NCBI RefSeq assembly: GCF_014201505.1
Contig: NZ_JACHEO010000006.1
Coordinates: 62,001 to 126,000, forward strand
Origin: Desulfoprunum benzoelyticum
GTDB lineage: Bacteria; Desulfobacterota; Desulfobulbia; Desulfobulbales; Desulfocapsaceae
DNA length: 64,000 nt
Reading direction: 5' to 3'
Both the position numbers and the translations under genes were made by a program. The notes under the pieces were generated by a model. That model saw nothing but the letters and a program-made list of their open reading frames with translations. It was not told the DNA's origin and did no database searches. This document shows, piece by piece, positions 1 through 64,000 of the stretch. Positions within the stretch are counted from its first letter, which is position 1; each line of letters starts with the position of its first letter.

Positions 1-198
1 ATGGCTTTCGAGCACGATATCGCAGATGATGAGGTCAAAGCTCCGGGCCGTCACCGCCTCGATCGCCTCGCCGAACGAGGCCACGGCCTCGACCCGTTGA
101 TAGCCGGCCCGCTTCAGAAAAGTGCGGAAGGTGTTGCGGAGACTGGGCTCGTCATCGACAACCAGGATCGCGGCAGGTATCATCTCGTTCGGCATCAT
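1..198 (-). CDS. Response regulator receiver domain, N-terminal fragment cut by window edge
   Basis: Reading the minus strand from the ATG at 198 gives an open frame of 66 codons that runs off the window. It begins with a typical receiver core: a hydrophobic first strand ending in the acidic pair (ILVVDDEPSLR) and, about 45 residues later, the phosphoacceptor strand (LIICDIVLES). The product would therefore accept phosphate on that Asp from a partner kinase, most likely the histidine kinase two genes upstream in the same orientation. The output domain lies outside the window, so the response cannot be predicted. It starts 35 bp after the stop of the PAS membrane protein and looks like the third gene of that operon. 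Two adjacent ATG codons are possible starts. Confidence 0.85.
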   Translation of the reverse strand, partial: MMPNEMIPAAILVVDDEPSLRNTFRTFLKRAGYQRVEAVASFGEAIEAVTARSFDLIICDIVLESH

Positions 199-233
199 GA
201 CGTTGATTTGACCGGCCGCAGCCGGTTCAACCC

Positions 234-968
234 TTACTTGAAGGTGTTCATGTCGCGGAAAACCACGACTGCCCCGGTGAGCATGCCGCGGTCCCTGATC
301 GGGGTGCTGACGTATTCGACCGGAAAACTGGCGCCGTTCTTTCCCCAGAACACATCATCGCTCCGGTAGTGCACCAGACCGTCCTTGTAGGCCATGTAAA
401 TCGGACATTCTTCCATCGGATGCGGCGACCCGTCCGGCCGGGTATGGTGGATCAACCGGTGATGGCCGTTGCCGATCAGTTCTTCCGGTTCCCGGCCCAA
501 CATCAGCGAAGCGGCCCGGTTGATGAACATCACCCGGCCCTGGTTGTCGATGCCGAGGATTCCCTCACCGGCGGAATCGAGGATCAGGTGCAGCCGCTTC
601 TGCAGGCCCCGGACCTCCTCCTCGGCCTGGGTCCGCTCCGCGATCTCGCGATTGAGGGCGCCGTTGATGACCTGGAGCTCAAACACCCTCTTCTCGATCA
701 GTTCCGCAAACTGGTTCTGCATCTGACCCGACCGGTTCCGTTGTGCCTCCAACTCCTCACGCAGACCGGCCAACGTTTCCTGCTGCCGGTGCAGAGTGCG
801 TTGGACGACGTACAGAACCAGGGCCAGCAGCACAGCCAACAGGCCGAACCTGACGAAAATGGCGTTTTCCCCCGCACCACTCCCCGTCCCCTGCAGCATC
901 AGCATCAGGCCGGCATAGAGAATGAATCCAACCACCACATAGATTTTTGTCCAGACCTGGTCCCTCAT
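234..968 (-). CDS. Membrane-anchored PAS-domain protein without a kinase domain
   Basis: The 244-residue product starts with two hydrophobic helices (about residues 6-26 and 38-58), continues with a glutamine/glutamate-rich coiled coil (about 60-130), and ends with one PAS domain (about 140-244, containing LDSAGEGILGIDNQGRVMFI). There is no HisKA, HATPase or receiver domain, so it cannot phosphorylate by itself and is probably a sensory partner for the neighbouring kinase. I chose the ATG at 968 because it overlaps the stop of the upstream kinase gene by ATGA, a signature of translational coupling; a longer frame to 1019 would overlap the kinase gene more. The ligand of the PAS domain is not evident. 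Function beyond sensing is inference. Confidence 0.75.
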   Translation of the reverse strand: MRDQVWTKIYVVVGFILYAGLMLMLQGTGSGAGENAIFVRFGLLAVLLALVLYVVQRTLHRQQETLAGLREELEAQRNRSGQMQNQFAELIEKRVFELQVINGALNREIAERTQAEEEVRGLQKRLHLILDSAGEGILGIDNQGRVMFINRAASLMLGREPEELIGNGHHRLIHHTRPDGSPHPMEECPIYMAYKDGLVHYRSDDVFWGKNGASFPVEYVSTPIRDRGMLTGAVVVFRDMNTFK

Positions 969-2980
969 CCCATCCCCCCGTCCGCTTCCACCGGCAAGTC
1001 GATCTGAAACCGGGTCCATTCCCCCACCTTGCTGCGTACCCGGATGAAACCGCCATGATCACGGATCAGCCCGTGACTGATGCTCAACCCCAGCCCCGTC
1101 CCTTCGCCCTTCGGCTTGGTCGAGAAGAAGGGATCGAAAATCCGCTCCTGTATCTCCGGGGTAATGCCGATGCCGTAATCGGTGAACGTCAGGCAGATGT
1201 ATTTCCGGCCATCCTGCTGTTTCATCTCGCCCCCGATGACGAGCCGTTTTTTAGCGCAAGGTTGAGGATAGCGGCTGTTCAGGGCATACCGGGCATTGCT
1301 GATCAGGTTGAGGAAGACCTGCTGCAGCTGCTGCTCATTGCACATCAGGGGCGGCAGAGAATCGATGATATTCACCGAGCAGACAATGCCGTCCTTTTTC
1401 AGCAGATGGGCGACGAGATGGAGACTGTTGGCGATGATCGACTCGATCCTGGACAGGGCCAGTTCCTCGCCACGGTGGCGGGCGAAGGCCAGCAGGTTCG
1501 AGACGATGCCGGCGATCCGCTTGCCTTCGCTGATGATATTGTAGAGGTTGTCGGTATTGTCAGGATCCTGGGGATCATCGAGGATGATCTGGGCGTAATT
1601 GATGATACCGTTGATCGGATTGTTGATCTCATGGGCCACGCCGGAGGCCAGTTCGCCGATGGCCGCCAGTTGCGCCGCCCGGATCGCCTCGGCCCGGACC
1701 ACTTCCTCCTCGGTGAGGTTGCGGGCCAGCAGCAGTGTCGCGTTGATGTCGCCGTTTTCCTCCACCAGAGGGCTGACGGTCAGCATATAGGTGCCGTGCA
1801 GACCATGGAGCTCCGTTTCCGATATCTGCGTCCTGCGGCAACCGATGAAATCCTCGAGCGGGCAGCGATTTCCCTCCCCATGCCCGAGGTGAAGAATATC
1901 GCATACTTTCTTACCAACCACCTCCTCTCGACGCTTCTTGGCGGCGGCGCAGGTGGCCGGGTTGGCCTCGATGATGATGCTGTCGTTGGAGACCACCAGG
2001 GCCGGGTCCTGGATGGCGATGAAGATCTTTTCCCAGCGGGCGGTCAGCATGTTGAGCTGCTGGTCGGCAGCCAGCGACTCGGTCTCGTCGATGCCGATCA
2101 TTACCAGACCGACGGTCCCCTGCTCGATGTTGTGGCGGATGGAGCCGTGCCACCTGATCGATCGCTCCGTCCCCTCCCTGGTCAGCAGCGGCGCCTTGAA
2201 GTTGATATAGGCCTGGGCCCCCTTCAGGGTCTCGGAGAAGGTCTGCTGGCATTCGAGCCGCTTGTCGGGACTGATCAGGACATCGACCCAGTATTTGCCC
2301 GTGACGTCCCTCTCTCTGTAACCGCTGACCCGTTCCGCCCGGCGGTTGAAGGACAGGATCGTCCCGCAGGGACTGATGGTCACCATCAGGGCCTGGATGG
2401 TATCGACGATCTCCTTGTTGAAATCCCGCTCGATCTTCAGCTTCTGGGCGGTATCGAGGGCAAAGATCGCCAGAGCGATATCGTCGATGATGTGACCGAC
2501 GCATTCTTTTTTCTTGTCATCGAGGACAACGCCCTGCTGGTGGTCCAGAGTGACGAAGCCGTAGAACCGGCCAAGGTATCCCACCGGCCAGACCAGATAG
2601 TTGCCGACGGCCATGCCCCTGTTCGCCCCGGGGGCATCGAGGCCGAGGGAAATCGGCTCGGTGAAGGCAACCGGATCATAACCGAAGCGGGTCTTGATAC
2701 TGTCGGCGATCGATCTCTGGATAACGGTATCGGCGGAGGTCACAGGCGGGACGGAGGCGAAAGGGACATAATGATGCCGTTCTCTGTCTATCCCCCCGGC
2801 CCAGACGGAATCGCAGCCGACGACTTCTTTCAGCACGGCGCAGCATTGCTGGAAGATGAACAGCTGGCTCTGTTCTTCCGGTTCGCACAGGCTGTGTTCC
2901 CTGATCGCCGTCAACAACCGGTTGCGATGATGGAAAAACCTGAGTTGGTCGGCCTCACCTGCCGACAGCGACCTGGCCAT
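965..2980 (-). CDS. Cytoplasmic PAS sensor histidine kinase
   Basis: This 671-residue protein has no membrane segment. In order it shows a GAF-like N-terminal region (about residues 25-190), two PAS-like regions (about 200-310 and 320-430), a HisKA dimerisation domain with the phospho-accepting His near residue 450 in GVAHEINNPINGI, and a HATPase_c domain with N box (NLISNARYA), G1 box (DYGIGIT) and G2 box (GEGTGLGLSIS). It therefore autophosphorylates in response to a cytoplasmic signal and should pass phosphate to the truncated receiver protein at the window edge. The ATG at 2980 is preferred over an in-frame ATG at 3001 because GGGAG sits 6 bases before it. It is followed with ATGA overlap by the PAS membrane protein. 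The octaheme cytochrome gene lies about 220 bp upstream in the same direction. Confidence 0.9.
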   Translation of the reverse strand: MARSLSAGEADQLRFFHHRNRLLTAIREHSLCEPEEQSQLFIFQQCCAVLKEVVGCDSVWAGGIDRERHHYVPFASVPPVTSADTVIQRSIADSIKTRFGYDPVAFTEPISLGLDAPGANRGMAVGNYLVWPVGYLGRFYGFVTLDHQQGVVLDDKKKECVGHIIDDIALAIFALDTAQKLKIERDFNKEIVDTIQALMVTISPCGTILSFNRRAERVSGYRERDVTGKYWVDVLISPDKRLECQQTFSETLKGAQAYINFKAPLLTREGTERSIRWHGSIRHNIEQGTVGLVMIGIDETESLAADQQLNMLTARWEKIFIAIQDPALVVSNDSIIIEANPATCAAAKKRREEVVGKKVCDILHLGHGEGNRCPLEDFIGCRRTQISETELHGLHGTYMLTVSPLVEENGDINATLLLARNLTEEEVVRAEAIRAAQLAAIGELASGVAHEINNPINGIINYAQIILDDPQDPDNTDNLYNIISEGKRIAGIVSNLLAFARHRGEELALSRIESIIANSLHLVAHLLKKDGIVCSVNIIDSLPPLMCNEQQLQQVFLNLISNARYALNSRYPQPCAKKRLVIGGEMKQQDGRKYICLTFTDYGIGITPEIQERIFDPFFSTKPKGEGTGLGLSISHGLIRDHGGFIRVRSKVGEWTRFQIDLPVEADGGMG

Positions 2981-3198
2981 CTCTGCTCCCTGGTACCACA
3001 TCGGTCATGCAGCAGAATGACAGACAGTCCCGTTGACCGTCTATCCGGATTGTTCCTCCCTCCTGAATCTCATCACCCCCCCGGCCATGTCATCGACGGT
3101 TCCCGCCTTTTTTCCTGCCGACATCAGGGCTTTCCTGCGGCCGTCGCGGACCGGCAACCGTCATCGTTGCCTGTTGCGGCCGGCTCACGCCGAGGCGC

Positions 3199-4713
3199 TC
3201 ATTTTTTCGACGCCTTGCCGTCGAGTTTATCATAGAGTTTGAGGTGTTCGTGGAGGCGATACAGTTGTTCGGTCGTCTGGTAGCGACCGTCGGCAAACAC
3301 CCCGTAGTCGCCGCCGCCGGCCATCGCCGAGGCAAACCGCGTCGTGTTGGCGTTGAACAGCCAGATCGAGGTCCACATCCGTTCCGCTTCCTCGTCGAAG
3401 ATATTGTCCTTCTGCGGCAGGCCGCGGGCATGGCCCCTCTCCCAGATATCCATGATGATCCTGGTGGCTTCATGGGTATTGGCGTTGGTGCGGGCGATGG
3501 TGTTGTCGAGGCGGAGGAAGTGTTCGTCGACCCAGCCTGTGGCGTGACAGGACAGACAGATCGTCTTCATCCTGGTGTTGCGCACCTCCTGCTCCTCCCT
3601 GGTGATGACATGGGCGGCGACCGCAGTGCCGTCCATCTCCACCGCCAGGGGCAGGCCGATGGAGTTGCGCACCTCCTTGAGATCGGCATGGACCGGGTGG
3701 GGATGGGCATAAGGGACGCCGAACAACCGCCAGGCCAGACGGTCGTTGAACTGATGGGTCCGCTCGGCGATGACCGTCTGATCGGGTGACACCAGCAGGC
3801 TGGCGTGGCAGGCGGCACAGGTCGGGGCGGTGAAATCCTTGCCGACGACCCACGGCACGTTGTCGAAATTATAGTTTTTCCCCAGGGAATTATAGATGTT
3901 GCCATGCTTGCTGACTTCATAGACCTTGTAGGCCGGGACATCCGGCCCCTTGTGGCACTCCGAGCAGGTGTACGGTTTGCGCGCCATCTCGATGGAAAAC
4001 TCGTGGCGGCCGTGACAGGCGGTGCAGGCGCCCCGGCTGCCGTCGGGATTGATGCGGCCGACCCCCTGATTGGGCCAGCCTTCAAGGACCGGGAACTCCA
4101 GCTCGCCGTAGTCCGACTCCCTGGTCGCCATCCCCTTGACCTCGATCCTGGTGCCGTGGCAGTACAGGCATGACTCGTATTCGGTGCGGTCGTCGATCTC
4201 CCCCTTCACCAGCTCGCCGTCCTGCCGCTGATAGGTGGTGTTGACGGCAGCGATGAAATCACGGTACAGGCTGTTGTCGACCAGATTGCCGTAGGCATGG
4301 GCCATGATATTCTTGCCATATTGAGCGACCTCGGTGCTGTGGCAGGTGGCGCAGTCATCCGGGCTGACGACGACGTTGATCTTGTAGCCGTTATGGTCGA
4401 AGGAGTCGGCATGACGGTCGGGGCGCAGCGAATGGCACTCGTAGCAGCCGACGACCACGTCCCGCAGCGGTTCGGCAATCTCCGTCGCCGACACCCGTCG
4501 ACTGATCGCCTCCTGCTGCAGCGCGCCCGCCGGCGTCGTCCGGCTGTGGCGGCTCTTCTCCCAGGAGGCCACCAGCCCGGGATGCAATTCGCGGTGGCAA
4601 CCAAGACACTCCTCGGTTTCCGGACTGATACCGGCATCCTCCCCGTGGGTGGTGACGGCCGCAGCCAGGATAAGAGAAGCGGACAGCAGCAAGCGAGATA
4701 ACAAGCTCTTCAT
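3199..4713 (-). CDS. Octaheme c-type cytochrome, hydroxylamine oxidoreductase-like
   Basis: The 504-residue product has a Sec signal peptide (about residues 1-24) and eight CXXCH heme-binding motifs: CLGCH 36, CYECH 90, CATCH 121, CLYCH 182, CTACH 230, CSECH 250, CAACH 299 and CLSCH 386. Eight hemes with this spacing, followed by a long C-terminal helical region ending in a GGGDYG motif, match the octaheme HAO (hydroxylamine dehydrogenase-like) family. It should be a periplasmic redox enzyme acting on a small nitrogen or sulfur compound. In anaerobes, HAO-like proteins without the cross-linked catalytic Tyr are thought to act reductively; I cannot settle the Tyr without an alignment. GGGGGAA lies upstream of the ATG. 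No quinol-linked partner (NapC/NrfH type) is adjacent. A two-component system follows on the same strand. Confidence 0.85.
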   Translation of the reverse strand: MKSLLSRLLLSASLILAAAVTTHGEDAGISPETEECLGCHRELHPGLVASWEKSRHSRTTPAGALQQEAISRRVSATEIAEPLRDVVVGCYECHSLRPDRHADSFDHNGYKINVVVSPDDCATCHSTEVAQYGKNIMAHAYGNLVDNSLYRDFIAAVNTTYQRQDGELVKGEIDDRTEYESCLYCHGTRIEVKGMATRESDYGELEFPVLEGWPNQGVGRINPDGSRGACTACHGRHEFSIEMARKPYTCSECHKGPDVPAYKVYEVSKHGNIYNSLGKNYNFDNVPWVVGKDFTAPTCAACHASLLVSPDQTVIAERTHQFNDRLAWRLFGVPYAHPHPVHADLKEVRNSIGLPLAVEMDGTAVAAHVITREEQEVRNTRMKTICLSCHATGWVDEHFLRLDNTIARTNANTHEATRIIMDIWERGHARGLPQKDNIFDEEAERMWTSIWLFNANTTRFASAMAGGGDYGVFADGRYQTTEQLYRLHEHLKLYDKLDGKASKK

Positions 4714-5426
4714 GGAATATTCCCCCGTCGGTGTTTATGGCGTCTGATCACGGCCGCCGGCCTTGACCCTTGCGGTCTTCAAAGTAGCTCGATGGGAAGC
4801 AATCGAAAATCGATATCCCGATCCGGCATACAGTCGATTTGCGATTGTTTCGGATCCAGGCGGCTACATCGGGAAGACAATTCGTCAGCATCATCGACCC
4901 GGCCAGTCAACCTGCCCATATTGCATTCATTTCTGATTTGATCACAATGACATGGCAGTTGGCAAGTTCTTCTCCGCTTTTTCCCGGCAAGGCGGAGAAA
5001 ATCCGGCCGGTCCCAACCCCCCAACCTCCCTTTCATTACGCCGGCATTTCTTGACAACCATCATTTACAACAAATCATTACAACCCATCTTGACAGCATG
5101 ATGACAATACCACAATATAACATATACACATAATTTCCCACAACGATCGTGGACCACTGCTCTCAGTTCTCGAGAGGCGGATGCGTTATCGGCCCCGAAG
5201 GACCCATTCAGGGTTTTGAAATCTTGACGCCACCCGTCGACCCCAACGGCAATGGGACCATGCGGCAAATCCAGGCCTTCCGACTGGTCCGTGAAAGCAA
5301 AGGGAAAAAGGCGACGATGCCGAACCGGTCGCTCTCCATCCCGGAACAGGGATGAAGGGATTGATCAAAAATCAACAGGCTGCCGGGTCAATTGCTCAAT
5401 TCACAACAACAATCAAGGGAGACGAC
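4714..5426. other. Long divergent intergenic region between octaheme cytochrome and selenoprotein genes
   Basis: About 700 bp without a convincing gene separates two divergently transcribed redox genes. The stretch 5045-5135 is much more A+T-rich than its surroundings and contains two TTGACA hexamers, at 5051-5056 and 5090-5095, compatible with -35 elements of tandem promoters reading right. The matching -10 hexamers are imperfect (CAATAT at 17-bp spacing for the second). Short open frames here show no codon bias or family resemblance. Confidence 0.45.
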
Positions 5427-6785
5427 ATGAAAAAAGGAGAAAAACTGGTAATTGTGGGATGCAGTGGTTCAGGCGGCCCCGCCGCCATGATGGCAAAAAA
5501 ACTCATGCCGGAAATCGATGTCACCATCATTCGCAAAGAGGAGTTCTTCATCGTCAGATGAGCGCTTCCGCATGTCGTAGCCGGTCTGGCTGCCAGTAAA
5601 TCAATTGTTGTTCCCGATACGATGCTTGCAGGCATGGGTATTCATGTTGTTCAGGATGAAGTGACCAGGGTGGACGCCGCTCAAAAGGCTGTTTTTGTAT
5701 CCGGCGGCGGTACATATCCCTATGACAAGCTCTACCTGGCGACCGGGTCCAGTTCGTTTGTCCCGCCGATCGAAGGCAGGGATCTCGCAGGCGTCATGAC
5801 CTTGCGGGGGCTCCCCGATGCCGAGAAGATCAAGACCTGGCTGGCCGAAAAAAAACCCAAACACATCGTATGTATCGGCGCTGGTTTCATCAGCATGGAG
5901 ATCGCGTCGCTGCTGGCGGAGACCAACCCCGACAGCTTCGCTATCACCGTCGTCGAACTGATGGATCGACCGCTTCCCCTGATGCTCGACAAAGACATGA
6001 GCGATGTTGTCCGGGAATATCTCGAGGGCAAAGGTCTGCAAATCCGGACAGGAGTAAAGGTCGAAAAGCTGACAGGACAAGACGGGAAAGTCACCGGCGT
6101 TACTCTGTCTTCCGGCGAAACCCTTGACGCCGACATGGTGTTCATGAATGTCGGGGTGCGCCCCAACACGCAGCTCGCCACCGATATCGGCCTCGAGATG
6201 GGGCGGTTCGGGATCAAGGTCAACGCCTATCAGGAGACGTCCGATCCACACATCCTGGCCGGCGGGGACTGTGTTGAAAAAATCAATTTCATCACCGGCA
6301 AACCGACGCCGGGACAACTGAGGGGGCCGGCGGTGGTCCAGGGTCGGTTGGCCGCCAAACGGCTTGCCGGGTTCGATATCGCCTTCCCCGGGGTACTCGA
6401 TGCCGGCGGCTGCAAGATGTTTGACATGACGATCGCCGCCACCGGACTCACCGAAGAAAACGCGATCAGAGAGGGGTTTACTCCCGTGAGTGCCGTCGTT
6501 GACTCCCGCAGCAAACATGGCATGATTCCCGGGATGAAGCCGTGGAAGTTGAAATTGGTGTTTGACAAAAACACCCGCAAACTGCTCGGCGGCCAGATCG
6601 TCAGCCAGGCCATCGCCCCTGCCAGAGAAATCGATGCCGTTACCGCATGTATCCTCGGCGGGAAAACCATGGCTGACCTGACGACGTTCACATCGGCCTG
6701 CAACCCGGACATCTCCTCCGAACCGAGCGCCGAGCCGATAACGATTGCCGCCGAACAGGCGCTGCAGAAGGTCAGGAACGGCTAA
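5427..6785 (+). CDS. Selenocysteine-containing FAD/NAD(P) disulfide oxidoreductase (CoA-disulfide reductase / NADH oxidase-like)
   Basis: The gene is an ATG-started frame (GGGAG 7 bases upstream) interrupted only by TGA at 5559-5561, codon 45, after which the same frame continues to 6785. Read through, it gives 452 residues, the normal length of the CoA-disulfide reductase/NADH oxidase family. Visible parts are an N-terminal dinucleotide fold (IVGCSGSGGPAAM), FFIVR-U-ALPHVVAG, a second NAD(P)-binding fold (CIGAGFISMEIA), an FAD site (GGDCVEKI) and the C-terminal dimerisation domain. In the family the residue at the TGA is the redox cysteine that attacks the disulfide or peroxide substrate, so selenocysteine is the natural reading. 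A SECIS-like hairpin lies at 5577-5593. The substrate is unknown. A sequencing error is the main alternative, made unlikely by the hairpin. Confidence 0.85.
5577..5593 (+). promoter_or_regulatory. Bacterial SECIS element
   Basis: The sequence GTAGCC-GGTCT-GGCTGC forms a 6-bp stem (one G-U pair) closed by a GGUCU loop. It begins 15 nt after the TGA at 5559-5561 and lies within the coding frame. The E. coli fdhF SECIS also has a short stem with GGUCU at the apex, about 11 nt after UGA; the GU of this loop is what SelB recognises. Position and loop both fit. Confidence 0.8.
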
Positions 6786-6934
6786 GACACCCCGCCCCCT
6801 TTGCCCGCAGGTCGGCGGCTCCATGTTCCCCGGCGCCGTGCCGGAGACAACCTGGATCCGCCGACCATTGCTGTTGGGATGCGACGGCAACAACCACATG
6901 CATTTTCCCCGGGTACTTGTGAGCAGGGCGTAAG

Positions 6935-8347
6935 ATGCCCGAAGCAACCTCGGACGAGGGGCGAGCCACGGCGATGGGTACGAAAAAACCAGCGAACACG
7001 ACACCCGCCTCAACCGAAGCGATCCTCGAGAGCATCTCCGATGGAGTCTTTACGGTCGACAGGGATTGGAACGTGGCATCGTTCAACCGGGCCGCCGAGG
7101 AGATTACCGGCATCCCCCGTCGGGAGGCGATCGGCCGGCCGTGCTCGGAGGTCCTCCGTTCGAACATGTGCGGCGACCACTGCCCCCTCCAGCAGACCCT
7201 CACAAGCGGCCGCCCGATTATCGGCAGATCCGGCTATTTCATCAATGCCGACGGAGACCGCATCCCGATCAGCATCTCCACCGCCGTCCTGCGTGATAGT
7301 GGCGGCACGGTCATCGGCGGGGCGGAGACATTTCGCGATCTCTCCGAGGTCGAGGCACTGCGCCAGGAACTCAACGGCAAGGCCCACGTCGGCGACCTGA
7401 CCAGCAGGAGCCCGGTGATGCAGAAACTGTTCGCCATCCTGCCGGCCATCGCCGCCAGTCCAAGCACGGTCCTCGTCCTTGGCGAAACCGGCACCGGCAA
7501 GGAACTGGTGGCCCATACCCTCCATGACCTCAGCCCCCGCAGCCGCAGGCCGTTCATCGCCGTCAACTGCGGGGCCCTGCCCGACACCCTGCTCGAATCG
7601 GAGCTTTTCGGCTACAAGGCCGGGGCCTTCACCGGAGCGGCCAAGGACAAACAGGGACGTTTCGCCCTGGCCGAGGGCGGAACGATCTTCCTCGACGAGA
7701 TCGGTGATATCACTCCTGCCCTCCAGGTCAGATTGCTGAGGGTGTTGCAGGAAAAATGCTACGAACCTCTCGGCGCCGTTCGGTCGGAGACGACCAATGC
7801 CAGGGTCGTCGTCGCCACCAACAGAGATCTCACCGCACTGGTCAAAAAGGATCTCTTCCGTGAAGATCTCTACTATCGCATCAACATCATCCGCATCGAG
7901 CTGCCGGCCCTGCGGCACCGCAAGGAAGACATCCCGCTGCTGGTCGACCGCTTCATCGACCGCTTCAACCGGCGGCAGCAAAAAGCCGTCACCGGCATCA
8001 GTACGGAGGCCCTGTCCCTGCTGATGACCCACGACTGGCCCGGCAACATCCGGGAACTGGAAAATCTCGTCGAACGGGCCTTCATTCTCTGTACGGAGGG
8101 GAACATCGACCTTGCCCACCTCCCCGGCGAACTGCTTCCCCATCACCCGGCAACGGCCGGGAAATCCAACCTGCGGACCGTCCGCTCCACCGTCGACGCC
8201 CAGGCGATCCAGACAGCGCTGGAGCGCAACGGTTTCAACCGCCTGGCAGCGGCCCGGGAATTGGGTATTCATAAAACGACCCTGTTCCGCCGGCTCAAAA
8301 AACTCGGCATACCCCTGCCGGTCAAGGACGGACGCAACCGCCGCTAA
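6935..8347 (+). CDS. Sigma-54-dependent transcriptional activator with N-terminal PAS domain
   Basis: The 470-residue product has a PAS domain (about residues 25-145, ISDGVFTVDRDWN), a sigma-54 interaction AAA+ domain with Walker A GETGTGKE near 183, the GAFTGA loop that contacts sigma-54, Walker B (TIFLDEIGD), and a Fis-type helix-turn-helix at the C-terminus (RLAAARELGIHKTTLFRRL). There is no receiver domain, so it responds directly to a small molecule, metal center or redox state sensed by the PAS domain. The PAS contains a CGDHC pair of cysteines near residues 75-79. The obvious target is the -24/-12 promoter about 150 bp downstream of its stop codon. An internal ATG at 6974 is an alternative start. 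Confidence 0.92.
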   Translation: MPEATSDEGRATAMGTKKPANTTPASTEAILESISDGVFTVDRDWNVASFNRAAEEITGIPRREAIGRPCSEVLRSNMCGDHCPLQQTLTSGRPIIGRSGYFINADGDRIPISISTAVLRDSGGTVIGGAETFRDLSEVEALRQELNGKAHVGDLTSRSPVMQKLFAILPAIAASPSTVLVLGETGTGKELVAHTLHDLSPRSRRPFIAVNCGALPDTLLESELFGYKAGAFTGAAKDKQGRFALAEGGTIFLDEIGDITPALQVRLLRVLQEKCYEPLGAVRSETTNARVVVATNRDLTALVKKDLFREDLYYRINIIRIELPALRHRKEDIPLLVDRFIDRFNRRQQKAVTGISTEALSLLMTHDWPGNIRELENLVERAFILCTEGNIDLAHLPGELLPHHPATAGKSNLRTVRSTVDAQAIQTALERNGFNRLAAARELGIHKTTLFRRLKKLGIPLPVKDGRNRR

Positions 8348-8492
8348 GTTTGACAGTAGCCTTTTCGCACCACAATTATGACTGGTACAGGGGCGTTGTT
8401 GCTTTCCTGCGACGTCCTCGGCTCCGCATTCCCTCGATTTTTACAGTTTAAAATTAGATATTTACATACCTATCGGCTGCTATCTGATACTC

Positions 8493-8508
8493 TGGCACTA
8501 CTTTTGCT
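8493..8508 (+). promoter_or_regulatory. Sigma-54 (-24/-12) promoter
   Basis: TGGCAC-TACTT-TTGCT matches the sigma-54 consensus TGGCAC-N5-TTGC exactly in both conserved blocks and in spacing. It lies 29 bases before the ATG of the NifX-like gene and just after the gene for a sigma-54 activator. The 145 bp upstream are A+T-rich in part and would hold the activator sites; an imperfect inverted repeat GTTGC-N6-GCGAC near 8398-8413 is a weak candidate. Confidence 0.9.
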
Positions 8509-8536
8509 TATACTATTACAACGGAGGGGAGATCTG

Positions 8537-9022
8537 ATGAAAACGGCCTTTCCATACTGGCGCCATCGCATCGCCCCGGTGTTCGATACCGCCCGGCAGA
8601 TCCTGGTTGTGACGTCGGACGCGGGGATGACCACCGGCAAGACCGAGGTGACTCTGGCGGATGGCCACCCGACCGCGAAGCTTCTGCCCCTGGTTGAATT
8701 ACAGGTTGACAGCCTTGTCTGCGGCGCGATCTCCAGCCAGGTTCGCCAGATGGCCGTGTTCTACGGAATCACGGTTGTTCCCTTTATCGCCGGTGATCTT
8801 GACGCCATCGTACGCCTCTGGCTGGCCGGGAAACTTGCCGGTGACGCCAATGCGATGCCGGGTTGCCGCCGGCGCTGGGGGAGACGGTCGCGAGACGCTT
8901 CTTTGGAGAACGTCGCACCTGAGGAGCTCAAGGCGCAAAACGAACCGCAAGACCGCCTCCGAATTGCACGGCACGGCAGACATTCAGCCTGCCAGGCCGC
9001 AGCCAGGCGGCGGAAAATATGA
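8537..9022 (+). CDS. NifX/NifB-associated dinitrogenase iron-molybdenum cofactor-binding family protein
   Basis: The 161-residue product begins with the alpha/beta fold of the NifX/NafY/NifB C-terminal family: an N-terminal strand (RIAPVFDTARQILVV), then LVELQVDSLVCGAIS, VVPFIAGDLDAIVRLWLAG and an AMPGC end. Proteins of this family bind iron-sulfur or Fe-Mo clusters; stand-alone copies outside nitrogenase operons are common in sulfate reducers and have no settled function. The C-terminal 50 residues are Arg/Gln-rich and probably disordered. The start at 8537 follows AGGGGAG with good spacing and sits just behind the sigma-54 promoter. It leads a cluster with the DUF5320 and metallo-hydrolase genes. 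Confidence 0.8.
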   Translation: MKTAFPYWRHRIAPVFDTARQILVVTSDAGMTTGKTEVTLADGHPTAKLLPLVELQVDSLVCGAISSQVRQMAVFYGITVVPFIAGDLDAIVRLWLAGKLAGDANAMPGCRRRWGRRSRDASLENVAPEELKAQNEPQDRLRIARHGRHSACQAAARRRKI

Positions 9023-9046
9023 ATCTTCACCGAAGGGGGTAGCACC

Positions 9047-9427
9047 ATGCCACGAGGAGACGGAACAGGCCCAATGGGAGCCGGGACAATGACAGGCCAT
9101 GGCGGCGGGTACTGTGCAGGCACTGGAGTTCCAGGTTTTGCAGGGACATTTGGCGGACGCGGCGCCGGCGCCGGATTCGGGCGCAACTGTCCAACTTGGG
9201 GTCAGGGTCTGGGATTCGGCGCCGGCCGCTGGGGACGGCGGAACATGCCGGCGATCGCCGGGGTGTCCGGCCGTTTGCGTTTCGGCGGCTATGGCGTCCC
9301 GCAGGCCCAGCCGGGACCCGAGCAGGAAAAGAATATCCTGAGAAACCAGGCCGAGGCCCTCAAGGCCGACCTGGAAATCATCACCAGACGCCTCCAGGAC
9401 CTCGAAACGGAAGCGGCCGACGAATAG
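9047..9427 (+). CDS. DUF5320-type glycine-rich protein
   Basis: The 126-residue product opens with MPRGDGTGPMGAGTMTG, the typical start of DUF5320 proteins. It continues with a Gly-rich low-complexity stretch carrying two Cys (residues 24 and 46), and ends in a predicted coiled coil (about 90-122, KNILRNQAEALKADLEIITR). These small proteins travel with NifX-like and Mrp/NBP35-type genes, suggesting a role in metal-cluster handling, but their biochemistry is unknown. It begins 24 bp after the NifX-like gene with GAAGGGGG before the ATG, so it is almost certainly cotranscribed from the sigma-54 promoter. Confidence 0.8.
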   Translation: MPRGDGTGPMGAGTMTGHGGGYCAGTGVPGFAGTFGGRGAGAGFGRNCPTWGQGLGFGAGRWGRRNMPAIAGVSGRLRFGGYGVPQAQPGPEQEKNILRNQAEALKADLEIITRRLQDLETEAADE

Positions 9428-9509
9428 GCAGCCGGGGCGATGCTCTTGTCTGGTTCCGAAAACCGGCGGAGCATCCCGACTTTCATACCATGAAAGAGAT
9501 CATGCAAAG

Positions 9510-10346
9510 ATGACAACCGCTCCGACCCGGATCACCATCCTGATCGACAATCAAGCTGTCGCCGGCTGCAAGGCCGAGCACGGTTTTTCGCTGTGGCTTG
9601 AAACCGGAGGTCGGCGGATCCTGTTCGACACCGGGCAGGGCGAAGCCTTCCTTGGCAACGCCGAGACCCTCGGGATCGATCCGGGCCTGGCGGACACCAT
9701 CGTCCTGAGCCACGGCCATTACGACCACAGCGGCGGGCTGCCGCAGATCCTCAGACGGGCGAGAAAGGCCGATCTGTACTGCCACCCGGCGATTGTCTCA
9801 TCGCGGTACAGTATCCGCAACGGCACCCCGCGAGATCTCCGAATGCCGTCGGCATCGCTGATCGCCCTTCACCGGCTGCCGCTGGAACGCCTGCACTGGA
9901 TGCAACGGCCGCACTCCCTGACCGGGACCATCGGCCTGAGCGGCCCGATCCCGCGGGTCTCCGGATTCGAAGATACGGGCGGGCCGTTTTTCCTCGACCG
10001 CCAGGGACAGCGGCCCGACCCGATCGATGACGACCTCGCCCTCTGGGTGCGCACCGAAAGCGGATTGATCGTGGTCGTCGGCTGCGCCCACGCCGGCCTG
10101 GTCAACACCCTGCTCCATGCCCGGCAATGCAACGACGACCTGCCGATCAGGGCCGTCATCGGCGGCTTTCATCTGCTCAATGCCGCCTCCCGGCGCCTGG
10201 AGCAAACCATTGCGGCCCTGCGCGAATTGTCACCGGAGCGCATCATCCCCTGTCACTGCACGGGCGGAGTTGCCGTAACCGCTCTCCACCACGCCTTTGG
10301 CGATCGTGTCTTGCCGGGAGCTGCCGGGGCACGGTATATCTTGTAA
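9510..10346 (+). CDS. Metallo-beta-lactamase-fold hydrolase
   Basis: The 278-residue protein has the metal-binding signature SHGHYDHSGG (HxHxDH, about residues 66-75), a later GCAHAGLVN motif supplying another His, and a final IPCHCTGG His. This arrangement matches MBL-fold proteins annotated as related to the archaeal ribofuranosyl-aminobenzene phosphate synthase. Such genes often accompany NifX-like/DUF5320 clusters, so a link to cofactor or iron-sulfur chemistry is plausible but unproven. It starts 82 bp after the DUF5320 gene in the same direction. No signal peptide is visible, so it is cytoplasmic. The substrate is not predictable. Confidence 0.8.
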   Translation: MTTAPTRITILIDNQAVAGCKAEHGFSLWLETGGRRILFDTGQGEAFLGNAETLGIDPGLADTIVLSHGHYDHSGGLPQILRRARKADLYCHPAIVSSRYSIRNGTPRDLRMPSASLIALHRLPLERLHWMQRPHSLTGTIGLSGPIPRVSGFEDTGGPFFLDRQGQRPDPIDDDLALWVRTESGLIVVVGCAHAGLVNTLLHARQCNDDLPIRAVIGGFHLLNAASRRLEQTIAALRELSPERIIPCHCTGGVAVTALHHAFGDRVLPGAAGARYIL

Positions 10347-10429
10347 CAGATCAACCGGATACAGAGAAGGATCGTTGCGCCGTTGACGGGTTATGACAGT
10401 TTTTTCATCAGACCTTGCGTTTCTCCGAC

Positions 10430-10459
10430 TTGACAGACCCCCGCCGATTCAGCTATCAC
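10430..10459 (+). promoter_or_regulatory. Candidate sigma-70 promoter for NifU-like gene
   Basis: TTGACA at 10430-10435 is followed after 18 bp by TATCAC. It lies about 180 bp upstream of the NifU-like ATG, in a 294-bp gap after the metallo-hydrolase gene. The -35 is perfect, the -10 matches four of six bases, so support is moderate. Confidence 0.4.
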
Positions 10460-10640
10460 TGACATCGAATCAGGCATATACTCACAACCCCGCCGTTGCC
10501 TTCCCCCCCCCCGGCCAGGCACACGCCACTGACCGGAGGACGAGAAACGACGGCCGGTGCTTGCAGGATCGATCCCTTCGAACTTCATTCCCGCCTTCCC
10601 GACCAGGAGAGGCCATACCGGAGAAACAAAGAGAACAACC

Positions 10641-11060
10641 ATGGACACACATCTCAGCGGACAGGTGCATTCGGAACACTACATCGACATGGCCTCCAGG
10701 ACCAACCGCCTTGGAATCCTGGAACATCCGGACGGTTACGGCAAACGGATCGGCGACTGCGGTGACGTCATCGAGGTGTATCTGTCCGTTCTCGGCGGTC
10801 ATATTCAGATGGTTTCATTCCAGATCCAGGGCTGCCTGAACACCAACGCCTGCGCCAATACACTGGCTCTTCTGGTTGAAGGGAGAAGCGTTGCCGACAG
10901 CTGGCAGGTCACCCCGGACGACCTGATCGACTACCTGGAGACCCTGCCGGCCGATCACACCCACTGTGCCGAGCTGGTGGTCGGGGCCTTTTATCTCGCG
11001 CTCAGCAATTACAGCGCCAGCGGAAATGACTCCTGGCAGAAACCCTATCGGCAGGGGTGA
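10641..11060 (+). CDS. NifU/IscU-like iron-sulfur scaffold protein
   Basis: The 139-residue product matches the NifU N-terminal/IscU scaffold: GDCGDVIEVYL supplies the first Cys, GCLNTNACANTLALL the second region, and HCAELVVGAFYLAL the third. Scaffolds assemble 2Fe-2S or 4Fe-4S clusters on three conserved cysteines before passing them to apoproteins. No cysteine desulfurase gene is adjacent, and the typical C-terminal NifU domain is absent. The start at 10641 follows a weak GAGA-type ribosome site; the open frame extends further upstream without support. Its end overlaps the 3' end of convergent moeA by 16 bp. Context suggests a dedicated maturation role for the cofactor cluster upstream (inference). 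Confidence 0.75.
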   Translation: MDTHLSGQVHSEHYIDMASRTNRLGILEHPDGYGKRIGDCGDVIEVYLSVLGGHIQMVSFQIQGCLNTNACANTLALLVEGRSVADSWQVTPDDLIDYLETLPADHTHCAELVVGAFYLALSNYSASGNDSWQKPYRQG

Positions 11061-12289
11061 GGGGGAGCAGAGGCAAGCGACGGGTGGCGATGACCGAAAA
11101 ACCATGCCGCCGCCAGAGAGTCCTTCCTGATGACCGCAGATCCTTCAGGAATCTCTATCAGGACATTGGCGGCGGCCATCGCCTCGAACCTTCCCATCCG
11201 GCGTAACGGCACGGCGACAACGGCGCCGTCGACAGAGTGCGCCCGGCCGTAGACCAGCTGGGTCCAATCTTCCTGACCGGCAAGTTCTTCGGTTACGAAG
11301 ATCTGTTGTTTTTCCGGGAGGCAATCCGTGAAGCCCATCAGACGGCGGACACCGGGCAGGGCCAGCAGCAGCAGGGCCACATGGTTGGAGGGCGGCCCTC
11401 CCGGCAGGTTGAAGACGATCGTGTCACCGATCCTTCCCATGCAGGCGCCCTTGCCCGGGCCGATCCGGACCCGGTGGAAGATCTTCTCCATCCCGATCCG
11501 CTCCATCGCCCGCATGGTCAGGTCCTTGTCCCCGTCCAGCACGCCGCCGCAGGTGATCAGCACATCGACCTGGGAGACGATGCGCCGGAAATGGTCCTCC
11601 AGGCACTCAAGGCTGTCACGCAGGATGACGGCAGCGGCGCTGATGCCCAGGCTCCGCAGTTCGGCGGCCGCTATCACCATATTGCTGGCCGCGACCTTGC
11701 CGGCGGGGACCGGTTCGCCGGGCCACACCAGTTCACTGCCGGTCGCCGCCACAGCCACCCGCGGCAACGGGTAACAGACGACGCGATCGAGTCCGGCGGC
11801 CGCCAGCAGACCAAGATGGGCCGGGACGATCACGGTCCCCCGGGTCAGCACCACCTGCCCCTGCCTGATATCGCTGCCCCGGCGCAGGACATTCTTGCCG
11901 ACCCGGGAATCGGCGGTGATGATCACCGTCTGGCCGTCGACCCGGGCAAATTCCGACGAAAGCACCGCGGTCGCCCCGGCCGGCAGCGGGGCGCCGGTCA
12001 TGATCCGCACCGCCGTACCCGCCACGACAAAAAACCCCTGTTCATCGTCGCCGGCCGCCAACGCCCCGGTCACCGGCAAAGTCACCGGATTGGCCGGCGA
12101 GGCGGCGGCGATATCGGTCGAAACGACCGCAAACCCGTCCTTCAGCGACGAATCGACCGTCGGACAATGAACAACGGCGCAGGCATCCTCGGCGCAGACC
12201 ATCCCCAACGCCTCGTTGAGCGGCACCGTAACCGGCTGCAGGGGACGAAGCGCGCCGATATGCCGGTGCGCCTGAGACAGAGAAATCAT
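11045..12289 (-). CDS. moeA: Molybdopterin molybdenumtransferase MoeA
   Basis: The 414-residue protein spans all MoeA domains: the N-terminal linker with the DSSLKDGFAV segment, the RIMTGAPLPAGATAV motif, ATGSEL at the start of the MPT-binding domain, TCGGVLDGDKD, and the LPGGPPSNHV loop. MoeA inserts molybdate into adenylylated molybdopterin, giving the cofactor for formate dehydrogenases and other Mo/W enzymes. The usual SxxDG(Y/F)A motif is present as SLKDGFA. The gene is last in a minus-strand run after the zinc-ribbon gene, with a 151-bp gap. A role in tungsten or molybdenum insertion for anaerobic enzymes is expected. Confidence 0.92.
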   Translation of the reverse strand: MISLSQAHRHIGALRPLQPVTVPLNEALGMVCAEDACAVVHCPTVDSSLKDGFAVVSTDIAAASPANPVTLPVTGALAAGDDEQGFFVVAGTAVRIMTGAPLPAGATAVLSSEFARVDGQTVIITADSRVGKNVLRRGSDIRQGQVVLTRGTVIVPAHLGLLAAAGLDRVVCYPLPRVAVAATGSELVWPGEPVPAGKVAASNMVIAAAELRSLGISAAAVILRDSLECLEDHFRRIVSQVDVLITCGGVLDGDKDLTMRAMERIGMEKIFHRVRIGPGKGACMGRIGDTIVFNLPGGPPSNHVALLLLALPGVRRLMGFTDCLPEKQQIFVTEELAGQEDWTQLVYGRAHSVDGAVVAVPLRRMGRFEAMAAANVLIEIPEGSAVIRKDSLAAAWFFGHRHPSLASAPPHPCR

Positions 12290-12440
12290 AAACTGGTCCA
12301 GAGGTGAAGGATGAAACGCCGCCGGTGCGGCCTTGACGACTCAGACACCGACAGCATATCCGGGAATCATGTTCCTGTCGAGATCATCAGTGAACAACCT
12401 CCCGGGCGATCCGCGACCGCAGGGCGATTGCGTTCTTCCC

Positions 12441-13028
12441 TCAGCCGATGCAGAGGCCGCAGTCGGGACAGGTGGTGGCCGACGACGCGAGCGGCGAGCC
12501 GCAGGCCGGACAGATCGTCCGCGTCGCCCGGGGATCGAAGGCGGCCTGAAGATGGCTGAGATCGTGGTCGGCAAGCGCGGTGCTCTCCCGGAACTCCCGG
12601 GCCATGATCGCTGCCGCGTCCTGGATATCGCCCTCCCTGACCTGGAGGTCCACTTCCGGGCCGCCGCGTCAGCCGGTGCGGCTGGAGGCACCCTCGCCAC
12701 CGATGATCGAAGGGATGCCCTCGGCGGCGAGGAGTTTTTTGAGATACTTGATGTCTTTGAGCTGGCCGCGGCGCAGGGACATCAGGGTATCCTCGGCGGT
12801 AATCTCCGCCGGGCCGCGCACCGCACGGCGGTTGCCGCCACGGCGCAGGGCCTGCCAATCAGCGCCGCTGATCAGCCCGATACCGCAGGTCGCGCAGCTG
12901 ACGATCCCGGCCCGGTATTCGCCGTTGCACCGCGGACAGTACATCAGCCCGGGATCGCTGCCGTCGCCGGCTGGTCCCGTCCCTGCCGCCGGCCCATCCT
13001 TTCTCCTGAACCATGAAAAAATTCCCAT
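12441..13028 (-). CDS. Double zinc-ribbon protein with in-frame TGA (candidate selenoprotein)
   Basis: An ATG (GAGGAA 6 bases upstream) opens a frame that meets TGA at 12669-12671, codon 120, then continues in the same frame to a stop at 12441, 195 residues in all. Before the TGA are a first zinc knuckle (CPRCNGEYRAGIVSCATCG) and a domain with LMSLRRGQLKDIKYLKKLL. After it are GGPEVDLQVREGD and a second ribbon (CPACG...CPDCGLCIG). The second part looks like the missing end of the same protein, so this is a readthrough or a broken gene rather than two genes. A possible SECIS stem lies at 12632-12648. Function is unknown; it lies 37 bp behind hslU. A nonsense mutation is the alternative. Confidence 0.6.
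12632..12648 (-). promoter_or_regulatory. Possible SECIS-like hairpin after the second in-frame TGA
   Basis: On the minus strand CCTCC-AGGTCAG-GGAGG can form a 5-bp stem with GGU in the loop, the GGU lying 26 nt after TGA 12669-12671. The distance is at the long end for bacterial SECIS elements and a competing 4-bp stem (GACC/GGTC) exists, so this is weaker than the element at 5577. Confidence 0.35.
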
Positions 13029-13065
13029 CGCCGTTCCTCAGATCGTTTGTTGACGGACGCTCATA

Positions 13066-14999
<1,934 letters not shown>

Positions 15000-15051
15000 C
15001 GTTCTCTCATGCAGTGGAAAGTGGACTGCCCGTTCGGAAGAACAGGGCGCT

Positions 15052-15963
15052 TCATTCATCGTTCGACCGGGCCAGGGGATGGGCCTTGTCATAGACCTCG
15101 CTGAGATGGTCCAGGGTCAGGTGGGTATACCGCTGGGTGGTCGACAGGCTGGCGTGGCCCAGCAGTTCCTGGACCGAACGCAGGTCCGCCCCCATCTCGA
15201 GGAGATGGGTGGCGAAAGAGTGGCGCAGGGCGTGCGGGGTGACGATCTGGCTGATGCCGGCCCGTTCGCCGTAGGACCTGACCATCCGCTCGACGCTGCG
15301 CGAGGTCAGGCGGCCGCCCCGGCCGTTGAGAAACAGCGGCGCCGGGTCGATCGCCCGGTTGCGGCCGGCCCGCTCCGCCAGTAGCCGGTCCCGCTGCGGC
15401 AGCCAGTTCCTGACCGCCTCGATTGCCGGCCGGCCGACCGGCACCAGCCGCTCCTTGTTCCCCTTGCCGCGTACCCTAAGCACTTCCTCGGCGAAATCAA
15501 GATCGGCGACATCCCGCGACACCAGTTCCGACACCCGCATCCCGGTCGAATAGAGCAGTTCGAGGATCGCCCGATCCCGGGCCATGAAGGTGTCCCGGGA
15601 ACCGGGGGTGTCGAGCAGCAGGAAGGTCTCGTCGACGGTGAGAAAGACCGGAATGTAGCGATGGACCTTGGGCCCGGCGATCCCGATCAGCGGATCGGCG
15701 GCCAGGATCTTCTCCCGCAGCAGAAAGCGGACGAAGGTCCGCAGGGCCGACAGTTTGCGGCAGACCGTCGCCGCACCGTTGGTCCGGTGCAGGCTGACGA
15801 CATAGGCGCGGACCGTCGCCGGGCTCATCGATGCCACGGACCTGTCGTCGCCGAGGGTGGCGGCGAATTCGAGCAGATCGTGGCGGTAGCCGCTGACGGT
15901 ATGGAGTGAGTAGCCCTTCTCGGTCTCGAGCCAGCGGCTGAAGAGGTGTATGCACTGTTCCAT
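15052..15963 (-). CDS. xerC: Tyrosine recombinase XerC
   Basis: The 303-residue protein has the N-terminal SAM-like core-binding domain (1-90) and a catalytic domain with the full tyrosine-recombinase set: Arg in STGMRVSEL, Lys in [12 protein letters not shown], HxxR in [13 protein letters not shown], His in [15 protein letters not shown] and the nucleophilic Tyr of that motif. XerC with XerD resolves chromosome dimers at dif. Its linkage to hslVU and its lack of phage or integron neighbours favour the housekeeping XerC rather than a mobile integrase. Confidence 0.92.
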
Positions 15964-16062
15964 CGTACCTGGGGATTGCGTTTTTTTGAGTCCGGCAGGT
16001 CGCCGGTAATCATCGCGACGATGACGCTCGCCTCGTTTCCCGGCATCGGCGCCAATGAGGCC

Positions 16063-16092
16063 TTGCAGGTTCGACAGGTTGTCGAATATACT
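16063..16092 (+). promoter_or_regulatory. Sigma-70 promoter upstream of xseB
   Basis: TTGCAG at 16063-16068 and TATACT at 16087-16092 are separated by 18 bp, 80 bp before the xseB ATG, in the gap between divergent xerC and xseB. Confidence 0.55.
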
Positions 16093-16172
16093 GGGCTCAT
16101 CCGGACGCCTGTAGTTCTAGCCGGAAAGAAGAGGCGATTCAACGATCTTTTGCACTGCCCGAACCTATCGAT

Positions 16173-16421
16173 ATGGCCCAGAAAACATTTGAAGCTGCCA
16201 TGGCCCGTCTTGAACAGCTCACCGAAGAGCTCGAGAGCGGGGATATCAGTCTCGACAAGAGCCTGAAAAAATTTGACGAAGGCGTCAAGCTGGCCGAATT
16301 CTGCAACGCCCAGCTGACCGAAGCCCGGGCCCGGGTGGAAATGCTGCTCGAAAAGGACGGCCGCCTGCAGTCGGTCCCCTTTGAAGGATTGGATCGTGGA
16401 GATACGGACCTACCTGAATGA
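16173..16421 (+). CDS. xseB: Exodeoxyribonuclease VII small subunit
   Basis: The 82-residue helical protein has the XseB pattern [19 protein letters not shown] followed by [22 protein letters not shown]. It binds the large subunit XseA to form exonuclease VII. xseA is not in the window. The 3' end overlaps ispA by 26 bp, an arrangement (xseB-ispA-dxs) common in proteobacteria. Confidence 0.93.
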
Positions 16422-17292
16422 ACGGCGGCTCGTCGTCGAGGAGGCCCTGCGCCGCTGCACCCTCGAGGCCGAGGGACCTTTCGCCCGCCATATCGAGGCG
16501 ATGCGCTACAGCCTCTTCGTCGGCGGCAAACGGCTGCGGCCGATCCTCTGTCTCGCCGCGGGGGAAGCGATAAACGACAGCCCCGCCACCGCCGCCGGTC
16601 TCCTGCCCGTCGCCTGCGCCCTCGAGTGCATCCACACCTATTCCCTGATCCATGACGATCTGCCGCCGATGGACGACGACGATCTGCGCCGGGGCAAGCC
16701 GACCAACCACGTGCTCTACGGCGAGGCGGCGGCGATCCTCGCCGGCGACAGCCTCCTGACCTGGGGCTTCGACCTGCTGACCGACCCGGCCGCCTCCACG
16801 ATCCCGGCCGAGCGGCGTCTGGCCATCGCCCACCGCATCGCCAGGGCCGCCGGCCCCCTGGGGATGGTCGGCGGCCAGTCGCTGGACATCGCCTCCGAGA
16901 ACAGCGATATCTCCTTCGACACCCTGCAGACCATCCACCGCAGCAAGACCGGGGCCCTGATCACCTGTGCCGTCGAGACCGGGGCGATCGGCGCCGGGGC
17001 CGACGGCGATCAGACCGCCGCCCTGGTCCGTTTCGGCAACCAGATCGGGCTTGCCTTCCAGATCGTCGACGACCTGCTCAATGTCACCTCCACCACCGCC
17101 ACACTGGGCAAGGCGGCCGGCAGTGACGCCGCCCACGGCAAGGCCACCTATCCCGCCTACTTCGGGGTCGACGGGACCCGGACCAGGGCCGCCGCCGCCG
17201 TCGAAGCGGCGAAGGACGCCCTTGCCGGTCTCAACGCCAAGGCCGAACCGCTGCGGGCCCTCGCCGATTATATCTACTCCAGGACCAGCTAG
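16396..17292 (+). CDS. ispA: Farnesyl/geranyl diphosphate synthase IspA
   Basis: The polyprenyl synthase carries both aspartate-rich motifs: [14 protein letters not shown] (first, with the two-residue insertion typical of bacterial type II FPP synthase) and DDLLN (second). GGKRLRP and the QSLDI segment are also present. It condenses IPP with DMAPP and GPP to make FPP for quinone, undecaprenyl and hopanoid synthesis. I prefer the GTG at 16396 because GAAGGA lies 7 bases upstream; a TTG at 16381 is possible. The gene feeds from dxs directly downstream. Confidence 0.93.
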
Positions 17293-17358
17293 GATCTGCC
17301 GTCCGGCCCAACCTTTCCGCTTTCTGGCGGTCATGGAAGAAAAATCAGGCATTGCGGC

Positions 17359-17378
17359 GGCAATATGATTATATTGCC
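17359..17378. promoter_or_regulatory. Perfect inverted repeat upstream of dxs
   Basis: GGCAATAT-GATT-ATATTGCC is an 8-bp perfect inverted repeat with a 4-base loop, 46 bp before the dxs ATG. No T-run follows, so it is not a simple terminator; it could be an operator or a leader hairpin. Confidence 0.35.
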
Positions 17379-17424
17379 TCGACGCCGAGAAATTACCCGC
17401 CCCCGTTGAGACCTACCCACTACC

Positions 17425-19335
17425 ATGCTGAACACACTGACAGGCATCAGCCACCGCACGCTGCTCGAGGACATAAACTCGCCGGCCGATATCCGCGGCC
17501 TGGCGATCCCCGAACTCGTCGACCTGGCCCAGGAAATACGCGACCTGATCATCAGGACCGTGTCCCGGACCGGCGGCCACCTCGCCCCGAGCCTCGGCGT
17601 CGTCGAGTTGACGATCGCCCTGCACTACGTCTTCGATACGCCGCAGGACAAGCTGATCTGGGATGTCGGGCACCAGTCCTACACCCACAAGATCCTCACC
17701 GGCCGCCGCGACCAGTTCGCCACCCTGCGCCAGTACAAGGGGATCAGCGGCTTTCCGAAGATCAAGGAGAGCCGCTATGATGTCTTCGAGACCGGCCACA
17801 GCTCGACCTCGATCTCGGCCGCCCTCGGCATGGCCCTGGCCCGCGACATCAAAAAGGAGACGCACCGGGCCATCGCCGTCATCGGCGACGGCTCGATGAC
17901 CGCCGGCCTCGCCTTCGAGGCCCTCAACAACGCCGGCCACCTCGACCGCGACCTGATCGTCATCCTCAACGACAACGAGATGTCGATATCGCCGAACGTC
18001 GGCGCCCTCTCCAGCTTCCTCAGCCGCAAACTGAGCGGCAAGACGATGCGGCGGGTCAAGGCCCACATCGAGGAACGGCTGGGGCAGCTGTCCAACGTCG
18101 GCGAGAACATTCTCAACATCCTGCGCAAGAGCGAGGAAAGCTTCAAGAGCTTCTTCACCCCCGGCATGCTGTTCGAGGCCTTGAAATTCGACTATATCGG
18201 CCCGATCCAGGGCCATGAGCTGGAAGACCTGATCGAGACGTTCGAGGGGGTGCGCGACAACATCCACGGACCGGTGCTGATCCATGTGCTGACCAAGAAG
18301 GGTAAGGGCTATCTGCCGGCGGAAAAGAATCCCGGCCTGTATCACGGGGTCGGTCCCTTCGACATCGCCAGCGGCAAACCCCAATCGTCGAACGGCTCGA
18401 TCAGCTACACCGAAGTCTTCGGCAGCACGATGGTCCAGATGGCGATGAGCGACCACCGGATCGCCGCCATCTCGGCGGCGATGATCACCGGTACCGGCCT
18501 GAACAGTTTCGCCCAGCAGTTTCCGGAGCGTTTTTTCGATGTCGGCATCGCCGAGCAGCACGCCGTCACCTTCGCCGCCGGCCTCGCCTCGCAGGGCCTG
18601 CGACCGGTCGTGGCGATCTATTCGAGCTTCTTCCAGCGGGCGCTCGACCAGATCATCCACGATGTCTGCATCCCCAAACTGCCGGTGACGCTGGCCATCG
18701 ACCGGGCCGGAGTCGTCGGCGACGACGGGCCGACCCATCATGGCGTCTTCGACATCTCCTTCCTCCGCTTCATCCCCAACCTCGTGGTGATGGCGCCGAA
18801 GGACGAGGAGGAACTGCAGCACATGCTCTACACCGCCGTCACCCTCGGCGGCCCGGCCGCCGTCCGCTATCCCCGCGGCCCCGGGGAACGGGTCGAACTG
18901 GCGACGACCTTGAAGAAACTGGAAATCGGCAGGGGCGAAGTGCTGGTCGAAGGCGACGACATCCTGCTGCTGCCGGTCGGCAACCGGGTCTATCCCGCCC
19001 TCCACGCCGCCGACGGCCTGCGCAAGGTCGGAATCAGCGCCGCCGTCATCAACCCCCGCTTCATCAAGCCCCTCGATGATGAGCTGATCTCCACCTGGGC
19101 AAGGCGTTGCGGCCGGGTGATCACGATCGAGGACAATGCCCGGCAAGGCGGTTTCGGCAGCGCGGTCCTCGAACTCCTCGGCAGCCGCCGGCTGGCCTTT
19201 GTCAGAACCTGCCTGCTCGCCCATCCCGACGAATTCGTCGAACACGGGCCGCAGGCGGTGCTGTGGAAAAACAGCCGTCTCGACACCCCGTCGATCATCA
19301 GCGCCGCCATCGACCTGATGCAGCAGAAAGACTGA
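17425..19335 (+). CDS. dxs: 1-deoxy-D-xylulose-5-phosphate synthase
   Basis: The 636-residue enzyme shows the TPP-binding core [18 protein letters not shown], the [15 protein letters not shown] segment, and the transketolase pyrimidine domain ([18 protein letters not shown]) with its catalytic Glu. It joins pyruvate and glyceraldehyde 3-phosphate, the first step of the MEP isoprenoid pathway, and is placed directly behind ispA. Length and order are typical. The 132-bp gap from ispA holds a hairpin at 17359-17378. Confidence 0.97.
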
Positions 19336-19413
19336 GGGGCATCGCCGGGAACGCGCCGGGACCGGGATCCACAGCAACCCTCGGCAGCCCATGACTCCCC
19401 GCCGGAACCTGAC

Positions 19414-20007
19414 ATGAAGATCCTCGCCGTCGCCGACCGTGTCACCAGCGTCCTGCTCGAACCGGCGCTTGCACCCGTTGCCCTCGCCGACGTCGACCTG
19501 ATCGTCTCCTGCGGCGACCTGCCGCCGGAATTTCTGGCCCGGTTGAAGGCCCGCTACGACGTTCCCCTCCTCTACGTCCTCGGCAACCATGATCTGCGCT
19601 ACGACGCCTCGCCGCCCCTGGGCTGCCGCTGCATCGACCGGCGGCTCGTCACCCATCGCGGCCTGCGCATCCTCGGCTTCTCCGGCAGCCGGTGGTACAA
19701 CGGCAATGTCAACCAGTTCACCGAAACGGAGATGAGCGCCTTCATCCGCCGTCTGCGTCTGTCCCTGTGGCTCTCACGCGGGGTCGACCTCGTCGTGACC
19801 CACGCCCCGCCCCGCCATATCCACGACGCCGAAGACCGCTGCCATCGAGGGTTCGCCAGTTTCAACGCCCTGATCGCCCGTTACCGCCCGGCCTGCCTCG
19901 TCCACGGCCACATCCACTCCCAGTTCGCCGATGAGGCGGCACGAGTGACGACCGTCAACTCCACCAGGGTCATCAACAGCTATGGCTACTGCACCTTCGA
20001 AATATAA
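19414..20007 (+). CDS. Calcineurin-like metallophosphoesterase family protein
   Basis: The 197-residue product has GDLPPEF, GNHD, VVTHAPP and HGHIH, four of the five metal-binding motifs of the family. The first motif, normally DxH, reads VADRVTS, so the His is replaced by Val; metal site 1 may be altered. Substrate is unknown; relatives hydrolyse phosphodiesters or cyclic nucleotides. The last 26 bp overlap the ParB/RAM gene, implying coupled expression with it. Confidence 0.8.
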   Translation: MKILAVADRVTSVLLEPALAPVALADVDLIVSCGDLPPEFLARLKARYDVPLLYVLGNHDLRYDASPPLGCRCIDRRLVTHRGLRILGFSGSRWYNGNVNQFTETEMSAFIRRLRLSLWLSRGVDLVVTHAPPRHIHDAEDRCHRGFASFNALIARYRPACLVHGHIHSQFADEAARVTTVNSTRVINSYGYCTFEI

Positions 20008-21103
20008 TCCGATCCAGTACCTGAAAAAGATCTTCGGGTTCGGCGGATGCCCGCCCGAGGACGACTGCGTCCCCAGTTTCGACGAGCGCCGGGAAGATGA
20101 GGAGGCCTACACCTCGATCAAGCGCGGCACCCGGATGGTGCCGATCGCGAAAATTGTCGGCAGTGTCGGCCGCTATCATGACTTCGACAGTCACTTCATC
20201 CCCCGCACCCCGGACGGCAACGAACGGGAGGAGGCCATCCTCAAACTGCTGCAGGAAGGGCGGCAGCTGCCGCCGATCTCGCTCTACCAGATCAAGGATC
20301 AGTACTTCATCCTCGACGGCCACCACCGCTTCACCGCGGCGCGCAAACTCGGCCACAAGGAGATCAACGCCTGCATCCTCGAACTGCTGCCGTCCAAGGA
20401 CACCCTGGAAAACCGCCTCTACCTCGAGAAGATCGATTTCCGTGACCGGGCCGGCCTCAACCAGACCATCGATCTCACCGAGCCCGGCCAGTTTCACCTG
20501 CTCGAGCAGCAGATCAACGAGCACCGGGATTACCTGGGCAGGGAAAGAAAACAGGACGTCACCTATGAACAGGCCGCCGCCGACTGGTACCGCTCGATCT
20601 ACCACCCGCTGGCGACCCTGATCAGGAACAGCGGCCTGGTCGCATCCTTCCAGGGGCGAACGGTCGACGATCTCTATCTCTACATCTCCGTCCAGCAGTG
20701 GCTCAAAGGGCGATCACGGAAGTACGGGATCGAGGTCGACAAGCTGATTCCCAAGAACATGGAGGAGTTCCGCAACAAAATGGCAGAGCACAAGGAGCAG
20801 GGCTACCCGGAGATGCGCCGGCCGATCACCGTTTTCATCCTCATCAACGTCGAGGGAATCCACGAGCACAAGATCGTCGACAAACTCCTCGAACTGCCCG
20901 AGGTCCGGGAACTGCACTGCGTCCACGGCTCGATCGACATCATCGTCAAGATCACCCTGATGCGTGACCTGCTGGCCTCCGACGCCGAGCTCATCTCGGA
21001 GTTCGTCAATTCAACGATCCGCAGCTGGAAAGGGGTGGTCTCGACCCAGACCCTGATGCCCGGTTTCTCTCGGGTCAAGGACGGCGACCGCTGCTACATC
21101 TGA
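19982..21103 (+). CDS. ParB-like domain protein fused to an Lrp/AsnC-type RAM domain
   Basis: The 373-residue protein combines a ParB/Srx-like domain (about residues 45-140, with DGHHRFTAARKLGH), a middle helical region (about 190-265, YEQAAADWYRSIYHP and GRTVDDLYLYISVQQWL), and a C-terminal alpha-beta RAM domain (about 280-362, VFILINVEGIHEHKIVDKLL ... LHCVHGSIDIIVK) as in the effector-binding half of Lrp regulators. No helix-turn-helix is visible. ParB-type domains bind CTP or ATP; RAM domains bind amino acids and oligomerise. A small-molecule-controlled nucleotide-dependent switch is a reasonable guess, not shown. It is translationally overlapped with the phosphoesterase gene. Confidence 0.75.
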   Translation: MATAPSKYNPIQYLKKIFGFGGCPPEDDCVPSFDERREDEEAYTSIKRGTRMVPIAKIVGSVGRYHDFDSHFIPRTPDGNEREEAILKLLQEGRQLPPISLYQIKDQYFILDGHHRFTAARKLGHKEINACILELLPSKDTLENRLYLEKIDFRDRAGLNQTIDLTEPGQFHLLEQQINEHRDYLGRERKQDVTYEQAAADWYRSIYHPLATLIRNSGLVASFQGRTVDDLYLYISVQQWLKGRSRKYGIEVDKLIPKNMEEFRNKMAEHKEQGYPEMRRPITVFILINVEGIHEHKIVDKLLELPEVRELHCVHGSIDIIVKITLMRDLLASDAELISEFVNSTIRSWKGVVSTQTLMPGFSRVKDGDRCYI

Positions 21104-21134
21104 AAAATCGCCCGGGAAACCTGACAGCCTGGGG

Positions 21135-22145
21135 CTAAACCCGGAAATACCTGCGGTACCACTCGACAAAGCGGCCGATCCCGTGCTCCAGAGTCGTCCC
21201 CGGTCTGTAGTCGAAATCCCGGACCAGATCGTCGACATCGGCGAAGGTCGCCGGGACATCACCGGGCTGCATCGGCAGGAAGTTCTTGTCGGCCTTGCGC
21301 CCCAGGCAGTTCTCCAGCACCTCGATGTAGCGCAGCAGCTTCTCCTTGCTGTTGTTGCCGATATTGTAAACCCGCCAGGGACAGTAGGAGGTTGCGGGGT
21401 CGGGGTTGTCGCCGCTCCAGGCCGGATTGCCGGTCGGGACGCGGTCGATGACCCGCACGACCCCCTCGACGATATCGTCGATATAGGTGAAATCACGCTC
21501 CATCTCGCCGTTGTTGTAGACATCGATCGGCTGCCCGGCCAGGATCGCCTGGGTGAACAGGAACAGGGCCATGTCGGGACGGCCCCACGGCCCGTAGACC
21601 GTGAAGAAGCGCAGGCCGGTCGTCGGCAGGCCGAACAGGTGGCTGTAGGTGTGGGCCATCAGCTCGTTGGCCTTTTTCGAGGCGGCGTAAAGCGAGACCG
21701 GGTGGTCGACGTTGTCGTGCACCGAGAACGGCATCCGGGTGTTGGCGCCGTAGACCGAACTCGACGAGGCATAGACCAGATGGCCGACGCCGGAATGGCG
21801 GCAGCCCTCGAGCAGGTTGACGAACCCGACGAGGTTGGTGTCGACGTAGGAGTGGGGGTTGATCAGCGAATACCTGACCCCGGCCTGGGCCGCCAGGTTT
21901 ACTACGACATCGAAACGATGCTCGTTGAACAGCCTGGCCACGGCCCCACGGTCGGCGATATCGATCCCGATGTGGGTGAACCGTTCCCCCTCGGCCAGGG
22001 CTGCCATGCGGGCCCTTTTCAGCGCCGGATCATAATAATCGTTGAGGTTGTCGAGTCCGACCACTTCGGCGCCGCCGGCGATCAGCCGCTGTGAAAGATG
22101 GGCGCCGATGAAGCCGGCCGCCCCGGTGACAAGTATCTTCTGCAT
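21135..22145 (-). CDS. UDP-glucuronate 4-epimerase-like NAD-dependent sugar epimerase
   Basis: The 336-residue short-chain dehydrogenase has the NAD fold start [16 protein letters not shown], the Ser/Thr of SSSSVYG, and the catalytic YAASK. The [13 protein letters not shown] loop and [17 protein letters not shown] are characteristic of the UDP-glucuronate 4-epimerase/LspL branch. It would supply UDP-galacturonate for lipopolysaccharide or capsule. AGGGA is 8 bases before the ATG. A strong terminator lies between the aldolase gene and this one, so it probably needs its own promoter or reads through. Confidence 0.88.
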
Positions 22146-22166
22146 CTATTTTTCCCTGGGAGACAT

Positions 22167-22199
22167 AAAAAACCGGGATCCCATCGTCTGAGATCCCGG
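22167..22199 (-). terminator. Rho-independent terminator after the aldolase gene
   Basis: On the minus strand CCGGGATC, a loop of about 11 bases, and GATCCCGG are followed by TTTTTT. It is placed 60 bp after the aldolase stop. Confidence 0.88.
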
Positions 22200-22259
22200 C
22201 AGGTCCGGTGCCACAGGCCGGGACTGTTGCCCCCCCGGCCGTGTCGTTTCATTGATCGT

Positions 22260-23531
22260 TCAATCGTCGAAATTACCGGCCGGTCCCTTGTCGCCGGCCA
22301 GGGCCTTCGCCTTGTCGATGATTTTTTCACGGGTCCATTCCGCCGGGCTTTCGACCCGCTCGGCCTTCGGCCCGAGATCGTAGGATCCGGCGGCGAGGAT
22401 GATCTCCCGGGCGATCGACGCGGTTCCCAGGGCATTGAAGACGTTGACGAGCATATTGTAAACGAATTCCTCCACCCGGTGGCACATCCGTTCGCGGACT
22501 TCGCGCTCCTGGGCCAGCAGCAGGCGCTCGAAGGGAAGATTGAGATTCTTGTAGTTGCCGCCCTTCCAACCTTTTTCCTCGGCATAGGCCACCATCTTCT
22601 GCCAGTTCTCCTCCGACACCCCTTCGCCGACGACCTTGCGGAAGTTGCCGTTGTCATCGCGGATGGCGTTGCCGAAATCGTTGACCTCGAGGCCCCAGGA
22701 CACCATCTGCAGCGCGGTGGCGACATTGGCCTTGGTCGTATGGGTCTGGGCGGCGATGGCCCGCAGTTTGTCCGAATTATTGCCGGAAGTGCCGTGCTGG
22801 GCGCCCGACACCCGATATGGCTCGAGATGGCGGTGGATCTCGGCGGTCAACTCGATCTGGATGCCCTGGCCGCTGGCCTCGAGCCCGTGGGTCGTGCCGT
22901 TGTTGAGCGCAATCCAATCGGCCGAGATCCCGTTGGCGTTGAGCCCCTTGATCAGGAACGAGGCATCCTCGACGCTCGACAGCCCTTCCGCCCCCTTGAT
23001 CTCCCCAACCTCGGTCTCAAGACCGGCCCAGGTGGGGATATAGCTGTTCAGCTCGATGTTGGCCAGCAGATTGAGGTCATCCGGCATGTGCGAGGCGTCG
23101 ATGGCGATCGAGGTGATACCGGCGTCGAACATCGACGGGATCTCCATCTTGGCGAACGGCAGGTCGGCCTCGCTCTTGATGCCGTAATGATCGGCGTGAA
23201 TCGCAACCGGGACGGTGATCCCGAGTTCATTGCAGACGGCATCGACCTGCCGGGCGATATTGTAGAAATTGACCGGGCAGTAGGCGCATTCGGAGCGGGC
23301 GATCTCGATGATGATCGCCGCATCGGCCCGCTGAGCGGCCTGCAAGGCGCCGCGAATGATAAAGAAATTGCGGCCGTTGGCCGCCATGGTCATCGCCTGA
23401 CCCTTTGCCAGCAGGGCCCTGTCGATAACCTTGCCGCTTACCAGCAAGGCCTTTGAGTGTGGAAACAGGCGGCTAATGTTCGGTGGCCGGCCGATCTTCA
23501 GGACTTTCTCGAAATCCGTGTTGTCGCTCAT
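22260..23531 (-). CDS. Class II fructose-bisphosphate aldolase family enzyme
   Basis: The 423-residue protein has a class II aldolase core: zinc ligands in AIHADHYGI and GAQHGTSGNN, the acidic segment GLETEVGEIKGAEG, and WIALNNGTTHG. It cleaves or forms fructose 1,6-bisphosphate in glycolysis or gluconeogenesis. It is longer than E. coli FbaA (about 360), with an extra C-terminal helical region from about 350, a form seen in Desulfobacterota and others. I chose the ATG at 23531 because GGAGG lies 5 bases upstream; an ATG four codons earlier overlaps the ribosome site. Confidence 0.85.
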   Translation of the reverse strand: MSDNTDFEKVLKIGRPPNISRLFPHSKALLVSGKVIDRALLAKGQAMTMAANGRNFFIIRGALQAAQRADAAIIIEIARSECAYCPVNFYNIARQVDAVCNELGITVPVAIHADHYGIKSEADLPFAKMEIPSMFDAGITSIAIDASHMPDDLNLLANIELNSYIPTWAGLETEVGEIKGAEGLSSVEDASFLIKGLNANGISADWIALNNGTTHGLEASGQGIQIELTAEIHRHLEPYRVSGAQHGTSGNNSDKLRAIAAQTHTTKANVATALQMVSWGLEVNDFGNAIRDDNGNFRKVVGEGVSEENWQKMVAYAEEKGWKGGNYKNLNLPFERLLLAQEREVRERMCHRVEEFVYNMLVNVFNALGTASIAREIILAAGSYDLGPKAERVESPAEWTREKIIDKAKALAGDKGPAGNFDD

Positions 23532-23875
23532 CCATACCTCCATTTTTCGGGTTCTCAGTATCGTTCAGCGTCCCTTTCCCTTTATGGATAGAGATTGCGG
23601 CTGGACATTTGACGCACATATCTCTTTATAATACAAACGAGATGGAGAAATCCAGGGTTACGGATCCTGAAAGGCATCCTTTTCGCCCCAGAGCTGCAGC
23701 CCCGGCGCCACCGCCGGGGTTTCGGCACGACTCCCGGCCGGCCCGAGGGCTCTGTCTGCCCGACGGTTCGACCAGTGGCGGTGGCTCCGGCAGGGGGATC
23801 GCTGCTGTTGAGGATCGTCTGCAAACCTGAGCAGAAAAATGGAGCCGGGACCTGCCCAGCACATTAGGTTATCTC
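23532..23875. other. Intergenic region between tatC and the aldolase gene
   Basis: No credible gene. It holds a G+C hairpin at 23700-23719 (CCCCGGCG-CCAC-CGCCGGGG) with only TTT after it on the plus strand, and an A+T-rich tract at 23615-23645 that may serve the leftward aldolase promoter. Confidence 0.5.
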
Positions 23876-24669
23876 TCAGGATGGTGCGTGATCGGATCCA
23901 TCCTCGGGCGCCGACTCAAAATCCCGAAAACTCCGGCGCCCGAAAAGCCACACGGCAAGAACGCTGATCTCGTAGAGGACCAGCAGCGGAATCCCCATCA
24001 TCATCTGGTTGACGACATCCGGAGTCGGGGTCAGGACCGCGGCGATGATGAAGTTGATCAGAATGGCATACTTGCGGTTGCGGTTGAGAAAGGCGACGTT
24101 GACCATGCCGATCTTGGCCAGGAAAACCATCAGGATCGGCATCTCGAAAATGGCCCCGAAGGCGAGCAGCAGCCGGGTCGCGAGGGTGAAATACTCGCTT
24201 ACCGCCGGCAATGAGGTCAGAAACTCGTTATTGTAACCGACCAGAAAGCGGAAGGCCGGGGGAAAGACGACGAGGTAGCCGAAGGCGGCCCCGCCGACGA
24301 AACAGCACGTCGACAGCAGAGAGAAGGGGATCAGAACCTTTTTTTCATGCTTGTACAGACCGGGGGCGATAAAGCGCCATAGCTGGGAAAAAATGACCGG
24401 GGAGGCGAGCAGGATGCCGACCACCAGGGCGAGCTTCAGATAAAAAAAAACCCTTCCTGATACGAGGTGAAGATCAGCGAGGTGTCCTTGGGCAGAACCT
24501 CGGTGAGCGGCTTGAAGAACCACGTGCCGATTGGACGGATGACGGTGTAGGCCAGACAGAAGCCGACAAACACGGCACCAAAGGAGATGACGAGGCAGGA
24601 GCGGAGTTCCCGCAGATGTTCGGTCAGGGCCTGTTTCTCAAACGACTCCGGCGGAGTATTCTGTTCCAT
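23876..24669 (-). CDS. tatC: Sec-independent protein translocase TatC, frame interrupted at an A9 run
   Basis: Two minus-strand frames together give one TatC. The first (from ATG 24669) encodes EHLRELRSCLVISFGAVFVGF through TSYQEGFFF and stops; the second resumes with YLKLALVVGILLASPVIFSQLWRFIAPGLY and runs to SFRDFESAPEDGS. The join falls on nine A residues at 24442-24450 (T9 on the coding strand). A tenth T, or seven, would restore GFFFYLKLA, the family sequence, and give about 264 residues with six membrane helices. TatC is the receptor for twin-arginine substrates. The break may be a sequencing error, a real mutation, or a slippage site. tatA/B are not adjacent. Confidence 0.8.
24442..24450. 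repeat. A9 homopolymer at the tatC frame break
   Basis: Nine consecutive A bases on the plus strand (T on the tatC coding strand) mark the exact point where the TatC reading frame shifts by one. Confidence 0.9.
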
Positions 24670-24899
24670 GATGCTCTGAGGCTGCGCCTTCTCGACAAGA
24701 CATTCGGACTCCGTCAGCCGCAGGATCGGCAGGGCTGGCCGCCAGCGACGCAAGGGAGAGGAAAAACTCCGTGAGACATACCATCTGGCCGATAAATTTG
24801 CAATGTCTTGTCCTCATTGTCTAGGATTTCACGCCATATCGGCTATACTCGATTCATCCTCGCATCTATTCCCGGACAAGCAGAGACGACGGAGCCGCC

Positions 24900-25217
24900 A
24901 TGCAGCCGTGCCACACCCGACCCCAGACCGGAAGCTGGTTTACTTACATCGTCCTCTGCGGTGACGGCACCCTGTACACCGGCGTCACCACGGACCCGGC
25001 CCGGCGGCTGGCCGAGCATAATTCGGCCCAGGGCGGAGCCCGCTACACCAGGTCACGGCAACCGGTCCGGCTGGTCTTCCTCGAACGCCAGCCTTCCCGC
25101 TCCGCTGCCTGCAAACGGGAACACGCCATCAAGGACCTGTCGGCGACCGCCAAGAAGGCCCTGATCGCATTGGAGCAGGACACGGCAGAGTCTCTCCCGC
25201 TCAGGTTGATGGCTTGA
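24900..25217 (+). CDS. GIY-YIG nuclease-domain protein (YhbQ-like)
   Basis: The 105-residue product is a single GIY-YIG domain: TYIVLCGDGTLYTGVTTD carries the YIV and YTG signature, followed by RRLAEHN with the conserved Arg, and a KREHAIKDLS helix with the Glu. Members of the YhbQ/URI family are small predicted endonucleases. The length is normal. GGAG lies 6 bases before the ATG. It is divergent from tatC and 37 bp before the sigma-54 response regulator. Confidence 0.88.
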   Translation: MQPCHTRPQTGSWFTYIVLCGDGTLYTGVTTDPARRLAEHNSAQGGARYTRSRQPVRLVFLERQPSRSAACKREHAIKDLSATAKKALIALEQDTAESLPLRLMA

Positions 25218-25254
25218 ATTTTCATCAAAGGCATTCTACGGTGACCTCCAGGAC

Positions 25255-26706
<1,452 letters not shown>

Positions 26707-26710
26707 TGAC

Positions 26711-28408
26711 ATGAATTTCAAAATGCTCGCCACCCTGGCCCGGCAGAACGGCAGCATCGAACAGAATCTGCGCCAGCAACTGCTGTGGATGCTGCTGCTG
26801 CGCATCGTCCTTTACACCGTGCTGATGGGGCTGAGCGATCTGTTCCAGAACACCCGGTTCGAGATCATCACCCCGCCGCGCAACCTGTTGATCCTCTTTC
26901 TCCTCTTCGTCTACCTGACGACGATCATTTCCGCCGTTCTCCTGCTGCTGCTGCCCTACCAGCTGCGGATCTTCGGATTCCTGCAGAACCTGCTCGACAC
27001 CTTTTTCGCGTCGCTCCTCGTCTACTACACCGGCTCCTCGCAGTCCATCTTCACCTCCGTCTACTTCTTCCCGATCATCGCCGGCGGCCTGATCCTGCCG
27101 CGCAAGGGCGGACTGGTTGCCGCCGCCGCGGCATCGCTGCAGTATGCGGCCATCCTGTTCTTGGAACTGCTGGGGGTGATCCCGGACTACCTTGCCGATT
27201 ACGGCTTCAGGGCCGCCACCAACCCCCTCGTCAGCATCAACCACTTCGGGGTCCTCGGCCTGGTTTTCTTTCTCGCGGCGATCCTCAGCGCCATCTTCGG
27301 ACTACGGTTGCAGACGACGGAGGAGGCCCTGACAAACTCGCTGCGCAACTTCGACCGGCTGGCCAACCTCTACAAACAGATCTTCGACAATATATCGACC
27401 GGCATCCTCACCATAGACGGCAACCAGGTCATCACCTCGGCCAATCCGGCCACCGCCGCCATCACCGGCTACCTGCCGGAAGACCTCATCGGCCGCACGC
27501 TGGGCGAAAAAATCCCGCACATGACATTGACCGGGACCGACCTCCGCCTGGCGACCGATTTCACCAAACCGGACGGCACCACGATCAAGCTGGGCTACTC
27601 CCACATGCCGATCCTCCCCCCGGATGGAACGGCCCCTGCCGCCGACGACATCCACAAGATCATAACCTTGCGCGATATCAGTGAGATTGAACGGATGGAA
27701 CAGCAGATGCGGCAGTCGGAAAAGCTCGCCGCCATCGGCATGATGAGCGCCGGGATCGCCCATGATTTCAGGAATCCGCTCACCGCCATCTCCGGATCGG
27801 CCCAGATCCTGGCCCAGGAGTTCTCCTCGGCAGACCCCGGCAACCGGATGAATCTCGAACTGACGGAGATTATCGTCCGCGAATCCAACCGGATGATCCA
27901 CACAATCGGTGATTTTCTCAAGTTTTCCCGGCCGGAAACGGTTCACGGCGAATGGTTTTCCCTCCACTCCTGCCTGGCCGAGGTCATCCAGGTCTGCATG
28001 GCCGACCCGCAGTGGCCGGCAACCAGCTCCCTCAAGCTCAATTTCGATCGCAACTTCGATCTCTGGGCCGATCAGAAACAGATGTTCACCGTTTTCATCC
28101 ACCTGATCCACAACGCCATCCTCTTCTGCCCGCCAGGTCAGGAACGGATCGAAATCGACGCCGAGGTCCCGCCCGCGCCGGACGGTCAGGAGGTCGTCGT
28201 GATCTCCATCTCCGACAACGGGCCGGGGGTGCCGGAAGACACCAGGGAAAAAATATTCGAACCCTTCTACACCACCCGGGCTGACGGCACCGGGCTGGGC
28301 CTGGCCATCGCCCGCCAGACCGTCAGGGAACACAGGGGAACAATCACCGTCGACACCGGCAGGCTCGGCGGCGGCCGGTTTACCATCCAGCTGCCGCTTC
28401 CCTCCTGA
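26711..28408 (+). CDS. PilS-like membrane sensor histidine kinase
   Basis: The 565-residue protein begins with about six membrane helices in the first 200 residues, without a large periplasmic loop, as in PilS. It continues with a PAS domain (about 220-330, NISTGILTIDGNQVI), a HisKA domain with phospho-His near 351 in SAGIAHDFRNPL, and a HATPase_c domain (DNGPGVPED, DGTGLGLAIA). It should phosphorylate the sigma-54 regulator immediately upstream. The short spacing (4 bp) shows co-transcription. No pilin genes are in the window. Confidence 0.9.
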   Translation: MNFKMLATLARQNGSIEQNLRQQLLWMLLLRIVLYTVLMGLSDLFQNTRFEIITPPRNLLILFLLFVYLTTIISAVLLLLLPYQLRIFGFLQNLLDTFFASLLVYYTGSSQSIFTSVYFFPIIAGGLILPRKGGLVAAAAASLQYAAILFLELLGVIPDYLADYGFRAATNPLVSINHFGVLGLVFFLAAILSAIFGLRLQTTEEALTNSLRNFDRLANLYKQIFDNISTGILTIDGNQVITSANPATAAITGYLPEDLIGRTLGEKIPHMTLTGTDLRLATDFTKPDGTTIKLGYSHMPILPPDGTAPAADDIHKIITLRDISEIERMEQQMRQSEKLAAIGMMSAGIAHDFRNPLTAISGSAQILAQEFSSADPGNRMNLELTEIIVRESNRMIHTIGDFLKFSRPETVHGEWFSLHSCLAEVIQVCMADPQWPATSSLKLNFDRNFDLWADQKQMFTVFIHLIHNAILFCPPGQERIEIDAEVPPAPDGQEVVVISISDNGPGVPEDTREKIFEPFYTTRADGTGLGLAIARQTVREHRGTITVDTGRLGGGRFTIQLPLPS

Positions 28409-28487
28409 GCCGTTGTCCCCTCGCCGCCCGGCCGCCATTGGTCATGTTCTACCGCCCGTTCGATTTCGCATCTTTGCATAGATTCTG

Positions 28488-28543
28488 GAATATTGAATTT
28501 TTACAGAATATTATTCTTGACGATTATTCATAGAGAGAATATT
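28488..28543 (+). promoter_or_regulatory. Three GAATATT repeats: candidate Lrp-type operator
   Basis: GAATATT occurs at 28488-28494, 28506-28512 and 28537-28543 in an A+T-rich block, overlapping the promoter at 28517-28545 just before the Lrp/AsnC gene. Lrp-type proteins bind A+T-rich repeated sites and often autoregulate. Confidence 0.4.
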
Positions 28544-28545
28544 TT
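28517..28545 (+). promoter_or_regulatory. Sigma-70 promoter of the Lrp-lysA operon
   Basis: TTGACG at 28517-28522, 17-bp spacer, TATTTT at 28540-28545, 25 bp before the ATG at 28570. AGGAG lies about 11 bases before that ATG. Confidence 0.65.
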
Positions 28546-28569
28546 CACAGTCATAGGAGAAGAACACAA

Positions 28570-29022
28570 ATGATTGATGACGTCAGTCTCGAGATTCTGC
28601 GCATCCTGCAGGAGAAGGCCCGTATTCCCAATGTCGAGGTCTCCCGGCAGATCGGCCTCGCCCCGTCGGCAGTCCTCGAGCGCATCCGCAAGATGGAGAA
28701 ACAGGGGATCATCGACGGCTACGAGGTCCGCCTCAATCCGAAAAGATTCGCCAGCGGCCAGATTGCCTTCGTCCGGGTTGCTGTCCACGAACAACCTGAC
28801 CAGACAGAGATCGGCAACCAGCTCGCTGCGGTCCCGGAAATCCAGGAGGTCCATTATATCGCCGGCGAAGATTGCTATCTCGTCAAACTCAGGGCCGCCG
28901 ACGCCGACGCCCTGGGCCGGCTGCTGCGCACCAAGGTGCACACGATCAAGGGCGTCGTCGCCACCAACACCCTGCCGGTCCTCGCCACCTACAAGGAAAC
29001 CGCGCGCATTCCCATCCCATAA
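28570..29022 (+). CDS. Lrp/AsnC-family transcriptional regulator
   Basis: The 150-residue protein has an N-terminal winged helix-turn-helix (about 1-55, VSLEILRILQEKARIPNVEV and SAVLERIRKMEKQGII) and a C-terminal RAM effector domain (about 65-140, IAFVRVAVHEQP and GEDCYLVKLRAAD). Lrp proteins sense amino acids. It sits 16 bp before lysA, so it probably controls lysine or diaminopimelate metabolism and its own promoter, which carries repeated A+T-rich sites. Confidence 0.9.
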   Translation: MIDDVSLEILRILQEKARIPNVEVSRQIGLAPSAVLERIRKMEKQGIIDGYEVRLNPKRFASGQIAFVRVAVHEQPDQTEIGNQLAAVPEIQEVHYIAGEDCYLVKLRAADADALGRLLRTKVHTIKGVVATNTLPVLATYKETARIPIP

Positions 29023-29038
29023 TTGAAGAGAGCAGATC

Positions 29039-30304
29039 ATGCCCATGTCCCAAGCCTGCAAAAATCGCCTGCTGCCGGTACTGCCGAAGATCGTCGCCCA
29101 TTTCGGCACCCCCTTCCATATCTACGACGAGACCGGCATCAGGGAGACCGGGGCCCGGCTGCAGGCCGCCTTTGCCGGTCTCGACTCCTTTCGTGAATAC
29201 TTTGCCGTCAAGGCCCTGCCCAACCCGAGAATCCTGGCGATCATGAAAAGCATGGGGTTCGGCCTCGACTGCAGTTCGGCCTCCGAACTGAAGCTGAGCC
29301 GGGGGGTCGGGGCATGCGGCGAAGACATCATGTATACCTCCAACAACACCAGCCACGAGGATTTCATCGAAGCCGCCGCCGCCGGAGGATCGATCCTCAA
29401 CCTCGACGACATCTCCCTCATCGACAAGGTTCCGGTCATGCCGGAACTGGTCTGCTTTCGTTACAATCCCGGGCCGAAGCGGGTCGGAAACGACATCATC
29501 GGCAACCCGGTCGAGGCCAAGTACGGCGTCAGCCATGACCAGATCGTCGACGCCTACCGCCGGGCACGAGCCCGTGGCGTCAGGCGGTTTGGACTGCACA
29601 CGATGCTCGCCTCGAATGAGCTCAATTACCAGTATATGGTGCAGACCGCCGCCATGCTGCTCGAACTTGCCGCACACATCGGCAGCGCCCTCGGCATCAC
29701 CTTCGAATTCATCAACATAGGCGGCGGACTGGGGATTCCCTATCTGCCGGAGGCCAGGGAACTGCAGATCGAGGCCATGGGCCGGGAAATAACCGCCGAA
29801 TTCAACCGCTTCCGCCGGCACCACGGGTACTGTCCAGCCCTCTTCATGGAAAGCGGCCGCTACATCACCGGTCCGCACGGCGCCCTCGTCGTCACCGCCA
29901 TCAATCGCAAGGAGACCTACCGCACCTATGTCGGCGTCGACGCCTGCATGAATGCCCTGATGCGGCCGGCTCTCTACGGGGCGTATCACCATATCGACGT
30001 CATCGGCGACGATCATGACAGGCCCCTGGAGGTTGTCGATGTCGTCGGCTCCCTGTGCGAAAATAACGACAAGTTCGCCATCCAACGGCAATTACCGAAA
30101 ATCAAGGACGGCGACATTCTGCTCATCCACGATACCGGGGCCCACGGTCATGCCATGGGATTCAACTACAACGGCACGCTGCGTCCCAAAGAACTGCTGC
30201 TCCGTGCCGATGGCGGCGTCGATCTGATCCGCCGCGGCGAACGGATGAGCGACTATTTCGCCACCCTCGACTTCGAACCGGATTCGCTTGCCCCCTCGAG
30301 CTGA
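29039..30304 (+). CDS. lysA: Diaminopimelate decarboxylase-type PLP enzyme
   Basis: The 421-residue fold type III decarboxylase has the PLP lysine in YFAVKALPNPRIL, the HTMLASNELN stretch, the glycine-rich phosphate loop NIGGGLGIPY, ESGRYITGP, and the C-terminal CENNDKF motif with the active Cys plus a Tyr near FNYNG. It would decarboxylate meso-diaminopimelate to lysine. The sequence is somewhat divergent from canonical LysA, so a related decarboxylase (ornithine or carboxynorspermidine type) cannot be excluded. It follows the Lrp gene as an operon. Confidence 0.8.
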   Translation: MPMSQACKNRLLPVLPKIVAHFGTPFHIYDETGIRETGARLQAAFAGLDSFREYFAVKALPNPRILAIMKSMGFGLDCSSASELKLSRGVGACGEDIMYTSNNTSHEDFIEAAAAGGSILNLDDISLIDKVPVMPELVCFRYNPGPKRVGNDIIGNPVEAKYGVSHDQIVDAYRRARARGVRRFGLHTMLASNELNYQYMVQTAAMLLELAAHIGSALGITFEFINIGGGLGIPYLPEARELQIEAMGREITAEFNRFRRHHGYCPALFMESGRYITGPHGALVVTAINRKETYRTYVGVDACMNALMRPALYGAYHHIDVIGDDHDRPLEVVDVVGSLCENNDKFAIQRQLPKIKDGDILLIHDTGAHGHAMGFNYNGTLRPKELLLRADGGVDLIRRGERMSDYFATLDFEPDSLAPSS

Positions 30305-30492
30305 CCATCCCACCACGGGGCGGCGCCGCCAGGAACGGCCCGCCCTCACCGACACTCCGATCCAGTCGAAGTTAATAATTTCTCTCACCTGCCTTCTCTG
30401 TGCTTTACAATCCACCTTCGGAGATGGTACAAATGATTCTTCCAATTACATAATCTCAATCCCTCCGCCTTTTTCCCCCTGTCTCTGCGCCC

Positions 30493-32208
30493 ATGCATCC
30501 AATGCCAGCCGTGCCTACCCACAGTCCAAGATGCGGATTGCCCCGTCTTTCCTTCGTGTTCGCCGTGTTCGTATTTCTCTGCTGCGTGGCGGGATCCCGC
30601 CCCGCTGATGCTGCCGACGAGGTGTCGCTGCCGATCTCCCGGGAACTGCTGAGTCATATCAAATACACTCCGGAACAGGTTCAGGCCCTTGCGCCACCGG
30701 GACCGCTCATCGCCTCGAAGGACCTCTGCATCTCCGCCGTCTATCATGCGGTGGGGAACCTGCCGATCTGGGTAACCGACGAAGGCCCCAGCGAACGGGC
30801 GGCCATTGCCCTGCGCTTCCTCCAGTCCGCCGCCGCGGAAGGCCTTTACCCCGAAGACTATGCCGTCCCGGAGATCATCCGCCTCTGGCCGTTGCGGAGC
30901 CCGGAAGATCTGGCCCTGCTCGACACCCTGCTGACCTACAACCTGCTGCTTTACGCCCATGACGTCAGCTACGGCCAGCTCGAATCCCGTTCGACCAATC
31001 CCAAGATCTTCCACGATACCGGCAGGCAGGATTTCGATCCCCTCGCCGCCATGCGCTCAATCGTCGCCGCCCCGGATCTCGACGCCCACCTGGCATCCCT
31101 GCCGCCGGTACATCGGCACTACCGCGCCCTGAAGACGGCGCTGCAGAAATACCGGGAACTCGCCGCCGCCGGGGGATGGCAATCGGTCCCGTCCGGGAGG
31201 ACGATCCGCCCGGGAGAGATCGATCCGCGAATCCCCGCCATCCGCATCCGTCTGCACATCACCGGTGATCTTGAAACCATCGACCACAGCGACACCTTCT
31301 ACGACGAATCCCTGAAAAAGGCCGTCATCACGTTCCAGAAACGCTACGGCCTCGATCCCGACGGCGCCATCGGCAACCAGACAATCGCCGCGATGAATAT
31401 CCCGGCCAAACGTCTCGTCTCACAGATCATCGTCAACATGACCAGATGGCGCTGGCAGGCCCACGACCTCGGTAACAGATACGTCCTCGTCAATATCGCC
31501 GGCTACAACCTCAAGGTCGTTGAACAGGACGAGGTTGTCCTCGACATGCCGGTCATCGTCGGCGAGTTGGAGAACCAGACCCCGATCTTCAGTGACCTGA
31601 TCCGATACATCGACTTCAATCCGTACTGGGTGATCACCCGCAGTATAGCCAGCAAAGAGGAACTGCCGCGACTGCGGCAGAACCCCCGCTATCTGGTCGA
31701 CCGCAACGTCCGCCTGTACTCAAGCTGGGACCAGGATGCCGTCGAACTTGACAGCACCACGATCAATTGGCATGCCATCTCCCCCGAGCAGATGGCCCGC
31801 TATAAGCTGCGCCAGGATCCCGGACCGCTCAACGCCCTCGGCAGGATGAAATTCATCTTCCCCAACCGTTTCGCCATCTACATGCACGACACCCCGAAGC
31901 GGGACCTGTTCAGCCAGTCGACGAGGAGCTTCAGCCATGGCTGCATCCGGGTCAGCGATCCCATCGCCCTGGCCGCATACGCCCTGGCAGGGGAAAAACA
32001 GGATTGGACCGTCGAAAAGATCAAGGCCACGATCGACAGCGGCCGCAGGAAGGTCGTGAATCTGTCGGCCCCCCTCACCGTTCATCTCACTTATCAGACA
32101 ACATGGGTTGACAAAGAGGGATCAATCCATTTTAATAGGGACGTTTATGGCAGGGACACCGAACTTTCCCTCGCATTATTGGAAAAAAACAACAACTTGA
32201 ACAATTAG
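30493..32208 (+). CDS. L,D-transpeptidase, YcbB/LdtD type
   Basis: The 571-residue exported protein starts with a signal sequence (SFVFAVFVFLCCVAGSRPADA), then an N-terminal helical domain, a peptidoglycan-binding domain (about 275-310, SLKKAVITFQKRYGLDPDG) and a YkuD catalytic domain with SFSHGCIRVSDP, whose Cys forms the acyl intermediate. It makes 3-3 cross-links in peptidoglycan independent of penicillin-binding proteins. Order of domains matches E. coli YcbB. It is followed 15 bp later by a YcbK-like gene, the same pairing as in E. coli. Confidence 0.9.
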   Translation: MHPMPAVPTHSPRCGLPRLSFVFAVFVFLCCVAGSRPADAADEVSLPISRELLSHIKYTPEQVQALAPPGPLIASKDLCISAVYHAVGNLPIWVTDEGPSERAAIALRFLQSAAAEGLYPEDYAVPEIIRLWPLRSPEDLALLDTLLTYNLLLYAHDVSYGQLESRSTNPKIFHDTGRQDFDPLAAMRSIVAAPDLDAHLASLPPVHRHYRALKTALQKYRELAAAGGWQSVPSGRTIRPGEIDPRIPAIRIRLHITGDLETIDHSDTFYDESLKKAVITFQKRYGLDPDGAIGNQTIAAMNIPAKRLVSQIIVNMTRWRWQAHDLGNRYVLVNIAGYNLKVVEQDEVVLDMPVIVGELENQTPIFSDLIRYIDFNPYWVITRSIASKEELPRLRQNPRYLVDRNVRLYSSWDQDAVELDSTTINWHAISPEQMARYKLRQDPGPLNALGRMKFIFPNRFAIYMHDTPKRDLFSQSTRSFSHGCIRVSDPIALAAYALAGEKQDWTVEKIKATIDSGRRKVVNLSAPLTVHLTYQTTWVDKEGSIHFNRDVYGRDTELSLALLEKNNNLNN

Positions 32209-32222
32209 AACCAGGACGACAG

Positions 32223-32786
32223 ATGAGAACAAACGAGACAATCAAGCGATTCTTCTTGAGCCGCCGCAAGTTCCTCACCGCCTCGGCTCAACTGGCGCTC
32301 GGACTGCTCCTCAGTTCCCCCCTCGACGCCCTCTCCACTCCCACCGAATCGCACACCCTCTCATTCGTTCACACCCACACCGGAGAGCAGCTGAAAATCC
32401 CCTACATTCCCGGCAGATATCCTCAGACGGCAAAATCACAGCTGAAGACCTTCCTCCGTGATTACCGTACCGGCGACACCCACGTCATCGACCCGACCCT
32501 GATGGAAATCCTCAGCCGAATCCAGCGGATCAGCGGTAGCAAGGGGGTCTATGAGGTCCTTTCCGGCTACCGGTCCCCCCGGACCAACGCCTATCTGCGG
32601 CGGAAAAGTCCGAAGGTGGCCAAGGACAGCCTCCACATGCAGGGGATGGCGATCGATGTCCGTCTCACCGATGTAAAAACGCGGGAACTGCGCGACATCG
32701 CCAGGCAGCTCCGGTGCGGAGGGGTCGGATATTACGCCAAATCTGATTTCCTGCATCTCGATACCGGCCAGGTCCGCTGCTGGTAG
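32223..32786 (+). CDS. YcbK-like M15/DUF882 peptidase with Tat signal
   Basis: The 187-residue protein carries a twin-arginine signal (SRRKFLTASAQLALGLLL) and a DUF882/peptidase M15-like zinc domain with HMQGMAIDVRL and a final DFLHLDTGQVR, which supply the metal ligands His-Asp-His. It likely trims peptidoglycan peptides in the periplasm after folding in the cytoplasm. AGGA is 6 bases before the ATG. The Tat dependence matters because tatC in this window is frame-broken. Confidence 0.88.
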   Translation: MRTNETIKRFFLSRRKFLTASAQLALGLLLSSPLDALSTPTESHTLSFVHTHTGEQLKIPYIPGRYPQTAKSQLKTFLRDYRTGDTHVIDPTLMEILSRIQRISGSKGVYEVLSGYRSPRTNAYLRRKSPKVAKDSLHMQGMAIDVRLTDVKTRELRDIARQLRCGGVGYYAKSDFLHLDTGQVRCW

Positions 32787-32810
32787 CGCCAGGCACCGGC
32801 CGTTCTCCGT

Positions 32811-32835
32811 CCCCGTCATGATCCCCATGACGGGG
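32811..32835. terminator. Perfect 10-bp inverted repeat after the YcbK-like gene
   Basis: CCCCGTCATG-ATCCC-CATGACGGGG forms a perfect 10-bp stem with a 5-base loop, 25 bp after the stop. No T-run follows, so termination is uncertain. Confidence 0.4.
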
Positions 32836-32863
32836 TCACCCTCTGCCCCGGCGATCGCCTTCA

Positions 32864-34309
32864 ATGCCCATCGACATCGACTCCTTCCTCGACACGGTTG
32901 CCCGGACTGTCGCCGAGAGCCGGACCCCGGTGGTCGACCTGATCGCCGTCCAGACCCGGGACCCCTTCAGGATTCTGGTTGCCACCATCCTTTCCGCCCG
33001 TACCAAGGATGAAGTCACCGCGGTAGCGGCCGACAAGCTCTTTCGCGTCGCCGATACCGCCGACAAACTGGCCCGCCTGGCCGAAGCGGAGATCGCGAAC
33101 CTGATCTACCCGGTCGGGTTCTACAGAAGCAAGGCCGGGTATCTCGTGCGCCTGCCCGAGGCACTGGAGAAATTCGGCGGTCGGGTCCCCGAGTCCATCG
33201 ACGACCTGGTCACCCTGCCCGGAGTCGGCAGGAAAACCGCCAATCTCGTGCGCAGTGTGGCCTTCGGCAAACCGGCGATCTGCGTCGACACCCATGTCCA
33301 CCGCATCATGAACATCTGGGAATACGTCGACACCGACTCCCCGCTGAAGACCGAAATGGCCCTGCGCCGAGTCCTGCCGGAGCGGCACTGGCTCAGGGTC
33401 AATTCCCTGCTGGTCGCCTTCGGCCAATCCATCTGCCGGCCCGTCAGCCCCCACTGCGATGCCTGCCCGCTCCTTGGCCGCTGTCCGCAACGCGGCGTCA
33501 CCCCGAGAAAGATTATGAAAAAATCCGCCGGCGACACCAGACACCCCCTCCGTTTCATCTCCTGGAACGTCAACGGCATCAGGGCAGCGGCGCAGAAAGG
33601 GTTTCACGGGATCCTGACCGGTTTCGATGCCGACATCATCGCCATCCAGGAGACCAAGGCCCACCCCGACCAGCTCCCGCCCGAGTTGAAGAACATCGAC
33701 GGCTACACCTCGTACTGGCATAGCGCCGAACGCAAGGGCTACTCCGGGGTTGCCATTTACAGCCGCCTTCCACCGGAGCAGGTCATCACCGGGATCGGCA
33801 TCCCGGAATTCGACGGCGAAGGCCGGGTGCTGACCCTCGAATTTCCGACGTTCTACCTCATCAACATCTATTTCCCCAACAGCGGCGAGGGGCTGAAACG
33901 CCTTGATTACAAGCTTCGCTTCAACCGCGAGCTGATCGATTTCGCCGGCCGCCTGAACCGGGACAAGGCATTGATCCTGTGCGGCGATTTCAATGTCGCT
34001 CACAAACCGATCGACTTGAAAAACCCGGCGGCGAACGTCAAAAACGCCGGCTTCACCCCGGAGGAGCGGGCCTGGATGGATTCGTTCATCGACGCCGGCT
34101 TTATCGACACCTTCAGGATGTTCAACCAGCAGCCGGAACAGTACACCTGGTGGAGCTACCGCTTCAACGCCAGGACCAAGAACGTCGGGTGGCGCATCGA
34201 TTACTTCTGCGTCGACCAGGCCAGCCGCGACAAAGTCAGGAATGCCGTCATCCTCCCGGAGATCATGGGGTCGGACCACTGTCCGGTGCAGCTCGACTTT
34301 TCAGCCTGA
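32864..34309 (+). CDS. Endonuclease III-exonuclease III fusion (bifunctional base-excision repair enzyme)
   Basis: One 481-residue frame encodes two whole enzymes. Residues 1 to about 212 are endonuclease III: helix-hairpin-helix LPGVGRKTANLV with catalytic Lys124, Asp142 in VDTHVHR, and the 4Fe-4S loop C-X6-C-X2-C-X5-C in CRPVSPHCDACPLLGRC. After a 12-residue basic linker, residues about 226-481 are exonuclease III (XthA type): SWNVNGIRA, IQETKA, GDFNVAHKPIDL, NVGWRIDYF and GSDHCPVQ. The glycosylase/lyase would remove oxidised pyrimidines and the AP endonuclease would process the resulting 3' end. Both active sites look intact. Stops or frameshifts are absent. Confidence 0.93.
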   Translation: MPIDIDSFLDTVARTVAESRTPVVDLIAVQTRDPFRILVATILSARTKDEVTAVAADKLFRVADTADKLARLAEAEIANLIYPVGFYRSKAGYLVRLPEALEKFGGRVPESIDDLVTLPGVGRKTANLVRSVAFGKPAICVDTHVHRIMNIWEYVDTDSPLKTEMALRRVLPERHWLRVNSLLVAFGQSICRPVSPHCDACPLLGRCPQRGVTPRKIMKKSAGDTRHPLRFISWNVNGIRAAAQKGFHGILTGFDADIIAIQETKAHPDQLPPELKNIDGYTSYWHSAERKGYSGVAIYSRLPPEQVITGIGIPEFDGEGRVLTLEFPTFYLINIYFPNSGEGLKRLDYKLRFNRELIDFAGRLNRDKALILCGDFNVAHKPIDLKNPAANVKNAGFTPEERAWMDSFIDAGFIDTFRMFNQQPEQYTWWSYRFNARTKNVGWRIDYFCVDQASRDKVRNAVILPEIMGSDHCPVQLDFSA

Positions 34310-34378
34310 GCCGCGCATCGGATATCCTTGTTCTCCACCCGCCGCAACGCCCCTGTCTGCACGCGGTGTTTTCCGCTA

Positions 34379-35485
34379 TCACCGGCATGGATCGATAAAG
34401 AAATCCGGCCGTACCGCGGCCAGGTGATCCAGCAGTTTCCGATGCCCGGCCGGAAAACCATATTCCGACAATTCGCCGGCCGTCACCCAGCGGCAGTCCT
34501 GGGCCGCCGCAAGCCGGGCCACCGTATCGCTGCCGACCAGCCGGCAGGCGAAGCAGTGGAGCACGACCTTGTAGCGGGTATAAAAATGGGTGACGGTGGT
34601 GAGGCGACGACAGATCTTCACCTCGAACCCGGTCTCCTCCCGATACTCCCGGATCACCGCCTCTTCCGGACTCTCTCCATCCTCCAGTCGGCCGCCGGGA
34701 AACTCCCACAGGCCGCCCCAGATATCGTCCGCCAGTCGCTGCTGAATGAAAACCCGCCCTGCGTGGGACAGGATGGCCGTCGCCATCTGTATCAGGACGA
34801 TCTCGCGACGACTGGCCGGTACCGGCCTGTCCGCCACCGTGCCGCGCAACCGCGCCCGACAGACCTCTGCCAGCGGGCAATGGTCGCAGTCCGGGTTCTT
34901 CGGAGTGCAGATCAGACCGCCGAGATCCATCAGGGCCTGGTTGAAGATTCTGGCCTTGCCGGGAGGCAGCAGGGCCGCGGCCAGGGCGTCGATCCGTTGC
35001 CGGCAGCCGGCTGTCTTGACCGGTTGTTCGATATCGTAGAGACGGGCCAGGATCCGTGCGACATTGGCGTCGACGACCGCGATATCCTGACCGCAGGCGA
35101 TGCTGGCGATGGCGGCGGCGGTATAGGGACCCACCCCAGGCAGAGACAGCAGCTCACTGTAATCACAAGGAATATCTCCGTCGTAGCGATCCATCAGCAG
35201 CCGGGCGGCGCGGTGCAGGTTGCGGGCCCTGGCGTAGTATCCGAGCCCCTCCCAGTATTTGAGAATTTCCTGCTCGGTCGCCGCGGCAACGGCAGCCAGG
35301 TCGGGAAAGCGGGAGATCCAGCGGTGGAAGTAGGCCACCCCCCGCTCCATCTGAGTCTGCTGCAGCATGATCTCGGAGATCCAGACGTGATAGGGATCGT
35401 AAGTCCGCCGCCACGGCAGGTCGCGTTGCGTCCGCCGGAACCAGGGAAGGAGCCGTCGCCGGATCGATTCGATCATCTCCTGCAT
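34379..35485 (-). CDS. mutY: A/G-specific adenine glycosylase with intact Nudix box
   Basis: The 368-residue protein has a HhH-GPD glycosylase domain (LQQTQMERG with the catalytic Glu, PGVGPYTAAAIAS, VVDANVARIL with the catalytic Asp) and a 4Fe-4S loop (CTPKNPDCDHCPLAEVC). The C-terminal Nudix-fold domain, which recognises 8-oxoG, contains a complete Nudix signature (GGRLEDGESPEEAVIREY, then REETGF), unusual because this domain of MutY is normally catalytically dead. It removes A opposite 8-oxoG. It is convergent with the Nth-Xth fusion, a small repair cluster. Confidence 0.93.
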   Translation of the reverse strand: MQEMIESIRRRLLPWFRRTQRDLPWRRTYDPYHVWISEIMLQQTQMERGVAYFHRWISRFPDLAAVAAATEQEILKYWEGLGYYARARNLHRAARLLMDRYDGDIPCDYSELLSLPGVGPYTAAAIASIACGQDIAVVDANVARILARLYDIEQPVKTAGCRQRIDALAAALLPPGKARIFNQALMDLGGLICTPKNPDCDHCPLAEVCRARLRGTVADRPVPASRREIVLIQMATAILSHAGRVFIQQRLADDIWGGLWEFPGGRLEDGESPEEAVIREYREETGFEVKICRRLTTVTHFYTRYKVVLHCFACRLVGSDTVARLAAAQDCRWVTAGELSEYGFPAGHRKLLDHLAAVRPDFFIDPCR

Positions 35486-35486
35486 T

Positions 35487-36431
35487 TTAGAAACCCAATC
35501 CTTCCAGCAGCACCAGTGCCAGCGTATAGGTGATCAACGACAGCAGGGTGGAGAGCATGATGATCGAGCCGGACAGCTCGGCGTCTCCCCGCATCTGCTG
35601 GGCCATGATGTAGGCGACGGTGGCGGTCGGAGTCGCGGCGAAGATCACGCCGATGGCCAGTTCCCTGCCGCGGATGCCGAACACGAGCAGGATCCCGGCG
35701 GTGATCAAGGGCAGCCAGATCAGCTTGATCGCGGTGGCGATCAAAGACTTTGAAATATCGCCGCGCAGCCGCTGCAGGGAAAAGGAACCGCCGATGGCCA
35801 GCAGGGCCAGCGGCAGGGCCATGCCGGCGACGATATGCAGACTGCGCTCGATCACCTGCGGCAGGGGGATGTCGAGAAAGCTCCACAGGATGCCGGCAAA
35901 GGAGGAGATGATCAGGGGATTGCCGCCGATCTGGCGGATCCAGAACCAGGGTCCGAGATTCCGGCCTTGCTGCCGGTGTGGCAGCAGCAGGGCGAGGATT
36001 CCGAAAAAATTGTAAAACGGCACCAGGAACCCGAGGAGGATGCCGGCGGCCGCGAGGCCCTCGCCGCCGTAGGCGTTGAAGACAATCGCCAGACCGATAT
36101 AGGCGATATTGCCGCGGAAGGTCCCCTGGCAGAAACTGCCGCGGGCTTCCGGGGGATAACCGCGCCAGGCGGCAAAGCCATAGGCGAGGAAAAAGGTCAG
36201 CAGGACGGCAGCCAGCATCCCGGCGAGCAGCAGGCCGTTGAAACTGGTGGAAAAATCGGCCCGGGCGATTTCGTGAAAGAGGAGGGCCGGCAGCGCCAGG
36301 AAATAGACCAGCCGGTTGAGTTGATAAAGGAAACTGTCATCGACCAGTTGCGCCATTTTCAGGCCGAACCCGAGCCCGATGACAAGAAAGACCGGCAGGA
36401 CGATGATCAGAATATCGAGAAACAGCGGCAT
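35487..36431 (-). CDS. AEC-family transporter (auxin efflux carrier-like permease)
   Basis: The 314-residue integral membrane protein has about ten hydrophobic segments in the 5+5 pattern of AEC/BASS-fold permeases, starting with LDILIIVLPVFLVIGLGFGL and with LVYFLALPALLFHEIA as a conserved helix. Known members move malonate, malate or other small acids; the substrate cannot be read. AGGA precedes the chosen ATG; an upstream frame to 36461 is not supported. Its stop is one base before the mutY ATG. Confidence 0.88.
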   Translation of the reverse strand: MPLFLDILIIVLPVFLVIGLGFGLKMAQLVDDSFLYQLNRLVYFLALPALLFHEIARADFSTSFNGLLLAGMLAAVLLTFFLAYGFAAWRGYPPEARGSFCQGTFRGNIAYIGLAIVFNAYGGEGLAAAGILLGFLVPFYNFFGILALLLPHRQQGRNLGPWFWIRQIGGNPLIISSFAGILWSFLDIPLPQVIERSLHIVAGMALPLALLAIGGSFSLQRLRGDISKSLIATAIKLIWLPLITAGILLVFGIRGRELAIGVIFAATPTATVAYIMAQQMRGDAELSGSIIMLSTLLSLITYTLALVLLEGLGF

Positions 36432-36507
36432 CGCAGATCCTGGTGGCCGCAAGGATGGCACAGGTCGCTGCCAGCGGCGGCATGCTTACTTGGGGGGATA
36501 CGGAACA

Positions 36508-36545
36508 GCACGAGGCCCCCGGAAATGCTGCCGGGGACCTCGTGC
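36508..36545. terminator. Strong hairpin after the lipoprotein gene
   Basis: A 14-bp stem with one mismatch (GCACGAGG...CCTCGTGC outer arms) and an 8-base loop lies 34 bp after the lipoprotein stop. The T-run on the minus strand is poor. Confidence 0.45.
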
Positions 36546-36578
36546 GAAGCAACGGTAGATTGGGGTTCGGGCCGGCTA

Positions 36579-38405
36579 CTATTGCCTGGCCGGCTCCCCC
36601 ATCCCCTGCGGTTGAGCTCCGAAGGGATCATCCGGCTCGTATGCCGGCGCCCAGCCATTTTCCCGGACCTTGCCGCCTGTATCGCGACTGTCGACCTCGG
36701 CAATGAGATTGGGGTCGATCGCGTTCATCTCCTGCTCGACCCGCTGGATATTGCCCAGAACCTTGTCGGTGATGTCGGCACGCGGGTATTTGACCAGAAT
36801 CCCCTTGAGCAGGCGACGGGATTCGATCAGCAGATTTTTCCTGACCTCGACATCCCCGGTCCTGGTGTAGCGGATGAAGAGATCGGCCGCTTTACGGCGG
36901 TCTTCCCTGGCCGCCATCGATGAGATCTCGACGATCTTGGCATCCGCCCTGGCCCCGAGTTCAGTTTCCGTCATCCCGTCGAAAACCTTGATCGCCTCGT
37001 CGTACCGACCGGAGCTGACCAGCTGCAGACCGTTGTTCCACCGCTGCTCCAACTCCTGCTCCTGCGCCATCTTGGTGGTTTCCCGCTCGGCTGCTTCCGC
37101 CAGGCCCAGCTCATCGAGCCTGGCGTTGAGGAGATCCCGCTGCTGGTCGTTGATCATGTCGGCCCGCTGGGCCTTGATCATGGCCGCCGCCTCCTGGTAC
37201 TTCTTTGCTCCAGCCAGGCGATCGATCTCGGCAACGATGCCGCTGAACCAGGCATCGCCCGCCTTGTTCATCTCATCCCGGATCGCCTTGACATTTGCGG
37301 CGACCGACGAGCGGGGATAATCGGCCAGATATTTCTCGGCCTCCCAGACGATCCGGAAGCCGTCCTGTTCCGGCAGGTACCCCAGATAATTGCGGACCAG
37401 GCCGGAATAGGCGGCGAGCTCGAGACTGGCCTGCTGGTCACCGCCGAGCAGCGGCAGATGCATCCTGGCCCAGGCGTCGACACTGGCCAGGGCGAGATAA
37501 TCCTTGGAAATCTGGACATACTGGGCCTGGGCGTCCTGATAACGGCCGATGGCGATGCAGAGATCGGCAAGGATTTTCCGCAACGGCAGGAGCTCGGCCG
37601 GAGAACGGCCGTCCGCCTCCATCCTGCCGACAATCCCCCGGTACAGGTCGGCGGCCTCTTCCTCCTTCTGCAGATACACCAGGGCATCGGCATACAGCAT
37701 CTTCGCGTCGAGACTGGTCTGTTCCTGCTGTTGCGGCGACAGCCCCTGCCAGGCCTGTTCAATCTCACGATACTTCTTCTCTGTCGACAGGGCGGCGATC
37801 CGGCCGTCGAAGGACTGCCCACCCTGATCCGGCCGCCCTCCGGGAGTGGCCACAGCCACCGGCCCGACCAGCCGGCCACAGTCGCTTTCGACAAAATCCA
37901 GGTCCCGCTGCTGCAGGACCAGCATCTTGCCGCTGTAGATGCTGTTCGCCGTCACATCGCTCCTGTCGCCGGTTTCGACCGCGGTGCGCATCATGTTGTA
38001 ATCGGCGAGAATTCGTTGCATCTGCCGATAACAGTCGCCCATCATGGCCCGCTGGTCCGGGCTCAGTTGCCGACCGGCCCCGGTGTTGAGCTCATTCCAG
38101 CGCCGGAATTTGCCGCTGTAGGCCTCGATGCGGGCGGTGATGGCCTCGAGCGACGGGGGCTTCAAGGCCCCCGAGGCCTCTTCCCGGAGGGCTTCATCGA
38201 GATTCCTGGACACGGCTGGCTGACGAAGGGATGCCCCCGCCGCCGCCCCAACCGACTGTTGCTCGAGGGGTCCTTTGATCGTCCGTTCCAGTATCGGGCC
38301 GGCAACCGGCTCCGGTGCTGGCGTCGTCTGTCTGCCGGGGTGGGCACATCCGCCGACGGCCAGCAGACCGCACAGGGCCGCAGCCGTTACAAGTGTCTTA
38401 TGCAT
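36579..38405 (-). CDS. Large helical-repeat lipoprotein of unknown function
   Basis: The 608-residue protein starts with a lipoprotein signal peptide and lipobox LAVGGC (Cys20), so it is anchored to the outer or inner membrane. The rest is alpha-helical with TPR-like repeats (for example AEADLYRGIV-type and YQDAQAQYVQISKDYLALA segments) and a Pro-rich linker after the Cys. I do not recognise a named family. Such proteins often serve as scaffolds in envelope assembly; its neighbour upstream on this strand is a class A PBP, so a peptidoglycan-linked role is plausible. Confidence 0.7.
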   Translation of the reverse strand: MHKTLVTAAALCGLLAVGGCAHPGRQTTPAPEPVAGPILERTIKGPLEQQSVGAAAGASLRQPAVSRNLDEALREEASGALKPPSLEAITARIEAYSGKFRRWNELNTGAGRQLSPDQRAMMGDCYRQMQRILADYNMMRTAVETGDRSDVTANSIYSGKMLVLQQRDLDFVESDCGRLVGPVAVATPGGRPDQGGQSFDGRIAALSTEKKYREIEQAWQGLSPQQQEQTSLDAKMLYADALVYLQKEEEAADLYRGIVGRMEADGRSPAELLPLRKILADLCIAIGRYQDAQAQYVQISKDYLALASVDAWARMHLPLLGGDQQASLELAAYSGLVRNYLGYLPEQDGFRIVWEAEKYLADYPRSSVAANVKAIRDEMNKAGDAWFSGIVAEIDRLAGAKKYQEAAAMIKAQRADMINDQQRDLLNARLDELGLAEAAERETTKMAQEQELEQRWNNGLQLVSSGRYDEAIKVFDGMTETELGARADAKIVEISSMAAREDRRKAADLFIRYTRTGDVEVRKNLLIESRRLLKGILVKYPRADITDKVLGNIQRVEQEMNAIDPNLIAEVDSRDTGGKVRENGWAPAYEPDDPFGAQPQGMGEPARQ

Positions 38406-38604
38406 GACAATATCGATATGTTTGAGTGAAATTGGTAGTCAAACGACACAAAGGACCGGGTGGGATCTTTATATCCCGTCGACAGCCGGCCATCCGACCT
38501 TCCTCCGCATCATCTTCCGTCCGTGAATCTACCACAGAATGCCTCGGGCCGCCAAGGCTAAGCCAGAGACATCGATGAATGGCCAACCGACAAACGGGAC
38601 CGGG

Positions 38605-41600
38605 TCAATCGCTGGTAAACCCGGCCTTGCCATTGTTCCTCCAGAACGGCCGGTAGTTTCGGCCGAGAACAATCCCGCCGCCGGCACCTGGCTGTCCGAA
38701 GGTCAGAATCGAAGACCGATACCGGTCGCTTTCGGCAATCACCCGCGGCGGTTCGCTTACCACCCCGCCCCGCTCTGCATCCGCCGCGAAGTTGAACTGC
38801 CCGAGGTCGTCACGAACCAGGGAGATCCCCGCCGATGTCCGCACTGCATCTCCGAGCCGTTCCGCGTACCCTTTCTCGCGAATCAGCATATTGACGATAT
38901 CGATCCAGGCCGGCAAGGCCCCGGCCGCCCCGGTTATCCGCGTACTGCTGCGGCGCATGACGCGGTTGTCGTCGTAGCCGACGTAGACGCCGACGGCGTA
39001 GCCATCTTTCAAGGTCAACGCCCCCCCTGCCTTGGACAGGCCGGGCAGATAGCCGAAAAACGAGGCGTTGGTGTAGCTGTTGGCGGTTCCGGTTTTGCCC
39101 ATCAGCGGCAGCGGCGCCCCGGTGCCGGTGCCGCTGCCCTGCGATTCCCCGTGAACTCTGACACCCTTGTCCGCCTGTCGGCCGGTACCATATTTGACCA
39201 CATTTTCCAGGATATGACCGAGAACGATGCTGGTCCGTGGATCGACGGCCTGCTTCGCCCGACGGTGCGGTCGGTAGAGGAGCTCGCCGCCGGCCGATTC
39301 GATCCGGTCCAGAACCGCCAGGAGATCCTTGTCCTCCTCGTTCTCATAGCCATAGGTGCTGACTGTCCCCGTCACCAGCCCCTCGTATGTTCTGACCATT
39401 TCCAGCAAGGTGACGACATTGGCGCCGAGAGGGAAGGAGAGGACCGGCTCGAGGTTGCTGCCGACCCCCATCTGCCGGGCAAATTCAACGAGGTACTTCA
39501 GGCCCACCAGGACCCGGAAATCACTGACGACGGACAGGACCTCGAAACTATAGGGCGGAAGCTGCTTCAGCCGCTGCAGTTCCGTTTCGATCTGCCGCTC
39601 CGCCAGATCATAGGCAGCGACGGACAGAACCCCGTTCAATTTGACCCGGCTGAAAAAATCCCTGCGCTCCGCATCGCCGTGGTTCAGCAGGACCGCCTGC
39701 ACCTCCGACCTGCCGACACGCTGCAGCGAAGGTGAGACGGAGTTGGCTCCCTGAAAATAATATTGACCGGTAGAGCGGTCATAATAGAGGTCGGCGGAAG
39801 ATACGCCGGAACCGAATGAGTCCGGTTCGAAGGGGCCAAGCGGGGTCTCGGCCTGGAGGACATAGGCCCGGAATTTTCGACGCAGATCGGCGAGAGCCAG
39901 AAACGATTCGGACAGGATTTTCTGCCGCCGCCCCAGTTCCTGGCGTTCGTTGGTGATATTTCCGGCCTGGCCGCTGGCAAATTCGCGGTAGACGCTTTGG
40001 CGAATCTTTTCGAAGCCGAGGCCGTAATGCAGTTTCTTCAGCTTTCTGTACTCGTCGGCCATCCCTTCGAAGATGAAATCGGCCTCAAGGTTAATGACGG
40101 CACTGGTATACGCGGCCGCCCGCAGGACCTCGTCGCTGACCTGGATGCCGTGTTTGTCACGAAGCCTGCCCCGGTAGGTCTTGTACGGCTCCTCCGCAGT
40201 TCCGGTCTTGTATGGGGCCAGACCCACCCTCTCGGCGACCTCCCGGAACTGCTGGGCATTGAGATGATCGCAGAGATGAGCGGCGAGCCACACGGAGGCG
40301 AGGTTCTCCGAGTGCACCCCCGCCCAGCTCATCGATACCGACTCGAATGGACTGACGTGGTCAGGGCGGGGAAAATACGGCATACCCTGAAAGATAAAGA
40401 TATCACGTTTGTTGCTGAGCAGGTCGGCGCTGTTCCAGCCGAGCTGCAGCGCCGCGGCATAGACGAAAGGCTTGAACGAGGAGCCCATGGTTCTTCGGGC
40501 ATATACCGCCCGGTTGAAGAAGCGGTTCTCCGAACCACCGGCCATCGCCTGGATCCGACCGTCCTTCATGACCAGTGCCCCGCCCTGGATCTCGGGAAAT
40601 TTCTCCAGATCAAGGATCGCCGTGCCATCCTCCCTGACCTTGCGGATGCTGACCCAGGCCCTGTCGCCCTCCTTGATCTGTGCCAGGAGACGGTCCGCAT
40701 CCCTGGGCGACGGTTCCGACCACAAATCCTGGGCCCATTTGACCCGGGCCTCGACAACACGGGAGAGGCCGGGATAATCGATCGTTCCCAGCCCCAGTCG
40801 GTTGTCGAGGGCAACCTCGACCGTCACTTCTTTGCCCTTGCCGGCGATCCTTGTGATGACGCCGAAGACGAAGGCCCCCTCTTTCAGCACGCCGTCACCC
40901 TGATAGTCGAGCTCCTTCAATCTGGCCTGGACCTCAGCCCGTTCATACCCGCTGAGCCGAACATCGAGCCTCGACAGTTCCCGACGCAAGGCATAGAGAG
41001 TCTGATCCTGCAGATTCTTGTCAACTGTGGTGATGACCCGCACGCCGGAGGTGGCGATGTTGTCGATGCCGTGGACCGCCAAGGCCCCCTGAACCTCGGC
41101 CGAGGAGACCGCGTCCTTGACCATCTCCATGACATAGTTGAGGGAATAGCCTACCCTCCCCTGCTTGAACCGGATGGCGGCTCCACGGGCCTGATTGTAG
41201 GTCGGCTCATTGATCATGCCCAATTCGTGCATCTGATCGAGCACATAGTCCTTGCGGATCTCCGCCTGACGCCGCGCCTCGGCCTCGTCCACATCGGTCT
41301 TCTTGATGAAAGGATTGTAAAAATTGGGCCGTTTGACACTGCCGGCAATAAACGCACACTCCACCAGGGTCAATTCTTCCGGCATCTTGTCGAAGTAATA
41401 GCGGGCCGCCACCCCCAGGCCATGACCATTGCCGCTGACAAAGAACTGGTTGGCGTAGAACTCGAAAATCTTCTCCTTCGGATAGTGGTATTCGAGCCGC
41501 AGCGCATACAGCAGCTCCTTCAACTTCGCCCGCAGGGACCGGTCCGTCCGCTTGAACAGGTTCTTTGCCGTCTGCTGGGTGAGGCTGCTGCCCCCCTGAA

Positions 41601-41952
41601 CGACCTTTCGCGCCTGAAGATTCTTCAGCGCGGCACGAATGATGCCGACCGCATCGAATCCGATATGAGAGAAAAACCTGCTATCCTCCGAGGCAACCAT
41701 CGCATTGACAAAGGCCTGCGGCATCTGCTCGAAATCGACGTACTGGCGGTGGGCGTCGTCGAAAAAAACTCCCAGTTTGGTAACGCCGTCATTGTAGTAG
41801 ACATCGCTCTCCTTGCTGAGAATTTTTTTAATATTTTCAACTGTTATCTGATCGCCTGGGTGCAGGACGACAAACCAGTAGTATGTCGCTGCCAGACCGG
41901 CTACACCAACGCATAGAAGGGTAAGGATGAGGAAAACGAATTTCTTCAACAT
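38605..41952 (-). CDS. Class A penicillin-binding protein
   Basis: The 1115-residue protein has a single N-terminal membrane anchor (FVFLILTLLCVGVAGLAATY), a glycosyltransferase 51 domain (about 60-240: ASEDSRFFSHIGFD with the catalytic Glu, GGSSLTQQTAKN, RLEYHYPKEKIFEFYAN) and a transpeptidase domain with SSFK (active Ser), SEN and KTGTAN. It polymerises and cross-links peptidoglycan. At about 1100 residues it is longer than typical PBP1a (750-850); the excess lies between the GT domain and SSFK (about 290-480) and between SEN and KTG (about 560-890). Confidence 0.9.
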   Translation of the reverse strand: MLKKFVFLILTLLCVGVAGLAATYYWFVVLHPGDQITVENIKKILSKESDVYYNDGVTKLGVFFDDAHRQYVDFEQMPQAFVNAMVASEDSRFFSHIGFDAVGIIRAALKNLQARKVVQGGSSLTQQTAKNLFKRTDRSLRAKLKELLYALRLEYHYPKEKIFEFYANQFFVSGNGHGLGVAARYYFDKMPEELTLVECAFIAGSVKRPNFYNPFIKKTDVDEAEARRQAEIRKDYVLDQMHELGMINEPTYNQARGAAIRFKQGRVGYSLNYVMEMVKDAVSSAEVQGALAVHGIDNIATSGVRVITTVDKNLQDQTLYALRRELSRLDVRLSGYERAEVQARLKELDYQGDGVLKEGAFVFGVITRIAGKGKEVTVEVALDNRLGLGTIDYPGLSRVVEARVKWAQDLWSEPSPRDADRLLAQIKEGDRAWVSIRKVREDGTAILDLEKFPEIQGGALVMKDGRIQAMAGGSENRFFNRAVYARRTMGSSFKPFVYAAALQLGWNSADLLSNKRDIFIFQGMPYFPRPDHVSPFESVSMSWAGVHSENLASVWLAAHLCDHLNAQQFREVAERVGLAPYKTGTAEEPYKTYRGRLRDKHGIQVSDEVLRAAAYTSAVINLEADFIFEGMADEYRKLKKLHYGLGFEKIRQSVYREFASGQAGNITNERQELGRRQKILSESFLALADLRRKFRAYVLQAETPLGPFEPDSFGSGVSSADLYYDRSTGQYYFQGANSVSPSLQRVGRSEVQAVLLNHGDAERRDFFSRVKLNGVLSVAAYDLAERQIETELQRLKQLPPYSFEVLSVVSDFRVLVGLKYLVEFARQMGVGSNLEPVLSFPLGANVVTLLEMVRTYEGLVTGTVSTYGYENEEDKDLLAVLDRIESAGGELLYRPHRRAKQAVDPRTSIVLGHILENVVKYGTGRQADKGVRVHGESQGSGTGTGAPLPLMGKTGTANSYTNASFFGYLPGLSKAGGALTLKDGYAVGVYVGYDDNRVMRRSSTRITGAAGALPAWIDIVNMLIREKGYAERLGDAVRTSAGISLVRDDLGQFNFAADAERGGVVSEPPRVIAESDRYRSSILTFGQPGAGGGIVLGRNYRPFWRNNGKAGFTSD

Positions 41953-42201
41953 GGGAGTTCCCCGGAAGATGATTCCCCCTGGTGTGTTCTCGACGGCGCA
42001 ACGGCGTCTTTAAACCATTTCCGGGCGGATAATGTCTTGCAATTCTTCACAACATCGGTTTTAACTACTTCAGCGTGAGCAGTGCCGAATCGGCAGATGT
42101 GCAATGTACATGGTTACTTAAGATATCTCAACAAGCTTTTGGAAGAGAGAAACGCCGCGGATCGCACTTCCTCGAAAGGCTGTAGACACACGGGACAACG
42201 C

Positions 42202-44157
42202 ATGTTCTACAAACACCTTGAACAGTTCCACCTCCTCCTTGTCCTCCTCTTCGCCTTGTCACTCACCGGTTGCGCCAGTGAGAGCCGGTTAAACCCACTT
42301 TCGGATCCATCGTCCTCCCTGTCGTCCGACAGGCGAAATGCAGACGGAAGCGAGGATCCCGACCTCAGTCTCGAAGACGTCGAGGCCCAGGGAAGCCTTG
42401 AACAGGAAATGGCGGCCCTGCGCCAGACCGGGATGTGGGACAGCGAGACCTCTCCCGTCACCCAGCGGGATAAGGAAAGATCTATCGACACTTTCCCACT
42501 GGTGATGAACAAACAGGTCGAGATGTACCTCAACCTCTTTCAGACCCGGCATCGTAAAATCTATGAATCATGGCTTTCCCGATCTTCGATTTATCTCTCG
42601 CTGATGGAGAAGGAGTTGAAGAACGCCGGGTTGCCACGCGAACTGATCTACCTCTCGATGATCGAAAGCGGCTACAATCAGCGCGCCTGCTCTCCGGCCA
42701 ACGCCGTTGGCCTGTGGCAGTTCATCGATGGTACTGCCAGGCAGTATAATCTCGATATCAACACCTTTGTTGACGAGCGGCGGGACGCCGAAAAGTCGAC
42801 CAAGGCCGCTGCCGCCTTCCTGTCTGAACTGTATCGGGAATTCGGTGACTGGCATCTGGCGGTTGCCGCCTACAACGCCGGAGCGGGAAAGATCGGCAGG
42901 GGTCTCACGAAATACAATGTTTCCAGTTTCTGGGAACTTGCCCGGGAAGATTATCTCGCCCTGGAAACAAAACGCTACGTCCCGAAACTGATTGCCGCCA
43001 TCATCATCGGCAAGAATCCTGAAAAGTACGGATTCACCAAGGTGCAGAAGTTCCGCCCCCTTCAATACGCGACGATGAAGGTCCCGCCCGGACTCAGCCT
43101 TGATGCCCTCGCCGTGGTATGCAACACCTCGGTGAAGGAAATAAAATTTCTCAACCAGGAATTACGTCAGGGCAAGACCCCGCCCAATCGCCCCGATTAC
43201 GAGGCCAAAATTCCCGTCGCCGCCCAGGAAATCGCCGGCAGGAACATTTCGCGGCTGCATAGCGTCGTCACGACAGGCTTCAAATCCTACCGGATCAAAC
43301 GCGGCGATACACTGTCGTCGATCTGCAGCACCTACGGCATCAACAAGACCACCCTCCTCAAGGTCAACAATCTCCGCAGCAAGAAACTCACCCGCGGCCA
43401 GTACCTCCGTATTCCCTATAACACCGTGTCCTATCAAATCCTGCCCGAGGGCAGCAAAATGGCCCTTGCCGCCAACAAGAGCAACCTGATCCTGCACCGT
43501 GTAAAGGCGGGAGAGCACATCTCGAAAATCGCCTCCAGGTATAACGTCACCCCCCAGATGATCGCCTCCTGGAATGGCTTGAGCAGTGTCAACAAGATCT
43601 CCGTCGGTCAGCAGTTGGCGCTGTATCCGGCCGACAGGACGATAACAACCATCCCGGGGGCAGTGACGATTGCATCGCTGGAGGATGACGAGATCGGAAC
43701 CGCCTCCGCCCCCCGTTCCGGCAGCGATACGGTCAGGGTGCTGACAGCGGATAAGAAAAAAATGTCGCACCAGCCGACCACGGTCGCGGCATCCAGCAGG
43801 AAAAATGGCGCCATTGCCCACGCTCAGAACAAGACGAGCGTCAGGGGAGCACGCATACACACCGCCCAGACCATTTCCGCCCAGACGGTGCAGAAAAACA
43901 TATCCTCCGCCCAAACCTCCCGAACGCTCTCTTCCTCTACGGGTAAGACCGTCCTGGCTAATTCGCTCAAGAAGAAAAGCAATGGCAACAGAGTCAAGCT
44001 CAAAGACAGCTACAGCTTGTATCAGGTGAAAGATGGGGATACCCTGTGGACTATCTCCAAAAAATTCAATGTCTCCTCCGTTCACATCAAGGAGTGGAAC
44101 AACCTGAAATCCAACGTCATCCATCCTGGAAGCCAGCTGAAAGTCAAAGGAGTCTGA
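42202..44157 (+). CDS. MltD-like LysM lytic transglycosylase lipoprotein
   Basis: The 651-residue protein has a lipobox (LLFALSLTGCAS), an SLT domain (about 145-260) with catalytic Glu in SMIESGYNQRACSP and NAVGLWQFIDGTARQYNL, and three LysM repeats: YRIKRGDTLSSIC (about 405), HRVKAGEHISKIA (about 470) and YQVKDGDTLWTIS (about 610), joined by a Ser/Thr-rich linker. It cleaves glycan strands with 1,6-anhydro products. The ATG at 42202 precedes the signal peptide; the frame's upstream extension is unsupported. Confidence 0.9.
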   Translation: MFYKHLEQFHLLLVLLFALSLTGCASESRLNPLSDPSSSLSSDRRNADGSEDPDLSLEDVEAQGSLEQEMAALRQTGMWDSETSPVTQRDKERSIDTFPLVMNKQVEMYLNLFQTRHRKIYESWLSRSSIYLSLMEKELKNAGLPRELIYLSMIESGYNQRACSPANAVGLWQFIDGTARQYNLDINTFVDERRDAEKSTKAAAAFLSELYREFGDWHLAVAAYNAGAGKIGRGLTKYNVSSFWELAREDYLALETKRYVPKLIAAIIIGKNPEKYGFTKVQKFRPLQYATMKVPPGLSLDALAVVCNTSVKEIKFLNQELRQGKTPPNRPDYEAKIPVAAQEIAGRNISRLHSVVTTGFKSYRIKRGDTLSSICSTYGINKTTLLKVNNLRSKKLTRGQYLRIPYNTVSYQILPEGSKMALAANKSNLILHRVKAGEHISKIASRYNVTPQMIASWNGLSSVNKISVGQQLALYPADRTITTIPGAVTIASLEDDEIGTASAPRSGSDTVRVLTADKKKMSHQPTTVAASSRKNGAIAHAQNKTSVRGARIHTAQTISAQTVQKNISSAQTSRTLSSSTGKTVLANSLKKKSNGNRVKLKDSYSLYQVKDGDTLWTISKKFNVSSVHIKEWNNLKSNVIHPGSQLKVKGV

Positions 44158-44308
44158 AGTAATCACCTCCTCTTTTTCACTACGGCACCATAATCAGGGG
44201 CTCCTGCCTTTCCGTTTCGTCGGACACGTATTACATTTGTCTGCATGAACGTCTTCCGAACAATCGCTCGCGAGCGGTGGTATCGCTCAACCAGCTCAAC
44301 ATGGTCTC

Positions 44309-45502
44309 ATGATTGCAACTGCTGAAACTCACGAATACGGTCCCGATGTCCATTTTCTCAGGCATGGAGATCGGGAGATCATTCTGGTCGGAACTGCCCA
44401 TATCTCCCAGGAATCAGTCGACCTTGCACGAACGGTCATCGACCGGATGCAACCGGACTGCGTCTGTCTTGAACTTGATGACAAAAGATACCAGGCCCTT
44501 ACCCAGAAAGAACGATGGCAATCCCTTGATCTGAAAGCGGTAATCCGCAACAAGCAACTGTCGACCCTGGTGATCAGTCTGTTCATGGCCTCTTACCAGA
44601 AAAAACTCGGCAACAAACTGGGAGTCACCCCGGGGGCGGAACTGCTCGCCGCCGATCAAGCCGCCAAAGACAGGCAGATCCCGGTTTCTCTCTGTGACCG
44701 GGATATCCGGATCACTCTCCGCCGCGCCTGGAAATCAACCTCTCTGTGGAAGAAAGGCTATCTGGTGACCTCGCTGCTCGCCAGTATCTTTGACGATACC
44801 GAGATCAGCGAGGAAAAGCTGAGCGAACTGAAGCGAAAGGACGTTCTCACCGAGCTGATGGACGAACTGGGCGAGACCCTTCCCGATCTCAAGCGCGTCC
44901 TGATCGACGAGCGTGATATCTACCTCGCCGAAAAGATCAAGAGTTCGCCGGGCCAACGCCTCGTTGCCATTGTCGGCGCCGGCCATATCAGCGGCATTGT
45001 ACGGGAACTGGCAATCGACAATCGGCAGCGGATTGCCGACATCAGCACCATTCCGGAGGTGTCATCGACCTGGAAAATTGCCGGTTGGGGGATCCCAATC
45101 TTCATTATCGGCTCGCTCGTTGTCATCGGCATTCAGAAAGGGGCGTCGGTTGCCGGCGCCAACTTTCTGTTCTGGGTCCTGGCTCACGGCATTCCAGCCG
45201 CCCTTGGGGCCATGATCGCCTTGGCCCATCCCTATACGACCATCGGCGCATTTTCCGCCGCTCCTTTTACCAGTCTTACCCCGCTGATTGGAGCAGGTTA
45301 CGTCACCGCCTTCATCCAGGTCATGCAGCGCCCGCCGGTCGTTCGCGAATTCGAGACAGCCGGGGTCGACATGACCACGCTCAAGGGCTGGTGGCGCAAC
45401 AAGTTCCTGCGGGTTCTTCTCGTTTTCTTCCTGACCACCCTGGGCTCGGCCTTTGGCACATGGGTCGGCGGCTACAGGATCCTGAGTGATCTTGTTGGCT
45501 GA
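44309..45502 (+). CDS. TraB/PrgY-family membrane protein
   Basis: The 397-residue protein shows the TraB N-terminal domain (about 18-240) with VGTAHISQESVDLA, CLELDDKRY, and VAIVGAGHISGIV (GxxH motifs) resembling the fold of erythromycin esterase/TIKI proteases, and four or five C-terminal membrane helices (about 255-395). Enterococcal TraB/PrgY limit pheromone activity; function in Gram-negative anaerobes is unknown. It lies 34 bp before yhbY on the same strand. Confidence 0.85.
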   Translation: MIATAETHEYGPDVHFLRHGDREIILVGTAHISQESVDLARTVIDRMQPDCVCLELDDKRYQALTQKERWQSLDLKAVIRNKQLSTLVISLFMASYQKKLGNKLGVTPGAELLAADQAAKDRQIPVSLCDRDIRITLRRAWKSTSLWKKGYLVTSLLASIFDDTEISEEKLSELKRKDVLTELMDELGETLPDLKRVLIDERDIYLAEKIKSSPGQRLVAIVGAGHISGIVRELAIDNRQRIADISTIPEVSSTWKIAGWGIPIFIIGSLVVIGIQKGASVAGANFLFWVLAHGIPAALGAMIALAHPYTTIGAFSAAPFTSLTPLIGAGYVTAFIQVMQRPPVVREFETAGVDMTTLKGWWRNKFLRVLLVFFLTTLGSAFGTWVGGYRILSDLVG

Positions 45503-45536
45503 CACCACCTCTCATTATTGATCGTAATTTACCCAT

Positions 45537-45872
45537 ATGAACGAAATAACAGAACAATATGCCTCCATTCTTACGCCCCGTCAGAAAAAATTCCTCAAAG
45601 GTCTCGGCCACGATCTCCCTCCGGTGATACTGGTCGGCAAAGAGGGGATGAGCGACCGGCTTATCGGTGCAACCGATCTCGAACTGACCCGACACGAGTT
45701 GGTCAAGATCAAAATCGGCAACAACAGCGGCCTCGAAAAACATGAAACCGCCAGTTCCCTTGCTGCAGCGACACAGAGCACCCTCGTCCAACTCATTGGC
45801 AAGACGGTCCTCCTCTACCGGAAAAATCCGGAACGACCGAAGGAAAAGCAGCTGGTATTGCCGAAAGGTTGA
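45537..45872 (+). CDS. yhbY: YhbY/CRM-domain RNA-binding protein
   Basis: The 111-residue protein is a single CRM domain: LTPRQKKFLKGLGHDLPPVILVGKEG, LTRHELVKIKI with the conserved basic strand, and VQLIGKTVLLYRKN. YhbY binds pre-50S ribosomal particles. Length and motifs are standard. Confidence 0.92.
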   Translation: MNEITEQYASILTPRQKKFLKGLGHDLPPVILVGKEGMSDRLIGATDLELTRHELVKIKIGNNSGLEKHETASSLAAATQSTLVQLIGKTVLLYRKNPERPKEKQLVLPKG

Positions 45873-46017
45873 AACCCGGATCCTCCCGCCCCTCACAGGG
45901 CCTGCCGGATTTTGACACCTGATCTTGTCAGGCTGACTGCGGCTCCAATTGGGACCGCGGCAGACCTTCACCCTCCCGTTTGCGGCAACTGGCGGCAACG
46001 GATATCTTTCCCGGATG

Positions 46018-46788
46018 TCAAACGAGATCGATGAGTCGAGTGGCCCCGCCCTGGCTCGCAAGAAGCAGTTCCGGCCGCTGTGAATCGGTAAGAACACGGT
46101 TGGCCGCCGCCATTGCCAGCTGCGGGGTATTGTTCATCTCACTGAGATGGGCGAGAACCACCAGTTGCAGATCTTCATGGAGCAGCGTCTGGAGGAAGGC
46201 CGCGGCATCTTCATTGGCCAGATGCCCCTGGGAGGAGCGGACCCTCTGCTGCAGGGCCGGTGGATAGGGACCGTTTTTCAACAGCTGTAGATTGTGATTG
46301 AATTCGAGAATGATGGCGTCGCAGGCCGAAAGCCGCTGCCGCATGAGATGGCTGGCCCGCCCGGTATCGGTGCAGTAGCCGAGGGTCACCCGGTCGCTCT
46401 TGATCACGTAACCGACGGGATCAGCGGTATCGTGGGAAATCCGAAACGACCGGATCATCAGATCGTTGACAGTGAATTCGCCACCGGTCTCGTATTCCTG
46501 CCGTTTCCACAGTTTTTTGAGAGTGGCCTCACCACCCGCAAAAGTGCCGGGATTGGCATGGACCGGCAGACTGCAGCGGCGTGACAGGACGCCGACACCG
46601 GCAATGTGATCGTTATGATCATGGGTGAGGCAGATGGCGTCAAGATCGGCGGCATCCCTGCCGATGCTCTTGAGCCGGCCGACAATCTCCTTGCCGGAAA
46701 AGCCGCCGTCGATCAGGATGGCTGTCCCGCCACTCTCGATGTAGACGCAGTTCCCTCTGCTGCCGCTGCCGAGCACGGAAAATCGCAT
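46018..46788 (-). CDS. WalJ/YycJ-like metallo-beta-lactamase-fold hydrolase
   Basis: The 256-residue MBL-fold protein has MRFSVLGSGSRGNCVYIE at the start, LTHDHNDHIAG (metal ligands), a SHDTADPVGY His, and HLSEMNNTP. It resembles YycJ/WalJ, a predicted nuclease-like hydrolase, common as a single-copy gene. It starts a few bases after the dut stop (TGA-GATG), so is cotranscribed with dut. The frame upstream of this ATG lies inside dut and is not used. Confidence 0.85.
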   Translation of the reverse strand: MRFSVLGSGSRGNCVYIESGGTAILIDGGFSGKEIVGRLKSIGRDAADLDAICLTHDHNDHIAGVGVLSRRCSLPVHANPGTFAGGEATLKKLWKRQEYETGGEFTVNDLMIRSFRISHDTADPVGYVIKSDRVTLGYCTDTGRASHLMRQRLSACDAIILEFNHNLQLLKNGPYPPALQQRVRSSQGHLANEDAAAFLQTLLHEDLQLVVLAHLSEMNNTPQLAMAAANRVLTDSQRPELLLASQGGATRLIDLV

Positions 46789-46789
46789 C

Positions 46790-47269
46790 TCAAATACCGG
46801 TATGACCGAAGCCGCCGGCAGCCCGGTCGGTGGCGTCAAGCTGCTCGACGACCCGTAATTCCGCCCGGATGACCGGCGCCAGCACCAGCTGAGCGATTCG
46901 ATCGCCGCGACTGACCCGAAAGGGGGCCACGCCAAGGTTGATCAGCGCAACCTTGACTTCGCCGCGATAATCGCTGTCGATCGTCCCGGGACTGTTGATC
47001 AGGGTCAGGCCATGCCGCAGGGCCAGGCCGCTTCTCGGCCTTACCTGGATTTCATACCCCGGTGGAATGGCGACGGCAAAGCCGGTCGGAACGAGGGCGA
47101 TCCGCCCCGGATCGATCTCGACATCCTGCTCCACCGCCGCCCGGACATCCATGCCGGCGGCAAGAGCGGAGTGGTAACGGGGGAGATCGAGATCCTGTGT
47201 CTTCAGCGGATCCAACCAGCGCAACCTGACGACGACTCTCTCCGTTTCGCTCGATTTCCCTGGCCCCAC
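46790..47269 (-). CDS. dut: dUTP diphosphatase
   Basis: The 159-residue trimeric dUTPase has all five motifs: GMDVRAA (I), [11 protein letters not shown] (II), [10 protein letters not shown] (III), [10 protein letters not shown] (IV) and the C-terminal GGFGHTG (V) loop. It hydrolyses dUTP to dUMP, preventing uracil misincorporation. A rho-independent terminator 13 bp before its start separates it from pnp. Confidence 0.96.
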
Positions 47270-47281
47270 CGGACACCCCCT

Positions 47282-47312
47282 AAAAAAAATGCCGGCTCAT
47301 ACGGGCCGGCAT
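47282..47312 (-). terminator. Rho-independent terminator of pnp
   Basis: Minus-strand ATGCCGGC, 8-base loop, GCCGGCAT then a run of seven T. It lies 30 bp after the pnp stop. Confidence 0.9.
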
Positions 47313-47342
47313 CTCCTGATTCATTACTGCGAAATCCCGAGC

Positions 47343-49418
47343 CTATTCCATCAACGCTTTACGGCTCAGGCGGATACGGCCCCTGTTGTCGACATCGAGG
47401 ACCTTGACTTCGACCTCGTCGCCTTCCTTGAGGACATCAGTCACCTTCGCCACCCGTTTGACATCGAGCTCCGAGATGTGGATCAATCCGTCGGTACCAG
47501 GCAGGATCTCGACGAAGGCTCCGAAATCCTTGATCGTCTTGACGACTCCCTTGTATACCGCACCGATTTCGACCTCGGCGGTGATCTCGCGCACCCGGTT
47601 GATGAGGGCCTCGGCCAGTGTCCCGTTGATGGTGAACATCTTTACCAGGCCCGAATCGTCGACCTCGATCTTGGCATCGTACTCGGCCGACAGCTCCTTG
47701 ATAACTTTGCCACCGGGGCCGATCAGGTCGCGGATCTTGTCCGGATTGATCTTGTGAACGAAATATTTCGGGGCGTGTTCGGCCACCTCTTCCCGGGCCT
47801 TCGAGATCCCCTTCTCCATTTCTCCCAGGATATGGATCCGTCCGCTTTTCGCCTGCTCCAGGGCCGCCGCCATGATCGCCTTGTCGACACCGGCGATCTT
47901 GATGTCCATCTGCAACGAGGTGACACCGTGGCGCGTGCCGACGACCTTGAAATCCATATCGCCGAGATGGTCTTCGTCGCCAAGGATATCGGAGAGGATG
48001 ACGACCTTGTCGCCTTCCTTGATCAACCCCATGGCAATGCCCGACACCGGCGCCTTCACCGGCACGCCGGCATCCATCAGGGCCATGCTGCCGCCGCAGA
48101 CGGTCGCCATCGACGAAGAACCGTTCGATTCGAGAACCTCGGAAACCACCCGCACCGAATACGGGAAATCCTCCGCTGAAGGCAGGACGGCGGAAAGGCC
48201 GCGCATCGCCAGGTTGCCGTGACCGATGTCGCGTCGACTCGGTCCGCGAAGCGGCCTGGCCTCACCGACACAGTAAGGGGGAAAATTGTAATGGAGCATG
48301 AAGCGGTTGCTCTCTTCGCCGGTCAAGGTCTCGACCCGCTGTTGATCCCGTTCGCTGCCGAGGGTGGCGGACACCAGGGCCTGGGTTTCGCCGCGGGTGA
48401 ACAACGCTGAACCGTGAGTCATCGGCAGATAGCCCACCTCGCAACTGATCGGCCGGACCTGGTCGAAACTCCGGCCATCGATCCGGACCTGGCGGTCGAC
48501 GATCATCGACCGCATCAATTCCTTTTTGTAGGATGACAGCATGTCGCTGATCTGCCCCGCTCTTTCACCGCTGTCGTCAACCTGGGCGATGACCATTGCC
48601 TTCAATTCGTCATACAGGCGCCCTCGTTCCATTTTGTCGGCGGTGGATATGACCGTATCCAAGCCGGCGGCGGCGGCTTCCCTGACCTTGGCCTGAAGCG
48701 TCTCGTCGACGGTAATCTGCTCCACAACCCTTTTGGTCTTGCCGTTGGACTGCTGCAGATTCTCCTGCAGATCGATCAACGGCTGCAACTGTTCAAAGGC
48801 ATAGAAGATCGCCGACAGGACAATGTCCTCGCTCAGTTCATCCGTCCGTCCCTCGACCATCACGACCGCGTTGCGGGTACAGGCGACGATCATGTCCATC
48901 GCTGACCCGGACAGTTCCTTGGCGGTGGGATTGAGGATGAACTGCCCATCGCTATAGGCGACCCGACCGCCGGCAACCGGCCCGTCAAAGGGGATGTCGG
49001 AGAGCGTCAGGGCGCAGGACGCCCCGGTCAACGCCAGGACATCGGGATCGTTCTGCTGGTCAGCGGAAAGAACCGTGGCAATAACCTGGGTTTCGGCACT
49101 GAAACCGGAAGCAAAAAGCGGACGCATGGGCCGGTCGATGATCCGGCAGGTCAAAACCTCGTGGTCACTTGGACGCCCGATCTCACGGCGAAAATAATTG
49201 CCGGGAATCCGGCCGACCGAGGCCAGCTTCTCCTGATACTCGATCGTCAGGGGCAGAAACCCGGCATCCGGCCGGTTTTCCTTGGCCGCCACCGCCGTTA
49301 CCAGTACCATGGTACCGCCGCACCGTACGACAACAGATCCTGACGCCTGCTTCGCCAATTTACCGGTCTCAATGGAGATGACCTTACCACAGATCTCGGC
49401 TTCAACTTTTGTATACAT
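47343..49418 (-). CDS. pnp: Polyribonucleotide nucleotidyltransferase
   Basis: The 691-residue exoribonuclease has two RNase PH-like domains (first with YQEKLASVGRIPGNYFRREI; second with TRGETQALVSATLG, HYNFPPYCVGE and GDEDHLGDMDFKV), then a KH domain (IGPGGKVIKEL) and an S1 domain (AVYKGVVKTIKDFGAFVEILPG). It degrades RNA phosphorolytically. It follows rpsO, the standard order. Confidence 0.97.
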   Translation of the reverse strand: MYTKVEAEICGKVISIETGKLAKQASGSVVVRCGGTMVLVTAVAAKENRPDAGFLPLTIEYQEKLASVGRIPGNYFRREIGRPSDHEVLTCRIIDRPMRPLFASGFSAETQVIATVLSADQQNDPDVLALTGASCALTLSDIPFDGPVAGGRVAYSDGQFILNPTAKELSGSAMDMIVACTRNAVVMVEGRTDELSEDIVLSAIFYAFEQLQPLIDLQENLQQSNGKTKRVVEQITVDETLQAKVREAAAAGLDTVISTADKMERGRLYDELKAMVIAQVDDSGERAGQISDMLSSYKKELMRSMIVDRQVRIDGRSFDQVRPISCEVGYLPMTHGSALFTRGETQALVSATLGSERDQQRVETLTGEESNRFMLHYNFPPYCVGEARPLRGPSRRDIGHGNLAMRGLSAVLPSAEDFPYSVRVVSEVLESNGSSSMATVCGGSMALMDAGVPVKAPVSGIAMGLIKEGDKVVILSDILGDEDHLGDMDFKVVGTRHGVTSLQMDIKIAGVDKAIMAAALEQAKSGRIHILGEMEKGISKAREEVAEHAPKYFVHKINPDKIRDLIGPGGKVIKELSAEYDAKIEVDDSGLVKMFTINGTLAEALINRVREITAEVEIGAVYKGVVKTIKDFGAFVEILPGTDGLIHISELDVKRVAKVTDVLKEGDEVEVKVLDVDNRGRIRLSRKALME

Positions 49419-49523
49419 GTTTTCTCCAGATGTTCAGCATCAGGGAACGACCAAGCGCCATTTTCCTGGCTGGATTATCCACCAGCCCCGTATGCTCTTT
49501 TTTATCCGATGGCCTTCAACTAC

Positions 49524-49564
49524 AAAAAGCTCAGCCCGTCCCGGCAGTCCGGAACAGGCTGAGC
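49524..49564 (-). terminator. Terminator/attenuator between rpsO and pnp
   Basis: Minus-strand stem of about 16 bp (two G-T pairs) starting GCTCAGCC and closing GGCTGAGC, 4-base loop, then TTTTT. It follows the rpsO stop by 55 bp. Confidence 0.8.
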
Positions 49565-49618
49565 GTCACAATGGCACCGACGTACGTCTCCACTCGATCC
49601 CTACACCAGGGAATGGGA

Positions 49619-49888
49619 CTATTTTCTCAGACCAAGGTCCTGAATCAGGGTACGGTACTGCTGCACATCCTTTTTTTTCAGATAATCGAGGAGGCTGCGG
49701 CGCTGTCCGACCATCTTCAACAACCCCTGACGGGAATGATGATCCTTGGCATGGACCTTGAAATGCTCTGTCAGATACTTGATCCGGTCGGTCAGCAGTG
49801 CAATCTGCACCACCGAAGAACCGGTGTCGGATGGATGGATTTTATACTTCTCGATGATTTCACATTTTTTTATTGCTGATTGAGCCAC
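49619..49888 (-). CDS. rpsO: 30S ribosomal protein S15
   Basis: The 89-residue protein matches S15: [35 protein letters not shown] and [19 protein letters not shown]. It starts at GTG 49888, 7 bases after AGGAGG, giving the exact family length. S15 binds 16S rRNA helices 20-22 and often represses its own mRNA. Confidence 0.97.
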
Positions 49889-50040
49889 AACAGATCCTCC
49901 TGAAGCAAGACGCTCGTTGATATCATGAAGTTGGTATTTTTTCTTTTCGTTTCGGGTGAGCCTGATCACCAGCTCGACCGCCTCTTCCAATCATGCCCTG
50001 AAGTTCCCAAAGCAAGGTGGCGTCCCCTGGGGTACTTCTC

Positions 50041-50054
50041 AAGATCATGATCTT
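50041..50054. repeat. 14-bp palindrome in the rpsO leader
   Basis: AAGATCATGATCTT is a perfect palindrome in the presumed rpsO 5' leader, just downstream of the promoter at 50070-50098. Possible regulatory site or chance. Confidence 0.3.
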
Positions 50055-50069
50055 CCTCTGCGGAGTGCA

Positions 50070-50098
50070 ATATTATCGGACTATCCTGATTATTGCAA
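50070..50098 (-). promoter_or_regulatory. Sigma-70 promoter of rpsO-pnp
   Basis: On the minus strand TTGCAA (50093-50098), 17-bp spacer and TAATAT (50070-50075). It overlaps the last codons of truB and leaves a leader of about 170 nt before rpsO. Confidence 0.6.
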
Positions 50099-50869
50099 GA
50101 GATTACACGCATCCTCGACGGACATGGCCGCGTTCAGCACCTGCTGACGGTCGGCTCCAGTTCTCAGCACATCACCGGACAGACTGCCGTCGAGGAAAAA
50201 ACATCCACTCCGCGTTCGCCGGAGTTCCTTGAGATAGGCGCCACAGCCAAGGCTCGCCCCGATATCGGCGGCAAGGGAACGGATATAGGTGCCCTTGCTG
50301 CATACCACCCGCAGACGAAGCAGGCATTCATCGCCGACAAGATCATGTTCACCGTCGGTCCGCTCGAGCACGAAGATATTCACCTCCCGCGGCTCCTTGA
50401 CGATCGTGATCCCCCGCCGGGCGTAGTGATACAGTGGTTTGCCCTTATGCTTGAGAGCCGAGAAGGCCGGCGGGGTCTGCAACTGGGAGCCTCGGAATCC
50501 AGCCAAAACCCGTTCGATCTCGACGGCATCTTTTCTGCCGACAGCACAACGGTTGGTGACGGTTCCCTCGGGATCGAGGGTTGTCGTCTCCACGCCAAGA
50601 CAGAGGGTGGCAAGGTACTCCTTCTCACCGTGCATAAATCGGGGAATCAACCTGGTCGCCGCCCTTCCGGCGCAGAGGATCAGCAGGCCGGAGGCAAACG
50701 GATCAAGCGTGCCGGCATGGCCGACCTTTTTCAGGCCCAGGACACGTCGAAGCCCCCGCACCATGGCAAAAGACGTCGGACCGGCGGGCTTGTCGACCAG
50801 AAAAATCCCGCCGGTGTCCTGAAACGACAGTTCCCTGGCAACGCTATCCGGCAATGCGACTGGGTCCAT
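50090..50869 (-). CDS. truB: tRNA pseudouridine-55 synthase
   Basis: The 259-residue enzyme has the catalytic motif HAGTLDPFASGLLILCAG with its Asp, the DKPAGPTSF start, and SKGTYIRSLAADIG. It converts U55 of tRNA to pseudouridine. It is 6 bp downstream of the nrnA gene in the rimP-pnp cluster. Confidence 0.96.
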   Translation of the reverse strand: MDPVALPDSVARELSFQDTGGIFLVDKPAGPTSFAMVRGLRRVLGLKKVGHAGTLDPFASGLLILCAGRAATRLIPRFMHGEKEYLATLCLGVETTTLDPEGTVTNRCAVGRKDAVEIERVLAGFRGSQLQTPPAFSALKHKGKPLYHYARRGITIVKEPREVNIFVLERTDGEHDLVGDECLLRLRVVCSKGTYIRSLAADIGASLGCGAYLKELRRTRSGCFFLDGSLSGDVLRTGADRQQVLNAAMSVEDACNLLQ

Positions 50870-50875
50870 TACCGA

Positions 50876-51904
50876 TCAACCGACGGTTTTGTCCAGCTGT
50901 ACGCCAAGATCCTGACTCAGGACGCTGAGCACTTCGGTTCGAACTTCGGCCAGGTTTTTATCGGCGAAACGAAAACCGGCAGCGTTACGGTGTCCGCCGC
51001 CATTGAACATCTTCGCGATCTCGGCCACATCGCATTCACCTTTGGCCCGAAGGCTGACGGAGATATTCCCCGGCTGGACCTCCTTGATGAAAACAGCGAC
51101 CTTCACCGTCTGCAGCGACCGCGGATAATCGATGAATCCCTCAATGTCCTGGGCCGCGGCACCGCTCGCCACGAACATGTCCGGCGTCACGTGGATACAG
51201 GCGATCTGGTCGGCGGCGTAGAGGGTCAGCGTCGCCAGGACGAGCTGCAGCAGTTTCAGCCGGACGACGCTGTAATTATCATAGATCTTACAGGAAATTT
51301 CGGCAGGATTGACCCCGGCTTCAAGCAGTTTGGCTGCAATTTCAAAGGTTCGGGGATGGGTCGAGTCAAAGCGGAATGATCCTGTGTCGGTACAGATCGC
51401 CACATAGAGATGAAAGGCGCAGGAATACGATATCTCCACCCCCAGGGCCATGGCCAGTTCGTACACCATCTCACCGGTAGACGATCGGCTCGGCTCGACC
51501 CAGCGGCACACGCCGTACTCCTTATGGGATTTATGGTGATCAATCACCATCAGAGAGGTGATGGCCAGCAGTTCATCCTTGTACTTGCCGAGGCGATTGT
51601 CGTCGCCGCTGTCAAGGGCGATGACCGCCGTCTTGTCTTGCACCTGGCGGGCAAAGTCATGCAGGGCATCGAGATCGCAACTGGCCCTGCTGGCACCGGG
51701 AAGGAAGGCGTACAGCTGCGACACCGGTTCCTCGACAAAACAGAAGACCTCCTTGCCGAGACTTTCAAGGACATCGGCAAGCCCGAACATCGAGCCAAGC
51801 GCATCGCCATCCGGATGAATATGGGTCAACAGAACGAAACGTTGATTGTCGGAGATACACTTCGTTATGGCCTCAGGAATTCCCGTCACCGTGATCCCTC
51901 TCAT
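50876..51904 (-). CDS. nrnA: DHH-family phosphoesterase NrnA (nanoRNase/pAp phosphatase)
   Basis: The 342-residue protein has a DHH domain (LTHIHPDGDALGSMFGLA; ALDSGDDNRLG; IDHHKSH) and a DHHA1 domain ending in MFNGGGHRNAAGFR. NrnA degrades 2-4 nt RNAs and 3'-phosphoadenosine 5'-phosphate. The ATG at 51904 follows AGGAA by 7 bases and overlaps the rbfA end by 32 bp. Confidence 0.92.
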   Translation of the reverse strand: MRGITVTGIPEAITKCISDNQRFVLLTHIHPDGDALGSMFGLADVLESLGKEVFCFVEEPVSQLYAFLPGASRASCDLDALHDFARQVQDKTAVIALDSGDDNRLGKYKDELLAITSLMVIDHHKSHKEYGVCRWVEPSRSSTGEMVYELAMALGVEISYSCAFHLYVAICTDTGSFRFDSTHPRTFEIAAKLLEAGVNPAEISCKIYDNYSVVRLKLLQLVLATLTLYAADQIACIHVTPDMFVASGAAAQDIEGFIDYPRSLQTVKVAVFIKEVQPGNISVSLRAKGECDVAEIAKMFNGGGHRNAAGFRFADKNLAEVRTEVLSVLSQDLGVQLDKTVG

Positions 51905-52295
51905 CTGCAATTTCCTGGAAAATACTATCCAGGTGCTCGACCTTCTCCGCTACCTCGTCATACTTGAACTGCAGGGTCGGGGTATAGCGCATGTTCATGG
52001 TCCTGGCGAGATGGGTACGCATAAACCCCTTCGCCCGCTCCAGTCCTTCCGTTGCCGCCCGCACCGCCTTGCGGTCACCAAGGATGGTAAAGAATATTTT
52101 GGCATTCTGAAGGTCATCACTGACCTCGACCCGCGAGATGCTGACACCGGCCAGTTGCGGATCGCGCACCTTTGTCAGGATCAGCATCGCCAATTCCTTC
52201 TGAATGACATCGGCCACCCGTGCAGACCGTTTTTGTCCGGCACGACCCAGCCCCAGTGCATCAAACGTTCTTTTCGGGTCGAAGCTGCCTGCCAT
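51873..52295 (-). CDS. rbfA: Ribosome-binding factor A
   Basis: The 140-residue protein shows the KH-like RbfA pattern: VADVIQKELAMLILTKVRDPQ, VSISRVEVSDDLQNAKIFFTI and YTPTLQFKYD. It aids 16S 5'-end maturation. The ATG at 52295 follows GAGGTG; a TTG at 52313 would overlap infB. Confidence 0.94.
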   Translation of the reverse strand: MAGSFDPKRTFDALGLGRAGQKRSARVADVIQKELAMLILTKVRDPQLAGVSISRVEVSDDLQNAKIFFTILGDRKAVRAATEGLERAKGFMRTHLARTMNMRYTPTLQFKYDEVAEKVEHLDSIFQEIADERDHGDGNS

Positions 52296-52305
52296 ACCTT
52301 TCACC

Positions 52306-55089
52306 TCACTCAAGCGTCGCCTCGACCTCGCGCAGCACGAAGGCCTCGAGGTTGTCGCCGATCTTCAGATCGTTGAAGTTTTCCACCCCGATGCCGCATT
52401 CGTATCCGGTCAGTACTTCCTTCACGTCATCCTTGAAGCGACGCAGCGAGGCAATCTTGCCGGTGAAAATCACGACTCCCTCACGGAGTACACGGACACT
52501 GGCATTGCGCTGAATCTTGCCATCAGTGACAGAACAGCCGGCTATCGTGCCTATTTTCGGGACATGGAAAATCTCACGGATCTCCGCATTACCGATGACA
52601 TCCTCCTTGAAGGTCGGCTCGAGCATACCCACCATCGCATTACGGATATCGTCAAGGGCATGGTAAATGACATCGTAGGAGCGGACATCGACATTTTCCC
52701 GAACCGCCAAATCCTTGACCTTGACCGTCGGCCGGACGTTGAAGCCGATAATAATGGCCTCGGAGGCCGAAGCCAGGAGGATATCGGACTCGGTGATGGT
52801 ACCGGTCCCCTCGTGCAGGACCTTGACCTTGATATCCTTGGTCGAGAGCTCTTCGGCGGCCTTGGCGAAGGCCTCGAGGGTCCCCTGGACATCGGCGCGG
52901 ATAATGACGCGCAACTCCTGCACCTCGCCTTCGTTCATCTTCTCAAAGAGCTTGTCGAGGGATATCTTGGAGGTGGCTCCAAGTTCCATCTCTCTCGCCT
53001 TCAGGGCCCTGGCGCTGCTGACGCTTTTTGCCATCTTCTCGTCGGTAACCACGAGAAATTCGTCGCCGGCCGAGGGAACGCCGGAAAGACCCTGGACCTC
53101 GACGGGAATCGAAGGTCCGGCCTTTTTAATGGGCCGGCCCTTGTCGTCCAGCATCGCCCGGACCTTGCCGCTGAACTGACCGACGACGAAATGATCACCG
53201 CGATTGAGCGTCCCCTCCTGGACCAGCACGGTCGCCACCGCCCCACGGCCCTTGTCGAGTTGAGCTTCGACGACCCGTCCTTTGGCCTTCCTGGTCGGAT
53301 CGGCCTTGAGTTCGAGCATCTCGGCGACCAGCTGGATACTCTCCATCAGGTTGTCGATACCGATATTTTTTTTCGCCGAGGTCTCGCAGTAGACCGTCTG
53401 CCCGCCCCAGTCCTCGGGAGCGAGATTGAGGTCGGACAGTTCCCTCTTGACCCGATCGATATCGGCATTGGGCTTGTCGATCTTGTTGACCGCCACCAGG
53501 ATCGGAACCCCGGCCGCCTGGGCGTGATTTATAGCCTCACGGGTCTGATCCATAACGCCGTCATCGGCTGCCACAACGAGAATGACCAGGTCGGTTATCT
53601 GCGCCCCGCGCGATCGCATTTCGGTAAACGCGGCATGCCCCGGGGTATCGACGAACGTGACATCGCCGGCGCTGGAACGAACATGGTAGGCGCCGATATG
53701 CTGGGTGATGCCGCCCGCCTCACCGACCGCCACATCGGTCTTGCGAATCGCGTCGAGAATCGAGGTCTTGCCATGATCGACGTGACCCATGACCGTGACA
53801 ACCGGAGAGCGTGGTTGCATCTCCCCGCCCTCCTCGGCCTCCTCGAACATCTGGATGCCGATCTCCTCGGTGATGCCCTGCTCGACCTCGTAACCGAAGT
53901 CAGTGGCAATCAGCATGGCAGTATCGACATCCACCGCCTGGTTCATCGTTGCCATCACGCCGAGCGACATGAGTTTGGCGATCACCTCGCTGGCCTTGAC
54001 CTTCATCCTGCTGGCAAGTTCGGCAACGCTGATCGTCTCAAAGACCTTGATCCGTCTCTTGCTGGCCTTCATTTCAGCAGCCGGAGGCATTGTCTTGTCG
54101 CGCCCCTTGTCACGTCTTCCTTTCTTCCCGGAACCGCGTGGAGCCTGATAATCGGCACCGAAATGGGTAAACTTGACCCCTTTTTTACCCTTCTTGCCTG
54201 CCCCTTTACCCTGCCGCCGATCGTCCTCTTCCTCGACAGCCCCTGGAGCCCGTTTTCCCTTTTTCTTGCCGCGGGCGCTGTCCTCGGTCACTGGTGTGAC
54301 CACGGCCGCGACCGGCTGCTCTCCCGCAACTTTTCCCGCAGGTCCCGTTCTGGCGACTTTCTTTTTGAACCGCTGCGACGACTGATCATCCTCCACCGGG
54401 ATCGCGATCGTGCCGACGACGCGCGCCAGACCTTTACGGGCCGGCAACTTCTTCTCGACTTCCTTTTCTTTTTCTTTCTTCGGCTTGCGTTCGGGAAAAA
54501 ACTGTTTGGTTTCGAAGGCAGGCGATTCGGCAGCCTCCGTCTCAGGGGTTTCCCCGGCGTCTTCGGTCCGAATCGGCGCTTCGGCCTCCCTCATCTCGGT
54601 CTCCCGTTCCGAAGTCGGTGTCAATATCACATGCGGGGCATCTTTCTCATCTCCATGTTCAGCGATGCGCTCGGCCTGCTTCTCCTGATCGGCCTCCGCC
54701 GGGGATGTCTCCACGGCTTTCTGGATCAACGATTCTTTCTCGCTTCTTTCCATTGAAGGAATGGCTGCGCCTGGAACCGGCCGTTCTTCTTCGTCACCCG
54801 CTTTAGGCTGCTCGGCGGCAACCTCTTCGGGAGCGGTTTTCGGCCTGCGGCGGATCACCGTGGTCCTTCTTTGAACGGGCGCCTGCCCCCGGTCGGCAGC
54901 AATGGGCTTTTCCGCCAGTTCGACATTTGCCTGCCGGAGAACCGTCTTGCGGATCGTATCAGCGACGTCTTCATCAACCGTGGAACTCGGCCCCTTGATC
55001 GCATAACCCTTTGCCACCAGCTTGTCTGCCAAGGCCTTGCTGTTCATCCCAGCCTCTTTGGCTAACTCATAAATCCTCACCCTGCTCAT
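52306..55089 (-). CDS. infB: Translation initiation factor IF-2
   Basis: The 927-residue GTPase has an IF2_N domain ([22 protein letters not shown]), a long charged, basic/acidic linker (about 60-370), a second IF2_N-like region, and the G domain with [18 protein letters not shown] and NKIDKPN, followed by domains II-IV. It places fMet-tRNA on the 30S subunit. The linker length is typical for Desulfobacterota. Confidence 0.97.
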
Positions 55090-55186
55090 TCGTTGCTCCC
55101 GTCTATCCTTCTCTACGGCATCCTTTCTCAGAGTTGGCAGTCCGCAGCGGCACAGCTTTCTCTCAAGTATTATAAAGAGTATTTCC

Positions 55187-55393
55187 CTAAAGGCGAAACA
55201 GTCTTTTCCATTTTTTCTTCTGGCTCAGGAACCTTTCGAGGCAAATTTCATCCCGGCAGCAATATGCTCCGCGACCCTTGCAGCGCCCATCGGCATCCCG
55301 AACCGGCTGTTCATCCCCCCAGACAAAGCGCTGCATTTCCCCTTTGCCTCGCTTTGTCCCGCAGGCGGCACAAGTCCGAACAGGTTCCGTCAT
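55187..55393 (-). CDS. YlxR-family RNA-binding protein
   Basis: The 68-residue YlxR/RNase P modulator-type protein has the family start [19 protein letters not shown], a GRGAYCC turn and an ICLERFL helix. It is short, like its family, and lies between nusA and infB as usual. Confidence 0.92.
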
Positions 55394-55402
55394 GGGTGAA
55401 CA

Positions 55403-56767
55403 TCACATGATGTGCGGTTCATCATCCCCATTGCCTTCGCCCACCGTATCGGTATCTTGATCACCATCTGGCTGATTCTCCTCCGAAGGCTGCTCCTCGG
55501 CAACAGCAATCGGGGCGAAGTTCGCTGGTGATTCCCCGCTGATCTTTCCGGCCGCGTGAATCAGGTAGGCGGCAAATTCATCATCGATGGCGCGGATGAC
55601 GGTGAGTTCCTCGACCTGGGCCCGGGCCAGCGCTTCAACCGACGGTATGCCCTTGGCGAGGATCGTGTCGGCCAAGGCCTCGTCGACGCCTTCAATCTCC
55701 AGCAGTGACCGATACCCTGGATCCTCGAGATTGGCATAGCGCTGCTCGCTCTTGACATCGATTCTCCACCCCAGAAGCTTCGAGGCCAGGCGCACATTCT
55801 GGCCCTGACGTCCGATCGCCAGCGACAGCTGATCGTTCGGCACGACCACAAGCAGGGAATGGTTTTCCTCGTCAACCATGACCATGCTTACGTGGGCCGG
55901 GGCCAGAGCGTTGTAGACATACTTGGCCGGATCCGGGCTCCAGGTCACTATGTCGATCCGCTCGCCCTGCAGTTCCTGGACGACATTCTGCACCCGGGAA
56001 CCCTTCATCCCGACGCAGGCACCGACCGGATCGACGTCGCTTTCGGAGGAACTGACGGCGATCTTGGCGCGAAAACCCGGCTCGCGGCTGACGCCCATGA
56101 TCTTGACGATTCCCTCGGAGATCTCCGGAACCTCCATCTGGAAAAGCTTGGCCAGGAACTCGTCACAGGTCCTGGAGAGGACCAGTTGGGAATCGCGCGC
56201 TGTCTGGCGCACCTCCATCAGGTACGCACGGATGCGGTCCCCCTGTTTGAAGGAGCGTTTCGGGATCTGGTGGTCCTTCGGCAGGATCGCGTCGGTACGA
56301 CCGAGGTTGATGATCATATTGCCACGATCGAAGCGCTGGACGATCCCGCTGACGACCTCGCCGAGACGATCCTTGAACATATCGTAGATGACCTCGCGCT
56401 CGGCATCCTTCATCTTGTGAATGATGACCTGCTTGGCCGACTGGGCGGCGATCCGGCCGAGATCGGTGATGTTTTCCATCTTTTCGCCCAGTTCGTCGCC
56501 AAGCTGGACTTCAGGGTCAAGGAGCAGGGCATCGTCAATGGATATTTCGGTCTGCTCGTCTTCGGCCACCTCGACGACGTTCCTGAATTGATAAACCTCG
56601 ACCTCGCCGAATTCCTCGTTGTAGCGGACCTCGATTTCGCGCCGGCTTCCCAGCTTCTTGCGCGCGGCCGACTGTACCGCCTCTTCAATGGCCTCGATCA
56701 GCAACCTCCTGTCGATGCCGCGATCCCTGCTGATCTGGTCGATTATGCGCTTCAATTCCGATAACAT
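55403..56767 (-). CDS. nusA: Transcription termination/antitermination protein NusA
   Basis: The 454-residue protein has the NusA N-terminal domain (1-125), S1 (about 135-200), two KH domains ([39 protein letters not shown]) and a C-terminal helix-hairpin-helix-like region ([19 protein letters not shown]), ending in an acidic tail. It modulates pausing, termination and antitermination. It is 9 bp upstream of ylxR. Confidence 0.97.
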
Positions 56768-56841
56768 GCTTTACCCCATCCTTTACCGTCTCTATCTCGA
56801 GAATGTAATTCTGTCATTCCCCGAATTTTCAACTATTCACT

Positions 56842-57297
56842 TCAAAACACCAGCCTGGCCCTGCTGATCTGATCGAAGGCGACACGAATTTTACCCCCAT
56901 CCTCGAGATCGAGCTGTATCGCCTCTTCCGACGCTTCGCTGATGATTCCGACAAACACCTTCTGGCCGTCAACGTTTTCATGGACCCTGACCTTCGCTTT
57001 CTTGCCGAGAAACCGGTTGAAATCGCGGACACTTTTCAGCGGCCGCTCGAGGCCGGGCGACGACACTTCGAGGTGATAGGGATGATCGATCACATCCTCG
57101 ACATCAAGGAATTGTCCGACTTCACGACTGACGTCGGCACAATGATCGACGGTGACGCCTTCTTCCCGGTCGATAAAGAGACGCAGGACCCATCCATGCC
57201 CTTCCCGGCGGAACTGGACATCGACCAGTTCCAATCCCATCGTCGGCAGAAGGACCTCAGCAAAGGCCCGAACCTTGTCCGCTACATGATCACTCAT
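56842..57297 (-). CDS. rimP: Ribosome maturation factor RimP
   Basis: The 151-residue protein has both RimP domains: LGLELVDVQFRREGHGWVLRL, DREEGVTVDHCADVSREVGQ, and SSPGLERPL. It helps 30S maturation and heads the nusA-infB cluster. Confidence 0.96.
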   Translation of the reverse strand: MSDHVADKVRAFAEVLLPTMGLELVDVQFRREGHGWVLRLFIDREEGVTVDHCADVSREVGQFLDVEDVIDHPYHLEVSSPGLERPLKSVRDFNRFLGKKAKVRVHENVDGQKVFVGIISEASEEAIQLDLEDGGKIRVAFDQISRARLVF

Positions 57298-57420
57298 ATT
57301 TTCATCGCGCCCAGCCAGCCAACCGGTATTTTCCGGCCAAACAACTTAATTCTGTAAATTCAATATGATCAACCGGAGTCTCAACCTGACAGACAACCCC
57401 CCTCTCCGGTCAACGGGCAT

Positions 57421-57444
57421 AAAAAAAAGCGGGCATTGCCCACT
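57421..57444 (-). terminator. Terminator of the tRNA-Gly gene
   Basis: Minus-strand AGTGGGC-AAT-GCCCGCT followed by seven T, about 90 bp after the tRNA. Confidence 0.8.
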
Positions 57445-57530
57445 TTCCAAAGCCTGCCTGCAAAAATTCTGCAGGAAGTATACCGGAACAGAACGATTAC
57501 CGACCAGATACACCGGTCCCGCTCTGGAAA

Positions 57531-57606
57531 TGGAGCGGGCAACGAGGCTCGAACTCGCGACCCCAAGCTTGGGAAGCTTGTGCTCTACCAACTGAGCTAC
57601 ACCCGC
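57531..57606 (-). tRNA. tRNA-Gly (CCC anticodon)
   Basis: A 76-nt minus-strand cloverleaf. Acceptor arms GCGGGTG / TGCCCGC with encoded CCA, D-loop AGCTCAGTTGGTAGAGC, anticodon stem CAAGC/GCTTG with loop TTCCCAA (anticodon CCC, decoding GGG), and T-loop GTTCGAGCC. It sits upstream of rimP and has its own promoter and terminator. Confidence 0.96.
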
Positions 57607-57627
57607 ACCAGATACAACAGCGGCGTT

Positions 57628-57656
57628 ACATAACCATATTAGTGATGGCCTGTCAA
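57628..57656 (-). promoter_or_regulatory. Sigma-70 promoter of tRNA-Gly
   Basis: Minus-strand TTGACA (57651-57656), 17-bp spacer, TTATGT (57628-57633), 22 bp before the tRNA 5' end. Confidence 0.65.
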
Positions 57657-57809
57657 GCATGAAGCAAAAGCGAAAGAACAGCCGACGGGAAATTCGATTC
57701 CCGCTGAAACCTGCCTCACGGATCTTGACAAAAAGCAAAAATCTCCACATATTTCGACTGTGGGACTGGTACGAGCATGCAATTTTTCCAACCCATGAGG
57801 AAATCGCCA

Positions 57810-58217
57810 ATGAAAAAATTATCCGCTTTCATCTGCCTGGTATCGTTACTGTTGGTCTCTGCCCCGGCTTTCGCCCGCGGGGGAGGTTACTATCCCCGCG
57901 GGGGAGGAGGTTACTATCACTACCCTCCCCCCCGCTACTACAGCCATCACGGGCACCATGACGGCGACATCATCGCCGGGGTCGCCTTCGGATTGCTGAC
58001 CGGAGCGATCATCGGCCAGGCCTTCGCCCCGCCGCCGGCGCCGGTCTATACCCCTCGCTATTATTATGCCCCGCCTGTCGTCGTCGAGCAGCAGCGGATC
58101 TGCGTCGAAGAACGGGTCGTCAGTGGTGAATGGCAGCAGAATCCCTATGACGGAACCCGGTACTGGGTGTCTTTTCCGTACCCGATGAAACGGAGGTACG
58201 AGGTCCCCTGCTACTGA
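57810..58217 (+). CDS. Small exported Gly/Tyr-rich protein
   Basis: The 135-residue product starts with a signal peptide (KKLSAFICLVSLLLVSAPAFA), then a Gly/Tyr-rich stretch (RGGGYYPRGGGGYYHY), a short glycine-containing hydrophobic segment (IIAGVAFGLLTGAIIGQAF), and a C-terminal region with two conserved-looking Cys (CVEER...EVPCY). It resembles small envelope proteins with a glycine-zipper. Function unknown. The ATG at 57810 has AGGAA in front. A strong terminator follows. Confidence 0.75.
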   Translation: MKKLSAFICLVSLLLVSAPAFARGGGYYPRGGGGYYHYPPPRYYSHHGHHDGDIIAGVAFGLLTGAIIGQAFAPPPAPVYTPRYYYAPPVVVEQQRICVEERVVSGEWQQNPYDGTRYWVSFPYPMKRRYEVPCY

Positions 58218-58242
58218 CGATTCCACGTCCTATGGCGGTACC

Positions 58243-58272
58243 GGCAGGCGCTTGTGCGCCTGCCTTTTTTTT
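58243..58272 (+). terminator. Rho-independent terminator
   Basis: GGCAGGCGC-TTGT-GCGCCTGCC then eight T, 26 bp after the small exported protein. Confidence 0.95.
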
Positions 58273-58373
58273 ATCCGAACGTCTGACCCCCGATGTCCTC
58301 ACTGCGTTGTGCCCGGATCGGCCGGCCACACCCCACCAGCCTGCACTGCAGGTGCTAAGGTCAAAAACCAGAC

Positions 58374-59438
58374 ATGGCAATATTCACCCCCCGAGCCCTT
58401 CCCGTCCTGATCGGCAGCCTGCCGCTGCAGGAGCATGCCGCCGCCATTGAACTCATTATGGCCCATACCCCTGAGATCCCCCTCTGGCCCCAGCTTCCGG
58501 TCTTTCGCGACGAGGGGATGCTGCGCCAGTTCCTCCCCGGTCTCCCCGGGATCTCGGAAATGGACGACCGGCTGTTCATCAACACCGAAAAGGATGAATT
58601 CGAGGCCGAGATCCTCGCCTTTTATGAAGAATACCTATCGGTCGCCGAAGACGCCGTCGATCTCGCCGACTCGCGGTTTACACTCTCCGAAAAGGAGGCG
58701 AAGGGATTCTTCACCTTCCTGGACATTGCCCACCGGAACAAAGAGGCGCTGATCGCCCTCAAAGGCCAGATCACCGGTCCGATCACCTTCTGTACCGGCC
58801 TGGTCGATCAGGGGGGCAAAGCCATATTTTACAATGACCAGCTGCGGGATGCGGCCGTCAAGCTGCTGGCGCTCAAGGCCCGCTGGCAAACCCGCAGGAT
58901 GAAGGAAATCGCCGAAACGGTGCTGCTCTTCTTCGATGAACCGGCCCTGGCCGGCCTTGGGTCATCGGCCTATATCACCATCACTGCCGACGAGATCATC
59001 GCCTGCCTGGCCGAGACCTTCGAGGCGGTTCGGGCCGAAGGCGGACTGGTTGGGGTCCACGTCTGCGCCAACACCGAATGGCCGGTCATTTTCGATGCCG
59101 GTATCGACATCCTCAGTTATGATGCCTACTCCTTTTTCGACCGGCTGATACTCTACCCCGAGCACCTTCGCAGTTTCCTGCAGCGCGGTGGCATACTGGC
59201 AACGGGCATCGTGCCGACCGACGAGGAGCTGATCGACAGGGAATCCGCCGATTCCCTGGTCGCCAGATGGGACCAGCAGACGACGCAACTCGAACAGCTG
59301 GGAATTTCACGAGACAAGATCATCGCCCAGACCCTCATCACCCCCAGCTGCGGCACCGGATCGATCTCGCCGGACCATGCCCGCAAGGTCCTGGAGATGA
59401 CCCGCGACGTCTCGGCCTTTATCCGCAGCAGAAAATAG
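58374..59438 (+). CDS. UROD/MetE-like family protein (cobalamin-independent methionine synthase-related)
   Basis: The 354-residue protein has a TIM-barrel pattern of the UROD/MetE superfamily: IGSLPLQEHAAAI start, KGQITGPITFCTG, FFDEPALAGLG, then VGVHVCANTEW and LITPSCGTGS. The HxC and later Cys are the zinc/thiol ligands used for methyl transfer in MetE-type enzymes. It lacks the N-terminal half of MetE. A methyltransferase acting on a corrinoid or thiol is likely; substrate unknown. Confidence 0.75.
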   Translation: MAIFTPRALPVLIGSLPLQEHAAAIELIMAHTPEIPLWPQLPVFRDEGMLRQFLPGLPGISEMDDRLFINTEKDEFEAEILAFYEEYLSVAEDAVDLADSRFTLSEKEAKGFFTFLDIAHRNKEALIALKGQITGPITFCTGLVDQGGKAIFYNDQLRDAAVKLLALKARWQTRRMKEIAETVLLFFDEPALAGLGSSAYITITADEIIACLAETFEAVRAEGGLVGVHVCANTEWPVIFDAGIDILSYDAYSFFDRLILYPEHLRSFLQRGGILATGIVPTDEELIDRESADSLVARWDQQTTQLEQLGISRDKIIAQTLITPSCGTGSISPDHARKVLEMTRDVSAFIRSRK

Positions 59439-60013
59439 CGCCAACCTGTCAGTTTCTCCGAGGGCATCCCGTTTTTATCCCGTCACGAGGATGGTACAAC
59501 GGCATCCGTCCGGCAATCCCGGGCGTCTTCGGCCGCTACCAACCAGAGGGAAGAAACCAAACCTTACAGGGAGGATCTCCTGCTGGAGGAAAGATTTGAG
59601 CTTTCCCCCGGCCCAGCGTTCCGGCCGATGCCCGAAGCGATCCGTCGGCAATGTAGTCGTTGACATCATCGGAAAAAGATGTTCTAGCAATGCCCCCTGC
59701 CGCGCAGACATCCTCTCCATGTCCCAAGAGCACCGACAACCACAATGAAAAAAATAAATCTTCCGTTATTTTATAATCTTACCGATACCAATCGATCCAG
59801 TTTCATAGAAAATACATTTGACAAACAGATATTCGACCTTTACAACAACTCTCTGTTTTGGTCCGCGTCCGGAGCCTTCGAGTACCCCATCAACACCAGC
59901 TTCCATTCTTCGTCCTCGACCAAAGCCGATACAGCTATCATTCAAGCTTCCATCCGGCGAACAACTGACGCGATGGTCGACAATCCGCAGCCAGCCTGAT
60001 CGACAACCTGTTC
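59439..60013. other. Intergenic region before topoisomerase III gene
   Basis: About 575 bp without a convincing gene. The segment from about 59740 to 59870 is A+T-rich and unlike its surroundings; it carries the topB promoter at 59818-59846. An 84-codon frame at 59745-59999 overlaps that promoter and lacks a ribosome site, so it is not called. Confidence 0.5.
59818..59846 (+). promoter_or_regulatory. Sigma-70 promoter upstream of the topoisomerase gene
   Basis: TTGACA (59818-59823), 17-bp spacer, TACAAC (59841-59846). The leader to the ATG at 60014 would be about 160 nt. Confidence 0.55.
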
Positions 60014-62470
60014 ATGACTGAAAAGACTCTCATCATCGCCGAAAAACCCAGCGTCGCAGCAGACATCGTCAAGGTGCTGCCCGGTAAGTTCACCAAGGCC
60101 AAGACCCATTACGAAGGGGAACGGCATATCGTGTCCTTCGCCATCGGCCACCTGGTTTCCATCCGCTACCCCGAGGAGATCGATCCCGCCTATCAAAAAT
60201 GGGATATCGCCAAGCTCCCGATCCTGCCGGAAAAATTCCCCCTGAAGGAACTGCCCGACACCAAGGGGCAGCTGCACGCCCTGCAGAAACTCATCCGCCG
60301 CAAGGATGTCGTCGAGATCATCAACGCCTGCGACGCCGGCCGCGAAGGGGAATTGATCTTCAAGTACATCATCCAGTATGTGTGGAACAGCTCCGTCGGC
60401 CACAAGACCTTCAAACGGTTATGGCTGCAATCGATGACCAGCGAGGCTATCAGGACCGGCCTCACCCGACTGCGATCCGACAAGGAGATGCTTCCCCTCG
60501 AGGACACCGCCCTCTGCCGCTCCGAATCAGACTGGTTGATCGGCATCAACGCCACCCGCGCCCTGACCGGCTACAACTCGAGGCGAGGCGGTTTCTTCCT
60601 GACACCGTGCGGTCGGGTGCAGACACCGACCCTGTCGCTGCTGGTCAAACGCGAGCGGGCCCGCCAGATTTTTGTGCCGCGGCCGTATTCGACCCTGCTC
60701 GCCACCTTTGCCTACGACCAGGATGCCTATCAGGGAAAATGGATCGATCCTCATTTCATCCGGGAGGAAAATGACGGCTACGAGCGCGCCGACCGGATCT
60801 GGGAGAAAGAGAAGGCCGAGGCCATCGTCGCCGCCTGCACCGGCCAGCCGGCGGCAATCGAGGAGACGAGCAAGAAGACCTCCCAGCGCTCCCCCCAGCT
60901 CTTCGACTTGACCTCGCTGCAACGCGAGGCCAATACCCGCTTCGGCATTTCGGCCCAGAAGACCCTGTCCATCGCCCAGTCCCTCTACGAACGCCACAAA
61001 GTCCTGACCTACCCGAGGACCGACAGCCGGCACCTGCCGGAAGATTACAACGACATTGTCACCAGGGTCTTCAAAGCCCAGACGGACTGGCAGTTTTCCC
61101 ACTATGCGACGGAAGCGCTGAACAAAGGGTATATCCAGCCGGACAAGCGGATCTTCAACAACAGCAAGGTCACGGATCACCACGCCATCATCCCCACCAC
61201 TGCCCTTTCGGCCACCCTGTCGGAACCGGAAATGAAGATCTATCGGATGGTGGTGCAACGGTTTCTCGCCGTCTTCTTCCCCCCGGCCGTTTACCTCAAT
61301 GCCCGCCGGATATCGGTCGTCTCCGGCGAGACCTTCGTCACCGAGGGCAAAATCCTGCTCGAGGCCGGTTGGAAGGCGATCTACGGCAAATTCGAGGACG
61401 ATGACACGGATACGGTGCTCAAACCGATTCCCGCCGGGGCCGCGGTGAGCTGCATCCAAATAAACCGGGATGAGCAGGAAACGACGCCGCCGCCACGTTT
61501 CAACGAGGCGACCCTGCTCTCGGCGATGGAGAATTCCGACAAACTGATCGACGACGATGAACTGGCCGACGCGATGAAAGAGCGCGGTCTCGGCACCCCG
61601 GCCACCCGCGCCGCGATCATCGAAAAACTGATCAAGGAGAAATACGTCGTCCGCGAAGGCAAGGACCTCACTCCGACCGGCAAGGCCTTCGACCTGCTCG
61701 CCCTCCTCGAGGCAATGCAGATCGATGTCCTCGCTTCGCCGGAGATGACCGGTGAGTGGGAGCTGAAGTTGAACAAGATGCTCAAGGGTGAATTTTCGCG
61801 GCACAAATTCATGGAGGAAATTCGAAACCTGACCCGTCACATCATCTCCCAGGTCAAGAATTTCGAGACCGATGCCACTGAACCGGAGGCCCCGTTCAGT
61901 CCTGTGGCCGGAAAACGTTTTTTTTCCTCCCCGACCGCCTATATCTCCGAAGACCGCAAGATCAGGCTGCGTAAGATCCTCGGTGGCCGGGTCATGGCCG
62001 AAAACGAGATCGTCGCCCTGATCGAAGGCAAGACCCTCGGCCCTTTCAGCGACTTCCGGTCAAAAAAGGGCAAACCGTTCACCGCCTCCATCCACCTGGT
62101 GAACGACAAGGTCGAATTTCTCTTTGCCGAATCGACGAGCAATCTCGACCTGGAGGCCATCCGCCAGGGAGAGCCCCTCGGCCGGTCGCCGATCGACGGC
62201 ACACCGGTATACGAGACCCCGACCGCCTATATGTCCGAATCGGCCCTGACCGGCGACGACAAAAACGGTCTGAGAATCAGCCGCATCATTCTCGAGAAGC
62301 CGATCACCGCCCAACATATCCGGCAGATGCTGGAGGAGGGAAAGACCGAACTGATCCCGGGCTTCATTTCCAAGAAGAAACGGCCGTTCGACGCCTATCT
62401 GCTGCTCTCGAAAAGCGGCAAGGTCACCTTCGAGTTCCCGCCGCGAACGCCGAAAAAACAACAAAAATAA
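60014..62470 (+). CDS. topB: DNA topoisomerase III-like type IA topoisomerase
   Basis: The 818-residue protein has a Toprim domain (LIIAEKPSVAADIVKVL; NACDAGREGELIF with the acidic metal ligands), the central IA core with catalytic Tyr in LTYPRTDSRHLP, and two C-terminal repeats (about 640-735 and 740-818, each starting PTAYIS/PTAYMS) of the Topo_C_Rpt kind with no zinc fingers. It relaxes and decatenates single-stranded or precatenated DNA. The length is greater than E. coli TopB (653) because of the repeats. Confidence 0.92.
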   Translation: MTEKTLIIAEKPSVAADIVKVLPGKFTKAKTHYEGERHIVSFAIGHLVSIRYPEEIDPAYQKWDIAKLPILPEKFPLKELPDTKGQLHALQKLIRRKDVVEIINACDAGREGELIFKYIIQYVWNSSVGHKTFKRLWLQSMTSEAIRTGLTRLRSDKEMLPLEDTALCRSESDWLIGINATRALTGYNSRRGGFFLTPCGRVQTPTLSLLVKRERARQIFVPRPYSTLLATFAYDQDAYQGKWIDPHFIREENDGYERADRIWEKEKAEAIVAACTGQPAAIEETSKKTSQRSPQLFDLTSLQREANTRFGISAQKTLSIAQSLYERHKVLTYPRTDSRHLPEDYNDIVTRVFKAQTDWQFSHYATEALNKGYIQPDKRIFNNSKVTDHHAIIPTTALSATLSEPEMKIYRMVVQRFLAVFFPPAVYLNARRISVVSGETFVTEGKILLEAGWKAIYGKFEDDDTDTVLKPIPAGAAVSCIQINRDEQETTPPPRFNEATLLSAMENSDKLIDDDELADAMKERGLGTPATRAAIIEKLIKEKYVVREGKDLTPTGKAFDLLALLEAMQIDVLASPEMTGEWELKLNKMLKGEFSRHKFMEEIRNLTRHIISQVKNFETDATEPEAPFSPVAGKRFFSSPTAYISEDRKIRLRKILGGRVMAENEIVALIEGKTLGPFSDFRSKKGKPFTASIHLVNDKVEFLFAESTSNLDLEAIRQGEPLGRSPIDGTPVYETPTAYMSESALTGDDKNGLRISRIILEKPITAQHIRQMLEEGKTELIPGFISKKKRPFDAYLLLSKSGKVTFEFPPRTPKKQQK

Positions 62471-62506
62471 ATTGACAGCCCCGGGAGAAAAGGGCACAAG
62501 AGAATC

Positions 62507-62905
62507 ATGAAACAACTCAAGATAGAACACCGCGACAAGAGCGGGCTGGAAATCGCCAGGCTCTGCGCCGCCATCGCCCTCGACACCAAGGCCGAGGATG
62601 TGGTGGTCCTCGATGTCCGGGGAATTGCATCATTCACCGATTACTTCGTCATCATGACGGGCCGATCGACCCGCCATGTCCAGGGCCTCGCCGAGGCCAT
62701 CGAGGGAGAACTGAGCAACAAACGGGTGAAGGCCGCCCATGCCGAAGGGCTGCAGGAAGGGTTGTGGGTCCTCCTCGATCTCGACGATGTCATTGTCCAT
62801 ATCTTCTACCACGAACAGAGAAAATTCTACGATCTGGACGGGCTCTGGCATGACGCCAGGCGTGTCGATATCTCTGCCGGCGAACAGGACACTCCGCTTT
62901 CCTGA
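62507..62905 (+). CDS. rsfS: Ribosomal silencing factor RsfS
   Basis: The 132-residue protein has the RsfS/Iojap signature: AEDVVVLDVRGIASFTDYFV, TGRSTRHVQGLAEAI, GLQEGLWVLLDLDDVIVHIF and the YDLDGLWHDA ending. It binds uL14 and blocks subunit joining in starvation. It is 37 bp after topB. Confidence 0.95.
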   Translation: MKQLKIEHRDKSGLEIARLCAAIALDTKAEDVVVLDVRGIASFTDYFVIMTGRSTRHVQGLAEAIEGELSNKRVKAAHAEGLQEGLWVLLDLDDVIVHIFYHEQRKFYDLDGLWHDARRVDISAGEQDTPLS

Positions 62906-62966
62906 TCGCGCCTTTTCGGGATATCTCCCGTCCCAGGAATTTTACCGGTTTCACGACATCAACGAT

Positions 62967-64000
62967 ATGCAATACTTGAGCACTCGGGGAGGGATTCAGC
63001 CCGTCCCCTTCACCAAAGCCGTGATGATGGGCCTCGCCGAAGACGGCGGGCTCCTGCTGCCCCGAACGATTCCCCGCATCGACAGCCAGACCCTGTCCTC
63101 CTGGAAAGGGCTCGGCTACGCGGACCTGGCCTTCGAGGTCATGTCGAGGTTCATCGACGATATCCCGGTCAGCGACCTGAAGAATCTGATCAACCGGTCG
63201 TACGCCACCTTTGACGCCGCGGATGTCGTCCCCCTCGTCCATTGCGGCAACCTCCACATCCTCGAGCTTTTCCATGGCCCGACCCTGGCCTTCAAGGACA
63301 TCGCCCTGCAGTTTCTCGGCAACCTGTTCGAATACCTCCTCGCCAAAAGCGGCGAGGTCCTCAACATCCTCGGCGCCACGTCGGGGGACACCGGCAGCGC
63401 CGCCATCTACGGCGTCCGCGGCAAGGACCGGATCCGGATATTCATCCTCCACCCCCATAAGCGGGTCAGTCCGGTGCAGGAAAAGCAGATGACCTCGATC
63501 ATGGACGACAATGTCTTCAACATCGCCATCCATGGCTCCTTCGACGACGGCCAGGCCATCGTCAAACAGATCTTCAGCGACATCGAATTCAAGACGGCGC
63601 TCAGCCTCGGGGCGATCAATTCGATCAACTGGGCCAGGGTCCTGGCCCAGGTCGTCTACTACGTCCACAGCGCCCTCCACGTCAGCCGTCACGAAAACGA
63701 CGGATCGCTGGCCTTTTCGGTGCCGACCGGTAACTTCGGTGATATCTTCGCCGGCTACATCGCCAAACGGATGCTTCCGGAAGGCTGCATCCGCCAGCTC
63801 GTCCTTGCCACCAACGCCAACGACATCCTTTCCCGCTTCGTCAACAAGGGTGACTACTCGCTCGGCCAGGTGGTCCAGACCTCAAGCCCGTCGATGGATA
63901 TCCAGGCGGCCTCCAATTTCGAGCGCTACCTCTACTACCTTCTCGACAAGGAACCGCAACAGGTCGCAAAGCTGATGGCGGAGTTCGCCGCCACCGGCAG
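62967..64000 (+). CDS. thrC: Threonine synthase, 5' part (window ends within gene)
   Basis: An open frame of 344 codons runs from ATG 62967 past the window end. It has the threonine synthase start YLSTRGGIQPVPFTKAV, the PLP lysine in HGPTLAFKDIALQFL, the phosphate loop LGATSGDTGSAAI, and FSVPTGNFGDIFAGY. It makes threonine from O-phosphohomoserine. This is the E. coli-like long form (usually 430-480 residues), so about 100 residues are missing. Confidence 0.95.
   Translation, partial: MQYLSTRGGIQPVPFTKAVMMGLAEDGGLLLPRTIPRIDSQTLSSWKGLGYADLAFEVMSRFIDDIPVSDLKNLINRSYATFDAADVVPLVHCGNLHILELFHGPTLAFKDIALQFLGNLFEYLLAKSGEVLNILGATSGDTGSAAIYGVRGKDRIRIFILHPHKRVSPVQEKQMTSIMDDNVFNIAIHGSFDDGQAIVKQIFSDIEFKTALSLGAINSINWARVLAQVVYYVHSALHVSRHENDGSLAFSVPTGNFGDIFAGYIAKRMLPEGCIRQLVLATNANDILSRFVNKGDYSLGQVVQTSSPSMDIQAASNFERYLYYLLDKEPQQVAKLMAEFAATG

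Follow-up and report, generated by a model that had tools for sequence, protein, structure and literature searches.

A putative selenocysteine flavoprotein of the CoA-disulfide-reductase fold in Desulfoprunum benzoelyticum

In Desulfoprunum benzoelyticum, an anaerobe of the sulfate-reducer type, a flavoprotein gene that is interrupted by one in-frame TGA raises the question of whether this codon is read as selenocysteine (Sec) and, if so, what kind of enzyme the full-length protein might be. The stretch of DNA analyzed here (64,000 nucleotides, referred to as the window) was the subject of an earlier note, made from the sequence alone, which proposed Sec at the catalytic position of a protein resembling CoA-disulfide reductase (CoADR). 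We considered this proposal in light of a homologue search that took in 84,980 species genomes together with 395 genomes sampled from the same phylum.

Evidence for selenocysteine at codon 45

The gene and the elements relevant to decoding are located as follows.

5416..5421, + strand: probable ribosome-binding site AGGGAG, 5 nt ahead of the ATG (read from the sequence)
5427..6785, + strand: predicted Sec flavoprotein coding sequence, FAD/NAD(P)-disulfide-reductase fold, 452 aa, ATG start, TAA stop (homologues, Pfam, and fold)
5559..5561, + strand: UGA codon 45, predicted Sec, at the position of the family's redox Cys (TGA conserved across the clade)
5577..5593, + strand: putative SECIS hairpin, stem 5577-5582 / 5588-5593, loop GGUCU 5583-5587 (covariation, loss in L059)
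5580..5588, + strand: codons GCC-GGT-CTG (Ala52-Gly53-Leu54), invariant at the codon level, inner stem and apical loop

The frame contains a single TGA, and translating it as U gives 452 residues ending at the TAA stop, as the earlier note had described. Homologues were close to full length in more than 25 loci. Standard gene calling either stops at a UGA or begins past it, so annotated versions of the window protein are likely truncated at or after this codon.

Across homologues, the codon was strongly conserved. Every one of the 35 clade loci found that cover the site (57%–100% identity) had TGA exactly at codon 45, and this number is a lower bound for the Sec clade (at least 35). One member, L035, comes from the cultured Desulfofustis glycolicus DSM 9705. 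The nearest relative free of TGA, L059 (58% identical), has Cys at this site, as do the more distant L060–L062 (42%–44% identical). The column was invariantly Cys or Sec in 49 aligned family members and likewise in relatives from the PDB, in agreement with the claim that Sec takes the place of the family's one redox Cys; Cys homologues, which the earlier note had suggested looking for, were thus found both close by and in the wider family.

The host genome encodes the components for Sec insertion, with selA, selB, tRNA-Sec bearing a UCA anticodon (selC, also named in the earlier note as a gene to look for), and two Sec-type selD genes all present. Both selD genes themselves carry an in-frame TGA (C13:58565-59512 and C2:284195-285121). 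Among the related genomes tested (n = 15), tRNA-Sec was present in 15/15 and selB scored above the cut-off in 11/15, and we take the four genomes without selB to be incomplete assemblies. The genome containing L022 (G399) had two tRNA-Sec matches above the gathering score (C116:4750-4843 and C120:1610-1701) and is possibly a mixed bin. Since the L059 genome has both selB and tRNA-Sec, loss of the Sec machinery is ruled out as the cause of Cys in L059.

Downstream of the codon, the hairpin seen in the earlier note was recovered at the same place, with a 6-bp stem (GUAGCC/GGCUGC) and a GGUCU loop starting 15 nt past the TGA. Standard pairs made up 97.5% of hairpin pair cells in the clade, a level reached by 0/500 shuffles, and slid versions of the hairpin all had far lower pairing scores. 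Nine stem cells showed changes on both sides, consistent with covariation. Constraint was also visible in codon usage: among 110 degenerate columns with conserved amino acids in 32 full-length genes, GCC, GGT, and CTG were the only three invariant codons (the runner-up column scored 0.88). The Cys-containing sister L059 reads GUUUCCGGCCUGGUGAC at this site, with the stem absent and the loop altered. Covariation and codon-level selection support the original description of the hairpin as SECIS-like.

The set of sel genes, the conserved TGA, the Sec/Cys pairing among homologues, and a covarying, codon-frozen hairpin make Sec insertion as sure as sequence permits, and we predict with near certainty that host SelA, SelB, SelC, and SelD decode UGA45 as Sec via the GGUCU hairpin. 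A true stop, sequencing error, or pseudogene mutation would fit one broken frame considered alone, and the L043 locus does hold a clade member that is cut short and lacks the Sec region, but the recurrence of TGA at this codon across 35 loci, frames that stay intact downstream, the frozen SECIS, and the full sel machinery leave this explanation vanishingly improbable. Just as negligible is the reading of UGA as another amino acid, such as Trp, or general recoding, for which we found no supporting point and against which stand the ordinary use of TGA as a stop by several window genes (PAS kinase, octaheme cytochrome, hslU, hslV, and xerC), the UCA anticodon of the host tRNA-Sec, and the presence of Cys rather than Trp in homologues.

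Fold, active-site residues, and predicted chemistry

Residues that bear on the type of enzyme are located as follows.

5457..5474, + strand: FAD-binding loop G11-C-S-G-S-G16, with the Cys12 codon at 5460-5462 (alignment)
5571..5573, + strand: His49, in U-x-x-P-H (alignment)
5877..5894, + strand: NAD(P)H-binding GxGxxx loop G151-A-G-F-I-S156 (Pfam PF00070 at 146-228, and alignment)
6516..6518, + strand: His364 in S-[KR]-H-G/A-M-I-P, in place of the CoADR YYPG tyrosine segment (alignment)
6699..6701, + strand: C-terminal interface-loop residue Cys425, occupying the site of Tyr419 in CoADR (alignment)

The 452-residue protein contains the Pfam domains Pyr_redox_2, Pyr_redox, and Pyr_redox_dim, and the domain search found no rhodanese domain within it. 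An AlphaFold2 model had a pLDDT of 93.5, and over the whole length of this model the best Foldseek matches were persulfide reductase and CoADR structures (E 1e-48, TM 0.91). As modeled, the window protein is of the CoA-disulfide/persulfide-reductase fold, with two dinucleotide domains and a dimerization domain. The CoADR-like character proposed earlier therefore holds for the fold, although the curated CoADR cut-offs were missed, with a TIGR03385 score of 263.8 bits against a cut-off of 578.8 and other CoADR models likewise under their cut-offs. The YYPG and YAPP tyrosines of CoADR were also absent, with Tyr in positions 360–370 or 420–432 in 0/28 clade members. With scores below the curated cut-offs and both catalytic tyrosines missing, CoADR by family membership is ruled out. 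Since the PDB holds CoADR Y361F and Y419F mutants, both tyrosines have been studied as catalytic; among the papers searched, none directly addressed these tyrosines.

Comparison with characterized relatives shows a common scaffold with a distinct set of active-site residues. CoADR (S. aureus 1yqz, P. horikoshii 4fx9, Thermus 6ruz; TIGR03385) and the window protein share the fold, the FAD and NAD sites, and the placement of a lone redox residue within the same helix, but this residue is Cys in CoADR and Sec here, and the window protein lacks Tyr361 and Tyr419 of the S. aureus enzyme and has a Cys in the C-terminal loop. The persulfide reductases of A. fulgidus (6pfz) and Shewanella (3nta) are the best fold match (TM 0.91), but are ~90–110 residues longer and have Cys, whereas the window protein has Sec and no extra C-terminal part. 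NADH peroxidase and water-forming NADH oxidase (1npx, 5er0; 24%–29% identity) have the common fold and a single redox residue by the flavin, which is Cys in these enzymes, while in the window protein it is Sec with Arg44 and His49 around it.

Several of these residues mark the clade. Cys12 was present in 27/28 Sec members and 0/52 other rows, and His49 in 28/28 Sec members, with Tyr or Phe in all remaining rows. Arg44, preceding Sec or Cys, was found in all 28 clade members and four near Cys relatives but in 0/48 others. Somewhere in positions 420–432, all 32 clade rows carry a Cys, which none of the other 48 rows do; its position varies within the clade, being either 425 or 423 plus 428.

These features suggest that the protein is probably a Sec-containing, FAD-dependent NAD(P)H reductase that works as a stand-alone electron-transfer enzyme. 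With a little less assurance, we predict the order of transfer from NADH to acceptor: NADH would reduce FAD, FAD would reduce oxidized Sec45, and Sec45 would in turn reduce the acceptor. At somewhat less than even odds, the oxidized enzyme may rest as a selenenylsulfide formed with one of its own Cys residues instead of with CoA, the partner in CoADR. That Cys would be either the C-terminal-loop Cys of the other subunit (423, 425, or 428) or Cys12 of the same subunit, and the shifts in position of the loop Cys weaken the case for strict geometric pairing with Sec. In relatives of this fold, the active site is completed by residues from the other subunit (PMC6026696), which together with the CoADR mutants makes pairing of Sec with a Cys, either one of the other subunit or Cys12, a testable proposal. 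The physiological acceptor may be peroxide, or a disulfide or peroxiredoxin arising from peroxide stress, an assignment to which we give slightly less than an even chance, with persulfide or polysulfide as the main alternative.

Neighboring genes and the possible acceptor

Three neighbors of the flavoprotein gene bear on the choice of acceptor.

3199..4713, - strand: octaheme c-type cytochrome with eight CXXCH motifs, divergently transcribed; not conserved beside homologues
5173..5316, + strand: remains of a decayed peroxiredoxin gene covering about residues 123-170, immediately upstream of the flavoprotein gene (tblastn E 1e-14)
6935..8347, + strand: PAS / sigma-54 activator; a similar gene lies directly upstream in L048 only

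No conserved operon partner was found among 28 loci compared. The earlier note drew a redox or peroxide role from the octaheme cytochrome on the opposite strand and the PAS activator that follows. Both genes are real, but homologues do not share these neighbors, so the role inferred from them carries little weight, and on these grounds the two genes are ruled out as functional partners. The peroxide part of the suggestion finds better footing in the upstream peroxiredoxin remnant and in the stress genes that accompany homologues.

The remnant matched a sequence in its own genome with an E value of 1e-13. A longer decayed Sec-peroxiredoxin was seen at L043 (Desulfobulbus sp. Tol-SR, 4571-5831), fused to the C-terminal 277 residues of a flavoprotein whose Sec-bearing N-terminal part has been lost. 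At L033, an intact Sec-peroxiredoxin lies 865 bp downstream of the flavoprotein. The host also has an intact Sec-peroxiredoxin elsewhere (L117, G000:C1:462763-463368), between Fur/PerR-like and KatG (catalase-peroxidase)-like frames named by eye. Other stress genes near homologues, varying by locus, encode CCP_MauG (di-haem cytochrome c peroxidase), Hsp33, rubrerythrin, hybrid-cluster protein, and thioredoxin-like proteins. The neighborhood may hint at a peroxide-stress role, in a pattern that differs from locus to locus.

Elsewhere in the window, positions 8378-11060 hold a cluster of NifX-like (by eye), MBL-fold, and NifU-like genes, and a NifX-family and MBL-like pair adjoins the L050 homologue. 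An Rfam search of the window for other RNA elements returned one tRNA only, and a promoter scan gave nothing above chance.

The protein could instead be a Sec variant of an NADH-dependent persulfide or polysulfide reductase, returning sulfane sulfur to sulfide in a sulfate reducer. The fold matches keep this a serious alternative: the experimental structures nearest to it are those of persulfide reductases from A. fulgidus, Shewanella, and P. horikoshii, and the nearest solved folds act on persulfide or CoA disulfide. Clade hosts are also mostly of sulfate-reducer lineages, and HdrC-like and second CoADR-like genes adjoin the flavoprotein in L029, L030, and L032. However, the 452-aa protein is without a rhodanese domain, the tyrosines of the CoADR CoA/dimer site are missing, and some of the neighbors are peroxide and oxidative-stress genes, and we judge this reading unlikely, if still substantial. 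Under the peroxide reading, a more specific version would make the clade an unrecognized NADH:peroxiredoxin (or peroxide) reductase subfamily, using an intersubunit selenenylsulfide between Sec45 and the C-terminal-loop Cys and acting beside Sec-peroxiredoxin. This we regard as a long shot; if true, an enzyme of the CoADR fold would have converged on a chemistry known from high-Mr thioredoxin reductases, with Sec and Cys paired between subunits.

Relationship to the published Sec family

A Sec-containing CoADR/NADH oxidase has been reported from Geobacter metallireducens (PMC1794560; PMC13188914), with the published motif UGxP (PMC13188914), and reviews from 2022 and 2026 give a single COG0446/TIGR03385 Sec family. 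The mention in the earlier note of NADH-oxidase/CoADR-like selenoproteins in deltaproteobacteria was accordingly sound, but the window protein belongs to a separate branch. In a tree of 80 proteins, made with a quick method and rooted at the midpoint for drawing only, the window Sec clade comprised 28 rows (SH-aLRT 91) and stood beside the Cys proteins L059 and L060–L062, while the UGxP clade lay across a fully supported branch from the window clade and its Cys relatives. Forcing all Sec rows into one clade was rejected (p-AU 1.2e-6). On this tree, the flavoprotein superfamily therefore acquired Sec at one and the same catalytic position two or more times, a reading to be treated with caution because the method was a quick one and some distant rows have long branches.

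The two groups also differ in motif and in the residues described above. The window clade has R-U-[AS]-L-P-H (U-[AS]-L-P-H in 28/28), whereas the UGxP clade has A-U-G-x-P. The Geobacter metallireducens protein WP_011365774.1, which we placed in the UGxP clade by its motif, resembles the window protein in superfamily, Sec site, and deltaproteobacterial occurrence. However, the UGxP type keeps the YYPG and YAPP tyrosines and is without Cys12, His49, and the C-terminal-loop Cys, and the window clade shows the reverse. The host itself carries one Sec flavoprotein gene of each kind. Its second, L019 (G000:C26:33492-34844), is of the UGxP type with FAA-U-GIP; this type of gene has many Sec and Cys relatives, and those nearest to L019 (L088 and L089) have Cys.

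It could be argued that the window protein is merely another member of the published Geobacter metallireducens (UGxP) family, given the common fold, Sec position, and superfamily, the single family recognized in both reviews, and a survey (PMC12013277) whose subject, the genome of Desulfosarcina widdelii PP31, contains a clade member, L038. The full separation in the tree with rejection of a single Sec clade, the different motifs and missing tyrosines, and the co-occurrence of both kinds in the host argue against this, and we consider it improbable. The 2026 inventory recognizes 119 prokaryotic selenoprotein families and subfamilies, separating the subfamilies by Sec motif, and gives the window clade no entry of its own. 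Since that earlier survey analyzed the Desulfosarcina widdelii genome, L038 may already have been counted under an older name.

The window clade thus adds a well-supported putative Sec subfamily that the 2026 inventory does not set apart, and it points to recruitment of Sec at least twice to one catalytic site within one flavoprotein superfamily. L059 and the Sec clade together offer a natural Sec/Cys comparison, in which the companion changes at Cys12 and His49 are open to mutagenesis.
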